A stretch of 64,000 nucleotides of DNA from Rugalucina vietnamica (lineage: Eukaryota > Mollusca > Bivalvia > Lucinida > Lucinidae). Positions within the stretch are counted from its first letter, which is position 1. Every line of letters begins with the position of its first letter. The notes beneath the pieces are model-generated. The model was not told where the DNA came from. It did no database searches and saw only the letters and a program-made list of their open reading frames with translations. The stretch is taken from positions 30,777,778 to 30,841,777 of the forward strand of contig OZ024876.1 of assembly GCA_964017185.1 (NCBI GenBank). Reading direction: 5' to 3'. The position numbers and the translations under genes were made by a program. Positions 1-64,000 of the stretch are shown piece by piece.

Positions 1-75
1 AAAAAAACAACAAAAAAAAACAAAAACAAAACAAAAAAAAAAAACAAAAAAAAAAAAAACAAAAAAAAAAAACAG
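1..75. repeat. A-rich low-complexity tract
   Basis: Almost pure A interrupted by single C residues. It may be the tail of a retroposed copy lying outside the window, but no body is visible. Confidence 0.9.
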
Positions 76-640
76 TTTTTAGTTTTTTGCTTTAAATGAT
101 TGCTTTCAGTATCTTGAGTGAGGATATGAAATAAATTCAGGTTTGGAAGCTCAGAAAAAAAGATACGGGCTTTTTGCTGCATCCCAAATTTTGGTGTTTT
201 CAAAAACATGCATTTTTGCACATTTTTACTTAATTTTTTTAAGAAAAAATATTGATTTGTTATTCACGAAGTCAAGGCCTTTAACATGGTATTAAGTTTT
301 AAAAGTTTATTTAAAAACATCTATACTTAACATTATTTTAAAATGAGAAAAATATTAACTGGTGCAAAACTTCTTTTGATGAGTATATATTTCCCGATCG
401 GTACTAAAACCCGGAATGGAATACGGAACAGAATATGGAATGGAATGAAGCATGGAACGAAATATGAAATGAAATATGGATTGGAATAGAAAGTTTGAAT
501 TATAATCGAAATAACGGAACGGGGAACAAACACGGAACAAACTGAACTTGAATATCTTGTGGATTTAATACAATAGAAATTTAGAGCCATTTAATTATCA
601 TTACTTTTGCATTTTGGGCAAACCAATTCTTTACTCGATG
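76..640. other. Gene-free stretch with GGAAT-like short repeats
   Basis: I see no gene here. From about 408 to 545 the sequence is a degenerate run of GGAATGGAATACGGAAC-type words. The long open frame on the opposite strand through this block is only a by-product of that simple repeat. Confidence 0.6.
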
Positions 641-644
641 TTAT

Positions 645-915
645 GGATGTTTCGAATCCAACACACTGAGGATGGTATTCCCAGCTACATGTATCGCAAT
701 AAATGTACAATGGTCGGGTGTCGGGCATATTGCAAATACTTTGCCAATGCAAAGGCACACCAAAAACTTTCGTTTGCTTTTCTGAAGTTTTTTCGTTTTG
801 CCTTGGTGTTTACCACTGGGAACGACTCTATGTGTTGGTTTTCGAAGCCGTTGTACGAATGACTTTTCATCATTTTTGGTATGTAAACCTGTGTTGTTGG
901 GTCCCTGCCATAAGC
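645..915 (-). pseudogene. C48-like peptidase C-terminus plus PHD-finger remnant (downstream part)
   Basis: Read on the minus strand, the sequence directly beyond the inserted element continues a C48/Ulp1-like peptidase with AYGRDPTTQVYIPKMMKSH, a lysine/arginine-rich linker, and then, in a different frame, a PHD-finger-like stretch containing CDTCSWEYHPQCVGF (about 645-700). Peptidase followed by PHD is a combination I know from uncharacterised invertebrate and fish proteins. The frame change near 750 and the incomplete first zinc ligand pair (one C where CxC is expected) mark it as a dead gene. Function and origin (host or mobile) are not known. Confidence 0.55.
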
Positions 916-921
916 TAATGC
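916..921. repeat. Target-site duplication TAATGC, left copy
   Basis: TAATGC directly precedes the left terminal repeat and recurs immediately after the right one (4736-4741). On the minus strand it reads GCATTA, two codons of the interrupted peptidase frame. Confidence 0.8.
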
Positions 922-1546
922 CACACTGGTAAACGTAAACGCAGTGGCTAAGGCACGAACGTATTGGCTAAGGCAATTTCAACGCTATGGCTAAGAAAGA
1001 AAATGGCGGACAATGATACACATGTGCAGGTTTGTTGTTGTTTTACACTTTCATTTTCCGGTTATCAATGATGACAGCTACTGGCTTGGCGGTGCGGGAC
1101 CCACAAATGAGTCACAAACCTACGTTCGATGGTCAGATGTCGCCAGCTGCAGCCAGTAAAAGTGTAACCTCGACAAAGTGGAGACAATGAACCACGAAAT
1201 CTCATGATTTTTTACGAAATACTGTTTTTCTATGATATCGTACGCTGTCTTGTAGTTTATACACATGCAAATGATAAATCGGACGCATTTGAGCACGATT
1301 CGTGAAAAAAATGAAATTGAAGGAGCCTCAGCGTGTCACAATACTTGAAGTTTCATTACAACGCTACTGGCTAAGGAACTGGAAACAACGTAGTGGCTAA
1401 GACCCCAGAGTTTCTCGGTGGGGAAAATGTTATAGTATGGTAGTAAGACTCGTAAGTGTCTTTCTCAAAGTAGGTTTTGAGGTCTAAATTATTGTTCAAA
1501 CATGGTCTAGAGCTGCGTTAAACCAATTGAAGTTCGTTTGAGGTTA
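922..1546 (+). repeat. Left 625-bp terminal inverted repeat
   Basis: This arm matches 4111-4735 in reverse complement from end to end with only scattered mismatches. It contains the recurring phrase GTGGCTAAGGC / TGGCTAAG at least five times, possible protein-binding repeats near the end. Confidence 0.9.
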
Positions 1547-1870
1547 CCTAAATTTTGTCGCAAAAAGTTGAAAATCGGTCCACAAATAAAAGTTTTATGA
1601 CCAAAAGTAGCTTTGAATAGGGTATTTTTCCATTGTCAAATGGGTGCAAGAACATTCCTAAAAAAAGGATAAAAGTAATAATTTTTCATTTAAATGCTGC
1701 AAATCAATGCCAAACGGTAAACTATGCCTGATAGAGGGCACAACACTTCAACAAAAACTCTAGATATATCCAATTTAAAAAAAAATTGTACTATCTACCT
1801 TGTACGTGCAAAAAACCCTATTCAAAATTATTATTTTTTTTATTCAGTTTTACGTCCCTTTCAAGCTTTT

Positions 1871-2061
1871 TCACTCATATCGAGACGAATCAATCGGTAG
1901 GTGGGGCGAAACCGGAGTACCCGGGGAAAAACCACCTGACACACCCGCAAGCAGAACATGGCTTGTCTCACATATGAATTCGTGCCCCGTGCGAGGCGCG
2001 AACCCACATCGGTGAGATGATCGAATGATCAAGAGCACTGAACCACTCGGCCACGGGGATA
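1871..2061 (-). mobile_element. tRNA-derived SINE
   Basis: On the minus strand the head reads GTGGCCGAGTGGTTCAGTGC (A-box region) and, after an anticodon-arm-like segment, GTGGGTTCGCGCC (B box), like a Leu/Ser-type tRNA. A body follows with the phrase GCTTGCGGGTGTGTCAGGTG, and then T/A-rich tail sequence. The same body recurs on + at 11418-11590. Confidence 0.75.
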
Positions 2062-2276
2062 TTTTTTTATTTGTGAACCGATTTGCAGTTTTGGCCGTTT
2101 TGGGGACTCTTGTATTGTAAAAGGATGACGACCAAATACTTTTCTTCTGGTGTTTCAGAACAATGGGGTATTGAAAAAGGTGAGTTCCAAAGGATGGTGT
2201 AAGAAGAGTGTCTATAAAACATTCGTAAACATCTTATATAGTTTACTTAAAATCATTTTAATTATAGTTGAGGTCC

Positions 2277-2288
2277 CGGGGGGGGGGA
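2277..2288 (+). repeat. G-run
   Basis: A short run of about 10 G in the interior of the 922-4735 element, upstream of the Penelope-like tails. Confidence 0.6.
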
Positions 2289-2395
2289 TACCATGACATT
2301 TTCTGTGTACATAGGCTCGGTCTATTTTCTTTTCATTTTCTTTTCTTGTGGGTTGGGATCAAAATTTGAATGTCAATATTTTGGGGGAGTTTTCT

Positions 2396-3207
2396 GTAAA
2401 AAGGTACAAGTAGGCAAAGATCAGGAAAAGGCGCAATCAGAAAAAGATTCCCACTCCAAAACCCGAGGTGGGAAAAAACCAAACTAACAATAAGGTACTT
2501 ATACCATGAAACATATCGTAAGCCGAATGAGCAGCTATTTTCCCAATAGGTGGCCACTCAGTTACCTTAACTTAACTAAAAACACGAAAACACACACAAG
2601 GCGCCAACAGCACAAAAAAATTTTATACACCAAGACATAAAACAAAAAGAACCACCACAGAAGTATCGACTTGGAACGATCAGTAACACAAAGTTACTGG
2701 CGGGCTTAAACCGGTTTTACATGGCCATAACCTCACCCTCAGCTTCTGCAGTGGTTCATAACATTTAGTTAGTTATTTGGTCCTCGTGGTGAATCTCTAA
2801 CTAGTCAATGAATCATCAAGAACAAACAAATAAATCATGATAAACATCCTGATGAATCAAAAACCAGGACTCACAGACTGAGTAAGCTGCCCGACGATGG
2901 AGATCCCTGGGCGCCGAATAACCTACTAAATCCGGAGCAAAAGACAAACACCAGTTGGACCCCGGTGGGCCAAGCAACAGACAAGAAGCTCCGGCCCCAA
3001 CCAACTAAAATGAATAGCTTTATGTCGGGGCCATCATAGAGTCTGACGCCCGACCCACCGGCGTGCAAATAAAGAAGGCAGCATAGTTATCAACCATGAT
3101 TGGGTTAAAAACTAAGCATGCAGACTGTCGCATAACATTTAAGTTATAACCTATACGTCTGTAACGTGTTATGATTTTTCTGAACTGAAAAGAAAAATCA
3201 TTAAAAA
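2396..3207 (-). mobile_element. Penelope-like element, 3' fragment (first of tandem pair)
   Basis: The sequence is nearly identical to 24384-25190. It comprises the last codons of the reverse-transcriptase frame (RRIGYNLNVMRQSACLVFNP, ending SMMAPT) and the 3' untranslated region, ending at GTACAAGTAGGC. The copy is truncated at its 5' side and abuts the next copy directly. Confidence 0.8.
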
Positions 3208-3208
3208 A

Positions 3209-3945
3209 AAGTACAAGTAGGCAAAGATCAGGAAAAGGCGCAATCAGAAAAAGACTCCCACTCCAAAAACCAAGGTGGGAAAAAACCAAACTAACAATCA
3301 GGCACTTATACCATGAAAACACTTCGTAAGCCGAATGAGCAGCTATTTTCCCAATAGGTGGCCACTCAGTTACCTTAACTTAACTAAAAATATGCAAACA
3401 TACATAAGGCGCCAACAGCACAAAAATAATTTAAACACCAAGACATAAAACAAAAAGAACCACCACAGAAGTATCGACTTGGAACGATCAGTAACACAAA
3501 GTTACTGGCGGGTTTAAATCGATTTTACACGGCCGTAACCTCACCCTCAGCTTCTGCAGTGGTTCATAACATTTAGTTAGTTCTTCGGTCCTCGTGGTGA
3601 ATCTCTAACTAGTAAATGAATCATCAAGAACAAACAAATAAATCATGATAAACATCCTGATGAATCAAAAACCAGGACTCACAGATTCAGTAAGCTGTCC
3701 GACGATGGAGATCCCTGGGCGCCAAATAACTTACTAACACCGGAGCTAAAGAAAAACATCAGTTGGACCCCGGTGGGCCAAGCAACAGACAAGAAGCTCC
3801 GGCCCCAACCAACTAAAATGAATAGCTTTAAGTCGGGGCCATCATAGAGTCTGACGCCCGACCCACCGGCGTGCAATTAAAGAAGGCAGCATAGTTATCA
3901 ACCGTGATTAATTCCTTAAAGTTTCTTAAATTTGTAAACCAAGTC
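3209..3945 (-). mobile_element. Penelope-like element, 3' fragment (second of tandem pair)
   Basis: A second, shorter copy of the same tail in the same orientation, with its 3' end (GTACAAGTAGGC) joined to the 5' break of the first copy through a short A-run. Head-to-tail partial copies of this kind are typical of Penelope-like elements (pseudo-LTR arrangement). Confidence 0.8.
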
Positions 3946-4086
3946 GGGGTTAGGGTTTTTCTTTTTTGGTCAGGGAGATTTTTGGACATGTTTTGGGGGT
4001 CTCATAAAACATCGTATATGTTTTGGGTGTTTAATGTCGAAAAAGGGACTATTCTTAATGCGTTTTGGCAATTTTTGATATTTTTC

Positions 4087-4110
4087 GGGGGGGGGGGGGA
4101 GGGGGGGGGG
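4087..4110 (+). repeat. 23-base G tract at the inner edge of the right terminal repeat
   Basis: Thirteen G, one A, then ten G, ending exactly where the right arm starts. It is a strong candidate for quadruplex formation and length instability. Confidence 0.9.
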
Positions 4111-4735
4111 TAACCTCAAACGAACTTCAAATGGTTTAACGCAGCTCTAGACCATGTTTGAACAATAATTTAGACCTCAAAACCTACTTTGAGAAAGACA
4201 CTTACGAGTCTTACTACCATACTATAACATTTTCCCCACCGAGAAACTCTGGGGTCTTAGCCACTACGTTGTTTCCAGTTCCTTAGCCAGTAGCGTTGTA
4301 ATGAAACTTCAAGTATTGTGACACGCTGAGGCTCCTTCAATTTCATTTTTTTCACGAATCGTGCTCAAATGGGTCCGATTTATCATTTGCATGTGTATAA
4401 ACTACAAGACAGCGTACGATATCATAGAAAAACAGTATTTCGTGAAAAATCATGAGATTTCGTGGTTCATTGTCTCCACTTTGTCGAGGTTACACTTTTA
4501 CTGGCTGCAGCTGGCGACATCTGACCATCGAACGTAGGTTTGTGACTCATTTGTGGGTCCCGCGCCGCCAAGCCAGTAGCTGTCATCATTGATAACCGGA
4601 AAATGAAAGTGTAAAACAACAACAAACCTGCACATGTGTATCATTGTCCGCCATTTTCTTTCTTAGCCATAGCGTTGAAGTTGCCTTAGCCAATACGTTC
4701 GTGCCTTAGCCACTGCGTTTACGTTTACCAGTGTG
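4111..4735 (-). repeat. Right 625-bp terminal inverted repeat
   Basis: Reverse complement of 922-1546, ending ACGTTTACCAGTGTG before the TAATGC duplication at 4736-4741. Confidence 0.9.
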
Positions 4736-4741
4736 TAATGC

Positions 4742-5095
4742 GGTGGCATTTGCAACTGCATATAAGCCACAGTCATACCCATTTGTTTGCAAAACACCAT
4801 TTGGAAATATGACATGTAGTCTATCTGAAGTTACAGCCACCACACTAGCAACTATAAGCTCCTCTTAATGAGGCAGGTCACAGTAGGCAATGTCATATAT
4901 TTTTATAGTGTTTTCCATGCAGTTTATGTTGCTGACCGTCGGCCAATTTGACCCTCCATCTTTTGGTGACCTGTTTATAATCTGTATGAAAATCAAAATC
5001 CGGTTGATGGACCAATTGGCATGACTGAAATCCCTGCAGGTCTGAAAATTGGTAGCTGAGTAAGTTCTAAGTTCAAAGCATTCTAAGTTCATAGC
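4742..5095 (-). pseudogene. C48/Ulp1-like peptidase remnant (upstream part)
   Basis: On the minus strand: NWPTVSNINCMENTIKIYD, then an in-frame TAA after YCDLPH (at 4865), then SDRLHVIF and QTNGYDCGLYAVANATAL running into the element. In C48-type peptidases the phrase around GxDCG(L/V)(Y/F)A holds the catalytic cysteine, and HWxTVS holds the histidine; here that position reads NW. The in-frame stop and the lost histidine show a dead copy. Whether it is a host gene or transposon cargo is undecided. Confidence 0.6.
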
Positions 5096-5456
5096 ACTGT
5101 CAATAATGATATCATTTACCCAGTTTGCTCTCCAAAATCCTTTTTTTTTCTGAATGTTTCAAATGTGATGCAGCTTAATTCTGTCCGCTGGAACCCATAC
5201 TTTAATAAATACCTTATGTCTTTCACCAGCTCTGATTTTTGAGTTGCTGTAGCACTTTGTATATTATACCAAGAAGATTTTATTATATGTACACGTGGTG
5301 GCCACGTCGTATAAAAAGCACATATAATTCTTTGCATTTTAAGCCTTAGCACAAAGTTTTATTAAAATGACACAATGGCTTCTAAGACAATCATTGGTGT
5401 GTATGTGTATACATATGTAAATATTGACACAATCTCATTCAATCTTATTCCAATAT
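5096..5456. other. No supportable gene
   Basis: A minus-strand open frame at 5116-5352 could belong further upstream in the peptidase remnant, but I see no recognisable motif in it. Confidence 0.5.
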
Positions 5457-5458
5457 AG

Positions 5459-5600
5459 GGATCAACCATGGTTTTCAGTGTTCAAACATTCGATGGATCA
5501 CGAGGAAGGTGTTTGAACACAAGGACGCAGGCCGCGTGTTCAAACACCTTCCGAGTGATCCAGCGAATGTTTGAACACTGAAACAAACCATGGTTGATCG
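5459..5600. repeat. Palindromic foldback repeat with GATCAA ends
   Basis: GATCAACCATGGTTTTCAGTG at the left pairs with its near reverse complement at the right. The arms share GTTCAAACATTCG and AAGGTGTTTGAACAC, and the loop is only about 20 bp. A second member with the same ends but a different stem lies at 59529-59664. Confidence 0.8.
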
Positions 5601-5756
5601 CTATTCTTGCATTTTCACTCTAATTCACTTAAAATCTTTTGAAAATAACATTAGCAACGTAAAAACTCACCGAAAACAGCGGAGCTTCTTCAACGTCGGC
5701 CATTTTGTTTCTACGAAACACATGACGTCACGTCGCATTGGCCAATGACGTCGCCC

Positions 5757-5806
5757 AAAACCCATGTTCAAACGGCACGTGAATTTCATGATTTGAACAT
5801 GGGTTT
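5757..5806. repeat. Short inverted repeat
   Basis: AACCCATGTTCAAA and its complement TTTGAACATGGGTTT flank a 20-bp loop. The GTTTGAACA word links it to the preceding foldback. Confidence 0.6.
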
Positions 5807-5861
5807 TGCTGTTTGAACACGGCTTTCGACCAATCGAAAACGGCTTCAAACAGCTATGCGC

Positions 5862-5866
5862 ATGGA
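5862..5866. repeat. Target-site duplication ATGGA, left copy
   Basis: ATGGA precedes the CACAGTG end and recurs at 12734-12738 just after the other end. Confidence 0.65.
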
Positions 5867-5955
5867 CACAGTGTTTCAGGTCTGTCACAGTGTGCGTGAT
5901 TCTTTATGATACCAGCTACTGATTCTTGATGATATCAGGTAACGGATTCTTGACA
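5867..5955 (+). repeat. Left terminal inverted repeat
   Basis: Pairs with 12640-12733 at roughly 80% by eye. It includes two CACAGTG words, one at the tip and one about 19 bp inward. Confidence 0.65.
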
Positions 5956-6408
5956 AATGCTACGGATTCTTGACAAGGATTGATACTCCCAATTGCAAAC
6001 AGCAAAAAATGTTAATTTTAGATAGTTTTAGATCTAAATTTTGTCAGGAGACATTTTATAAGCATGGTTATAGATAATCTATGTATATATTCTACATGTT
6101 AGGTGTTCAAAATTAAACCAATTAGATAAATTGAGCAAATATGAAAAACATGGCAATTCTGTGTAATTATGTGAATTTCTAAAGCAAACATGTTTGGAAA
6201 CATTGAAACAGTTAATAAAAGTGATACTTGGGCCTTCAAATTCTACATTACCCTGCGTAATAACTCTTTTTCATTTTTTGGTATGCTACGGATTCTTGAT
6301 GATACGTTACAGATTCTGTATGATATTGATAACAAAATGTGGGTAACAGATTCTTTATGATACATGTTACTGATTCTTTATGATAAATGTTACAGATTCT
6401 TTATGATT
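5896..6408 (+). repeat. Subterminal array of GATTCTTTATGATA
   Basis: The motif GATTCTTTATGATA, or close variants with TTGATGATA, recurs about nine times (first near 5898, last near 6396), often preceded by TAC(A/T)(G/C)A. It recurs inverted at the other end of the element. Confidence 0.75.
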
Positions 6409-6667
6409 TAAAGCAAGTTTATGATGATCTACAACTTAAAAGGCAGATTTGGACCCATTGTTTACCAATGAACTGTGTTTCTATCAACTCTACACTGCAA
6501 GAAATATGATGTGCATTGTAAAATTCGATCAGATTTATCACAAACCAATTAATAATAATTGTGATTAATGTAGAACCTGTTGTTTATTTGTGTATATCAC
6601 AAAACCCTATTATTGATTTATTCATTTACTTAGTTTTTAACTTTTTGATAAAATAAATTCGATTTTT
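6409..6667. other. AT-rich interior sequence
   Basis: I see no gene or known repeat between the subterminal array and the next nested repeat. Confidence 0.5.
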
Positions 6668-7297
6668 AACTCACCTGAGCCAAAGGCTCACAAGATGAGC
6701 TTATAGAATGGCCATGCTCCAGCGTCCGTCCGTCCTCGTCGCCCGTCCCCAATTTCAAAGCTCTTCTCCTCTGACACCACTTGGCCAATCAAAGCAAAAT
6801 TTTATATAAGGCAAATAAGAAATCCAGGTCACATGACCAAGATGGCCACCATGCCCATATATGGTAAAAACTCTTCAAAAATCTTCTTCTTCAGAAACGG
6901 TGGCATGAAGCATTGATGGCTCAAGAACTACAATGTGTATATAAATCATGACACTGTGATGACCTTGACCTATTTTACGGCAAGGTCAACATAGGTCGCC
7001 ATTGCATTTGAATGGGGAAAATTTTTACAATGTCATTTTAGTGAAAGTCTTGCGGGAAATGGGCAGTAGGACTGGATATTAATGATTCTGAAAAAAAATG
7101 AACCCAAGGGGCTCATCTGCCCCCACCCCGGGCAGTATATATGTACATGTATATTACTATAATATTCAAACATCTCCTCCTCTGACACGGCTTGGCCAAT
7201 CAAAGCCATTTTTAGCTCGACTGCACGAAGTGCATAGAGCTATTGCTGTCACCCCGGTCGTCCACGTTCCCGTTCCCGTGTGCGTTCCCGTTCCCGT

Positions 7298-7990
7298 TCC
7301 CGTGCGCGTCACACTTGCGTTAAAGTTTTCTAGAATTCCATATCTTGACAACCACTCATCAGAAAGCATTCATACTTGGACCATAGATACCCTGTAGGGT
7401 TAGCTTTCATTCCATGGCATCGGGCCCCTGGGTCCAGGCCAGGGGGTGGGGCTGGAGTTAAAATCTAGAACACCTTCAAAAATGGCAATTCTTGTGTTAA
7501 AGTTTTCTAGAAGTCCATATCTTGACAACCACTCATCAGAAAGCATTGATACTTGAGCCATTGACACCCTGTAGGGTCGGCTTTCATTCCATGGCATCAG
7601 ATCCCTGGGTCCATGCCAGGGGGTGGGGCTAGAGGTTAAAATCTAGAACACCATCAATAATAATGGCTTTTCTGTGATATAGTATTCTAGAAGTCTATAT
7701 CTTGAAAACTTTTTATCAGAGGGCTTTCATACTCGGACCATAGGTACCCTGTAAGGTTTCATTTCATTTCATGGCATCGGATCTCTGGGTCCATGCCTGG
7801 GGGGTGGGGCTGGAGGTTAAAAACTAGAACACTGTAAAAATAGATGTACTGCTGTGCAACTTTTACAAGGAGTTCATATCTTGACAACAACTTATCATAA
7901 AGCATTCATACTTCATACACTTTAGGTTCCATGACATCGCACCTCTGGGTCGGAGGCAGGGGGGCGGGGCTAGAGGTCAAAATCTAGAAC
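7298..7990 (+). repeat. Tandem array, unit about 190 bp
   Basis: Repeats of TCTAGAAGTCCATATCTTGA, then CATCAGAAAGCATT, then GGTCCATGCCAGGGGGTGGG, about four units with growing divergence. Confidence 0.75.
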
Positions 7991-8079
7991 TCCCCGAATT
8001 TTTTTTTCTTTTTATTTCTTAATAGAAACAACTTAGGAAGTTGGTTGGTCATTCATCTTTTGACTTTGTGACACTGACT

Positions 8080-9270
8080 TGTGTGTCATGACGGTAAGGT
8101 TCGTTTGACCTACTTTCCATGGTTCAGTGATTTTGCCTTATATCTTGACACTCAATTAGTATATTTTCTTACTTCTTTCAGATTATGAGTGAGTACGACC
8201 AGGCCTTTGACCCCAATATACTTATAGGTCACTGTGACCTAATTTCACGGTTCAGTGATTTTGCCTTATATCTTGACACTCAATTAGTATATTTTCATAC
8301 TTTTTTCAGATTATGAGTGAGTATGACCAGACCTTTGACCCCAATATACTTATAGGTCACTGTGACCTAATTTCACGGTTCAGTGATTTTGCCTTATATC
8401 TCGGTACTCAAATGGTTTATGAACAAACTTCTTTCAAAGTATGTTTGCGTATGACAAGACCTTTGACCCTGAAGTAGTCCTAGGTCACTGTGACCTAATT
8501 TCACGGTTCAGTGATTTTGCCTTATATCTTGACACTCAGTTAGTATATTTTCATACTTTTTCAGATTATGAGTGAGTATGACCAGACCTTTGACCCCGAT
8601 ATACTTATAGGTCACTGTGACCTAATTTCACGGTTCAGTGACTTTGCCTTATACCTCAGCACTCAAGTGGTTTATGAACATACTTCTTTCATACTATGTT
8701 TGCGTATGACAAGACCTTTGACCCTAAAGTAGTCCTAGGTCACTGTGACCTAATTTCACAGTTCAGTGATTTTCCTTTATATCTCGGCACTCAATAGGTA
8801 TATGGACATACTTCTTGCACGATATGTATGAGTATGACAAGACCTTTGACCATAAAGTATTCCTGGATCACTGTGACCTAATTTCATGGTTCAGTGATTT
8901 TGCCTTATATCTCGACACTCAGTCGGTATTTTTCATACTTCTTTCTGATTATGAATGAGTATGACCAGACCTTTAACCCAAACATACTTATAGGTCACTA
9001 TGACCTAATTTCATGGTTCAGTGATTTTGCTTTATATCTCAACACTGAATGGGTATATGATCATATTTCTTTCACATTATGAGTAAGTATCACTAGACCT
9101 TATAGGTCAGTGTGACCTTATTTCACGGTTCAGTGATTTTGCCTTGTGTCTTGGCACTCAGTTGGTATATGAACACACTTCTTTCACAATTTGAGTGAGA
9201 CCTCTAAATCTTAGGTAGTTATAGTTAACTTTCATAGTTCAGTGATTTTGCCTTATTGCATCAAGGCAAA
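8080..9270 (+). repeat. Tandem array, unit about 125 bp
   Basis: About nine units of GTCACTGTGACCTAATTTCA, GGTTCAGTGATTTTGCC, TATGAGTGAGTATGACCAGA and CCTTTGACC. The palindromic GGTCACTGTGACC is conserved in most units. Confidence 0.85.
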
Positions 9271-9959
9271 AAGATGTATGAGCATAATGCTTTGGGTTAC
9301 TGGTCGGGTTTGACCTTATGTTTGACAAAGGTCAGAAGCAGTCGAGCACGCTGTCCTGCGACAGCTCTTATTATGTGAAGCATCTATAGAATAGGGGATC
9401 AATGTATATATAAATAATCAAGGTCACATGACCAAGATGGCCACCATGCCCTTATATGGTAAAAACCCTTCAAAATTCTCCTTCTCTGACACCAATAAAC
9501 TGATTTTAACGAAACTTGGCGTGAAGCATCATGGTTAAAGTACTCTAATGTATATATAAATCATGATCATGACCCTGTGATGACCTTGACCAAGTTTATG
9601 GCAAGGTCAACATGGGTTGCCTATGCATTTGAATGGGAAAAACTGTTAAAATGTCATTTGAAGGGAAAGGCCATGGGGAAATTTGCAAATGGACAGAATA
9701 TTGATTATTCTGAAAAAAGAAAATGGCCCAAGGGCTTCATCTGCCCTTGCACTGGGGTTAAATACCATAATATTTTCAAACATGTTTATTGGTATTTGCA
9801 GCAGATCTCAGGTGAGCGTTTACAGGACCATTGGTCCTCTTGTTTCAATCAGTGAGACCGACAATCTTAAAAGTAGTATTCATGTGTGTACAATTTTACT
9901 TTTTTTTCTGTTTTGGATCTCACAAGCATGGGCATTGTTCCCATTTCTAACCACCTTAC

Positions 9960-10190
9960 CGCTTCGCTATGTGACCTTATGTATGTTTTCATGTTTGGGT
10001 AACTGAGTGACCGCCTAGTGGGAAATAGCTGCTCACTCAGATTACAAAATGTTCCCTAAGTACAACAAGTACCTTATTGTCAATCTAGTTTTTTTCACAT
10101 TGGTTTTCGGAGTGGCAATTTCTGATTGCACTTTCCTCTTATCATATTCATTGCATACTTTTTCCTTTTTGGTGCCACTTAAGAGAGGGA
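9960..10190 (+). mobile_element. Old Penelope-like 3' fragment
   Basis: GTAACTGAGTGACCGCC, AAATAGCTGCTCA and a later GGTTTTCGGAGTGGCAAT follow the order of the complemented tail at 24384-24600, but with much divergence. Confidence 0.5.
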
Positions 10191-10317
10191 ACATTTACTG
10201 CCAGACTGGAATTCAGGAAATATAAATATTCAAGGCCACTAATGAATAATTTATTGATTATTTGAAACAGATCCAAATTCACGGCTTTTACAGGATATCA
10301 TTGCTATGGCAAGCCGT

Positions 10318-11410
10318 TTATTTATTTACCCAAGAAAGCAGATATCTGTTTTGCGATATTAGACATCTTGTTTAATAAATAAGATATTTACTTTAATTTA
10401 TTAGATATCTATTATTAAGAAGATATCTTATAAATCAAATACGATAACCATTTTATATTATTACTAGATGTACAAAATGTTAATGTTAGATATCTGCAAT
10501 GTTAATATTAGATATCTGCAATGTTAATTTAGATGTCTAACAAAGTATATTTAGATATTATTCTACTTAAAAAGATATCTTATTTGTTATAATAGATATC
10601 TAAATTGACAAATAAGATATCTTAAAAATATATTAGATATCTTATTTGTAAAAAGTATATAACATATCTTAATTAATAATTAGTTATATGGATATCTGAT
10701 ATAGCAATTATGATATCAGATATAAACAAATTTCTTAATAAGGCATCTAAATCAGCATTTGCGATATCTAAAATAGTTCAATAGAAATCTGTGCTAACAT
10801 ATAAGATATCATATTTGTCGAATAAGATATCTTCTTGAGTATATTAGATATCCTAATTACATTCACTTGTAAGATATCAGATATGCTTAAGAAGATATCA
10901 TTTTTGATGAATTTCATATCTTATTTACAAAAATAGATATCTTATATCCTATATAAGCTATCTTATTGAGCTAAACAAATAAGACACCTCTAGTATATAA
11001 GATATCTTATTTATTTAACCCAATCACAACCGATTTCTTTTACTTATATAATTTATCTACTATGTCAATACAGATATCTAATTTATAACTTTAATTAAGA
11101 CATCTTGTATTTATTCATATATCTGAATTATAAATTAAGAAAATGTTTTTCTTATTCAGATATCTAATTTACCGAAAGAGAACTTATTGACCACTGTGTA
11201 TAAGATATCTGTATTACCAATTTAGATATCTTATTTGCTTATTAAGAAATCTAGGTTAGTAATAAAGATTTCATATTAACATAAGAAGATATCTTGATTA
11301 ATCTTGTAAGGAAGATATCTTGATTAATTTTGTAAAGAAGATATCTTATTTAGGTATAGCAGATGTCTCATTTAGTATATAAGATATCTAACTTATATTC
11401 GTTTCATAAT
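10318..11410. repeat. GATATC-rich palindromic block
   Basis: About 1.1 kb dominated by AAGATATCTTATTT and variants, in both orientations, every 20-50 bp and without a fixed period. No coding sequence is visible. Confidence 0.85.
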
Positions 11411-11417
11411 CACTCAG

Positions 11418-11590
11418 TCATCTCAGCGCTGTGTTTGGTGTGGGTTCGAGTCCCGCACTGGCTAATTGTGAGGCAAGCCAAGTTCTGCTTGCGGGTATGA
11501 CAGGTGGTTTTTCTCGGGGTTATCCCGTTTTCGCCCATCTACTTATTGGCCCGTCTCATATGAGCTGAAATAATCCTGAAACATAACTAG
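11418..11590 (+). mobile_element. tRNA-derived SINE (same family as 1871-2061)
   Basis: GTGGGTTCGAGTCCCGCAC (B box) is followed by GCTTGCGGGTATGACAGGTG and TTTTTCTCGGGGTTATCC, parallel to the SINE at 1871-2061. The A-box half is degraded. Confidence 0.65.
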
Positions 11591-11612
11591 AAGTTTGACT
11601 TCATTTCAGAGC

Positions 11613-11826
11613 GCGCTGGGTGTCGTAGTGGTAGAGCGTCAGACTTCAAATTGAGAGGTCCTGGGGTTCGATCCCCACAGGTGTCACCGTGTTTTGTCCT
11701 TGAGCATGACACATTAACTCCCTACAGTACTGGTTAAACCCAGGAATAATTGGCTCTGTACCGACATGACTGAAAAAATGTTGACTGGGACGTTAAGCCT
11801 CATTACAAATTGACTTTATTTCATTT
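11613..11826 (+). mobile_element. tRNA-derived SINE with GGGACGTTAAGCC tail
   Basis: Head GTGTCGTAGTGGTAGAGCGT (A box) and GGGGTTCGATCCCCAC (B box) look like a tRNA. A body follows with CTTGAGCATGACACATTAAC and ends TGGGACGTTAAGCCTCA. A copy on minus lies at 12812-13012. Confidence 0.8.
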
Positions 11827-11831
11827 AAAAA

Positions 11832-12020
11832 AGGAAGTGAAGTGCCGTAGGGGTAGACTACAGGACATCGATGCGAGAGGCCCTGGGTTCTGTACATAAC
11901 TCTACCATGCAGGTTGTATTCATGAATCTGTAGTTTTGTTTAAAACACAAGAAGTGGTGGCTCTTTGTCCCAACATGACATAAAACTTGTTTACTGGGAC
12001 GTGTAGTCATAACTTAACCA
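11832..12020 (+). mobile_element. Degraded SINE of the same type
   Basis: GTGCCGTAGGGGTAGACTAC and GGCCCTGGGTTCTG are eroded A and B boxes, followed by TTGTTTACTGGGACGTGTAG as the tail. Confidence 0.6.
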
Positions 12021-12195
12021 AACCATACCATAAAATTTGAAAATAAATGCTCAAATCTCAGTCTGACTGATAAAATAATGACTTGTATACCGAACCATAG
12101 GTGTTTTCTTTGTTCAAACCTGCTTTGTACATCAGAGACATTAATAATTGGTAGTTTATCTCGATAAAAGAGTGGTTGGTTGTATAGGCTATGGT

Positions 12196-12702
12196 GCCAT
12201 AAAGAATCTGTAACATATCATAAAGAATCTGTAACCCATCATTTAGTATCATACGGAATCCGTGACAAAATTTTGTCACAGATTCTTTATGATACTTTTG
12301 ATGCTTGTTAAAACAAAAGTCTGCAAAACAATTTCTTTGAAGATTAACATGCATGGAAAAGTGTTAGTTCATAGATAATCAGTTAAATTTCTAAACTCTT
12401 GATAAAATGTTTTGGTGTGTTATATATTTTGATATTCGTTTTCGATTTTCCTTGCTTAATTAACCATTTTAAGGATTTAATCACCCATTAACTTTCAACC
12501 TGTATATCCCCATTGCTAAAATTGATCGAGAACACTTTCCAGCTCATATATATTATGTATGTGTGCTCCAAAAGATCATTTCTGGCATCAAAAACCTTAG
12601 AAACGCCGGTTTCTCATCGCCTACCAATAATTGAGCTAGGAGAATCATAAAGAATCTGTAACACTATCATAAAGAATCAGTAGCTGATATCATAAAGAAT
12701 CA
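12196..12702 (-). repeat. Right subterminal array of TATCATAAAGAATC
   Basis: The complement of the left array occurs in two clusters, 12196-12300 and 12645-12702. The first cluster includes a hairpin whose arms are GTATCATACGGAATCCGTGA and its near complement. Confidence 0.75.
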
Positions 12703-12733
12703 TCCCGCACTGTGACGGACCTAAACCCCTGTG
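12640..12733 (-). repeat. Right terminal inverted repeat
   Basis: Partner of 5867-5955. It ends CACTGTGACGGACC then CCCTGTG, followed by ATGGA at 12734-12738. Confidence 0.6.
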
Positions 12734-12811
12734 ATGGATATCTATGCAAGAATTTGTTTTCACGTTTCCCATAGAAATGATCTCAAAATGCAAGAGACAA
12801 AATATGTTTGT

Positions 12812-13012
12812 TTGTTTGTATTGAGGCTTAACGTCCCAGTCAACAATTTTTCAGTCATGTCGGGTCGGACCCAACTCTTCTTGGGTTTAACCAGTTCTGT
12901 AGGGGGTTAATGTGTCTTGCTCAAGGACACAACACGGTGACGCCTGTGAGGATCGAACCCAGACCCTCTCGATTCGGAGTCCGACGCTCTACCACTACGC
13001 CACCGCCCTCCC
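12812..13012 (-). mobile_element. tRNA-derived SINE (GGGACGTTAAGCC family)
   Basis: Minus-strand copy of the 11613-11826 SINE. The head includes GTGGTAGAGCGTCGGACTCC, the B box GGGTTCGATCC, and the tail TGGGACGTTAAGCCTCA. Confidence 0.8.
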
Positions 13013-13410
13013 TGACAAAAGATGATATTGACACAAAATGGATTAAAGTCATCATAGGATCAAACTTTACCAAGTTTTGTATTGTCTAGTTTAGTTACAT
13101 GATGGCTAAATTTTCCAATCAATATAGTAAAGTCAAAATAGTTTGTCATAGTGAGACGGAGCCACCACTACCTGGGTATATATAACTATGTCATATCTTC
13201 CTTAGTTTCTAAAACTCTTTCTAGTAATTTGAAAGGGATAAGCAATGCCATCTATAATATGAATACTTCATATCTATAATTTGAATACTTCATATTTTTT
13301 TTTGTTATAGCATCATGGACTCTGACCCATCATATACTGAGACACTTTAGAAACGCACCACTCATTAAAATTGCAATGCAACTTTCAAAAAAAAAAAATA
13401 ATAAATAAAA

Positions 13411-13441
<31 letters not shown>

Positions 13442-13690
13442 AATAAAAAAAAATAATAAAAAAAATAAAATAAAATAAAAACTGATTAATATGCGTTAAG
13501 GACAAAATCAAATCAGGAAGTCTTTTGCCCCCGGATGTGATATTCTAACGAATTGCATTAAATCAAACTTGACAGACTTCAAGACACGAAAAAAGCAATT
13601 GCACACCGCATCAGTAGCATATGCCCTGATCAAAATTTACACCTAAACGCTACATAGACTACATATAAATTTCAAGCCACGTCATGAGAC
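13013..13690. other. Gene-free stretch with A/T low complexity
   Basis: No gene seen. 13388-13485 is an A-rich (AAAT)n tract, and 13258-13300 holds a short duplication of ATATCTATAATTTGAATACT. Confidence 0.6.
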
Positions 13691-13696
13691 ATCGGA

Positions 13697-13912
13697 AATT
13701 TTCCCTTTGCGAAAACAAAGACGTAGGTCAGCTGTGCAGTAACTGCACAGCTGATCAGCGCCTTTGTTTTTTCGCTACACGGATAGTACAATCCATTTTC
13801 TTTTTAAATCCAAAATTTCAAGCTTCTAGCCATCTTCTATGCTTGTACAGCTCGGTTTGTGTCGGACCTGGTCGGAATCCCAGATTGTTGGTTTTTCTCT
13901 TGCAGCGGTTCA
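13697..13912 (+). mobile_element. Palindrome-cored MITE, copy a
   Basis: The core is a long palindrome in which GCGAAAACAAAG(G/A)CGC and CAGCTTCGC-like arms mirror each other, followed by ACACGGATAGTACAAT, TGTGTCGGACCTGGTCGGAA and TTGTTGGTTTTTCT. The left end is degraded. Confidence 0.7.
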
Positions 13913-14019
13913 AAAATATAAATGTCATGTGTTCCTTTGCAAGCGACAAAAGCATGCTTGTTTTCGTACAGGGCCTAGTAATTTTTAATTAGTAAAACGA
14001 AATAGACTCAAACACTATT

Positions 14020-14255
14020 TGAGCCGCCTCGTGGAAAAACCAACAATGTGGTTTCCGAACAGGTCCGACACAAACCGGCCTGTATAGTCACAGAAGCAAG
14101 CTAGAAGCTTGAAATTTTGGAGTTAAGTAGAGGAGGGATTGTACTATCCGAGTAGCGAAAACAAAGGCGCTGATCAGCTTCGCGGTTACCGCGAAGCTGA
14201 TCTGCGTCTTTGTTTTCGCCTATGCAGATTGTTGGTTTTCCCATGAGGCGGCTCA
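14020..14255 (-). mobile_element. Palindrome-cored MITE, copy b
   Basis: A near-complete copy. Its ends are TGAGCCGCCTCGTG and CATGAGGCGGCTCA, with AAAACCAACAAT just inside each. The core palindrome contains CAGCTTCGCGGTTACCGCGA. Confidence 0.85.
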
Positions 14256-14472
14256 TTTGTTAACCTTTTAACATTAAAGTAAGATTATGGCTTAACTCTG
14301 CTGACGTATACAGTATATAAATGCATACTCTCCAAGATTAAAAACGCACTCGAAGTAAATAAAAACTTGCAGAACTAGTGTGATTGCAGTTCTTTCAGCT
14401 GTAAAAATAACTGAATGTGAATTAACATTTATGTTCGGTATACATCTTTCTGGTCCCTAACCTTGACTACTT

Positions 14473-14693
14473 TAGCCGCCGCATGGGAAAACCAACAATC
14501 TGCATAGGCGAAAACAAAGGCGCAGATCAGCTTCGCAGTAACTGCGAAGCTGATCAGCGCCTTTGTTTTCGCTACATGGATAGTGCAATTCCTGTACTTT
14601 CTAAATCCAAAATTTCCAGCCTCTAACCATTTTCTGTGATTGTGTCGGACCTGGTCGGAACCCAAATTGTTTGTTTTCTCAGACACAGGCTCA
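14473..14693 (+). mobile_element. Palindrome-cored MITE, copy c
   Basis: Plus-orientation copy, with CGCAGATCAGCTTCGCAGTA in the core and a degenerate right end (CACAGGCTCA). Confidence 0.85.
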
Positions 14694-14887
14694 TATCTTG
14701 AACCTGAATGACTATAAATGCCTTGACCAGGTTGACAATTTTAAGCAAGGCTGCAGATGCCGCTCTCTTAGAAAGTTTAAACTATTCTTGAAATAATTAA
14801 CTTGGACTGTTATCTGTTAGGGTAATGTGGCTTTTATTGTATTTTCTTTTCTCATACTACACAGCTGAGAAACACGTGGTACGGAAT

Positions 14888-15271
14888 GGGTGACGCACAA
14901 TGAAATTCTCTCCGAAGTTGAGATGAGAAATTCGACTTTTCTCCTATGGCGGTTACTCTATTGACTGATAGGTAAGTGCAGTCAATGTACAAATGGAACG
15001 ATTATTGAATGAAAGTAACATACATGTAAGGAATCCAGGTTATTTCGTATTCGCAAACACTTCCGCCCCATGAATATATATAGTACTTCCAACACAAAAA
15101 CATTGAAGTGTTTCCGAAAACGAAATAACTGGGATTTCTTATGTTACTTTCGTTCAAGAAATGTTCAATTTCTGCATTGACTGCACCTATCTACCAGTCA
15201 GTAAAAGAAACGCTTTAGGAGAAAACTCAAAACTCTAATCTCAAATTCGTTCTGAATTGCAGTGTGTCACC
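14888..15271. repeat. Foldback, arms about 190 bp
   Basis: GGGTGACGCACAATGAAATT at the left mirrors GAATTGCAGTGTGTCACC at the right. Matching continues inward through TGCAGTCAATG, GAAAGTAACAT and CAAACACTTC to a centre near 15085. The arms are perhaps 80% alike. Confidence 0.75.
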
Positions 15272-15402
15272 GATCATTTATCGGCTTGTATACAATAGCA
15301 CGTGATTGTCAGTAGTGAATATGCCACGGTGACATAATTCGAGAAAAATACTATTCTCTTAAAACTGTTCTCCTAAAAATTAATGCCTTTAGTTATAGTT
15401 TG

Positions 15403-15450
<48 letters not shown>
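15403..15450 (+). repeat. Poly-A tract
   Basis: About 48 uninterrupted A residues. No retroposed body is recognisable upstream. Confidence 0.95.
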
Positions 15451-15453
<3 letters not shown>

Positions 15454-15574
15454 GATAAATAAATAGATAAATAAACACTGTCAGCGTGCTTTTGCGTGAC
15501 ATTTGTATATTGTATGAAATTATGTGACCTGTAGTGATTTTCAAAGAAATACTAGTTTTAAAGTCTGCCGTGCG

Positions 15575-15580
<6 letters not shown>

Positions 15581-15614
<34 letters not shown>
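15581..15614 (+). repeat. Poly-T tract
   Basis: About 34 T residues. Together with 15403-15450 it brackets a 130-bp segment in inverted fashion. Confidence 0.95.
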
Positions 15615-15622
<8 letters not shown>

Positions 15623-16359
15623 GGATATATTTCTTAATCCTAGAAAGGTGAATACTTACAGAAACAATATACAGTGTGAGTAGGGGAGTATTAGCATATT
15701 GCATATGCGCACATTTTATTCATTTCTTATTTTCAATAATCGGTCAAAAGCAAAGAAAAGTTGAATTTCAGTTCAACTATTTTTCCTTCAACGATTTCAC
15801 GATACATTTGGCTAATGCTGACTGATTTTGGGAGCCACTCTGAAAAGTCCATCCCCGAATTTTAAATTGAAAAATTTTCTTGCAAAGTTGTTGCGCATGT
15901 TGCAGCGGCATATGAAAACACGGTAATAAAGTCAACACCAAGAGGATATGTCCGCTGCACAGTCGGGGGAGTGTTCGAGTCGACTGGTACGACGGAGGTC
16001 ATCTCGTCTCATAGAAGATTTTAAAAACAATAACTGCGGGAAACAGAATGATAACGTAAGTTTAGCTCTTTAAAGGTGGGCTTACGGGATGGGTCTGGTC
16101 ATCGTCCGTCCGTCCGTGTGTTTTGAAGCACATGAGATCTTTACTTTAGTTTCCATGGCAACAGATGGGAGAAGTTGTTGTCAGCACTCTAGCTGTCTCA
16201 TTCCTGTCAACTGTGTATTTTTTGTCCTTACATGTACCTAAGACAACCATTAATTTTCAGATAAGTTCGAAATTCACGGAGTGCGGTTGAGTAAAGGTAC
16301 TCTTGAGTATTTTAGCCCGCGTAATAATACACCTTACTTCGCTATTTTGTATCCGATCG
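15615..16359. other. No supportable gene
   Basis: I see no repeat family or gene here. TCGTCCGTCCGTCCGTG at 16098-16115 resembles the (GTCC)n phrase of HBR elements. Confidence 0.5.
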
Positions 16360-17505
16360 TACAGCTGCGTTCAGTTATTAATTATACCCTTGCGATATAT
16401 ATCAGAAATAAATTGACAACTCTTCCTGTTTTTGAACAATCGTCACTGGCAAGAAATGGATAACTGGAAGAATGTGTTTATATAATTTGTTAAGTATGAG
16501 TGTAAATATTTACTCTGAATATAAAACTATAAAACTTCCAGATCTTGTGATGCTGTATACCCAAATTGATTAAACTGATTAATTAAAAAAAAAATAAAAA
16601 AATCTATATTCGAGTTTCAAAGATTCTACAAGGAACCATATATTTAATGGTTAGTGATTTTATTTGTAATTTATGAAAGAATAACCATTTTCGTACTAAG
16701 GCTGAAAATAAGGTGTCTTTATGAGCACTCTTTACAAAGTGACACCCTGATTTTCAATCGACGTGCATTTTAGAATTTCATAGTAAAGCGGTTGAAACTA
16801 AGCATGTTATTTTGCATGAAAACTAATATTCCCCCAAGACGGGCGTTAGAAGAAAGATTCCATGTGGGTTGTTTCTTCATGAGGTAAGCATGTCTTAAAG
16901 CAATGTGGAGTCACCTCTTGCTAAATGTATTCTGCCAAAATGATGAAATACCAGCCCACGTCTTGGCAGAATATAAAGCTAGAGGTAACTCCACAGTACT
17001 TTAAGACATACTTTCCTCATGAAGGAAAGCTTTCGTCCATGTGGAATATTACTTTTCTTGCAAAATAACACAGACATGCTTAGTTTTATATTGTAACAAC
17101 CACTTTATCATGAAATTCTAAAATGCACATTTAATGAAAATCATGGTGTAACTTTGTAAATAGTGCTCATAAAGGCACTAAATTTTCTGCCTTAGTACAA
17201 ACATGGTTACTGTAGTATTCTTTCATAAATTACAATTAGAATTACAAACCATTGACCATGGTTCCTTGTGCAATATTTGAAACTCGAATATCAGCGATTT
17301 TTTTTGTTAAAATTTGGGCATACAGCATCACAAGATCTGGAAGTTTTATATACAGAGTAAATATTTACACTCATACTTAATAAAATATATAAATAAATTC
17401 CTCCAGCTGTCCATTTCTTGCCAGTGGCGATAATTCAAAAACAAGAAGAGTTGTCAATTTCTTTCTAAATATCGCAGGTGTATGTTAATAACTGAACGTA
17501 GCTGT
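16360..17505. repeat. 1.15 kb foldback (long inverted repeat)
   Basis: TACAGCTGCGTTCAGTTATTA at the left mirrors AATAACTGAACGTAGCTGTA at the right. The arms run about 575 bp to TCTGCCA (16931-16937) and TGGCAGA (16964-16970), with a 26-bp loop. Identity looks near 80-85% with small indels. No coding sequence. Confidence 0.9.
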
Positions 17506-17933
17506 ATGACCAGACCAGAGACAAGAGTTCGGGTGGGATTGAAATTCAGATTCGACAATAGACGGCTCAGTGGAAGCTAACTTCTTAGTGTTATCAAGTA
17601 TGAGATTAAGCCTTGAACATAAACACAGACGCTTAAACAGCTGCTGCTTATACACTTACATACAAGCATTATAACAGACACTTTTTGACCTGAAGAAAAT
17701 AAACAAAGTGCTGAAATATAAATGACAAATACTATTTATTTAAGTCGAGATAACTTAATAGATTTTAAAATCGGAGTGGCTATAATTGACAAACGTTTAA
17801 AAATCACTTTTTTTCACGAGTAATATTAATCTGGGATGACCATTTTCAAATCCGTGTATTTTACAGTCAATCACCTCTAGTCAACGGTGCTGAAATGTCA
17901 TGGGCTCATTCCGAGGACAATCTATCTGTACAT
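17506..17933. other. No supportable gene
   Basis: Intergenic-looking AT-rich sequence without recognisable elements. Confidence 0.5.
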
Positions 17934-18203
17934 TACGAAAACACGCCTATGCAATATACAGAATTTTTTTAAATTGTAAAATTTGAAAATTTTCAGAAGA
18001 AATCTTTTGATAATTTTCTTATTTTTGCTCAAAACATAGATTGTGGGTACACGTTAGAACCGCCTCGGTGAGGCGGTTCTAACGAGTACCCACAATCTAT
18101 GTTTTAGAGCAAAAAATAAGAAAAATAGGTATATCCCTGCATACTCCAGTTTTTCTGTATAAAAGTGTGATATAAGGGGTATACATTACACGGACATGTT
18201 TTC
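17934..18203. mobile_element. Hairpin MITE with ACGAAAACACG ends
   Basis: The outer ends ACGAAAACACGCC...TATAC and GTATACATTACACGGACATG form a short terminal repeat. At the centre, ATAGATTGTGGGTACACGTT and AGAACCGCCTCG pair with their complements around a 2-4 nt loop, giving an almost perfect hairpin of about 50 bp per arm. A sister copy lies at 42757-43028. Confidence 0.8.
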
Positions 18204-18314
18204 CTAATGAGAAAGTATGACATTGAACCCGAACTTAAAGAATTGTTATACTCTCAAAATATAATCCGTGTCTTTGTTTATTCGTATTATATTAGTTTAT
18301 ATTTATTTCATAAA

Positions 18315-18551
18315 TGAGCCTGTGCATGAGAAAACCAACAATTTGCATATGCGAAAACAAAGGCGCAGACCAGCTTCGCGGTAACCGCGAAGCTGATCAG
18401 CGCCTTTGTTTTCGCTACATGGATAGTACAATCCCTCTTCTTCTTAAATCCGAAATTTCACGTTTCTAGCCTGCTTCTGTGACAGTACAGGCCGGTTTGT
18501 GTCGGACCTGGTCGGAAACCCAAATTGTTGGTTTTGTCACGCACAGGCTCA
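18315..18551 (+). mobile_element. Palindrome-cored MITE, copy d
   Basis: The ends are TGAGCCTGTGCATGAG and CACGCACAGGCTCA. The core palindrome is almost perfect. Confidence 0.85.
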
Positions 18552-18579
18552 AATATTGTTCTATCTTTAGACGTTGAGG

Positions 18580-18740
18580 AGCCAATAGACCCTGGTGCAC
18601 CATGCCGGGGATTTTTGAAGGGTATAATTTTCTGAAAGCCCATCCAATTCCATTCAAAATGACACTTGTTAGCACTCTGACCGTTGGGGCCTTTGGGCGT
18701 AGTGGCCTTTTGAATGCGTTACGTAGGTGACATGTTGCCA
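18580..18740 (-). repeat. Dispersed repeat shared with 26880-27020
   Basis: GGTGCACCATGCCGGGGATT, CTGAAAGCC and TGTTAGCACTCTGAC recur in reverse complement at 26920-27010. The class is unknown. Confidence 0.65.
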
Positions 18741-19022
18741 ATTTCATGAGAATCGCCATAAAATCAACAATTGGAATATTTTTTATGAAATTTAGTGTTA
18801 AAACAAACACACAAGTTAGCAAAATATGCTAAAACATATGCTTTTCTATAAACATAATTCATTGTACCACGTATGGTAACGTATGTAACAAAATATGTAG
18901 TAGACGTTCCATAAAACAGTACATCAAATTTCTAACGCAAATAAACAAACTGACTGTGTAAAAATATTTTTGAATAAAGTCTGTTATCCGAATTAGTTTA
19001 CTCAAAAGTTTGTACTTTGTTT
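18741..19022. other. No supportable gene
   Basis: AT-rich sequence with no recognised element. Confidence 0.5.
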
Positions 19023-19660
19023 GCAGCTACACGTCATATTCTGAAACTTGTGTCGTCCCCACTTGCCGGTATAAATATATTTACGTGTATTACTAAACCA
19101 TGCTTAGTCATTCTCAAAGGGACACCGGGGAATAGTACAATTCAGCGATACATTTCTAGTTAAAACTTGGCATTGTCTAAATGGTACACTTATCATAACC
19201 CAATGACACCTCATTGATTGTTACCGAGTGGTTTGTCATTGGTAACGTAGATAACGGCAAGATATCGTAAGAACATTCCCTATATACAGAGGGTTGAGGT
19301 GAAATAATTTGTGAGGATTTGCTTCAAAATAATGAATTTAGTGTTTGCAAGTAATTCTGTAGCCCAAATTATTTAACAAACAATGTTTGGACTTTGCAAA
19401 GTGTATGCTGTTGAGTGAAACTTGTGTCGTCCTTGCTTGCCTACATATATGTATTTGATATATACGTATTTTAAAATACATATTATACTTTCTTAAAGGG
19501 TCATTGGGGGAAAACTCAATTCAATGACGCATTTTCAGCTTAAAATTACCATTGTGTTAATGGTTACAAGCTTAATACTAACATAACGCCACCTTAATGC
19601 ATGTCGCCTAGTGCCTTGTCATATGGTAACGTAGATAACGATAAGTGCCGTAAAGTCATT
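19023..19660 (+). repeat. Old direct duplication, period about 390 bp
   Basis: GAAACTTGTGTCGTCC, GGTAACGTAGATAACG and the text between them occur at 19042-19280 and again at 19419-19660 in the same order, with clear divergence. Confidence 0.75.
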
Positions 19661-20547
19661 TCCACTCATACAAAAAAACAGAGATTCCTAAATGCTTATG
19701 AATCTGAACTGACAAAAATAAAACACATCTTAGATTTCAGAATTGGGCTCTAAAATGGTTTCAGTGTGTGTTAATTAGAATTATAATCAGTCTTTCGGTC
19801 AATCAATCAATCATGAAATTCACTGGATATTACAATAGAACTATCAACCTTCGTCATATTTATGCTAGCAAAATGTGAGGGTGGGTTGATTAACTTTAGC
19901 CATGGTTATGTGACATAGCCATACAGCTGGTGTGTAACAATGCACTATAGGGCTTAACTTGTTGAAGCTACATAAAAATGAGCATTGCAGATATGTCTGT
20001 TGACGTCAAGATTGATGTCAGCAAGGCTTTTGAGTGAATGTGCTATATACATGTACGTAGCTAATTCAAACGTCATGCCATAATCCAAAAAATCGACAAA
20101 AATGGTGGATTTTTGTGGGGTTTGCAAGATACCTTTATTTACTTCTGTTGCATTCTAAATTGGCATTTTCTGCAGGAAACTACACATGATAGTGTAATGT
20201 TAGACCATAATGCGTTTTGTATTATGTTTTCTTAAATGTGACTGCCGAAAACATGTTGGCAAAATGTACTTTGTTAGTGAAATTATAAATGATTATAATT
20301 ATACCTTACCAATGTGGTAAGACAGAGAGTGGCAGTGCTAAGTGAGCATTCTTCTCCATTGAGAACAAAATGAAGCGCGACTCCTTGAGATTGTGTTCCT
20401 TTTGATTCGTTATACACCTAACATGCCTTGGATGGTTAGTGAAAGATGGATACTTGCATGAAATCTGCAAAACCTAACATAATTAGGTTGTTAATGATGA
20501 TAATGCTACAATATAGTCACTACTTAATTCTGAGCCGAGATACACAG
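19661..20547. other. No supportable gene
   Basis: I find no reading frame or repeat that I recognise in this stretch. Confidence 0.5.
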
Positions 20548-20612
20548 TGGAGAGCGTGGTGACCTAGTGGTATAGTGTCGAGCCCAGGAGTGAGAACTTG
20601 GTTGTTCGAAAC
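20548..20612 (+). mobile_element. tRNA-like SINE head
   Basis: GTGGTGACCTAGTGGTATAG resembles an A box, with a weak B-box-like GGTTGTTCGAAAC 40 bp on. The body is not recognised. Confidence 0.4.
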
Positions 20613-20861
20613 TTTCTTTACCGTGAATTTTTTACAAGTATACGGAACACAACAAAAACTGCAACAAATGAAATATATTATATCTACTCCATCTAGAAAG
20701 AATATACGTAATTCAGGAATGAAGATTCCCATTGCTGATTTTGGCGGGTCCGGAAATAGTGTTTAAGTAGGCTGGGCTGGGGCCGGACCCTTCGTGTGTC
20801 TTGCTCAGTCCACTGAGGTTCATCTGGCAGTTTTCTTTTGCTCCAAAGTTTCTTTGTTTTG

Positions 20862-21110
20862 TTTGAATTGATGCTTAGCGTCCCTGTCAACAGCTATGAT
20901 CATGTCGGGACGTTGCCTCCATTTTATGGGACTTATACCTAAAATTACATGTCCAAACTTAGGACGTCATGACATTCAAATATTGGTTTTAATATAACCA
21001 CCCAACTAAACCATGGAGACTTATATGTATGAGTGGCTTAACTTAACCACTTTTCCTGGATAGGTTCAAACCTGAGCAGTTAACCAGTAATCAGATGGTC
21101 AGTCAGTCAG
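20862..21110 (-). mobile_element. tRNA-derived SINE
   Basis: On minus: CTGACCATCTGATTACTGGT, CTCAGGTTTGAACC (B-box-like), a body with CATGATCATAGCTGTTGACA and a GGGACGCTAAGCATCAATTC tail. The plus copy at 52677-52920 has the same order. Confidence 0.65.
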
Positions 21111-21145
21111 TCAGAGTTTCAGTTATGTTCCCTGGGATCCTAAAA

Positions 21146-21237
21146 AGGTACGTGTACAAGTCAGAAACGCAATCATAAAAAAACAACTAACACTCCAAAA
21201 ACCGAGGTGGGAACAAACTAAATTGACAATTAGGCAC
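21146..21237 (-). mobile_element. Penelope-like 3' end fragment
   Basis: TGTACAAGTCAGAAACGCAA, CACTCCAAAAACCGAGGTGG and GACAATTAGGCAC follow 24386-24480 in order. Confidence 0.6.
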
Positions 21238-21238
21238 T

Positions 21239-21595
21239 AGTAACTTGACTTTTCTAACGAGGTTGGATTTGGAGTTGGAATTGGACTTGGACTTCGTAAT
21301 ATATGCGAGGGTTGTTTCAAAGCAGCCAAGGTAAATAAGCATAAAAGTAAAACTGTTCACATGGTGTTGTATATTAATGAAACAACGTAAACGATACCAT
21401 TCAGCCAAACAATGATAGTCATGTTATTTATTGGACTTGTTTACGGCGTTGTACTAGACAGGCGCATATTTTGAGAACCCTTGGATGAAAGCGTCTCGAA
21501 TGACGCCACTTCGAGGTCACTGCAGAGTACGTCCTCAACTTTCCAATAGCATGCTCTACGCAAACTCTATTATTTATCAGTCTATTAAGCACGCT
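21239..21595 (-). pseudogene. Harbinger-like transposase 3' end, inverted second copy
   Basis: On minus it encodes the same C-terminal residues as 23320-23480 (VEHAIG..., AYSAV, RRFHPR region) in broken form, and then the same TCCAAG/TCCAAT hexamer run. It forms the left arm of a 2.4 kb inverted structure. Confidence 0.65.
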
Positions 21596-21676
21596 TAGGG
21601 ATGTTCCTTACTACATAGTGTGGTTCTAACCGACAGTGCGCTACAGGTTCTGGACGAACCATTTTAAAATGCAGAC

Positions 21677-21678
<2 letters not shown>

Positions 21679-21716
<38 letters not shown>
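21679..21716 (+). repeat. Poly-T tract
   Basis: An uninterrupted run of about 38 T, probably the complemented tail of a retroposed or slipped sequence. Confidence 0.9.
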
Positions 21717-21719
<3 letters not shown>

Positions 21720-22938
21720 TATGCACTCTTTTTGGGGATTTTCAACATACCCACAACTGCAAATACCATAGTTGTTTGTCTTTTTAGATTTGTTCAGACT
21801 ACTTATTTAAACATATTGAATGCGATAATAAGATGATCTAGACAGTTTTCACTTAGCTAATACAAGTTTTGTTCACAAAATTGTATTTCGTCACTACAAA
21901 GCCCTCATATAAATCCTTATTTTTGCTTTCAATTCCAATTTTTTGTTGTTTTTATGACTTGACACGATTTTACATAGTATTTTATACCATACAGTCGAAA
22001 AATGTCTCCGAATATCAACGGATCACTCTAAACCAACCCGTTTCTAAAACGTACCTGTAGCTATAGCTTTCAGTTTTCATTGTAACTGGAGACGGACTAA
22101 ATATTTTTTGTCGTCCAGAACCATCCTATGTAGTAACTAAGCGTGTTAAGGTGGCGGCGGCACAAGGCTGATCACACATGAGCGTCGATGCTTATTGTAA
22201 TCGTCTACATCTCTGGAAGCCTGTACAATCGCAGAGCGATTCATTTTGTCATAAGAATAGACAGAATCAATGTGGTGACACAATCTAACAGAAATACATG
22301 CCGTTTTTCCTTGACCAAAAGTTTGAGGGTCATAATGGCCTCTCCCATGTATACAAAGAACAACCTTCTTTTACAAGTGGGGTCATTTAGGAAATATGGG
22401 GGTCATTTTTATTAAAAGCTAGATTTTGTTTAAATTTGGATGATTGGTTTCAGAGGCATCAAGTCCATGGGGCCATTTATATTGGCTTGGGTACATACTG
22501 TATTTGAAGTAACATTGTAGAGGACCATTAGTTGATGCTTCATTCAAAACATTGAAGCACCAGGCATGCTGATTTCAGAAACAATGACTTTTTAATAGTT
22601 GTTCCTATATAATATAGTAGAGATACAATACACGAATCATCCGTGCGTTAGTACAATGACCCACACTAGCGATTGTAAAATACCACATGCGCAAACATGT
22701 AGCTTACAAAATGAATATAACCAATTAGTAATATTTGCCTTATTTAACCCATTTATGAATAGCATTTCTTTAAAGGACAAAGGCAAACAGCGTGTCGCCG
22801 CTTGATGCAATCATCCACATTTAAACAAAATCTAGATTTTCAAAATTTCGTCAACAAACAAAAGCTTTTTTCTGCTGTTAATGGACTTGATTTAATGAAT
22901 ATTTAGACGACTTCACTTATTAAACCAGGCATAAATTT
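21717..22938. other. Interior of the inverted transposase structure, no intact gene
   Basis: TCGTCCAGAACCATCC then ATGTAGTAACTAAGCGTG at 22112-22148 echo, inverted, 21595-21650. AAATCTAGATTTTGTTTAAA near 22420 is mirrored near 22820. So smaller inverted pairs sit between the two arms, but no coding exon is recognised. Confidence 0.5.
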
Positions 22939-23483
22939 ATGGAACACTATTTGACATGGCCAACCGAAGATGAGTGGCTGTTAAAATGCGGTGATTTGGA
23001 GGGTCTATACCCTGCGGTGGGTGCCATCGACGGTACTTCACACCAGATTTTCGAGCCGATGACGGATCCCCAACAGCTCTTTCACTCCGGCACATCTGTT
23101 TTATATCCTCTAGATTTCCTGGGCGTCTAACTTGTGACGATTCCCAATAATTCAACTTGATGGCACAGATAGGTGGAGATCAACTTCCGTTTCCGGACCA
23201 GTGCATTCTGCTTGCAGATAAGATAGGCCCCAACAGATACCCGCTCATGACTCCATACACGACTCAACAAATAGCAAGACGGCAAGACATCGTAGAACAT
23301 CGAAAATGTCGCAAACTTAATAGACCTATAAATAGTGCTAGAGTTTGCGTAGAGCATGCTATTGGAAAGTTGAGGGCGTACTCTGCAGTCAGCTCGAAGT
23401 GGCGTCATTCGAGACGCTTTCATCCCCGAGTTCTCAAAACATGCGCCTGTCTAGTACAACGCCGTAAACAAGGAGTCCAATAA
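22939..23483 (+). pseudogene. Harbinger-type (DDE_4) transposase fragment
   Basis: Two frames: first PAVGAIDGTSHQIFEPMTDP with LFHSG (about 23010-23095), the catalytic-Asp neighbourhood of DDE_4/HARBI1-like transposases; then from 23157 GGDQLPFPDQCILLADKIGP, NRYPLMTPYTTQQIARRQD, ARVCVEHAIGKLRAYSAV and RRFHPRVLKTCACLVQRRKQ, which contains the last catalytic Glu (VEHAIG). The middle of the domain, between the HSG and the GFLG-like part, is deleted, with a stop near 23128. The product would be a cut-and-paste transposase; this copy cannot make one. Confidence 0.8.
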
Positions 23484-23676
23484 ATAACTATCACTGTTTG
23501 GCTGAATGTTATCGTTCACTCGTTGTTTTATTAAAATACAACACCCTGAGTGCAGTTTTGCTTTTATGCTTATTTACCTTGATTGTTTTGAAACAACCCT
23601 CGCATATATTACGAAGTCCAAGTCCAAGTCCAATTCCAACTCCAAATCCAACTCCGTTAGAAAGGTCAATTACTTA
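23320..23676 (+). repeat. Right arm of the inverted transposase structure
   Basis: Mirrors 21239-21595 and includes transposase C-terminus, 3' flank and a TCCAAG hexamer run (23620-23655). Arms of this size with coding ends suggest two copies joined tail to tail rather than true terminal repeats. Confidence 0.7.
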
Positions 23677-24029
23677 GAAAACAGATAACAGGCTACACAT
23701 ATCTGTGGTGTAGTTTTCGTTTATGAAAGAAAGTGAATGTTTTTGATTTATAATCGCAACAAGCGAGTCATTCAGTTTTATAACGGTAAATCTGTAGATC
23801 ATAATAGAATTATGCAATAATGTGAATACGCAAACAAGCTGTAATTAATTTGTATTTTGGCAGAATATAACTGCATAAATAAATATTATTCCATTCCTGT
23901 TACTGATTTAATCCTTTTCAGACTTAATTTCTATCAGGTGAGCGATTGTTGCCATTTTGGTTCTCATTTCTTTCATTTTTAGGACAGATATTCAGTAAAT
24001 TTAATTAACTAACTGAAAAAAATATGGGG
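23677..24029. other. No supportable gene
   Basis: AT-rich, no recognisable element. Confidence 0.5.
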
Positions 24030-24380
24030 AAGAATGATAATCTGCTATAAATTATAAGTATTTGATTCTATAGAGAGAATACAAAATTGTTACGTACATT
24101 ACCATGCCATTACATTAAGTGTATGTTTACCGTTATCATGAAGCATGGTCTGTAGTTGATTTCTGTGTGCGTTTAATACATATAACAAATTTAATTTCCA
24201 AATTGAAATAACTGAGATAAGATCGAGAAAAATGATAATCTGCAATTAATCATAAGTATATGATTCTATAGTGAAAATACAAAATTGTTACGTACGTTAC
24301 CATGACATTATGTAAAATATGTTACCATTATCATGAAGCATGGTCTGTAGTTGATTTTTCGTACGCTTTTAATATCTATG
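24030..24380 (+). repeat. Direct duplication, period about 196 bp
   Basis: GATAATCTGC, AATACAAAATTGTTACGTAC and TATCATGAAGCATGGTCTGT occur in the same order at 24036-24195 and at 24232-24380, with the Penelope-like 3' end immediately after. Confidence 0.8.
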
Positions 24381-24383
24381 GAA

Positions 24384-26430
24384 AGGTACAAGTAGGCAAA
24401 GATCAGGAAAAGGCGCAATCAGAAAAAGATTCCCACTCCAAAAACCGAGGTGGGAAAAAACCAAACTAACAATCAGGTACTTATACCATGAAACATATCG
24501 TAAGCCGAATGAGCAGCTATTTTCCCAATAGGTGGCCACTCAGTTACCTTAACTTAACTAAAAATATGAAAACATACATAAGGCGCCAACAGCACAAAAA
24601 AATTTAAACACCAAGACATAAAACAAAAAGAACCACTACAGAAGTATCGACTTGGAACGATCAGTAACACAAAGTTACTGGCGGGCTTAAACCGGTTTTA
24701 CAGGTACCTAACCTCACCCTCAGCTTCTGCAGTGGTTCACAACATTTAGTTAGTTCTTCGGTCCTCGTGGTGAATCTCTAACTAGTCAATGAATCATCAA
24801 GAACAAACAAATAAATCATGATAAACGTTTATCATGATGAATCAAAAACCAGGACTCACAGATTGAGTAAGCTGCCCGACGATGGAGATCCCTGGGCGCC
24901 GAATAACCTACTAACTCCGGAGCAAAAGAAAAACACCAGTTGGACCCCGGTGGGCCAAGCAACAGACAAGAAGCTCCGGCCCCAACCAACTAAAATGAAT
25001 AGCTTTAAGTCGGGGCCATCATAGAGTCTGACGCCCGACCCACCGGCGTGCAATTAAAGAAGGTAGCATAGTTATCAACCATGATTGGGTTAAAAACTAA
25101 GCATGCAGACTGTCGCATAACATTCAAGTTATAACCTATACGTCTGTAACGTGATATGATTTTTCCGAACTGAAGAGAAAAATCAATTATTCCTTTAAGT
25201 TTCTTTAATTTGTAAACCAAGTCACCATAAAATTCAGGTTCCGAAAGGCCCTCACTTAAAAGTGTCTTTAACCCAACATTATATTTGGAAATCAATTCAT
25301 AGTGTCTACGATAAAATTTAGAAAAGGTTTTTCGAAGTTTATGATACCGATAGCCCTGTTGGAGAAGTTTTGCCGTTAAACATTTATTTCGAGCGTTGAA
25401 GTCTGTAACATGATTGCAGACTCTAGCAAACCTAATAAGTTGCGAAATGTATACACCATAAGAAGCACGACGAGGAACGTCACCATCCAAAAAAGGAAAA
25501 TTTACTATATCAAAATCAAAGTCATCGCGCTTATCATAAATTTTAGAAGAAACAAATCCATTTGCAACAGAAAGATGTAGATCTAAAAAGGGGGCTTCGG
25601 TATCTGAGATATTAGCTTTGTTCAACTGAAGTTCAGGTGGATAAATTTGATTGACCATACCTTCAAAATAAGGGTTGTCAATGTTCAAAAGGTCATCGAG
25701 GTACCTAGAAGTGGAATTAAAAGCCTCGATAACATCAGCTTGATTATCATGGTTAAGAGAATCCATGAAATCTCTTTCGTAGCAGTATAAAAATAAATCA
25801 GCTACGAGAGGTGCGCAATTTGTACCCATCGGAATTCCAACAATTTGTCTGTATAACTTGGTCCCAAATCTAATATAAATATTATCAAGGAGATAGGATA
25901 AGGCGTCGCACACATTCTTACATGACCAAAGGGTATACCGACTTTGGTCAGAGGAAGTGAAAAAAGCCTTTCTGTCATTACATGCCAAATAAAGTGAACC
26001 ATAGTTTTTTAATGCCCTTTTGAAGGTCCACTCTATCAAATCCAGAAGTTTTTCTTTAATTAGATTATGTGGTAATGTTGTATACAGAGTAGAAAAATCA
26101 TATGTGGACAAGCTTGTCGCACGGAACCCTCTACACTTCAATTTACTGAGCACCTCACCAGAATTTTTTATTGACCAAAACCAATTTTTATTTGAAGTTT
26201 CATACACTGTCTCACAGTATCTTATAACATGAGATTTGATAGCAGTAAGACAAGAAGTTAATAATTTAGAAAGTTCAGTGGTAGTACAAGAGCTAGAATT
26301 TGCAATAAATCTAGCTTTGTATGGTCTTTTGTGAAGCTTAGGTAACCAATACATCGTAGGAAGTTTGTCTTGGCCTTCATTGACACAAACAGAAAACTTA
26401 ACAGGTAAATCGTTTAAGTGGGCATTTAAG
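24384..26430 (-). mobile_element. Penelope-like retroelement, 5'-truncated
   Basis: The element comprises the reverse-transcriptase reading frame (see 25005-26421) followed by a 0.6 kb 3' region ending GTACAAGTAGGC at 24384. The 5' break lies near 26430. Tails nearly identical to this one occur at 2396-3945, and older ones at 9960, 21146, 49080 and 53431, so the family has been active repeatedly. Confidence 0.85.
25005..26421 (-). CDS. Penelope-like reverse transcriptase (partial, N-terminus missing)
   Basis: A single open frame of about 470 residues, open at the truncated 5' side (upstream of the first Met it reads NDLPVKFSVCVNEGQDKLPT). Motifs in order: YWLPKLHKRPYKARFIANSS (RT motif 2 region typical of Penelope-like elements), STYDFSTLYTTLPH with the first catalytic Asp, GIPMGTNCAPLVADLFL, SRYLDDLLNIDNPYF with the catalytic YLDD, and FLDLHLSV. 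After the thumb region the frame ends at SMMAPT, with no GIY-YIG endonuclease downstream. Penelope-like elements classically carry a C-terminal GIY-YIG; Naiad-type members have it N-terminal. The missing N-terminus prevents a decision. The frame has no internal stop, so this insertion is young. Confidence 0.85.
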
Positions 26431-27370
26431 TGGAAGTTTTATTTCGAAAATTGGGATGTTGTTTAGGAAAGGAAGTGTCTTTGTTCTGTTTCTGCTGGGA
26501 CATGGTTATTTATGGGCATAATATCTAAATGGGGGTAGGGGAAGACAATCATCATCTGTGGAGTGATGGAAGGTCACAGAGACCTCTACTATATGTCATT
26601 TTAAAGGACAATGACTGTAGATAACTATAATATAAATTGTATTTTGATATTTGGTCTAAGCTATATTCTATAAGAAACGAAACACAGTGGATATGCCAAG
26701 TTACACGGGTTATTTACGTTACTTCTATTGTACCAGTAGTCATGATATCTAAATATTATTGAATTTGGTCCTGTTAGATTAGGGAACATCTCTGCTACAT
26801 ATCTAAAGGTAAAGTTCTTGTCAAATATTTGCTTTATGTCATAAATTTTGGTGATTCCCTTGGCAGCTTGAATTTAAAAATCATACATCTGTAATGTACG
26901 TAACACGCTCTAGCACGATAAAGCCCCAGCAGTCAGAGTGCTAACAAGTGGCATTTAGTAGCTTAGGGTACTGGCTTTCAGAAAATATATGTCTACAAAA
27001 ATCCCCGGCATGGTGCACCTCTGCCATATACTATGTGGTAGCCTACTTAATATAGATTAATAAGATTACCCATTGAATTAACAAGATTTTCTCCGCTGAA
27101 TTACATTTGACTTTTTAAAGACTTTTCAAGATTAAGTCGGTGTACGGAGGTCCCATACCAGTAATGGCAATACTGTAAATTTTTACGCGCCTAATTACTG
27201 CTATTTCGCTAGCAGAAACAGTCAACCACCATTGCATCGTCGCCCCGGTATCATGTTGTTCAGATATCATATTGTTGTTTTTGCTGTTGTTATATGCATT
27301 TTCTGCCGGGCTACATTGTCATAATTCACACTGCACTATATATATTTATTTAATACTATACAGTAATTTT
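26431..27370. other. Intergenic stretch with one repeat piece
   Basis: Only 26880-27020 is recognisable (complement of 18580-18740). The rest shows no gene. Confidence 0.55.
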
Positions 27371-27399
27371 TTACGTCTACACCGGACCTCCTTACTACG

Positions 27400-27775
27400 T
27401 CCTAAAAATTAAGGACGCAGTAAGGACGTGGTGCGATCTTGTAGGACGTTGGAGGGAAGTAGTAAGGACGTAGCGAGGTCTTGATGGAAGTGAAGGTCTC
27501 GGTCAAATTATGAACATGCTCAAAAGACGGGGTGGAATTAAACGCAGTAAGGACGTAGTAAGGACGTGGTAAGGACGTAGTAACAATTTGTAGGACGTAG
27601 TTAGAACGTAGTGCAAACGCAGTAAGGTCTTCATGGACGTGGTATACGAACCTGTTGCAGACCATCAAGACCTCACTACGTTTTCACTACGTCCGCGCTG
27701 CGTCCATCAGGTTCTTGATAAGACCCTACCACGCTTCTCGTCCGTCTATACCACGTCCTAGAAGACTTCACTGCG
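27400..27775. repeat. Subterminal GGACGTAGTAAGGACGT cluster, left
   Basis: Repeated AAGGACGTAGT/GTGGT words in irregular spacing, switching orientation (CACTACGTCC) near 27675. Confidence 0.8.
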
Positions 27776-27777
27776 TT

Positions 27778-30017
27778 TTAGCTCACCTGAGCCGTTAGGC
27801 TCACAAGGTGAGCATATAGGATGGCCATGATCCGGCGTCCGTCCGTCCGTCCGTCCGTCGTCCGTCCGTCCGCCCACAATTTCAAAGATCTTCTTCTCTG
27901 AAACCGCTTGGCCAATTTAATATGAAACATCTATAGGAAGGGGGAACCAATGTGTATATAAGAAATCCAGGTCACATGACCAAGATGGCCGCCATGTCCA
28001 TATATGGTAAAAACCCTTCAAAAATCTTCTCCGCTCCAGAACCGGTGGCCTGATTTCAATGAAACTTGGCATGAAGCATCGATGGCTCAAGCACTACAAT
28101 GTCATTATGTGTATATAAATCATGACCCTGTGATGACCTTGACCTATTTTACGGCAAGGTCAACATAGGTCGCCAATGCATTTGAATGGGGAAAACTTTT
28201 GAAATGTCATTTAAAGTGAATGTCTTGCAGGAAATGGGCAGTAGGACTGAATACTCTGAAAAAAAATCATTGGACCCCAGGGGCTCATATGCCTCCACCC
28301 CGGGGCAATGTATATTACCATAATATTCAAACATCATCTATGAAACCGCTTGGCCAATCAAAGCCAAATTTTATGTGAAGCATCAATAGGAAGGGGTAAT
28401 CAATGTGTATATAAATAATCAAGGTCACATGACCAAGATGGCCGCAATGCTCATATATAGGTCATATATGGTAAAAATCCTTCAAAAATCTTCTCCGAAG
28501 CTGGTGGACCGATTTCAAAGAAACTTGGCATGAAGCATTGATGGCTCAAGTACTACAATGTATATATAAATCATGACCCTGTGGTGACCTTGACCTATTG
28601 TACGACAAGGTCAACATAATGTCGCCAATGCATTGGAATGGGGAAAACTTTTAAAAAGTCATTTGAGGTGAAAATCTTGCAGGATATGGGTAGTAGGACT
28701 AAATATTAATGATTCTGAAAAAAAATTGGACCTAAGGGCTCATATGCCCACACTCCGGCCAGAAAAAAAAATTGGACCTAAGGGCTCATATGCCCACAGC
28801 CCGGGGCAATATATAGAGGATATTCAAGTTTTTGGAGTGAATATGAGTTTTATTTCATTGAGTGAAGTGAAAATTTTTTATATTTCATGAGTGCCGAAGG
28901 CACGAATGAAATATATAATTTTTCACTTCACGAGATGAAATAAAACTCATATTCACGACAAAAACTTGAATTTTCTTTTTATTATATTGCATGTAGTCAT
29001 TGTAACGTTGCGCGCTAAAGCATAGATTATAAAATTTAGTTATGTATAAATTAGAAATAAAACGGTGGAATCGTAATTTGCGTATTCCCAAATCTCATAT
29101 TTTCACATGTGAAAATATAACTTTTTTATATTTTCACATGTGAAAATATAACTTTTTCAAATATTGGTGATATTTAATACATATTTCTCTATATTTCATC
29201 ACTTGCCATATAATGAACATGTTTATCATATGACGCCGCTGTTTTCCAGTGGATAACGTCATGTCATAAAAATCGTATGACCACACGGCGTGTAATAACA
29301 CTTTTGCGGGAATACGTAACGTCATTGACGACGTCCGTAACAACAATGTAAATTTTCATTGGAAATATGTCCACTTTAAGAGCGATAAAAACCTATTTTA
29401 GAAGTCATATGATAAAACGAATCTTACACGAGTGGTCATTTCATACGAAATTTATTAAACGAGCCTCGTGGAAGATGCTCTATATATTACCATAATATTC
29501 AAACATCTTCTCCTCTGAAACCACTTGGCCAATTGAAGCCAAATTTTATGTGAAGCATCTATAAGATGGGGGAACCAATATGTATATTAACAATCTAGGT
29601 CACATGACCAAGATGGCCGCCATGCCCATATATGGTAAAAACTCTTCAAATATCTTCTTCTCTGAAACCAATAGACTGATTTCAATGAAACCTGGCGTGA
29701 AGCATCCATGGCTAAAGTACTACAATGTATACATAAATCATGACCCTGTGATGACCTTGACCAAGTTTATGGCAAGGTCAACATGGGTTGCCCATGCATT
29801 TGAATGGGAAAAGCTGTTAAAATGTCATTTGAAGGAAAAAGCCAGCAAGAAATTGGCAAATGGACAGAATATTGATTATTCAAAAAAAAAAAAACGAAAA
29901 CGGCCCAAGGGCTTCATCTGCCCCTGCACTGGGGTTAAATACCATAATATTCAAACATGTTTATTGGTATATGCAGCAGACTCAGGTGAGCGTTTACAGG
30001 ACCATTGGTCCTCTGGT
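27778..30017 (+). mobile_element. HBR dispersed repeat, full-length copy with nested MITE
   Basis: It runs from TTTTAGCTCACCTGAGCC, with its hairpin and (GTCC)n stretch, to GGACCATTGGTCCTCT. It contains four internal modules of roughly 450 bp, each with GTCACATGACCAAGATGG and TGTGATGACCTTGACC. A foldback MITE interrupts it at 28805-29482. Confidence 0.85.
28805..29482. mobile_element. Foldback MITE with ATATATAGAGGATAT ends
   Basis: It sits in the HBR phrase CCCGGGGCAATATATTACCA, splitting it. The left part is a palindrome (ATGAGTTTTATTTC... around GCCGAAGGCAC). The right part, from about 29180, is shared with 31180-31480 and ends GATGCTCTATATATT, the inverse of the left tip. Confidence 0.7.
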
Positions 30018-30338
30018 TATCACGTCCTTGCGGTTCCCAACACGTCCTCTGTAGGTTCTAACCACGTTCTCGCCAGGTTCTTTTAACGTCCTCCCCGTTT
30101 TATTAATTTTGTTTTAACTGACTCTTTCCCTCAAGCAATAGCTTGCGCGTCAATTATTTTGAAACGTTATATGATTAGCAAATAAAAATCAGTTGAGTTC
30201 AAATAAAAAAAAAAACACAATCAAACCGAGAAATGCTCTTGCAATTCGCTCTCCTTCAATAACACCAAAACTTACTCGGTGCACTCTCGGTATAGGATGA
30301 GATCTTGCTGGGTGCGCCCATAGCTATGAGCTATGAAA

Positions 30339-30340
<2 letters not shown>

Positions 30341-30386
<46 letters not shown>
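30341..30386 (+). repeat. (GAT)n microsatellite
   Basis: Fifteen uninterrupted GAT triplets. Confidence 0.95.
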
Positions 30387-30388
<2 letters not shown>

Positions 30389-30469
30389 GGTTTCACTATG
30401 GGCATTACAGCAGATTATCAGCAGCGTTGAGGATTGAGTTTCAGTACTCGTTCTTCAACTTCGTGAAGA

Positions 30470-30680
30470 CGTTGTAAGGACGTAGTGTAAAGGGGATGAG
30501 CTTGGTGAGCGAGTAGTGAGGACCTAGTGGAAACGTGAAGGACGTAGTAAGGACGTGTTGCGGACGTAGTAAGGACGTGGTAGGGACGTAGTAAGGACGT
30601 AGTGTGAACTTACAAACCAGAAATTGTTTCATTTTGACCCCGTCCTCGTCACGTTCTTGAATTGTTAGGACGTGGTGAGA
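30470..30680. repeat. Subterminal GGACGTAGTAAGGACGT cluster, right
   Basis: Mirrors the left cluster. GACGTAGTAAGGACGT recurs at least four times. Confidence 0.8.
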
Positions 30681-30709
30681 ACGTGGCCCAGTGTAGACGT
30701 AACATAAGA

Positions 30710-31075
30710 TATTTTCACTAGTGATGGATGTCAGCCGATATTTGCACTGTAGATTTTGGACAACTTTTGAATTTCCATTTACTTGACGTCATTTAATGTG
30801 CCTCACTTCAGAAATTCAAATGCATATAACACCCTTAATAATTAGTATGAACGAACACATGAAGTGTGGGTAGTCATTTTCTAAGTTAGGACGTAACCGT
30901 AAATTTGTACCAAAATGATTTTGTGCTTGCATTTTCACCGTCTGCTTCTTCAATGGGACATTGTCCATGTATTGTATAATAAACAAAAAGAAAATTTAAT
31001 CTCATTTCAGTAAAAAACAAAATGCATTTAATCTTTTTGTTGAAAGCATCGAAGTTTCGATATTTTCAATACACT
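30710..31075 (+). mobile_element. Dispersed repeat, partial copy (family of 38520-39112)
   Basis: TTCCATTTACTTGACGTCAT, GTGCCTCACTTCAGAAATTC and TGCATTTTCACCG occur in the same order at 38700 and 43830. Confidence 0.7.
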
Positions 31076-31179
31076 CAATGAAATATATTTGATATTCCCT
31101 AAAACAGTTAATTTTCCTCTATGCATTTCGCATGATAAAATGATTATTATACACCCCGATGTGATTTTTTTTCAGAATT

Positions 31180-31485
31180 AATCATATCATTTATCATATG
31201 ATGTCGCTGTTTTCCAGTGGATAACGTCATGTCATAAAAATCGTATGACCACACGTGTAAAACACTTTTGCGGGAATACGTAACGTCATTGACGACGTCC
31301 GTAACAACAATGTAAATTTTCATGGAAAATATGTCCACTTCGAAGGAGATAAAATCCTATTTTAAAAGTCATATGATAAAACGAATCTTACACTCGTGGT
31401 CATTTCATATGAAATTTATTAAACTCGCCAAAGGCTCGTTTTATAAATTTCATATGAAATGACCACGAGTGTAAGATCCTCTATA
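31180..31485 (+). mobile_element. Foldback MITE right part
   Basis: Nearly identical to 29195-29475 (TTTTCCAGTGGATAACGTCA, AATACGTAACGTCATTGACG). It ends in a palindrome, GGTCATTTCATATGAAATTT and its complement around GCCAAAGGC, and ATCCTCTATATATT. Confidence 0.75.
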
Positions 31486-31525
31486 TATTCTACATATAAA
31501 TATATTGAGTTAAATTTCGTTTCAG

Positions 31526-31556
31526 TGCGGCGAAATTTCAGAGGAGGTGCCGCAAG
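31526..31556 (+). CDS. Calmodulin-like EF-hand protein, exon with CGEISEEVPQ
   Basis: AG before TGCGGC and GT after CGCAAG bracket 31 nt that read CGEISEEVPQ and end one base into a codon. That codon is completed as Gly by the first two bases of the next exon, giving SEEVPQGIRDAFDLLD, the usual run into the first EF-hand (compare SEEQ...FKEAFxLFD in calmodulin). The exon with the start codon must lie upstream and was not found. Exon calling here is by splice signal, phase and family likeness only. Confidence 0.65.
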
Positions 31557-32626
31557 GTAAATATGCATTTTCCCATTTGAGTTTCCTGATACCTTGTAGG
31601 CAAAATATACTTAACAAGATTGCTAACGCACCCGATACGATTTTGTTAAATATTTTTTAAAAATAACGGCGACTGCCATTTTTTCGGTCACTGATATATT
31701 AATTGCCATTTTTGCCAAGTTGTAGATCAAACATTAATTTTGTTATGTGAATCGCCTGCATAAAATACACTTTGCTGCCAGCCGGCTTGGATTTTAGTGG
31801 GCATGGCTTAACTGCTGGCCCGGTTTTTCTTTTATCTATGAACAGGTAAGTCCAGGTAATAAAACTCTCGCCAGGTGGCAACAAAGCTGCCCCTTAAAAT
31901 TAAGCATTAAAACGAACAACGCTGATTGCGTTTTAAAATATATAAAGTTTTTGCCCGTTGTATGAAAAAAGACAGAACTTTTTTTTCATCACATTTCTAC
32001 TGTATGAAATAAAACTGGACTTAAGACATTGGCCCATCATACTAAAAGTGTGTTTCCTAGTGTCTGATAATGGTTTGTCGCAGATATTTTGCAACTGTTT
32101 AAATGTGGATGAAATATTTTCGTGGTGCAATTGAGCATTTAGTTTGTCGCAAAATGTGCGGCAAAAATTTTGAAAATCGGATGACAAATAATAACAATCT
32201 GGTAAAAAAGCATTTTTGAATTGGAATTTTCTGTACAAAACTCTTATGCAAGGGGGGTAAATATTTCCCGGCAAAAATTAATGTTAAATACTATTTTGTT
32301 ATGATTGTTCAAACCATTTACAAGATTACACAAATGACTTACCTGAGACAAAATCTTCATTATCAGGTAAAACTTTTCGAAATGTATTCATTTCATAATC
32401 CTCGATTACCTCCCTTGTCACTGCAAAATCCCTATTCATTTTGGCCATTGAAACTTATTCTGCTGACCGATTTTCAAAACTTTTGCATGTCGTAATAGGA
32501 AAAACTAAGATCGAGATTTTGACATGGAAATTATTTTTTTATTTTTCTCCACACAATAATTTTCAGCGAAAAAAACATTATCAAAAAAGAGGCAAGGTTT
32601 TAAAGTATAGTTAATTTCTATTGCAG

Positions 32627-32770
32627 GTATCCGAGATGCCTTCGATCTGTTGGACAGCAATAAGGACGGTAAACTCTGCAAAAAAGAACTGGAAACTTTG
32701 TTACGGTCCTATGGGATGCTGATCTCAGACACAGAAATAGACGAACTACTGCGTCCCATCGATATAGATC
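32627..32770 (+). CDS. Calmodulin-like EF-hand protein, exon with EF-hand 1
   Basis: Bracketed by TTTCTATTGCAG and GTAAGTAC. It encodes IRDAFDLLDSNKDGKLCKKE and the following helix up to LLRPIDID. EF-hand 1 has the 12-residue loop D-S-N-K-D-G-K-L-C-K-K-E, with acidic or oxygen ligands at 1, 3, 5 and 12. The exon ends inside the second loop, a usual intron site in calmodulin-type genes. Product: a small cytosolic calcium sensor of about 150 residues with four EF-hands. Its targets are unknown. Confidence 0.85.
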
Positions 32771-32880
32771 GTAAGTACATTGAAATATTGTAAATGATAT
32801 GCAAAATAACGTAGACATAATTTAAATCGTGTTTTCAAGAAAAAAAAAAAATAGAACCGGTTAAAATAAGACGTTTTATA

Positions 32881-33112
32881 TGAGCCGCATTATGAGAAAA
32901 CCAACAATCTGCATATGCGAAACCAAAGGCGCAGATCAGCTTCGCAGTAAATGCGAAGCTGATCAGCGCCTTTGTTTTCACTACACGGATAGTACAATTC
33001 CTCTTCTTTCTAAATCCAAAATTTCCAGCCTCTAGCTATCTTCTATGTTTGTGCAGCTTAGTTTGTGTCGGACCTGTTCGAAAACCATACTCTTAGTTTT
33101 CTCATGGCTCCG
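32881..33112 (+). mobile_element. Palindrome-cored MITE, copy e, in an EF-hand gene intron
   Basis: TGAGCCGCATTATGAGAAAA start, full core palindrome, and a worn right end (TTTTCTCATGGCTC). Confidence 0.85.
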
Positions 33113-33401
33113 TCCCGATTCAAAACTCGGTGGATGTCAGAGTAACTATGTGGTTTGAATTATGCAGCTGTGTATAACAGATGTGTTTCAAGAATACATG
33201 CAAATGTTGATAACTTAAAGAACCTCAGTGTTGAAGTTGTTTCTGAAATTCTGAAATGTTATACCTACAATGCTCTACAATAGGTAATACAGAGTTAGTC
33301 TGCATAAATTCTAGATTTGGTAAAATCATTGAAGCACTAATACTATGGAGTGCATTTATCGTATGTAACCAATTATACAATCTTCAAGCCCACATTTTCA
33401 G

Positions 33402-33575
33402 ATAACGGAACCTTAGACTTTGAAGAATTCGAAAAGTTTCTGGTTGAAAAAGACATTTTAAATAAACACCCAGATGAAGTGTCCCTAGAAATAATGGAGG
33501 CTTTCAATGTGTTCGATAAAAATGGGGATGGATATATTGATTTTGACGAACTTAAAGTGGTACTAACGCAAATAG
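33402..33575 (+). CDS. Calmodulin-like EF-hand protein, exon with EF-hands 2 and 3
   Basis: It starts after CACATTTTCAG. Joined to the previous exon it completes loop 2 as [12 protein letters not shown], then runs [25 protein letters not shown] and loop 3 [12 protein letters not shown], ending VVLTQI plus one base at AAATAG|GTGAGT. All phases agree with both neighbours. The donor and the last codons are the apparent seed of the 21-bp minisatellite that fills the start of the next intron. Confidence 0.9.
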
Positions 33576-33790
33576 GTGAGTATATGACGCATATAGTTGA
33601 TTATATGATGGAAATGGTGAGAAAATGTCGCAACTAGGTGAGAAAATGACGCAAATAGGTGAGTTGGTGATGCAAATAGGTGAGTATATTACGAGAATAG
33701 GCGAGTAAATGATGCAAACTGGTGAGTAAATGCCTCAACTAGTTGAGTATATGATGCAACTGGATGAGTATATGATGCTTATACATGCTT
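33563..33790 (+). repeat. 21-bp minisatellite made of the exon end and its splice donor
   Basis: About ten units close to ACGCAAATAGGTGAGTATATG follow directly on the exon 33402-33575, whose own last bases and donor form the first unit. Most units keep AGGTGAGT. It continues at 34885-35145 beyond an inserted LINE. Read in the exon frame the unit gives TQIGEYM. Confidence 0.85.
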
Positions 33791-33797
33791 TTCAGGA

Positions 33798-34850
33798 CAG
33801 TGACAGTGGTTTTCCAATCAGGTACCGTTAAGATGGCAATATAATCAACCTTAAGAGGTTGCAAGCCAAAACTAAGGTGGAGACTGATGTGCTACATGAG
33901 CTCCTCTATGCAGATGATATGGATAAGAATGCCAGCTCAGAGGCAAAAAGCCATAAATCAAATCTCACAGTCATGTGATAACTATGATCTAACAATCAGC
34001 ACAAAAAAGACACCAAATAACACCTGGAAAACCGTACAATGAACCAACAACCACTGTGAATGGACAAAAACTGAAAGTTGTTGATAAATTCGCCTACCTG
34101 GGAAACAGTCTCTCCAGAGCAGTGCACATTGATGATGGTATCACTGCCAGAATTGCAAAAGCCAGTGTGACATTGGGAAGACTCCGTGCAAATGTCTGGG
34201 AGCGTAATGGAAACAAGCTTCACACCAAGCTGAAAGTCTGCAAGGCTGTGGTACTGCCAACCCTCTTGTAAGCATGTGAGACCTGGGCAGTATACCAACG
34301 TCATGCTGTGAAACTTAACCATTTCCACTCAAGCTGTTTGAGAAAGCTGTTAAAATCAAGTGGCAAGACAAGATTCCAGACACAGAGGTCCTGAAAAAAG
34401 CAGGCCTGCAAAGCATGCATGCCGTCTTAAAGCTACCATAGCTAAGATGGACTGGTCATGTTATATGAATGCCTGATGAGCGACTTCCAAAGAAAGTTTT
34501 CTATGGAGAACTACAGAGGAAAATCGCTTTCAAGGTGGCCAGAAGAAACGATACAAAGACTCCCGCAAAGCCTCTCTGAAGGATTTTGAAATACCAATGG
34601 GGTCTTTAGAACAGACAGCACAGGAGCGATCAAAGTGGCGAGGTCTCATCAACAAAGGAACATCTCTCTATGAAAAAGATAATCTGTGAAGCTGAAAGAA
34701 AGGGCAGAGAACGCAAACCCAAGACCAATGGTCCACCAGCAGATTCCATGTCACTGACTTGCTCTATTTGCAACCGACACTTTAGAGCCAGAATTGGCAT
34801 AGTCAGCCATCAAAGAACTCGCCAACACACATGAACCTTATTCAAGAAAT
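33798..34850 (+). mobile_element. LINE fragment (RT end, post-RT region, C2H2 knuckle), decayed
   Basis: In order: LQAKTKVETDVLHELLYADD (catalytic ADD box), NGQKLKVVDKFAYLGNSLSR, RIAKASVTLGRLRANVWERN, KLKVCKAVVLPTLL, then, after stops, ACETWAVYQRHAVKLNHFH, RWTGHV and a zinc-knuckle-like CSICNRHFRARIGIVSHQRT. Several in-frame stops (e.g. after PTLL) and frame changes make it dead. It lies within the minisatellite, which resumes at 34885. Non-LTR retrotransposon; I am unsure of the clade. Confidence 0.8.
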
Positions 34851-34884
34851 AACGATGATCTTTCTCATAAGTGAGAGACAAACC

Positions 34885-35145
34885 ACCATATGATGCAGCT
34901 AGATGAGCAAATGATGCTAATAGGTGATAGAGTTAAAACGCAAGTAGGCGATTTTATGACGCAACGGAGTAAGTTAATAACTCAAACCAAGTAGATGAGT
35001 AAATGACGCAAATAGGTGCGTTTAAAAGTACGCAAATAGGCGATTTTATGACGCAACTAGGTGAGTACATGATGCAAATAGGTAAGTTAATGCCGAAAAT
35101 GGTTGAGTTAATGGAAATAGTGCTAAGGCAAAAGCGTGAGTTAAT
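34885..35145 (+). repeat. 21-bp minisatellite, second block
   Basis: More diverged units of ATGACGCAAATAGGTGAGT, separated from the first block by the LINE. Confidence 0.8.
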
Positions 35146-35682
35146 GATCCAATGGTGGAAATGGTATCATACTTATCAGTACACCTTTCTCGTTTGGGGC
35201 ACTGGCTTGATACCAAGATAGAAAATTGAAATAGACAAACGTAATTTTGGCTTGTGCATCATTGTGCAATGAATTCATTTCAAAGTTGTAATATGTAGTT
35301 TTTTAACATACGCATTCTAGTACATACGGATTGATTCGGAATTATATAAAAAGAGTATTGATATTGAAATAGAAAATAATGGGTTTTCAATCAGGCCATA
35401 AAAAGATAATCCATACATTTCCTGTTGACAAGCCTTGATGAAAAAATGTTAATGGACTATGTCCCTGGTTCCCAAGGACTTTATATCGAAAGTTCCTACC
35501 AATTGTAACATTGCTAACTCAATGAACTGTATCGAACTGTATTGAGCTCCCATTTGGTAAAATGGTAAAACTCCGAACTCAATGTAAAATACCAATTGTT
35601 GGGTTGGGGTCATTGTTATTTCTCAGTGTAGGCTTTTTCAAGTCGTATTAGGTCAGATGAGCTATATTTTGTTTATGACTAG

Positions 35683-35763
35683 GTGATAAGATGTCAGACG
35701 AGCTAGCAGAAGAGTTTATCAAGGCAGCAGATCTGGACGGGGACGGCAGAATAGACTATATTG
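35683..35763 (+). CDS. Calmodulin-like EF-hand protein, exon with EF-hand 4
   Basis: Bracketed by TTATGACTAG and GTATGTATC. It encodes GDKMSDELAEEFIKAADLDG and DGRIDYI, i.e. the linker and loop 4 D-L-D-G-D-G-R-I-D-Y-I-E, whose last residue comes from the next exon. It parallels calmodulin [20 protein letters not shown]. Confidence 0.9.
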
Positions 35764-35814
35764 GTATGTATCAGAATTTTATTCAGCTGCAAAAATAAAT
35801 ATCTCATTGGCAGA

Positions 35815-35895
35815 AATTTGTTATTTTTTATGTTTTTGATCAAAACATTGATTGTCGATGCACATTAGGACCGTCTCGTCGAGGGGATTCTAAAA
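35815..35895. mobile_element. Hairpin MITE, left half (split)
   Basis: TTTTTGATCAAAACATTGATTGTCG then ACATTAGGACCG matches the stem of 17934-18203. The right half resumes at 37860-37938 (ATATAAAAGTGGGGTTAAAG) after an HBR insertion. Confidence 0.65.
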
Positions 35896-37859
35896 CAGAG
35901 GACCAATGGTCCTGTAAACACTCACCTGAGATCTGCTGCATATACCAATACACATGTTTGAATATTATGGTATTAACCCCAGTGCAGGGGCAGATGAAGC
36001 AATTGGGCTATTTTCTTTTTTCAGAATAATCAATATTCTGTCCATTTGCCAATTTCCTGCTGGCTTTTCCCTTCAAATGACATTTTAACAGTTTTTCCCA
36101 TTCAAATGCATGGGCAACCCATGTTGACCTTGCCATAAACTGGGTCAAGGTCATCACAGGGTCATGATTTATATACACATTGCTATATTTTAGTCATCAA
36201 TGCTTCACGCCAAGTTTCATGGTCATCTGTCTATTGGTTTCAGAGAAGAAGAATTTTGAAGGGTTTTACCATATATGGGCATGGTCGCCATCTTGGTCAT
36301 GTGACCTAGATTATTAATATACACATTGGTTCCCCCATCCTATAGATGCTTCACATAAAATTTGGCTTTAATTGGCCAAGTTGTTTCAGAGAAGATGTTT
36401 GAATATTATGATAATATACATGTATATTGCCCCGGGATGGGGCATATGAGCCCTTGGGTCCAATTTGTTTTTTTAGAATCATTAATATTCAGTCCTACTG
36501 CCTATTTCCTGCAAGATTTTCACCTCAGATGACTTTTTAAAAGTTTTCTCCATTCAAATGCATTGGCAACCTATGTTGACCTTGTTGTAAAATAGGTCAA
36601 GGTCAATACAGGGTCATGATTTATATACACGTTGTAGTACTTTAGCCATTGATGCTTCATGACAAGTTTCTTTGAAATCGGTCAACCGGTTCTGGAGAAG
36701 AATATTTTTGAAGGTTTTTTACCATATATATGGGCATGGCGGCCATCTTGGTCATGTGAACTCGATTTTTATATACATATTGATTCCCCCATTCTATAGA
36801 TGTTTCACATAAAATTTGGCTTTGATTGGCCAAGCGGTTTCCGAGGAGATGTTTGAATATTATGGTAATATACATGTATAATGCCCTGGGGTGGGGGCAG
36901 ATGAGCCCCTAGGGTCCAATTCTTTTCAGAATCATTAATATTCAGTCCTACTGCCCATTTCCTGCAAGACATTCACTTTAAATGACATTTTTAAAAGTTT
37001 TACCCCATTCAAATGCATTGGTGACCTATGTTGACCTTGCCGTAAAAAAGGTAAAGGTCATCACAAGGTCATGATTTATATACACATTGTAGTACTTGAG
37101 TCATCAATACTTCATGTTAAGTTTCATTTAAATCGGTCCACCGGTTCCGGAGAAGAAGAATTTTGAAGGGTTTTTACCATATATAGGCATGGCGGCCATC
37201 TTGGACATGTGACCTGGATTTTTTATATACACATTGGTTACCCCTTCCTATTGATGCTTCACATAAAGTTTGGCTTTGATTGGCCAAGCTGTTTCAGAGA
37301 AGATGATGTTTGGGTATTATGGTAATGTACATGTACTTTGCCCTGGGGTGGGGGCAGATGACCCCCTGGGGTCCAATTTCTTTCACAATCATTAATAATC
37401 AGTCCTACTGCCCATTTCCTGCAAGACTTTCACTTTAAATGACATTTTAAAAGTTTTCCCCATTCAAATGCATTGGCGACCTATGTTGACCTTGCCATCA
37501 CAGGGTCATGATTTATATACACATTGTAGTGCTTGAGGTATCGAAGCTTCATGCCAAGTTTCGTTGAAATCGGTCCACCGGTTCTGGAGGAGAAGATTTT
37601 TGAAGGGTTTTTACCATATATAGGCATGGCGGCCATCTTGGTCATGTGACCTGGATTTCTTATATATACATTGGTTCCCCCTTCCTATAGATGCTTCATA
37701 TAAAATTTGGCTTTGGCTGGCCGAGCGGTTTCAGAGAAGAAGATCTTTGAAAATGGTGGACGACGGTCGACGGACGACTGACGGACGACGACGGACGGAC
37801 GCCGGATGCCTGCCTATCCTATAAGCTCACCTGTGAGCCTTCGGCTCAGGTGAGCTAAA
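35896..37859 (-). mobile_element. HBR dispersed repeat, full-length copy inside a MITE
   Basis: Minus orientation, from GAGGACCAATGGTCCTGT to GGCTCAGGTGAGCT, with four internal modules and a (GGAC)n-like stretch near 37760-37800. Confidence 0.85.
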
Positions 37860-37938
37860 AACCACCCTATATGCTTTGGACAATGTATTCCCTTATATAC
37901 TATATAAAAGTGGGGTTAAAGGGGTATTCAATTTATGA
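37860..37938. mobile_element. Hairpin MITE, right half (split)
   Basis: See 35815-35895. Matches 18150-18200 and 42960-43010. Confidence 0.6.
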
Positions 37939-38519
37939 ACTTGATTACGCGGTTATTCTTCCCGTATAACGTGTTCTTTACTTTAATATAAGCATTCATA
38001 TTAACGTTGTTCCGCACCCTCTTGTTCCAGAATAACGTAGATGTAATTACTTATTCCTCTGCACAATAGCCTGGGCCCAGTCGTTCAAAATTAAAGACAT
38101 CGTTAGTTAACAATTCGATAAAAATTCAAACATGAATACTTATGTAGTCGGCATTTTTGTTGAGATCTTATCGATGATGTTAAGCTGACGAAGTGTTGAA
38201 CAACTGACCACTGTTGTCTAATGTGAACGCGAATTTAATTGCGGAACAAGTTCTTCTGGAAAAACTTGGTTCGGAACAATGTTTTATCTAATGTCTTACA
38301 ATTATATCTTTCAATCATAATGCCGCCGATATCTGTGAGCATTCAATCTACTCGGACTCAACTTTTAACAGTTCGAATAAAACTATGGCATATCGCAATT
38401 AAACAAATACACTATCACAGATTGGAATGGGTACGTATTGTTAAGTATGCACCGTTAAATATAAATTTCAAATAACGTTCAACAATGAATGAAATATCCC
38501 GGGGTGTTATTTCGCTCGG
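37939..38519. other. Intron sequence, nothing recognised
   Basis: AT-rich; no repeat family or exon seen. Confidence 0.5.
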
Positions 38520-39112
38520 GACTGAATTAAGTATTATTTTATACATTACAGTGAAACCCAATGTATATCAAAACTTGATAAAATTGGTATTTTCATTGAT
38601 ATGAAATTTCACTGATATCAAAACTCACTGATATCAAAAGTCACTAGTGACTGATATCAGCCTATATCGTCACTGTAATGACGTCAGATTTTTTGGATTA
38701 CTTCTGACGTTTCCATTTACTTGACGTCATTAAATGTGTCTCACTTCAGAAATTCAAACGCCTATAACTCCGTTATTTATGAATGAAAACATAAAGTGTG
38801 GGTATTCATTTTCTTAGTTAGAACATAAGGAACAATGTGATACCAAAATTATTCGTGTTTTCAAAAATTTTTTGTTTTTGCATTTTCACCGCCTACCTTG
38901 TGCATTGGAAAATGCCTGTGCATTGTATAAAATAAAAAGAAAATTTGCTTTTTTGAGGTGAATACCAAATATATTTCATCTCGTGAGTTGAAAACATAAT
39001 AATTTTCACTCGTGCTGCGCACTCGTGAAAAATTCTGATGTTTTCAACTCACTGGATGAAATATATTTGGTATTCACCTCAAAAAAGCAAATATCCTCTA
39101 TTTATCACACCG
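38520..39112 (+). mobile_element. Dispersed repeat with terminal palindrome
   Basis: It begins near ACAGTGAAACCCAATGTATA, carries repeated CTGATATCAAAA words, TTACTTGACGTCATTAAATG and a 3' palindrome (GAGGTGAATACCAAATATAT and complement around GTGCTGCGCAC), and ends ATCCTCTATTTAT. 43660-44222 is a close copy. Confidence 0.8.
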
Positions 39113-39209
39113 ACAAGCTACACCAGTCTACGCCATTCGAGAGCCGATTGTATGGTTCATCCCGCTTTATCATTTATATCGTATAATAATTATGTATTTT
39201 CCTTTTCAG

Positions 39210-39235
39210 AATTCAGCAAACACATGGGCTTCTGA
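39210..39235 (+). CDS. Calmodulin-like EF-hand protein, last coding exon
   Basis: After TTTTCCTTTTCAG the sequence reads (E)FSKHMGF and TGA. The phase agrees with the preceding exon, and the position matches EFVQMM... at the calmodulin C-terminus. The intron before it (35764-39209) is almost entirely repeats. Confidence 0.85.
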
Positions 39236-39366
39236 CGTTCACGTATACGAACGTGACACCATCACATCGAATGGCATTTTAAGATGAAGTCGATCGATGC
39301 AATAGACAATGTCATACCTGCAATCCTTGCCATCGGGAGCGTCACCATTGTTCAACAACTCATTAA
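39236..39366 (+). other. Probable 3' untranslated start of the EF-hand gene
   Basis: Sequence after the stop codon. No clear AATAAA is visible before the next MITE, so the transcript end is unknown. Confidence 0.4.
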
Positions 39367-39583
39367 TGAGCCATCTCGTGAGAAAACCAACGATGTGGTT
39401 TACGGACATGTCTGTCACAAATTAGGCTGTACAGTCAGAGAGGCAGGCTAGAAGCTTGAAATTTCGGATTTAAGAAGAAGAGGAATTTTACTATCCATGT
39501 AGCGAAAACAAAGTTACTGCGAAGCTGATCTGCGTCTTTGTTTTCGCATATGCAGATTGTTGGTTTTCACATGAGGCCGCTCT
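39367..39583 (-). mobile_element. Palindrome-cored MITE, copy f
   Basis: TGAGCCATCTCGTGAG to CATGAGGCCGCTC. Part of the core palindrome is missing. Confidence 0.8.
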
Positions 39584-39698
39584 GGCAACCAGTGTTTTGT
39601 TGATATTTAAAATGATGATCCCTCTTCTCTGTTTCATCATTATAGTGTTTATGTTTTAATTGGGTAGGAAGCCATTAATTGAACAGATTATTATTAAC

Positions 39699-39890
39699 TG
39701 AGCCACCGCATGTGAAAACCCACAGTAACTGCGAAGCTGATCGGCGCCCTTGTTTTCGCTACACGGATAGTACAATTCCTCTACTTTCTACATCTAAAAT
39801 GTTCAGCCTCTAGTCATCTTCCGTGCTTTTACTGCTCGGTTTGTGTCATCCCTGTTCTGAAACCACATTGTTGGTTTGCTCATGAGCGGC
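39699..39890 (+). mobile_element. Palindrome-cored MITE, copy g
   Basis: TGAGCCACCGCATGTG to CATGAGCGGC. The first half of the core palindrome is deleted. Confidence 0.8.
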
Positions 39891-40114
39891 ATAATTTTAG
39901 TTCACGATTGCACAGGATTCTAATGTGCAGTTTTCAAAATGTAAAATTTTCTTCTCTCGCGGTACGTTAACATGTCTAATAAAATAGAAAAGAAATATAC
40001 TGGGGGAAGGAGCAAACTATTCCCTTTCAGCCACACTCATATTCTTACCCATTAGTGAAGGGAGAAAAATTAATTACCTTTATTATGATAAAATTTCATG
40101 TAATATGGTTGTTA

Positions 40115-40440
40115 GCCTACCTGAGCCGTATGCTCATGGAGAGCATATAGGATGGTACTCGAGCAGGCGTCCGTGCGTGCGCCCGTCCGCATTTTTAAAG
40201 ATATCTAAAGCCGCCTGGCCAATCAAAGCCAAATTTTATATGACAAATTTTTAGGAAGGGGGAACCAATATGCATATAATATGCATAAAAATGTCACATG
40301 ACCAAAATGGCTGCCATGCCCATATATGGTAAAAAACCCTTCAAAAAGCTTCTTCTCCAAAACCGGTAGACTGATTTTAACGATGTATATTTAAATCATG
40401 ACACTGTGATGACCAATGTTTTACGGCAAATGAGATTTTT
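40115..40440 (+). mobile_element. HBR dispersed repeat, 5' fragment
   Basis: CCTACCTGAGCCGTATGCTC, GCGTCCGTGCGTGCG, GTCACATGACCAAAATGG; it stops near 40440. Confidence 0.75.
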
Positions 40441-40802
40441 GATCTAACCCTCAGCTGTCCTAAATGTATTATGCTTAGAAGTCACTTGGCTAAGTCAAGG
40501 TAATTAAAATGTATCTACGTATATCGACAGATAAACAAACTCTTGTCCTTTTAAATAGTACATCTGAGTTTTGAAGATGATATGCGTATACTTACCATGC
40601 TTACATGCTTTTGGTATCATTTTCAATCTCCGATAACTTGACCATGAACTGTCCATATCTATTTGTGTGTGATTACACCACTGACATACACATTCATGCG
40701 TTCTTTGTGTGAAATTAGAGATGTATCATAAAACATTGCTCTGATATTTAATCATTATGTACATTTGTACTTTAAAGCATGTTTAGATACATGATTCTTA
40801 AT
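40441..40802. other. Intergenic, nothing recognised
   Basis: No gene or repeat that I can name. Confidence 0.5.
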
Positions 40803-41040
40803 TGTGATTCATCAGAAAACCAACAATCTGCATATGCGAAACCAAAGCGCAGATAAGCTGTGCAGTAATTGCACAGCTGATCAGCGCCTTTACTTTCGCT
40901 ACACGGATAATGCAATCCTTCTTCTTTTTAAAACCGAAATTTCGAACTTCTAGCCTTCTTAAGTGTGTGTCTGTACAGGCCTGTTTGTGTCTGATCTGGT
41001 CGGAAACCAAAACTGTTGTTTTTCTCATGCGAGGGCTTAC
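40803..41040 (+). mobile_element. Palindrome-cored MITE, copy h, just upstream of the USP gene
   Basis: ATTCATCAGAAAACCAACAA start, core with CAGCTGTGCAGTAATTGCAC, end TTTTTCTCATGCGAGGGCTTA. Confidence 0.8.
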
Positions 41041-41131
41041 TTGTGATTCATCAGTGACATACATGAAATACTAAGAAAACATACTTATCCCGCGTACATT
41101 AAAGCAAAAAAACTTCGACAGAACGCTGAGC

Positions 41132-41188
41132 TGACGGTAGTTGGATCCAGAGACGGTAGTTGGATCCAGAGACGGTAGTTGGATCCGC
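41132..41188 (+). repeat. Triplicated 19-bp motif upstream of USP
   Basis: Three head-to-tail copies of AGACGGTAGTTGGATCCAG lie 131-187 bp before the USP start codon. They could be a promoter element cluster; no function is shown. Confidence 0.9.
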
Positions 41189-41318
41189 TAGTGAGCACAC
41201 GGGAACATCGCGACTTAATCCACTAGGCATATTGTGGCAGTGCATCTGTGCAATTGCAATATATAATCTGCTAGGTACATGCATTTGTAATAGCGCAACT
41301 GCTGGATAAAACACGAAC

Positions 41319-41385
41319 ATGGGCGGGAAAAGGAAAGTTCTGGTTGCTGTTGATGGAAGCAAGCATTCCGACTTTACATTCCAAT
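41319..41385 (+). CDS. Universal stress protein, exon 1
   Basis: Starts ATGGGCGGGAAAAGG and encodes MGGKRKVLVAVDGSKHSDFT then FQ plus one base, ending CCAAT|GTAAGT. VLVAVDGS is the first beta strand and nucleotide-contacting Asp/Ser of the Usp fold. The Met is the first in frame after an upstream stop-containing region. The four exons (67, 81, 113 and 210 nt) give 156 residues, the normal size for a single-domain Usp. Molluscs carry many Usp genes; role in stress tolerance is family knowledge. Confidence 0.9.
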
Positions 41386-41524
41386 GTAAGTATGTCATTT
41401 ATCTTTTATGTTGGTGGTTTAAATTATTTAGTGTTTATGGTCTTATTTAAACTTATCGGCTGCGAGATTTAGATGCTAGATGCCTTGCCTTCCTGCATAA
41501 ATGATAATAGACTGATCACCTGAA

Positions 41525-41700
41525 TACCGTTTAGGAGGCCTGAGATGGTTCAGTTAAACCATCCATACATATAAGCTTTAGGTGGTGATATCTTGGACCG
41601 CACTGAGGTGTCATTTTATACCAGTTGCTGGTAGGAGAACCTCGCAAATGGAGGAGACGTACCAACGTGATCACAACTCATGACGTCAACTGAAAAAAAA
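41525..41700 (+). mobile_element. SINE-like fragment
   Basis: GATGGTTCAGTTAAACCATC, CATACATATAAGC and GGAGACGTACCAACGTGATC weakly follow the 52677-52920 SINE body. Confidence 0.4.
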
Positions 41701-41984
41701 ACTGATAAGGATAACTGGCGACAAATCACAAGACGTCATTTTGTCCTACATGTATGTTTAGGGATCAGTTATTCATAGTTTTAAAGGCTGTGTTAGTAGT
41801 AATGGCTGCCACTATCATTCTACCAGGAATTAGATATTAATCTTCACGGAATTCTATCAGCCACTCATCGTGATCTTACGACTGACCGTCTTTAAAACCC
41901 AACATCTGCAAAAAGTCTCAAGATTCAATGTAACTTATTTATTTTACTTCAATTACTCAGAAAGCTAAATGAACTTATATACGC

Positions 41985-42150
41985 GTTACTCGTTCTTGAA
42001 GGCGCGGATGTTGGAAACCGGAGAAACCGGGGAAAAACACCGAACCTGAACGGGCGACCACTACCCTGTCAGATGCACTGACCCGGATTTTAACCCGGTT
42101 CGCAAAGGTGACAAGCGAGTGCGTTATCCACTACACTATCCAGACCCCCG
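41985..42150 (-). mobile_element. tRNA-derived SINE in USP intron 1
   Basis: On minus: TCTGGATAGTGTAGTGGATA (A box) and GAACCGGGTTAAAATCCGGG (B box), then CCCGGTTTCTCCGGTTTCC body. Confidence 0.65.
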
Positions 42151-42189
42151 ACAACAGATTCGGTTTTGATATAATCTAATCCATTTCAG

Positions 42190-42270
42190 GGTATGTTGAC
42201 AACATGCTACACGATGAGGACTTTGTTTTCCTTGCCTGGAATGTCACCCCCAACACAGCCACCTTCGGAA
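42190..42270 (+). CDS. Universal stress protein, exon 2
   Basis: Bracketed by CCATTTCAG and GTACGTATG. It completes Trp from exon 1 and encodes YVDNMLHDEDFVFLAWNV then TPNTATFG. Phase 1 at both ends. The following intron is 7.1 kb and contains another gene on the opposite strand. Confidence 0.9.
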
Positions 42271-42599
42271 GTACGTATGTAGCATTGTATGTGTACAGTA
42301 TAGATGGCACAGCTGTTCGTAGTTAATCAGATTTTGTAAAACTCACGCCGGTTATTGCCTAAAAGAATTTTAAATACAGTGAAGGTTGTCCTGAGTCTGT
42401 TGAATCATCCATAATGCCACGAGCGATCCTTCTAGTTCTACTGTAACCCTTTTTACGGCCAAATTGCAAAAGCGTCCCGGTTATTATGGTTCATCTCTAC
42501 AAGCGCAATATTTAAGGTCAGCATGTCAACATGACTTTAATCTCTATTTACATTTGAAGAAAGCGGGAATGAAAACACGCTTTCTACTTTTTCATCCGT

Positions 42600-42740
42600 T
42601 TTTCATCAAAGTTTTTAATGTGTGTTTATATTTTATACAATTGTTTCATTTGTTATTACTGCAACTGGTGTTGTACGGAGTGGCAGTCCTTAAAAGTCTC
42701 CCCGTACATCACCCATAGTACAGATTCTATTTTTGTTTGA
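42600..42740 (+). repeat. Dispersed repeat fragment shared with 55130-55210
   Basis: TTATTACTGCAACTGGTGTT and AAAAGTCTCCCCGTACATCA recur near 55140-55200. Confidence 0.65.
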
Positions 42741-42756
42741 TCCGGAGACCAACATT

Positions 42757-43028
42757 ACGAAAACACGTCCATGTAATATACAGAATTTTTTTTTTTTGGC
42801 TTTAAAATTGAAAATTTTCACAGGAAAAAAAATGATATTTTTCTTATTTTTGCTCAAAACATAGATTGTGGGTACACGTTAGAACCGCCTCGGCGAGGCG
42901 GTTCTAACGAGTACCCACAATCTATGTTTTGGAGCAAAAATAAGAAAAATAGGTATACCCCTGCAAACCCCAGTTTTTCTATATAAAAGTGGGGTTTAAG
43001 GGGGTATACATTACACGGACATGTTTTC
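42757..43028. mobile_element. Hairpin MITE (sister of 17934-18203)
   Basis: The same ends and the same near-perfect hairpin (ACATAGATTGTGGGTACACG, AGAACCGCCTCGGCGAGGCG). Confidence 0.85.
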
Positions 43029-43659
43029 ATGATGATAACATGAATAAGAATATTTGGAGTATTTAGAATTGATAACACGTTAAAGACCTACTTCTGAAGA
43101 AGCTAAAAGTGGTACCACTGTTTATTCGGTTAATGACCTCTAATGGTGCAATATGGCCCTTAGATCAAAAGACTGTCATAATGAGGTGATTATCAAATCT
43201 CTGCAGGGGGTCATAAAGGGGCCTCTAGAGGATAATACCTGTACTTCCACTGTTTATTGATTTTATGGTCCCTGGTAACCTGTGCAATAAAACTGCCTCC
43301 CTCTGCAATCAATATTGATTTTTCCTGTTTTGGCCCCTACCTGTATTCTGAGTCATTGTCAGGGCACAAGGTGTTCTAATGCCCTGTCTCTTATCTAATG
43401 ACCCTCAATAGACATGGAAATAGGTCATTAAGATACATCTTTTAATAGCAATTTGATTATTTGGCCCCTTTGGTAATATTAGTCACTTTGTATTTAGACT
43501 GATGTGAATTCTTGAAATTGTCGCTGATCACAAGTTCCTGAATTTCGTTGCCAATAACTGTTTGTAAAGAGTTACTGATGAGGGTTAATTGTACGGAATT
43601 GTATACATAATATGGTCCACTTCTTCTCATTGGACGTTCCAAAGGATCTAACAATAAAT
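43029..43659. other. USP intron 2, nothing recognised except a worn repeat
   Basis: Only 43560-43655 resembles, weakly, the CACTGATGAGGGTT unit of 54880-55515. Confidence 0.5.
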
Positions 43660-44222
43660 TATTTTATTTTATACTTTACAGTGAAACCCAATGTATATCA
43701 AAACTTGATAAAATTGGTATTTTCATTGATATGAAATTTCACTGATATCAAATCTCACTGATATCAAAAGTCACTAGTGACTGATATCAGCCTATATCTT
43801 CACTGTAGATTTTGGATTACTTCTGACGTTTCCATTTACTTGACGTCATTAAATGTGCCTCACTTCAGAAATTCAAACGCCTATAGCTCCGTTATTTATG
43901 AACAAAAACATAAAGTGTGGGTATTCATTTTCTTAGTTAGAACGTAAGGAACAATGTGGTACCAAAATTATTTGTGTTTTCAAAAATTTTTGGTTTTTGC
44001 ATTTTCACCGCCTGCCTTGTGAATTGGAAAATGCCCGTGTATTGTATAAAATAAAAAGAAAATTTGCTTTTTTTCGGTGAATACCGAATATATTTCATCT
44101 CGTGAGTTGAAAACATAAAAATTTTCACTCGTGCTGCGCACTCGTGAAAATTCTGATGTTTTCAACTCACTCGATGAAATATATTTGGTATTCACCTCAA
44201 AAAAGCAAATATCCTCTATATA
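43660..44222 (+). mobile_element. Dispersed repeat with terminal palindrome (copy of 38520-39112)
   Basis: Almost the same sequence from ACAGTGAAACCCAATG to ATCCTCTATATATT. Close similarity suggests recent mobility of the family. Confidence 0.85.
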
Positions 44223-44391
44223 TTTTATTTGAGAGGTATGCTGGATGACAACAATGAAATACGAAAAGAAAGAAATAGAATGACACACAACAACATCTTT
44301 GTTGTAAACAATGTGGCAGTTAAATTGGCGAAAGTCGTCAGTTTTACTGTATTCATGTTGCTTAAGCTAGCTTCTATGCCTCAGATATCTT

Positions 44392-44462
44392 ATAACCCAG
44401 CGGGCACATGACGTCATGACGTCGCATCGACGTCGATCTGACGTAATGTGCCCGCTGGGTTA
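44392..44462. mobile_element. 70-bp miniature inverted-repeat element
   Basis: TAACCCAGCGGGCACAT and its exact complement ATGTGCCCGCTGGGTTA flank a 36-bp centre rich in GACGTC/ACGTC. It lies 6 bp beyond the stop codon of the fibrinogen-like gene, so it is probably in its 3' untranslated region. Confidence 0.85.
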
Positions 44463-44468
44463 AAGTGT

Positions 44469-45377
44469 TCAGATCTTTTGTATCATCATCGTCGTCTCTT
44501 TAAGCGGTAGCTCGGAACTTAAAGGCATCCATGCGTTGATGCCTAAGTAAGGTCCGTTTAGATCCGAATAAAGGCAGTTATAAAACCACCATGCTCCCGT
44601 GTAACGTACGGCACAAGCAAGGTCAGTGTGGCCGTCGTTGTCACGGTCTAGAGTAGAGAACATCTGACCATTGTGTTGGCTCAGCGAGTCCCCTGCATCT
44701 CCATGGTAATCTCCTACAGTAAGGCGGTAACCGTCACTTTCGTCAGATATTTGGAAAGTATCGTAGATCGCGTACGCTGTTACATTGTCCGTGTTCTTGA
44801 GAACAACCTTTAACCTGTAGCTGGACCGTGATGTTAGTTGATGTATTGCATCGTTACCAAACCAATATTCACCAGATGCATCACCAAAACCTTCCTTGTA
44901 ATCAGTCCAACTGCGATAGAAGTCGACTGACCCGTCGAATCGGTTTTGTATGACTGTCCAAAGTCCATCACAAGTTGACACACAGTTGACAAGTGCAGTT
45001 TTGTTTTCCGAATTGTGTGGATAAATTGTGTGAATGGCGTTTTGTCCAACTGCAATATTGAAGCTAGAACAGTCTGTAGGATAGTCTGTGGTTATGTTGG
45101 ATAAGCTTGGCTGACACGGTGACGTATCAGCTATCGTTGTGTGTTCCGTTGATTGAACAATTGATGTATGAATTGGGGTCGAATCTGTGACGCCTGACGT
45201 CAACGGAGCCGACAATGTCGTCGGGATAGGCAATCTAGGCGTTGGTATTCCTGTGGTGACCGTTCCGTTAGCCCCATTTGGAAGACTCCCTGTGGTGACC
45301 GTTCCGTTAGCTCCATTTACAAGACTTTGACCACCAGCTCTTGGACCCTCTCCCGTCGGTTGATTTTGCTCCTGAAT
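44469..45377 (-). CDS. Fibrinogen-related (FReD) type II membrane protein, exon 2
   Basis: After TTATTTCAG this exon reads IQEQNQPTGEGPRAGG, two repeats of NGANGTVTTG, a Ser/Thr/Pro-rich stalk, and a fibrinogen C-terminal domain from about CSSFNIA. Marks of the domain: CDGLWTVIQNRFDGSVDFYR, GFGDASGEYWFGNDAIHQLT, the calcium-loop-like DRDNDGHTDLACA, WWFYNC and the ending ETTMMIQKI before TGA. Six domain cysteines are present. FReD proteins bind sugars or acetyl groups and serve as pattern-recognition or adhesion molecules; here it would face outward. Open throughout, so probably functional. Confidence 0.9.
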   Translation of the reverse strand: MQEQNQPTGEGPRAGGQSLVNGANGTVTTGSLPNGANGTVTTGIPTPRLPIPTTLSAPLTSGVTDSTPIHTSIVQSTEHTTIADTSPCQPSLSNITTDYPTDCSSFNIAVGQNAIHTIYPHNSENKTALVNCVSTCDGLWTVIQNRFDGSVDFYRSWTDYKEGFGDASGEYWFGNDAIHQLTSRSSYRLKVVLKNTDNVTAYAIYDTFQISDESDGYRLTVGDYHGDAGDSLSQHNGQMFSTLDRDNDGHTDLACAVRYTGAWWFYNCLYSDLNGPYLGINAWMPLSSELPLKETTMMIQKI

Positions 45378-45489
45378 CTGAAATAAAATTACTAAGTCTC
45401 TTGATGATTGTTTTTAATTTAAACCATTAACAGTACCATTCAGTCTTTTGAGTTTTTTTCTCTCCCTACATATTATATTTTATTAAGCC

Positions 45490-45745
45490 AGCAGCCTAGT
45501 TGTGTTTAGTCCCTGTAACTGTACTAGTTTAATTTAAGTCGTTCATTGTATGTTACTGACCTTTTAAAAGGCGGAACTTCTGTTATGTTTATATTTTGTA
45601 AATAGTGTCGATTGTTGTACTGTTTTGTACCATTTTTGGACGTCTTCATATTTTAGATACATGCCTGTTAAGGTAGCTGAGTGACCACATTTTTGGAAAT
45701 AGCTGTGTACAAGGCTTATGGTATGTTCTCATTGCATACTACGTA
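45490..45745 (+). mobile_element. Worn Penelope-like 3' fragment in the FReD intron
   Basis: GGTAGCTGAGTGACCACATT, GAAATAGCTG and CTTATGGTATGTTCTCATTG follow the complemented tail order. Confidence 0.4.
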
Positions 45746-46120
45746 AACTTTGATAGGAATCAGAACTATATTTTTGTTCATAGGACATGTTTGTCATTCA
45801 TCCCCTCTTACTGGTTCATTCAACTGCGAAACTGTTTTGATAATCGAAATGTCGATACTTTGAGAAGATGAATGTCGAAAACGCACTTATGAAAATTTTC
45901 AGAAAAATGTGATTTTTGGTTAAAACCACGATTTTTTTTACCCAAAACATTTTTTCCGCTTAAAATATTGTCCTTTAGAGTTGCGAATGGAACAGAAAAC
46001 CGATTTGAACTACGGGCCTTGGTTTAGATTTTACAGCGTTTATACATCTCGACAAGGTTTGCGGTACGCCAGTCGCGTTGAAAAGGTTTTAAAAGTGTTA
46101 AAGTAAAAATAACAACTTAC

Positions 46121-46249
46121 TTTGTCATAAATTAGAATGCCTGTAGTTGTTAGGCTGGCTATGCATGTTGTTACCATAACAATGATGCTTAGATATAGAA
46201 ATTTTGTTCGCCTGTTAGCAACGGGCACATGGGCATCAGAAGCTTCCAT
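46121..46249 (-). CDS. Fibrinogen-related (FReD) type II membrane protein, exon 1
   Basis: From ATG: MEASDAHVPVANRRTKFLYL then SIIVMVTTCIASLTTTGILI, ending YDK at a GTAAGT donor, phase 0, 43 residues. A short basic cytoplasmic part (NRRTK) followed by about 22 hydrophobic residues is a signal anchor of type II topology. It joins in phase with the FReD exon across a 743-bp intron for a 345-residue protein. The gene lies wholly within USP intron 2 on the opposite strand. Confidence 0.8.
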
Positions 46250-46486
46250 TTTTGTGTGTGGATTGCAAATTTCGTGTTTACAAAATTAGTAGCTGAGAGA
46301 AGCAACATACACGATTGTTAATACAACCAAAAAGATTCAATTCTTTATAGATATAGACACAACTAATGATTACACGACAAAAAATAAATGTTTATCGATC
46401 GAAATAAAAGTCATTTTAAATGAAAATAAAAAAAGATGAAAGACGAACAAACGAAATATGAATACTGGCATTGTACTACATTATCC

Positions 46487-46703
46487 GAGATGCGAGTAAA
46501 CCGGTCTTCGGGGTTTCCGACCAGGTTCGATGTATGGTCATGAAAATTAGCTTGAAGTTGATTTCGGATTTACATTTAAGAAAGAGGAAGAGAGATTGAG
46601 CTATCCGAGGAGCGAAAACAAAGGCGCTAATCAGCTGTGCAGTTACCGATCTGCGCCTTTGTTTTCTCAAAGGCAAAAATCCGGTTTTCTAATGACACGG
46701 CTG
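46487..46703 (-). mobile_element. Palindrome-cored MITE, copy i
   Basis: TTTCCGACCAGGTTCGATG, GGAGCGAAAACAAAGGCGC, CCGGTTTTCTAATGACACGGCT. The core palindrome is shortened. Confidence 0.75.
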
Positions 46704-46922
46704 ACATGATCATCATCTTGTCAGGTTAAGTCTCAATATTTGAGCCGCCTCGTGGGAAAACCAACAATGTGGTTTCCGAACAGGTCCAACACCAACCGAC
46801 CTGTACAGTCACAGAAAAGAGCTAGAAGCTTGAAATTTTGGAGTTAAGTAGAGGAAGAATTGTACTATCCGAGTAGCGAAAACAAAGGCGCTGATCAGCT
46901 TCGCGGTTACCGCGAAGCTGAT

Positions 46923-48493
46923 GTATCTCTATCTCTATATACTGCCATACGCCCTCTAGGTAGGGTTGCGCATTGTCTGTTAGTATCAGACAGTTTAAAA
47001 GGATGAAAGTTTAGACAAGAATGAAGTGTGATAGTGAAGAATAAAAACAGATGATAGGTTAAAATAGGTGAGAGTAGCTAAAATCAGGTTAAAAACAAGC
47101 TTATCAGGGGTTATGGTCGAGAGTGTTGCAGCTTACAGATAGCAGCCTTAAAGGCATCCAATCTCTGTAAGCAAACAATAGACTCAGGGAGGGCATTCCA
47201 CTGAATAATGGCAAGGGGATAGAATGAATACTTGTAGAAATCTGTTGATGTTGATACCTGCCTGAAGGTCATAGAATGGCAGTATCTAGAGATCCTGTTG
47301 TTATACTGCACATAATCTGGGAGAGGGACTGCAACCAACCCATATACAATCTTATAAAAAAGACAAAGGCGGGCATCTGCCCGTCTTTGTTCCAATGTTC
47401 TCCAGCCGAGTTTGTTTAACATCTCAGTTACAGATGCCCTGCGATCAAAGTTGCTAGTGGTCCAGCGAGCAGCCCTTCGCTGGACCATTTCAATTTTAGA
47501 AATATGGTCTTTGGTATGCGGGTCCCATACCGCAGACGCATACTCCAACTGGGGTCTGACTAGGGTGTTATAGGCTGATTCCCTGACTTCCTGGTTTTTA
47601 CTTTTATTGTTGCGACGGATGTAGCCAAGAGACCGGTTTGCATTACCTACAACTCGATCAATGTGGGAGGTCCATGAGATATTGCTTCTGATGTCAACTC
47701 CAAGGTATCTAGCACAAGTGACAGTTTCCAACACCTGACCGTGGAGAATGTATTCTGATTTAATGGGGCTTTTGGAACCTGTCACCTGTACCACCTGGCA
47801 TTTTGAGGGATTGAACTGCATATCCCACTTCTTCTCCCACACTGACAGTAAGTCGAGGTCCTTTTGAAGTGCTGAGCTGTCTTCCTCACCCTTGATTGTG
47901 AGATACAGAGCAGTGTCATCCGCAAAAAGGCGTACTTGGGAAGAGATTTCATCGGGCAAGTCATTTATATATGCGAGGAAAAGAATCGGCCCCAATACAG
48001 ATCCCTGGGGGACACCTGAATTTACTGGTATTGAGTCCGACTCCTCCGCATCAATGACCACCCGCTGGGATCTGTTCCCAAGGAAAGCTTGAATCCAGCT
48101 TAGCACTTTACCTCTTATTCCATAATTGTGCAGTTTCCAGAGGAGCTTGCTGTGGTTGACTTTGTCAAAAGCCTTCGAAAAATCTAGTAATATCCTCCCA
48201 TTTGCATTCCTTGCAAGGTCCTCAATCATCATGACCAGTTGCGTTTCACAGGATCTTTTCTCCCTGAAACCATGTTGCAGGTCATACATGATTCCTTGTG
48301 CATCTAGATGTTTAACAATGTTTGATGCTAGGATGTGCTCTAGCACCTTGCAGAGAATGCAAGTGAGGGAAATGGGTCTATAATTAGCCGCAGAGGATTT
48401 GTCTCCTTTTTTGAAGACTGGCATTACATTAGCTGTAACCCAGTCAGAAGGTAGCTTTCCTGTTTGGAGAGATTTTTCAAAAATGATTTTTAT
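46923..48493 (-). mobile_element. LINE (non-LTR retrotransposon), 5'-truncated
   Basis: Minus-oriented, with a 3' tail of short AGAGATA-like repeats (46923-46945) and a 5' break inside the RT region. It is inserted in a MITE. Target duplication at most 2-3 bp (AT/GAT). Confidence 0.85.
47111..48489 (-). CDS. LINE reverse transcriptase (N-terminally truncated)
   Basis: About 460 open residues. RT landmarks in order: LPSDWVTANVMPVFKKGDKS, NYRPISLTCILCKVLEHI, GRILLDFSKAFDKVNHSKLL (first catalytic Asp), NSGVPQGSVLGPILFLAYIN, VRLFADDTALY (FADD box), then KCQVVQVTGSKSP and the post-RT ASAVWDPHTKDHISKIEMVQ. No internal stop, so it is young, but the endonuclease and ORF1 are missing. The upstream extension of the open frame (to 48649) is MITE sequence read by chance. 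Belongs to the Jockey/CR1 side of LINEs; exact clade unsure. Confidence 0.85.
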
Positions 48494-48549
48494 ATCTGCG
48501 CCTTTGTTTTCGCCTATGCAGATTGTTGGTTTTCCCATAGGGCGGCTCA

Positions 48550-49079
48550 TTTGATGATTGGAAACGAAACATTGATATAAACATGCATGAACTTTATTTT
48601 TTAATCTTTTGGTGATAAAACTTTTCTTAAATTTAAAACTGAGCGTCAAATTTTATTGACATATTTCTTACGTATATAATTAAACAGGGACAGTAGATTG
48701 TATTATAGATCACTGAATTAAATAATGATTTGATGCCTCACCTCGATAGTGCACATACTCTGACCGTGCCGCTTGACCTCTGACATAGATATTCATTTGT
48801 TGATCAGACTGCTTAAATAAATACATGCTATATGTTTTAAATCGTGCGACTAATGGTAATCAATGTATGACCATGTGTTTCACTTGGCACTGGGAAAATG
48901 TGTAAAACAAATTAAATTTTAAAACCAAACCTGAAGTCCCTAAAATTAAAGTAGACTCACCCGAATGATTACGGTGGAAGAATCCATTCGTCATTAATGG
49001 GTTAAGGTCGACCTTCACTTGACATTTTCCTTAACGTGATGGGATTTAAATGCTAACGGTTATTCGAAACAAATTCTAA
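48550..49079. other. USP intron 2, nothing recognised
   Basis: AT-rich intron sequence without visible elements. Confidence 0.5.
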
Positions 49080-49325
49080 AAACTAGCTATTTCCCCATAG
49101 GCGGCCACTCAGTTACTATTTCCCCATAGGTGGCCACTCAGTTACCCAAACTTAACTAAGAATATGATTGTACATAAGGCGCAAACAGCACACAAATTCA
49201 ACACCAAAACATAAAACAATTAAAACCACCGTAGAAGTATCGCCTTGGAACGATCATAAAATTACTGGCGGGCTTAAACTAGTTTTATAAGTACTTAACC
49301 TCGCCCTCAGCTTCTACAGTGGTTC
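49080..49325 (-). mobile_element. Penelope-like 3' fragment
   Basis: CCATAGGTGGCCACTCAGTT (duplicated with a GGCGGCC variant), GTACATAAGGCGCAAACAGC and ACTGGCGGGCTTAAACTAGT match 24515-24700 with moderate divergence. Confidence 0.75.
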
Positions 49326-49391
49326 TCCAACAGATTACATCCGTGTATTTTCTGATCATCTATGACCATGATGACTACTTATATTTTTCAG

Positions 49392-49504
49392 CTGTAAACT
49401 TGATGACTGGTGATCCCGATCTGATATCAAAGATGATTCATGAGCAGAGAAATCATGTCGAGTCTACTGTAAACCATCTAAAGACAAAACTCAGAGATTT
49501 TAAA
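49392..49504 (+). CDS. Universal stress protein, exon 3
   Basis: After ATATTTTTCAG: completes Thr, then VNLMTGDPDLISKMIHEQRN, HVESTVNHLKTKLRDFK, ending at GTATGTAAG in phase 0. This is the helix region between the two halves of the Usp fold. Confidence 0.9.
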
Positions 49505-49792
49505 GTATGTAAGCCTTCACAAATTTTGTCATGATTCCTCTATTATTCATATTATGAGCTTTGTACCCGATCTACTGAATTGGCCACAGAAAGTTATCTT
49601 TTAAACCCTCATCAAAACTCTGGAGAATTCTGGGATGTGTGGGTGGATTACATTTTACTTTTTGTTTTAGGTCACCCATTTAAACCCTTATGAGAAGTAG
49701 CAAGACGCGTTTCTGGATTGCCAGTGTCGTGAAAAGATGTTTGTATTGAATCCCTAAATTGTTTCGACGTTTTCGTTTGTTATTTTTTTCAG

Positions 49793-50002
49793 CTGAGAGG
49801 TCAGGTCCTTCAATTGCACGGTTCGAAACCCGGAGAGGCCATCATAGAGGCTGCGGACAGGGAGGACGTGGATCTGATAGTAGTCGGAGGGCGTGGTACC
49901 AACACCCTGAGGAGGACTTTCCTGGGCAGTGTCAGCGATTACGTTATTCACCACGCCCACAAACCTGTCATTGTTTGTAAAACGGAACACCCTAAAAAGT
50001 AG
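49793..50002 (+). CDS. Universal stress protein, exon 4
   Basis: After TATTTTTTTCAG: LRGQVLQLHGSKPGEAIIEA, DREDVDLIVVGGRGTNTLRR, TFLGSVSDYVIHHAHKPVIV, CKTEHPKK and TAG. It contains the complete ATP-binding signature G-x2-G-x9-G-S (GGRG, nine residues, GS), so the protein is expected to bind ATP, unlike UspA-type members lacking it. Confidence 0.95.
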   Translation: MRGQVLQLHGSKPGEAIIEAADREDVDLIVVGGRGTNTLRRTFLGSVSDYVIHHAHKPVIVCKTEHPKK

Positions 50003-50084
50003 TCGATCTGCATATATCGACAATGATTGAATCCACATCTAAAATATCGCATATTTGTTACTTTTGAAAATTTCGCAATGTATA

Positions 50085-50984
50085 CAGTCAGACATAAGTT
50101 AAGCATCACCCTAACATTTTTCTAAATGTATTTTTCATTAAACATAACTTCAAAACTACAATGAATTAGTAAAGGTCTTTAACTCACGTCTATCCCTGAC
50201 TGTTTAGGTCTGTCTGAATGGCTTTTTACCATGTCGCTCAAGTTATATGGTGTACTAGATACACCTACCCCTATTTTGGGGTATTGCCATTAAAAGTTGT
50301 ATTAATGTCCCCTATATGATCGCAAATGGGATTCTATAGGCATGGAAAGAAAGTAGTATCATGTTGTAAAAATGTCCCAAAAAAGTTTTCTTCTACCAAA
50401 GGTTGAACGGCAGTTACATGCTGATTCATCCTTGTTTATTAGCACGGCGTTTTCACTATGTAACATGCCATTCTTTAAACGCCCATAACTGTTGATGTTT
50501 TAGATATATTTATCTGAAATTTTCAGACTGATTATGGTTTTGAAATTGTAACAAAATGGCATTATCTTTTTACGCTGTTTGGCGGTTTAAAAGATATGCA
50601 TTTTTCTGGCGGCCATCTTGGATTTATGCAAACTGCAAGAATTGTCCAAAGTTGACAGCCTGTCATTCAAGCCAGATTGGTTCTATGACACCCGTAAAGG
50701 ACAGAGAAACAAAGAACTCCACAGCACTAAACATTTCGAGGTCAAAGTTAAAGCCTTTTAGCAGCGTCATATGGACTAGGAAACAGCGATTTTTGGCGAT
50801 GTGGGGGTGTGTCTGCTTAAACAAAGCCTACATATTTACCTTAAGAACAACCTCATCCGCGTTTGCTTTAATTTATTACCAATATCACAAATATCACAAA
50901 TATTAAAAGAAAATATTTCTGTATTGAAGGTTTTACTGATTATTTCGGAAAATATTCAAGTGATGCTTATATTTTGTCCGACTG
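50085..50984. mobile_element. Tc1/mariner-like non-autonomous element
   Basis: CAGTCAGACATAAGTTAAGC at the left mirrors GCTTATATTTTGTCCGACTG at the right. TA flanks both ends (50083-50084, 50985-50986). Length 900 bp. No transposase motif is recognised in the interior. It begins 83 bp after the USP stop codon and may lie in its 3' untranslated region. Confidence 0.75.
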
Positions 50985-50986
50985 TA

Positions 50987-52676
50987 TATTTTACGACTGA
51001 CTAGTGCCGGGCAGTGAATACAGGAGAAGATCTACCCTAAGTGAAGCATTGCAATTCTTAAGTCGATTAAAGTATTTTAAAGACTAAACGAACCTTTGTC
51101 ATGATAAAGATGAGGTCGTTACAGTACTCTCTATATCAAAGAAAGTAACCATTACACTGGTTAAATCAGCTGATGACGAACACCCAATTGTTTTAAAGAA
51201 TTTGGATGAGAATCTAACAATTATCAATATTCTCTGGTAATATGAAATATTTTATCATTTTTATTATCGCCTTGATTTGTAACTTAACGGTCAGTCACAT
51301 CATCTCCCTTTTTTGTAAGACTTCCATTTTCTGTAGAAGAAATGAAACGAGTTTACCGACAGGAACTGACTATTGAAAGGCAGAAAGTGATTGGCTAGAT
51401 CTATTCCGACCAATCATACATTTGGTCTTAAAACTGGTTCGGTATTCTTTGCTGTGGATGGACTTGATTTAGCGATTATGAGTGTACACAGTCGTTTCAC
51501 AAGTCGTTTCGTCTCCTGGGCACAAAATTTCGGTTCTGTATTTTGATTAGGTCGAATGTTCAACAGAACATGACACCCCACCACACAAAAGGATAGACCG
51601 AGGTATAAAAATGTAACGCGATGTAGGTAAGACAGTTGATCTGCATGTATATCCTGACAGATAACCATTCTTACGCAATCCAGGACTAAATGAATGGTGG
51701 TGTAGATCTAAATATCAGATAAACGGGCGATACTAGCTTTTTTAAAAGCTATCCTTGTCATAACTTAAAATGATCCCCTACCAATAATTCACACTTAGTT
51801 GGGGAACCAAGGAGAGATTTTGGCTAACCCTTGCACCCGAAAATAATACGGTTAAATTGTATATTGTTGAAAAGGTAATTATATGGGGTATCTGAAACCA
51901 CTGAAAAGAAATCACGATCGACTTGCATAACAACACAGCAGGCGTTTTTCTACGGTAGCCCATTAAGTACTTGTGAAAAATAAGATTGATAAACTATCCA
52001 ATAACTTCTACCAGAATTAAGTAAATCGGCTAAAATTCGGCAAATATAATGACTAACATCTGTATCAATATTCGTATCAAGGATGGTTCTTTACATGCAG
52101 TGGTTGTCGTTTTATAGACATTTGATTGAGCGAGCCCCGATTTTGCAATTTTACTTTTACAATTATTTGCCTCTGAGTCCATCTAAAATGCATTTATTGC
52201 TCGAAAGCGCATTTTATGTTTATTTCTAAATATGTTTAAGTCAGTAATAGCAAAAAGAATTCAGATTGATACGTCGTTGATGTTTTCCCACAAAAATGTT
52301 CAAAAATACACTTTTTAACATAATTTTTATGTCCTCCAAATTTAATGAGTTTGAACACCGTGCATCGTCAGAATGGTGTTTGTGAGTATTATATAAAATA
52401 ATCACGTTCCTTTTTTAACAAACCTGTGGCACGAATTGAGAGTCAAGTTGTGGAAAAATATCGTGTGTGTTTTACACTTTTTTATTTTTTGCCGTTACTT
52501 TACATGAAAAGTCAGAAAGGAGATAAAAACAATTCAGTAAGTTGTATCAATCTCTAAAACATCCTGCTTTGTTTTTATCTCTATATATACTTAGAGGAAA
52601 AAATAAGTCAGTTGAGGCCTAAAGAAAAATAATGGTCTGCTTTTGCCTCCAGGCAAAGCTTATATATTCTAATGAC
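50987..52676. other. Intergenic, nothing recognised
   Basis: 1.7 kb without a gene or repeat that I can name. An 84-residue minus frame at 51414-51668 has no recognisable motif. Confidence 0.5.
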
Positions 52677-52920
52677 TGATCATCTGATTACTGGTTAACC
52701 ACTCTGGTCTGAGCCCGCCCAGGAAACGCGGTTCAAGTCAAACCGTCCATACGTATAAGCCTTTTGTGGCTTAATTTTAATGGTTATATTTCAAACACTT
52801 GCTGGATGTAATGCTATTCTCACTTTGAGAATAAGTCACAAAAATGGAGACAACGTCCCAACATGACCTTAGCTGTTGACTGGGGCGTAAAGCATCAATT
52901 CAAACAAACATACAACACAC
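52677..52920 (+). mobile_element. tRNA-derived SINE
   Basis: CTGATCATCTGATTACTGGT, B-box-like GCGGTTCAAGTC, CGTCCATACGTATAAGCC, then CAACGTCCCAACATGACC and GTTGACTGGGGCGTAAAGCA. Plus-strand sister of 20862-21110. Confidence 0.7.
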
Positions 52921-53418
52921 CCTGCTTTTTTTCTATATACATATATAATTCCTATCAACCTCAAGTGTCGTGTCTGCAGTCTATATAATTTATAATATGG
53001 TTCTGAAGAAAATTTTAAAGGTTTATCTTGACATGACGTCTTTCTCGGTTACGTGACCTGGCCACTGTATACAGTTTTTGTTTCTGCCTGTCTAAGGATG
53101 CTCGACATGAATTTCGTCTTTGATTGACGAAGTAGTTTCAAGGGAGAAGATCTTTCACAAGTAGCCCAAGGACAACGACTGTTCACCAGAGAGTTAGAGA
53201 AAACGGTCACTAGACAAAAGAAGATGCTTCCTATGAAATTTGGCTTTGATTGGCCATGCGCTTTCAGAGGAAATGATGTTTGAATATTATGGTAATATAC
53301 ATGTATATTGTACCGAGGTCGGTTTGAAGGGTTTTTAACCATATATGAACATGGCGGCCATCTTGATCATGTGACCTGGATTATTGATATACAAAATTGT
53401 TCCTCTTCCTATAGATGC

Positions 53419-53430
53419 TTCATATAAAAT
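53419..53430. repeat. 12-bp target-site duplication TTCATATAAAAT
   Basis: Repeated exactly at 53818-53829 on the other side of the Penelope-like fragment. Confidence 0.75.
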
Positions 53431-53817
53431 TTGACGTGTTCATTGACGACTCAGAGTTTTACCACGAGGACCAAACAATTTACTAAAAATTGTGAATCAC
53501 TGCAGAAACTGAGGGTGAGGTTAGGATCCTGTAAAACTAGTTTAAGCCCGCCAGTTGATCGTTCCAAGGCGACACTTCTGTGGTGGTTCTTATTGTGCTA
53601 TGTCTTGGGTTTGAAATTTTGTGCTTTTAGCACCTTACGTACGTTTTCATTATTTTAGTTAAGATTGGGTAACTGAGTGGCCGCCTTTTTGAAAACGGCT
53701 TACGATATGTTTTCTTAGTATGAGTACCTGATTGTTATTTTTTTTCCCATCTCGGTTTTTTGGAGTTGGAATCTCTTTGTGTTAGTACCATTTTCTGATC
53801 ATTGCCTACTATTTATT
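53431..53817 (+). mobile_element. Penelope-like element, 5'-truncated 3' end
   Basis: Plus-oriented tail: ACGAGGACCAAACAATTTAC, AGCCCGCCAGTTGATCGTTC, GGGTAACTGAGTGGCCGCC, CCCATCTCGGTTTTTTGGAG and GATCATTGCCTACT at the 3' end. Flanked by the 12-bp duplication. Confidence 0.85.
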
Positions 53818-53955
53818 TTCATATAAAATATGGCTTTGATTGGTCAAGTGGTTTCGGAGAGAACTTTGTAAATGTGGCCGGACGCACAGACGCACGCCGG
53901 CTCGAGTCCCATCCTATAAACTCCATATGAGCCCTCGGCTCAGGTGAGCTAAAAT

Positions 53956-54060
53956 GATAGACGACGACGGACGGACGACAGATAGGTGATCGAATGTTGG
54001 GTATTTGCCTATTCTATAAGCTCAACGTGTGAGCCGGACTGCTCATATGAGCTATAAACA
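53956..54060 (-). mobile_element. HBR terminal fragment
   Basis: A second, short HBR 5' end: (GGAC)n-like stretch, CTATTCTATAAGCTC, GCTCATATGAGCTATAAAC. Confidence 0.6.
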
Positions 54061-54472
54061 AAGTTTAAAACGTGAAAATACCTTGAAATAACAGCTCACT
54101 AAAGTCTGGATGACAAACGGCTGCCCATACCTTTAAATGCATTTTAGTTCTCACAAAGTTCTTAGATGATAAGACCATTGTATTAGGTTCAAAATTAGTG
54201 TACAATATTATACGGGTTCTCACAAAGCGAGTGTGCATGAAAGATAATTGTTACAGACACATCAACGGCGTTCCATACAAAATGCACTGTTTTATCGAAA
54301 TGCAATTCGCAGCGTATTTCTATACAGTGGTTCCATATCAAGCACTGATCATGCTACCAATATATAAAAATCCAGCCATATCAAAGTTGGGTGCAATTTT
54401 TTTGTCATTTTGCAAGATACGCGATTTCGATTCCCCAACTAACTGGAATCCGGTGGCATTAAAGGAGCCGCG
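54061..54472. other. Intergenic, nothing recognised
   Basis: The open frame here runs into MITE copy k and shows no domain. Confidence 0.5.
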
Positions 54473-54473
54473 T

Positions 54474-54667
54474 CATGAGAAAACCGGATTTTTGTCAATA
54501 CGTAAACAAAGCCGCAGATCCTGCGAAGCTGATCAGTGCCTTTGTTTTCGTTACTTCTTCTTAAATTCGAAATTTCAAGCCTCTAGTCTTTCTCTGTGAC
54601 TGCACATGCCGGTTTGTGTCAGACCTGGTCGGAAACCCCGAAGACCAGTTTTCTCGAGTCGCGGCTT
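54474..54667 (+). mobile_element. Palindrome-cored MITE, copy k
   Basis: GGAGCCGCGTCATGAGAAAA to TTTTCTCGAGTCGCGGCTT. The core palindrome is partly deleted. Confidence 0.75.
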
Positions 54668-54879
54668 AAATTTCTGAATCTGGCAATGGGTAATATAACA
54701 ATAATCCTATAAGAGTGGGTACTTAAACGCGACTTAACTGAGCATGATAACTTTTTTATGGGACACGCGTCGGAAATCTTCAAGTGAGTGCTATTTAATT
54801 GCACGGGAAAGGCGACTTTAATGAGAAACGATCTTTAATACTTCCTTCATAAACTGAAAGGCTACTGAATCAGAGTATC

Positions 54880-55515
54880 AAAAATTGTACGTTTAGAGCC
54901 ATCTTCTAAGCAATGTTTCAATTATTTGACACCGTTTAGGCATGTATCTTTGGTTTAGACATCCCTTTTGCAAAGTTTTGAAAATGCAGTATATTTACAT
55001 ATATCTGGCTATCGTCGCCGGTTTATTAAGAACCACTGATGAGGGTTCAGTACCTGAAATTATGCAATATGGTCCATACTACATCCCTTTGAACGTTTTC
55101 ACTGCTTCTGAAGGATCAAACTTTAAAATATTTCATTTGCTATTACTGCAGCTGGCGTTGTGCCGCGTGGCGGCCCTAAAAAGTCTCCCCGTACATCATT
55201 CATAGTGCAGATTATAATATTTTTCTCGGTCCTTTGAGATCAGTGAGAATAATCAGAGTATGAAAAACTGTACGTTTAGAGCCATCTTCTATGCAATGTT
55301 TCAATTATAAGACTTTGTTTAGGTATATGTTTTTGATTTAGACATCCCTTGTGCAAAGTTTTGAAATTGCAGTTGGCGGTCATCTTGGTCATGTAACCTG
55401 CCACTGATGAGGGTTTATATTGCCGAAATTGCGCAATATGGTCCATAATACCTCCCTTTGAACGTTTACACTGCTTCCAAAGGATCAAACTTTCATATTT
55501 TATTTATGACTAGTG
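54880..55515 (+). repeat. Direct duplication, unit about 380 bp
   Basis: GTACGTTTAGAGCCATCTTC, CCACTGATGAGGGTT and CAATATGGTCCATA occur at 54888-55230 and again at 55270-55515 in order. The first unit carries the stretch shared with 42600-42740. Confidence 0.8.
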
Positions 55516-56260
55516 AGACGAAGCGGGGTTGTTTCTTTTCCTTGTCAAGTATCAATTTGGTAATTTAAGTAATCCTTAGTTTGAATTATGTTTTCATTTA
55601 TCGTGTCAGTTTTTGATAGTTCTGCATCTCATACTTCTAGAAAGATAATCGAGGCACGTTTGTCATCGGTTCGTATGTCGGCATTTACCCTTCTTTCATC
55701 AAGAAGTACAACCGTTTTCAAATAACAACATACCTCCAGAGGTTGTTATCATTACGACTTTAAGAATTCGCAATTGCAAATCATTTCACTGAAATTCTGT
55801 ACGTTACTTTCTAGCACAACGAGGCATCCATCTTCAGGCAGCCAAATCTGGTTTGTTACTGGGCGATTCGTAAGTCTGCACGCGCAACTGTTGGACCAAA
55901 AATCCAATACAAAATGCCAGAGTATCATAACATAACATAGTTACAACCAGTTTAGTTCTACAGATTCATTGATGAAAGAAAGTAAATTGAACAAATATCA
56001 CAGTTATCAAATATTGACTTGATTACTTCATGCAATACGAACCAAACGGTATCTAAACTAACGCTCAGACCGAGCCGGTTGTCCCGGCCAGTTTACACCC
56101 GCGCGGTCTAAGTGATTCAGCAAACGCTTGCACTTCTTGATTAAAAAGGTAAATGCCGATAGTTTTAAAGAAAAATCCTTTAAAAACAACGCACCCAGAA
56201 GAAACACCGCGTTCTGTTGCGTCACATATGGAGATTTTGCCTTACAAAAATGCATAGACT
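55516..56260. other. Intergenic, nothing recognised
   Basis: No gene or repeat seen in this stretch. Confidence 0.5.
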
Positions 56261-58940
56261 TGGTTTAAACAATATTTATTTTTTCCATTAATACATATAT
56301 ATGTTACAAGCATATTATATTGAGCATTTGGATTGGAAAGCAAGCTGTAATAGCTTATATATATCCTCTCCAAGAGATGTATAGTTACGTTTAAATGAAA
56401 ACGCATGTCGTGGATATCACTTGACAATAAAACGGTTTTGGATAAAATGCACCAATGATCAAACGAAAAGAAAAAAAAAAGGTGTGTATGTTGCTCATCG
56501 AGGCCGCGCCCAGATGACCCCCAACAATCCCGCACCGCACCCACGTGATAGGCAAGGTTACAGTAAAGATCATGTTTAGGAAAAGCGCTTTGTTCGTTCA
56601 ATGAATGTTTGAACTGCTTTGAAAATATTTTGGTTTGCTTCGTCGTTTAAAAGTGGATCTCCGCTCAATAATGTTTTAATTGGCGTGTTTAAATAGTTGC
56701 TAAGCACTTGATTTCGAACTGCAGTGTAATTAGGACAGATTAAAAGGTAATGTTTTGTGGTTTCTATTGCCCCACAAGAACAAATTGCTGAGTCAACTAT
56801 ATTTTTCTTAGAAAGATGGTAATTTAATGAACTACATTCTAGTCTTAATCTTGTTTGAAGAACTTGCAATGTTCTGGGGCCGTAATTAAAGTATGAAGGT
56901 GGCCTACGTCTGTTGGCGTACAATTTAGACTTAAAGATTGGGAACGTTTGTGAATTTCTTATTTCTTCTGATAAATTATTCCATTCTCGTATTGTTGTTG
57001 GTAGGAACGAATCATAATGTAAATTTGTGTAAGACCTTAGGGTAGATATATTTCTTGCATTCCTTAAAGAGTATTGTGAAACTTCCTGGACTAGTGGAGG
57101 TACCAAGTTGTTCAGGTAATTAGGAGTTAGACCGTGCACCATTTTATAGAATATTAAAAGTTTTTGCTTAGTTCGTCTTGTCTGTAATAATTCCCATCCC
57201 GTATCATCATAGAGTTTAGCTATACTGCACAACTTTGTTGCCCCTGTTACAATTCTCATAGCTTCAATTTGGATGGCTTCAATGCGAGTTTTATCATCTT
57301 TTATACAATTGTCCCATACTGTTCCACCATATTCAAGAACGGGTCGTATAAAAGAAAAATACATACGTTCTAAGGAATTTCTATCCAATTTATATTTAAA
57401 AGCCCTTAATATGTTTATCCTTTGCCATGCCTTTTTCGTAATTTCATCAATATGTATATGCCAGAAACAGTCATTGGAGAAAATTAAGCCTAAATGTTTA
57501 TGTGAATTCACTGTATTTAGCACTGTGTTGTTCATCAGGAGATGAGGGTGAATAGGTTTAATTGATTTGCGAGATAAAAGCATCGTTTCAGTTTTAGTTT
57601 CATTAAAGTCTACTAGCCAGTCACCAGCCCATGAATATATGCGGTTAAGATTATAGTTCAAGACGTTAGCAGCGGTTGCAGGGTCTTCTACAATGATAAA
57701 CAAACTCGTGTCATCAGCAAATAGTCGAACATTACAATTAAGTTCACGAACTATATCATTAATGTATATTAAAAAACAATAAGGGGCCTAATATAGAGCC
57801 TTGAGGAACACCTGATTCTACTAACTTGAATTCTGAAGTACTACCATTGATGACAACACGTTGTTTTCTATCCGCCAGATAATTTCGAAACCATTCTAAT
57901 AACCTTCCTGAAATTCCTATGCTTTCGAGTTTATGTAGGAGGCCTGCATGCCAAACTCTATCGAAAGCTTTGCTGATATCGCAAAATACTACGCGAACCT
58001 CTTTTCCAGAGTCGACAGCCTCACAAAACGAATTATAAATGTCTGTCAGCTGATATGTGGTAGAATCGCCACGAACGAACCCTGACTGGAGCGGTGTAAT
58101 AATATTATTTGAAATGCAATAGTTATAAACATGTTTATGAGTACAGCGTTCCATAGTTTTATGCCTACATTGCTTAATAGAGATATGGGTCGGAAGTTTG
58201 ACGGCAAAGACCGGTCACCCTTTTTATATATCGGTATTACGTTTGATTCCTTATAAACTATGGGGAATTTCCCCTCCCGAATCAGGCGATTAAAGAATAT
58301 ACTGAATGGCCCACATAACACTGATGATCCTTCTTTTAATAAACGCGGGCTAATTTGGTCTGGACCAGTTGCTTTCGTCACATTAAGATTTCGTAAGACA
58401 TCATTGACTTCCTGTTCACTTATATTGATTATTTCCAGAGTACGATAAGGAGGCGGTATAGATCTCGGAAGAACCGGTACATTATCCCGTAGTTTCGACT
58501 GACTAATAAAATAAGAGTTTAATGCATCTGCCTTGTCATTATTTGTTTCATACGTATTCCCATTATATTCAATACAAGGTATAGTATCACCTTTATTATC
58601 AATATTCAGAATTTGTTTTGATAATTTCCACCAAGTTTTAACATTTGTATTACTATTTTTGAGCCGCGAAGCTGTATTTGTTTCATATACTATTTTTGCT
58701 GTTCTGACTTTTTGTATAACTTTATTTCTTAGTCTTCTATATTTGGCCCATTTATGATCGTTATTAGTTCTTTTTGCTTGTTTATGTACCCGTTTTCTTT
58801 GTCTAATTAATTTCCGTATTTCGTTATGCATCCAGGGGGAGTCTGTCGGTCGAATTGTTACTATCTTATTAGGAATCGATTGTTCCGCAGCATTTAATAT
58901 AGAAGTATTTAATATAGAAGTATTTAGTATGCATAGACTT
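56261..58940 (-). mobile_element. LINE, 5'-truncated, 2.7 kb
   Basis: Minus-oriented. The 3' end at 56261 begins (on +) TGGTTTAAACAATATTTATT, identical to the 3' end of the LINE at 61525. The 5' break near 58940 falls at the end of the endonuclease region (LNAAEQSIPNKIVTIRPTDS, PWMHNEIRKLIRQRKRVHK). Confidence 0.9.
56576..58830 (-). pseudogene. LINE reverse transcriptase, two frameshifts
   Basis: In order on minus: MHNEIRKLIRQRKRVHKQAK, NVTKATGPDQISPRLLKEGS, KKGDRSLPSNFRPISLLSNV; a frame change near 58150; LQSGFVRGDSTTYQLTDIYN, VRVVFCDISKAFDRVWHAGL (catalytic Asp), ESGVPQGSILGPLLF; a second change in a T-run near 57775 (one extra base); then VRLFADDTSLFIIVEDPA (FADD box), HKHLGLIFSNDCFWHIHIDE, the post-RT domain and CSCGAIETTKHYLLICPNY, a C/H knuckle-like ending. 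Only two small breaks, so it is a recent but dead insertion. Jockey/CR1-side LINE. Confidence 0.9.
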
Positions 58941-59528
58941 ATGTTGATTAACCTGCTTAGTTGGATGACTTGAACTTATGGCATAGAAAAGTTAAAATTG
59001 CGTATAATATAGGTCATATAGATCTGTTTTGAAGGAATTTCATAAAAAATGAAGTATTCTGATGCCCCAAAAATAAGAGCGGGTCACCAAATGACTGATA
59101 ATGGGAAAGGCCATTCATCACAAAAGGGTTAACATGTGTTGTAAAAGTCAAGTTAAAAATTCTTAAGCCACTTTTGCGTCTGAATGTGACAAACTTTGAA
59201 CCGAACTAAAAAGGTGTCAAATAAAAATCATAATAATAAATATTATTGCACAAATACCCGTGACGCACGATATTAACAGCCGTTTATTAATAAAAGGAAA
59301 GCCATGTATTAATATTGCAATTCACGCGCATACGTGCTGTTAAAAATGGCTTTTACATATGCTCGTTACCGGGCGCCACGCAAAGCACGTGCTAATAATG
59401 AGAAACTGAATCCGCCTGGAACGAGCATAAAAAATGAAAGCTCTAACGCGTATGAAAATGTGATGAGGCTGTAAAATATAGTGCACCATTATTTCTTTCG
59501 TTTGTGCGGAATTTATGCAATAATAGCG
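58941..59528. other. Intergenic, nothing recognised
   Basis: Short minus frame at 59340-59558 has no motif. Confidence 0.5.
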
Positions 59529-59664
59529 ATCAAAAATGATTTTGTCATTCATTAACATTCGCTAGGTCCCTCGGGGAGTGTTGAAAACCTCGGGCTACGC
59601 ACTCGGTTTCCAACACTTCCCTCGGGACCTAGCGAATGTTAATGAATGGAAAATCATGTTTGAT
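59529..59664. repeat. Palindromic foldback with GATCAA ends, second member
   Basis: GATCAAAAATGATTTTGTCA and CATTAACATTCGCTAGGTCC pair with the right half (GGACCTAGCGAATGTTAATG). The outer flanks AATAGCGATCAA and ACAGGGATCAA are those of 5459-5600, but the stem sequence differs. Confidence 0.8.
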
Positions 59665-60179
59665 CCCTGTCTTGATAAAATTAGAAAATCGAGAAGGTTA
59701 TCAGCCATATATGAATGAACTGTAGAGCATCGCTTTGCAGAGAGTGTCAGCCAATGAGGACCAAAATAGACAGAAATGCCTGGGTATTGTCATGTATATT
59801 TCAACAGGACAATATGGTCAGTCTAATGTAACATGTACTTTTCTATTCAAGCGCTTAGATACATGCCTAGAAAACACAATTATTTTTTAAGAAGAACGGC
59901 GTTGTACCAGACGCTGCACAAATTTTCCATTTTTGTAATTTGGTTTGTAAAATTTGTTGATGAATCGCCCAAAGCAAATATAAATCCCATTAATAGGAGC
60001 CATGCTTTAAGTCTGCAGCCCATTTGCGACGAATGGTCTTGTCCTTAGTCATTATCATGGGGGTGACTACAGAACATTCTTAGGGCCATCAGGAGTGATT
60101 TTATTTTATTTTATTTTATTTTTCAATTTTTATTGGAGTTCCACTAAACAATTTTCGTTGGAATTCTACTAAGCAAAGA
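59665..60179. other. Intergenic, nothing recognised
   Basis: Contains a (TTTTA)n tract at about 60098-60124. Confidence 0.5.
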
Positions 60180-60233
60180 TAATAGCACCGGATGGGCCGG
60201 ACGCGTTCGGCGGTGTCTCATCTGGTGCTATTA
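60180..60233. repeat. 54-bp GC-rich inverted repeat
   Basis: TAATAGCACCGGATG and CATCTGGTGCTATTA (one mismatch) enclose a GC-rich centre with ACGCGTTCGGCGG. Confidence 0.7.
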
Positions 60234-60599
60234 CAAATGTTAGCCTATGTTCCACAAAGTGACGCCAATCAAATATGGGTTAAAACGGTGGCCAGTTTAC
60301 CAGCCCATCAACAGAATCAGACCACCCACTACAGAGTCGATCTGCACTCTAGTATGTATCCTCTAATATTTTGAGCCAAAGTTAAGAAACGAGGAAAGCC
60401 TAGAGGCGCGATTTCTCACAGTGAGACTTTCCCAATAAGCCGTTTAATACGTTTCTGTAATTGCTGGTGCTAATATGGTAATTCTATTTTCTGGTATTAA
60501 TCTCATTTATTTGGTGGACAAGATGTTGACCATGTTAGAGTACAATAACTTCAAGTAGATTCATAATACAATCAATGAACGCTAAATAGAAACACAAGC
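60234..60599. other. Intergenic, nothing recognised
   Basis: No gene supported. A 60-residue frame at 60192-60374 has no recognisable motif. Confidence 0.45.
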
Positions 60600-61178
60600 A
60601 TCATTGATCAAATGTTGTTTACTGATCAACAGGACTCTTTTCAACATAGTTACATGTTTATGCTGAAAAGAAGCTTAAGTTTAAAGAATTGTCGACTTTT
60701 CTGGTGATAGCTAACAACATGAACCACAAGAAGTCGACTTTTCTGGTGATAGCAGACAGCATGTACCACAAAAAAGCAACAAGACTCTTTTCAGCATGGT
60801 TAAATGATTATACTGAATAATGTCGACTTTGCTGGTGATAGCTGACAACATGAACCACAAAAAGCAACAAGACTCTTTTCAGCATGGTTCAATGATTATA
60901 CTAAAGTGAAGTTTACAGTAATGTCGACTTTTCTGGTGATAGCTGACAACATGAACCACAAAAATGCAACATGACACCTTTCTGCATGATTAAATGATTA
61001 TACTGAAATGAAGCTTTAAAGTAATGTCGATTTTTTATTGGTAATAGCTAACAACATGAACCACGAAAAAGCAACAAGACTCATTTAAGCATGGTTAAAT
61101 GATTACATTTATACTGAAGTGAAGCTTTAAAGCAATGTCGACTTTTCTGGTGATAGCTAACAACATGAACCACAAACT
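60600..61178 (+). repeat. Satellite, unit about 105-115 bp, left block
   Basis: AACAAGACTCTTTTCAGCAT, GGTTAAATGATTATACTGAA, GTCGACTTTTCTGGTGATAG and AACAACATGAACCACAAA repeat five to six times. The block continues at 63084. Confidence 0.85.
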
Positions 61179-61710
61179 AGAGGACCAAGGGTCCTGTAAA
61201 CGCTCACCTGAGATCTGGGATATACCCCAATAAACTTATTGGACTATTATGGTCATATACATGTATAAGCCCAAGGACAGGGACAGAAAAAACCCTGGGA
61301 TCAATTGCATTTTCAGAATAATAAATATTCTGTTCCTTTGCCCATTTCCTGGAAGATTTTCCCTTCAATGACATTTTAACAGTTTACTGCACATACAACC
61401 TAAGCTGACCTTGGTGTAAAATAGGTCAAGGTCCACACAGGGTCATAATTTATGTATACATTGTAGTACTCTAGTCCACAATGCCACATGCCAGGTTTTG
61501 TTGAAATTGGTCCACCGGTTCCTGTGGTTTAAACAATATTTATTTCATCAAATATTTCAACATTTGTACAATTTTCATCGAAGAAATACAGGATCTGACA
61601 GTAAGCAAAGCTTATGTTTAAGTCATCTCCTGATACACAGTGGAAAGAAGAACAAGTTATAAATGAATGGCAATAATTGTCAACCATTGTTGGTCGTTGA
61701 TATGTGATCA

Positions 61711-61712
<2 letters not shown>

Positions 61713-61800
<88 letters not shown>
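61713..61800 (+). repeat. (TG)n(GA)n microsatellite in the LINE 3' region
   Basis: About 24 TG followed by about 20 GA dinucleotides. Confidence 0.95.
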
Positions 61801-61803
<3 letters not shown>

Positions 61804-61865
61804 CGAACGATAGTCATAGATGTGCATGTTGATAAACCGATTTACAAGTTCAGACCACCAGGTCT

Positions 61866-62821
61866 CTATCGCGCAAACCTTTCGGAGTTGATTATGAATT
61901 CTTGTACATTTCTAAAGAGGTCTTCATTTTCTTCGAATGTGTTGTGACCTACACCAAAAAGCAGGTCATGCAACGAATAATCATTCAAATTGCGCGGTAA
62001 GTATGTAGATCGTGCGTCCGCGTGTCTGGGACAATCAGAGAAGAAATGGCGCGAACTTTCAAGGGCGCCGCATTGACATGATCGGTCTGGTATAATTTTC
62101 TTTTTGTGTAAGTGGGCGTGTAGGGAGCTGCATTTCATTCTTAGTCTGGCGTGAATACGGGAACCAGTATTATTATAGTATTTTGGTGGTTTGGTGATGT
62201 TTCTGTTCAAGAGAAATTTAAAAGAGGCAACGGATGTGGCTTGCTTTATATGTTCTCTGGGAGGTCGTTCCAGGGCTCGAATAGACGCTGGAAAGAAGAA
62301 ATCATAGAAAAGGTTTGTATTTGCACGTATAGTTTGAATGTCATTCGAATTTCGGAGATTGTATCGGATTGTTGCTTGAACCGTTGGGGGAATCAATTCT
62401 CTCAAATAATCTGGCGAAAACCCATTCATAATTTTGTAGAATATGATTAGTTTATCTCGTCGCCTTTGTACTGGTTCCCAACCTAAGTCAGAGAACTACT
62501 TTTCGATGCTACATAATTTTGTCGCACCTGTGATAATACGCCCAGCTTCAGTGTGAATTGATTCTAACTGTTTTTTTTATTTTCAGTTGAACAGTTGTCC
62601 CAAACAGCGTCACAGTACTCCAGCAGTGGCCTGATGAAATTGTTATAGATTTGTTCGAGGGATTTGCGACATATCCTGAACTTAAGAGTTCGCATTAGGT
62701 TAAGCCTGGTACATGCTTTAGATGAGATTTCGTTGCTATGGCTTGACCAATTACAAGAGCTCGAAAGTGTCAAACCAAGATGTTTGTGGGTGTCAGTTTC
62801 TGGCAAAATCATATTATTCAT
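61866..62821 (-). pseudogene. LINE post-RT C-terminal region
   Basis: Two open pieces: ILPETDTHKHLGLTLSSSCN through RPLLEYCDAVWDNCSTENKK (62564-62820), then, after a gap with stops, MNGFSPDYLRELIPPTVQAT, NRNITKPPKYYNNTGSRIHA, SCQCGALESSRHFFSDCPRH to INSERFAR (61866-62429). The catalytic RT part is absent. Related to but distinct from the LINE at 56261-58940. Confidence 0.85.
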
Positions 62822-63083
62822 GAAGAAGATTTTTGAATGGCTTTTGCCATGTATGGGCATGGCGGCCATCTTGGTCATGTGACCTGGATTATTTTTTACA
62901 TATACATTGGTTCCCCTTTCCTATAGATGTTTCATATCATTTGGCTTTGATTGGTCTAGTCGTTTCAAAGAAGAAGATCTTTGAATATTATGGTAATATA
63001 CATGTATATTGCCCGGGGGTGCCCCGACCGAGCATGGCTATCCTATAAGCTCACCTTGTGAGGGACCGGCTTTGATGAGCTAA

Positions 63084-63298
63084 AAAGCAACAAGACTCTT
63101 TTCAGCATTGTTAAATGTGTAAAATAATTATACTGAAGTGAAGCTTTGAAATAATGTCGACTTTTCTGGTGATAGCTAACATCATGAACCAGAAAAAAGC
63201 AATAAGACTCTTTTCAGCATGGTTAAATGATTATACCGAAGAGAAGCTTTAAAGTAATGTCGACTTTTCTGGTGATAGCTAACAACATGAACCTCTAA
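63084..63298 (+). repeat. Satellite, right block
   Basis: Continuation of 60600-61178 with the same unit, about two copies. Confidence 0.85.
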
Positions 63299-63469
63299 AA
63301 TGGTCGCTTTCTTTCAATATCGTGCGCAAGCGTTTTTCGCTGACACCGAGCGTAAAGAGGTCAGGAAGTTAGTTTTTGTTTCCAACATATTTTTTTTCTG
63401 AAAATAATAATTTCATCCTAGTTGTGTCATTTTTGGTAATACTATTTTAATTGTTTTTCCTGTAGACAT

Positions 63470-63770
63470 TCTATAGACCTCCATCAAGGTGGCGTCATAC
63501 CTAGCCGATATTGACACACGATGGCCACACGAATATGAAATTTTCAATTTCGCGCGATTTTCGTCACGTATTTGGTAAAAAGCCAATATTGAGCCGATGC
63601 ATACACGAAGCCTGCCGATGGCCACACGATGGACACACGAATAGCTCACGATTATACCCGAAGGACTCGCGAAGATAGAGGAACTGGCAGTTTTGCATAT
63701 GGTGTTGATGCTAATGATACACGAAGGCCTCACGATGGCTTCACGATGGCCTGACGACATCGTGTTAAGT
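63470..63770. repeat. Cluster of CACGATGGC / CACACGA words
   Basis: CCACACGATGGACACACGAA, GGCCTCACGATGGCTTCACG and similar words, at least eight CACGA(T/A) occurrences with irregular spacing. It resembles the subterminal region of a MITE, but I found no ends. Confidence 0.6.
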
Positions 63771-64000
63771 GTTAAATGTATTCCCGATTGTGTCCCGAGG
63801 CATCACGTGAATCAGGAAAGATTCATTTTCTTACAAATGTTTAATATATTTGGCCCCATTTAGATAATATTAGTCTTTCTATCGACTACCCTGTTGAAAG
63901 TTCAGTAATTCTCTTTGGCTCCATGTTGCCATACCTAAAGCGTCACTGACGAGACTTTAATAGTCGAAACCGCGGTATGACCCATCCCCTTTCTCATTAA
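63771..64000. other. Window end, nothing recognised
   Basis: No gene or repeat identified. Confidence 0.5.

Follow-up and report, generated by a model that had tools for sequence, protein, structure and literature searches.

A 64,000-nucleotide stretch of the genome of the bivalve Rugalucina vietnamica (hereafter the window) contains a sequence with CAC tips and inverted ends, flanked on both sides by ATGGA. This locus raises the question of whether the sequence is a transposon, as its ends suggest, and of whether these ends, which recall the heptamer of recombination signal sequences (RSS), indicate a relationship with Transib or RAG. The original prediction considered it as a possible Transib/RAG-like non-autonomous transposon.

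Structure of the element in the window

The inverted ends, initially thought to match over about 80 bp, share 82.6% identity over 85 bases (E 6.7e-17). The first base of the left tip, CACAGTGTTTCAGG, is at position 5867 and that of the right tip, CACAGGGGTTTAGG on the reverse strand, is at position 12733. The following features were delineated:

5862..5866, no strand: left target site duplication (TSD) ATGGA, read from the sequence
5867..12733: window element, inverted ends flanked by ATGGA, one copy of a repeated family
5867..5951, + strand: left terminal inverted repeat (TIR) of 85 bp with tip CACAGTGTTTCAGGTC, placed by end alignment, boundary identical in other copies
5886..5892, + strand: inner CACAGTG of the left end, 12 bp behind the tip heptamer
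5898..6408, + strand: left subterminal array of GATTCTTTATGATA motifs (7 motifs, at most one mismatch)
about 6668..9839, no strand: nested insert with tandem arrays of 177-bp and 128-bp units
10333..11396, no strand: AT-rich region of approximately 21-bp AGATATCTTATTT-like repeats, without long frame
12216..12701, no strand: right subterminal array of the GATTCTTTATGATA motif (at most one mismatch; four inverted and one direct)
12650..12733, - strand: right TIR with tip CACAGGGGTTTAGGTC
12708..12714, - strand: inner CACAGTG of the right end
12734..12738, no strand: right TSD ATGGA, read from the sequence

At a tolerance of one mismatch, the window has 12 subterminal motifs, all of them in the element and no more than about 545 bp from one of its ends. 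When two mismatches are allowed, the element accounts for 15 of the 16 motifs of the window, one of these 15 being in the nested insert. This insert is found at the same site in copies N and D and is missing there from copies I and a; it was thus inherited within this subfamily. The AT-rich region of AGATATCTTATTT-like repeats is common to copies I, a, N and D and is missing from copy b. The description of the element as large does not extend to the family: the shortest full-core copy read (copy a) is only 3665 bp long, and the window copy is longer through its nested insert.

The longest frame of the window element has 118 codons, and those of the other copies have 139 (copy a), 79 (copy b), 169 (the 20-kb copy I), 156 (the 22-kb copy N) and 198 codons (the 9.3-kb copy D), lengths among which a transposase divided by introns could be missed. 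No transposase-sized frame was found in the copies read, including one of 22 kb in which each end bears CACAGTG and one of 9.3 kb, nor in the two copies read of the CACAGTGATTAAGG subfamily. A Pfam scan of 10 frames (seven from copy I and three from the window element) gave three matches, all under the family cut-offs. None of the copies read encodes a RAG1/Transib protein, as originally noticed for the window element.

Copies and ends of the family across the genome

The search of the genome for related ends, proposed with the original prediction, revealed a family. In the 1.09-Gb source genome, 479 places match a degenerate 28-base pattern of the ends exactly, whereas the reversed control matches none. 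A pattern designed for ends that differ in their subterminal part gave a single match, already among the 479 (two for its control), and the end pattern had no match when scanned against viral contigs. The 38 ends that were read, all found by DNA search with a 124- or 130-base query, open with CAC and carry a CACAGTG inward of the tip heptamer, at a distance of 12 bp. CACAGTG is also the opening heptamer of 48 of the 479 ends. The CACAGTG tips initially described do exist, but the CACAGTG kept in all ends read is the inner one. A hand count of the opening heptamers of the first 100 ends listed, both sides included, gave 46 CACAGGG, 40 CACACTG and 11 CACAGTG. Far from being deviant, as first supposed, the CACAGGG of the window copy is the prevailing tip on the right side, where it opens 29 of the 30 ends read (these being the best matches to the right end of the window copy).

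The ends of many copies are little diverged. Over 580 bp of the right end, the 496 pairs formed by 32 copies show a median divergence of 3.4%, a mean of 7.2% and a minimum of 0.7%, in a set that favours similar ends (29 of the 32 are best matches to the right end of the window copy). Together with the fixed ends, the TIR and the subterminal arrays at both ends, these data indicate that the window element very probably belongs, as one of its copies, to a family of non-autonomous DNA transposons that move by cut-and-paste.

Target site duplications and target preference

Tabulation over 26 paired copies bore out the 5-bp duplication: a TSD is present in 22 pairs, of 5 bp in 19 and of 6 bp in three. 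The four pairs devoid of duplication are copies B and D, the copy C1:30751229 and a 252-bp MITE. Copies X and Y, which have one set of flanks common to both, also show no duplication. A 5-bp match between flanks is expected by chance at about 0.0013 per pair. The possibility that the inverted repeats and the flank match are chance artefacts has nothing in its favour except the four unduplicated pairs and, given the other 22 and the 479 matches against none, is negligible.

The targets were characterized from 46 sites (19 paired TSDs and 27 flanks whose partner end was not read and whose duplication was assumed to be of 5 bp). Their consensus, ATNAT, is palindromic, with A1/T5 in 49 of 92 cases (p 1e-5) and T2/A4 in 45 of 92 (p 3e-4). 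The GC content of the targets is 26%, versus 37.5% in the window (p 1.7e-4), and none of the 46 sites agrees with a CGNCG-like target in at least three of the four defined letters.

From these data, the following model can be proposed. A transposase supplied in trans would bind both the motifs of the subterminal arrays and the TIR and would cut at the CAC tips. The cut ends would then be joined to the two strands of the target DNA at positions 5 bp apart, and repair of this stagger would produce the duplication. The enzyme itself is only inferred, as no autonomous partner was found.

Comparison with Transib and RAG-like transposons

The family shares with Transib the 5-bp TSDs, the CAC tips and, in some cases, an exact CACAGTG. 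Likewise, it has in common with the protostome RAG-like (RAGL) elements, non-autonomous copies of which are reported in an oyster in part of PMC7204232, both CAC tips and 5-bp duplications. Moreover, two RAG1-like loci are present in the genome, one with a frame of 782 codons and the other split. All of this would be consistent with a transposase of the Transib or RAG1-like type cutting these ends, but such an origin appears unlikely. The family inserts at AT-rich sites, whereas GC-leaning targets are reported for ProtoRAG, Transib and RAG (PMC8289069, in the portion available), and its subterminal arrays also distinguish it from Transib. The tips CACACTGTTTTAGG, CACAGGGGTTTAGG and CACAGTGTTTCAGG carry A rather than T at position 4 and no AAA at positions 8–10; on inspection, none matches CACTWMCAAACKTYKBB, given in the available part of PMC7204232 as the protostome RAG-like tip consensus. 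The absence of a clear nonamer, already noticed in the original prediction, was confirmed for the two ends of the window copy, the only ones scored, which agree with only one or two of its nine letters at the 12- and 23-bp spacings.

The RAG1-like loci of the genome do not appear to be linked to the family. No family end was found in the 4–8 kb read on each side of the two loci, neither locus is inside an element marked by the 164 oriented ends, and none of these 164 tips is within 30 kb of either locus. A RAG1-like protein search with E up to 10 added to these loci only two weak matches, which by eye correspond to a reverse-transcriptase-like frame and a zinc-finger-like frame and look like chance. 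One run of a RAG1 family search gave the C9 locus as sole match, under the cut-off. In the accessible part of a mollusc genome survey, Transib is represented by one element (PMC10294476). The failure to find a Transib nevertheless carries little weight, since autonomous Transibs are said, in the part of PMC4411706 available, to be present as a single copy or a handful of copies; a Transib driver may be too divergent for the searches made.

Taken as a whole, the AT-rich landing sites and the failure to find a gene for a corresponding enzyme speak against a relationship with RAG: the non-autonomous TIR element with mostly 5-bp TSDs and CAC tips stands, but its Transib/RAG membership is not supported. 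RSS-like tips and a 5-bp duplication are thus insufficient to call an element RAG-like, and target-site composition over many copies points here away from RAG. A separate CAC-tipped lineage, perhaps a relative of Transib/RAG with an altered, AT-preferring target choice, in which a second heptamer (CACAGTG, 12 bp from the first) would stand in for the nonamer, is quite improbable; it would coexist in this genome with a long RAG1-like frame.

Superfamily assignment and candidate transposases

Elements of the hAT superfamily commonly carry subterminal motif arrays, which CACTA elements have as well; the usual hAT tip is CAG, and the hAT target form nTn..nAn is known for the Ac group. The subterminal arrays of the family and the T2/A4 enrichment of its AT-leaning targets agree with hAT. 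Its 19 five-base and three six-base TSDs would fit the hAT5 and hAT6 groups, whose defining feature is a TSD of 5 and 6 bp, respectively, and which belong to the same lineage as Blackjack (PMC12730594, in part). In the available part of the mollusc survey, hAT comes second by element number, after Tc1/mariner (PMC10294476), and at least 116 places encoding a hAT dimerisation domain were found in this genome (150 of 199 candidates scored). A hAT transposase from the 5-bp (hAT5) or 6-bp (hAT6) group may, tentatively, mobilize the family in trans. A hAT5-type placement is somewhat favoured: among known groups with 5-bp TSDs, it fits the AT-rich target and the hAT-rich mollusc setting better than Transib/RAG. 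This lean is weak because the CACA tip differs from the usual hAT tip and because none of the 116 hAT places is inside an element, as tested with the 164 oriented tips. Only one hAT place was met on going up to 30 kb inward from a right tip, and it is situated past the left tip with which that right tip appears to be paired; no family tip was found in the 1.3-kb 3' flanks of the 20 hAT places examined among the 116. In addition, no transposase was seen in the family. In the best reading, the family is of an ordinary cut-and-paste type, non-autonomous. It provides a clean probe for a transposase making 5-bp duplications at ATNAT sites in this genome.

Other groups were discarded because of their termini or their TSD length, partly on the basis of PMC10045372: IS3EU (6-bp TSD, TA ends), IS481EU (TGT ends, TSD of 4 or about 15 bp) and Polinton (6-bp TSD). 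Ginger, whose ends are TGT, was discarded as well.

Compared with this hAT5-type placement, a driver of the CACTA/EnSpm/Chapaev type or one that has yet to be named, staggering its cuts by an atypical 5 bp, is conceivable but rather doubtful. CAC..GTG termini are typical of this group (PMC12730594, in part). Subterminal arrays are typical of it as well, and the family has both. Furthermore, six places in the genome carry a frame of 901 codons that matches Transposase_21. However, all 22 duplications of the family are of 5–6 bp, versus 2–3 bp for EnSpm/CACTA in the same partial source, and none of 15 Transposase_21 matches is inside an element tested. Two copies of the 901-codon frame, read over 9.9 kb each, a stretch beyond which their own ends lie, contain no family end or subterminal motif. 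The Transposase_21 copies and the window element have one piece in common (160–190 bp, 68–71% identity), which recurs elsewhere in the window and looks like a dispersed repeat.

Ends and copy number of the family

The element at 5867-12733 of the window belongs to a family of ordinary non-autonomous cut-and-paste transposons with RSS-like tips, for whose driving enzyme there are only candidates. Its two ends, their mutual match and the flanking ATGGA repeats lie where the original prediction placed them. In the assembly (1.09 Gb, 47 contigs), where the window occupies C8:30777778-30841777, searches with the left-end and right-end DNA, with the best 40 candidates scored, gave at least 40 close copies per end. 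The degenerate 28-base end pattern CACANNGNTTNAGGTCNGTCACAGTGNG matches exactly at 243 + 236 = 479 places in the genome and its reversed control at none. CACAGTG is the start of 48 of these 479 ends; among the first 100 matches listed, the starts, counted by hand, are CACAGGG (46), CACACTG (40), CACAGTG (11), CACAATG (2) and CACAGAG (1). Right tips of the CGGGATG and CGAGATG types have 17 and 99 exact occurrences in the genome, respectively. Among 38 ends from the two DNA searches, which are the best matches to this copy and hence represent its own subtype, the tip is CACAGGG in 29 of 30 right ends and CACAGTG in all eight left ends. In 38/38 of these ends, another CACAGTG follows the tip heptamer at a distance of exactly 12 bp, so that it is the inner heptamer that is conserved.

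A low-copy subfamily carries the tips CACAGTGATTAAGG (C6:46879930, C8:48464832 and others; stretches L114 and L115). Two of its copies, X and Y, have identical flanks and no duplication; as their flanking sequence is shared, they look like one insertion copied together with its surroundings within a larger repeat.

At three sites, the ends of two different family members are about 21-38 bp apart:

C2:2701406-2701499, close-set ends of two members
C4:38090840-38090945 (L057), close-set ends of two members
C10:9259270-9259370 (L058), close-set ends of two members

For 240 insertions placed at random, about 0.008 end pairs would lie 40 bp or less apart. Members of the family may land near resident ends.

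Structure and divergence of the copies

Copies a (3665 bp) and I (20 kb) both align to the window element without 6668-9839, the nested insert of tandem arrays. In copies N (22 kb) and D (9.3 kb) the insert sits where it does in this copy, and it was therefore inherited within the subfamily. Copy b, of 3429 bp, falls short of a clean core, since it lacks the AT-rich middle and contains about 1 kb of insert-type repeat at a different place from the insert of this copy. The extra length of copies I and N comes mostly from stretches outside the shared core, two of which, in copy I, have short border repeats resembling duplications. A 2-kb piece nested in copy I on C1 (L060:7791-9812) has inverted ends containing CACTGGTAAACGTAAACGCA, with GTGTTA on both sides, and is perhaps another CAC-type element of the same genome.

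The middle of the element is AT-rich with repeats of about 21 bp, and arrays of the motif GATTCTTTATGATA lie near both ends. All 12 occurrences in the window at up to one mismatch are inside the element, about 545 bp or less from an end. At two mismatches, 15 of 16 fall inside the element, the nested insert accounting for one of the 15. The longest frames, in codons, are 118 (this copy), 139 (a), 79 (b), 169 (I), 156 (N) and 198 (D).

Over the right 580 bp, 32 copies, a sample leaning toward those close to this copy, differ by a median of 3.4% (mean 7.2%, minimum 0.7%). The median difference between this copy and the rest is 6.6%, as it belongs to a different subfamily or is older.

Target sites

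Duplications were examined in 26 end pairs (13 + 1 + 12), leaving aside one additional row whose right end was already in use and whose left end is duplicated. Their length is 5 bp in 19 pairs and 6 bp in three (AGTAAT, GGTTAA, AATATA), and four pairs have none:

C8:45176422, copy B
C5:27477485, copy D
C2:64518348, a 252-bp MITE
C1:30751229

Adding 27 flanks of ends with the partner unread, taken as 5-bp duplications, to the 19 such sites known from pairs gives 46 target sites. With the composition of the window used in place of that of the genome, their GC content is 60/230 (26%) versus 37.5% in the window (p 1.7e-4). A1/T5 occupy 49 of 92 positions (p 1e-5) and T2/A4 45 of 92 (p 3e-4). At least three of the four letters of ATNAT are matched by 17 of the 46 sites, and those of CGNCG by none.

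Candidate transposases

The original prediction took the element for a possible Transib/RAG-like non-autonomous transposon. The CAC tips and the 5-bp duplication speak for a transposase of this type, but the family targets are AT-rich, whereas the duplications of ProtoRAG, Transib and RAG are GC-biased according to PMC8289069. Furthermore, the family tips do not fit the protostome RAG-like tip CACTWMCAAACKTYKBB (PMC7204232), and the nonamer is absent from both ends of this copy. Movement of the family by a Transib/RAG-type transposase is thus quite unlikely.

A RAG1 family search of the genome found two loci, one on C9 with 782 open codons and the other, which is split, on C11. The C9 locus is:

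L062:1432-3780 (C9:34097107-34099008), minus strand, RAG1-like frame of 782 codons, with a RING domain ahead of the RAG1 core and the RAG1L chain in 6b40 as best solved relative (652 bits)

A further search, with the C9 protein as query and E values as high as 10 allowed, added two matches, both apparently due to chance. Neither the right tip nor the longer end motif occurs, even at four substitutions, in the flanks read at C9 (8.1 + 7.5 kb) and C11 (6.8 + 4.2 kb). Each locus has seven 16-mers within four substitutions of the left tip, versus 3.0 and 4.2 in shuffled sequence, a mild excess not taken as family ends. With 305 C-terminal residues of the C9 protein as query, HzTransib (6pqn) is found in the PDB set with E 5.5e-4, so the C9-protein search may or may not have caught a Transib. 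PMC4411706 puts autonomous Transibs at one copy or a few, so that their absence from the copies read has little weight.

A hAT5-type transposase is a real possibility, if somewhat short of probable: hAT families whose duplications measure 5 bp and 6 bp exist, named hAT5 and hAT6 (PMC12730594). In a mollusc genome survey, hAT is second to Tc1/mariner and one Transib element is reported (PMC10294476). The hAT domain occurs at at least 116 places in the genome (150 of 199 candidates scored). No family end was found in the 20 of 116 3' flanks checked, and none of the 116 places lies inside the family elements marked by 164 oriented ends, a negative that is partial, as these ends are part of the family only. 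One hAT place lies 12 kb inward of the right tip C7:22071456 but beyond the apparent partner of that tip, the left tip C7:22066217.

A transposase of CACTA-like or unnamed type is rather doubtful, and some probability falls to none of these three readings. Transposase_21 occurs at 15 places, six with a 901-codon frame, and none of the 15 is inside the elements marked by the same partial set of ends. Two copies of the 901-codon element (L117, C5:35584318; L118, C16:9752529) are about 98% identical over the whole 9.9 kb read, the element being therefore longer than this; it was perhaps recently active. These 9.9 kb contain neither a family end nor the GATTCTTTATGATA motif, the element's own ends being farther out. 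A piece of 160-190 bp (68-71%) is common to the Transposase_21 copies and the family core and is also found elsewhere in the window.

Other frames in the window

Three further frames are present:

44469-45413, minus strand, open frame encoding a fibrinogen C-terminal domain (E 2.9e-53)
47111-48652, minus strand, reverse-transcriptase frame (RVT_1, E 2.3e-37)
56576-57787, minus strand, reverse-transcriptase frame (partial match below cut-off)
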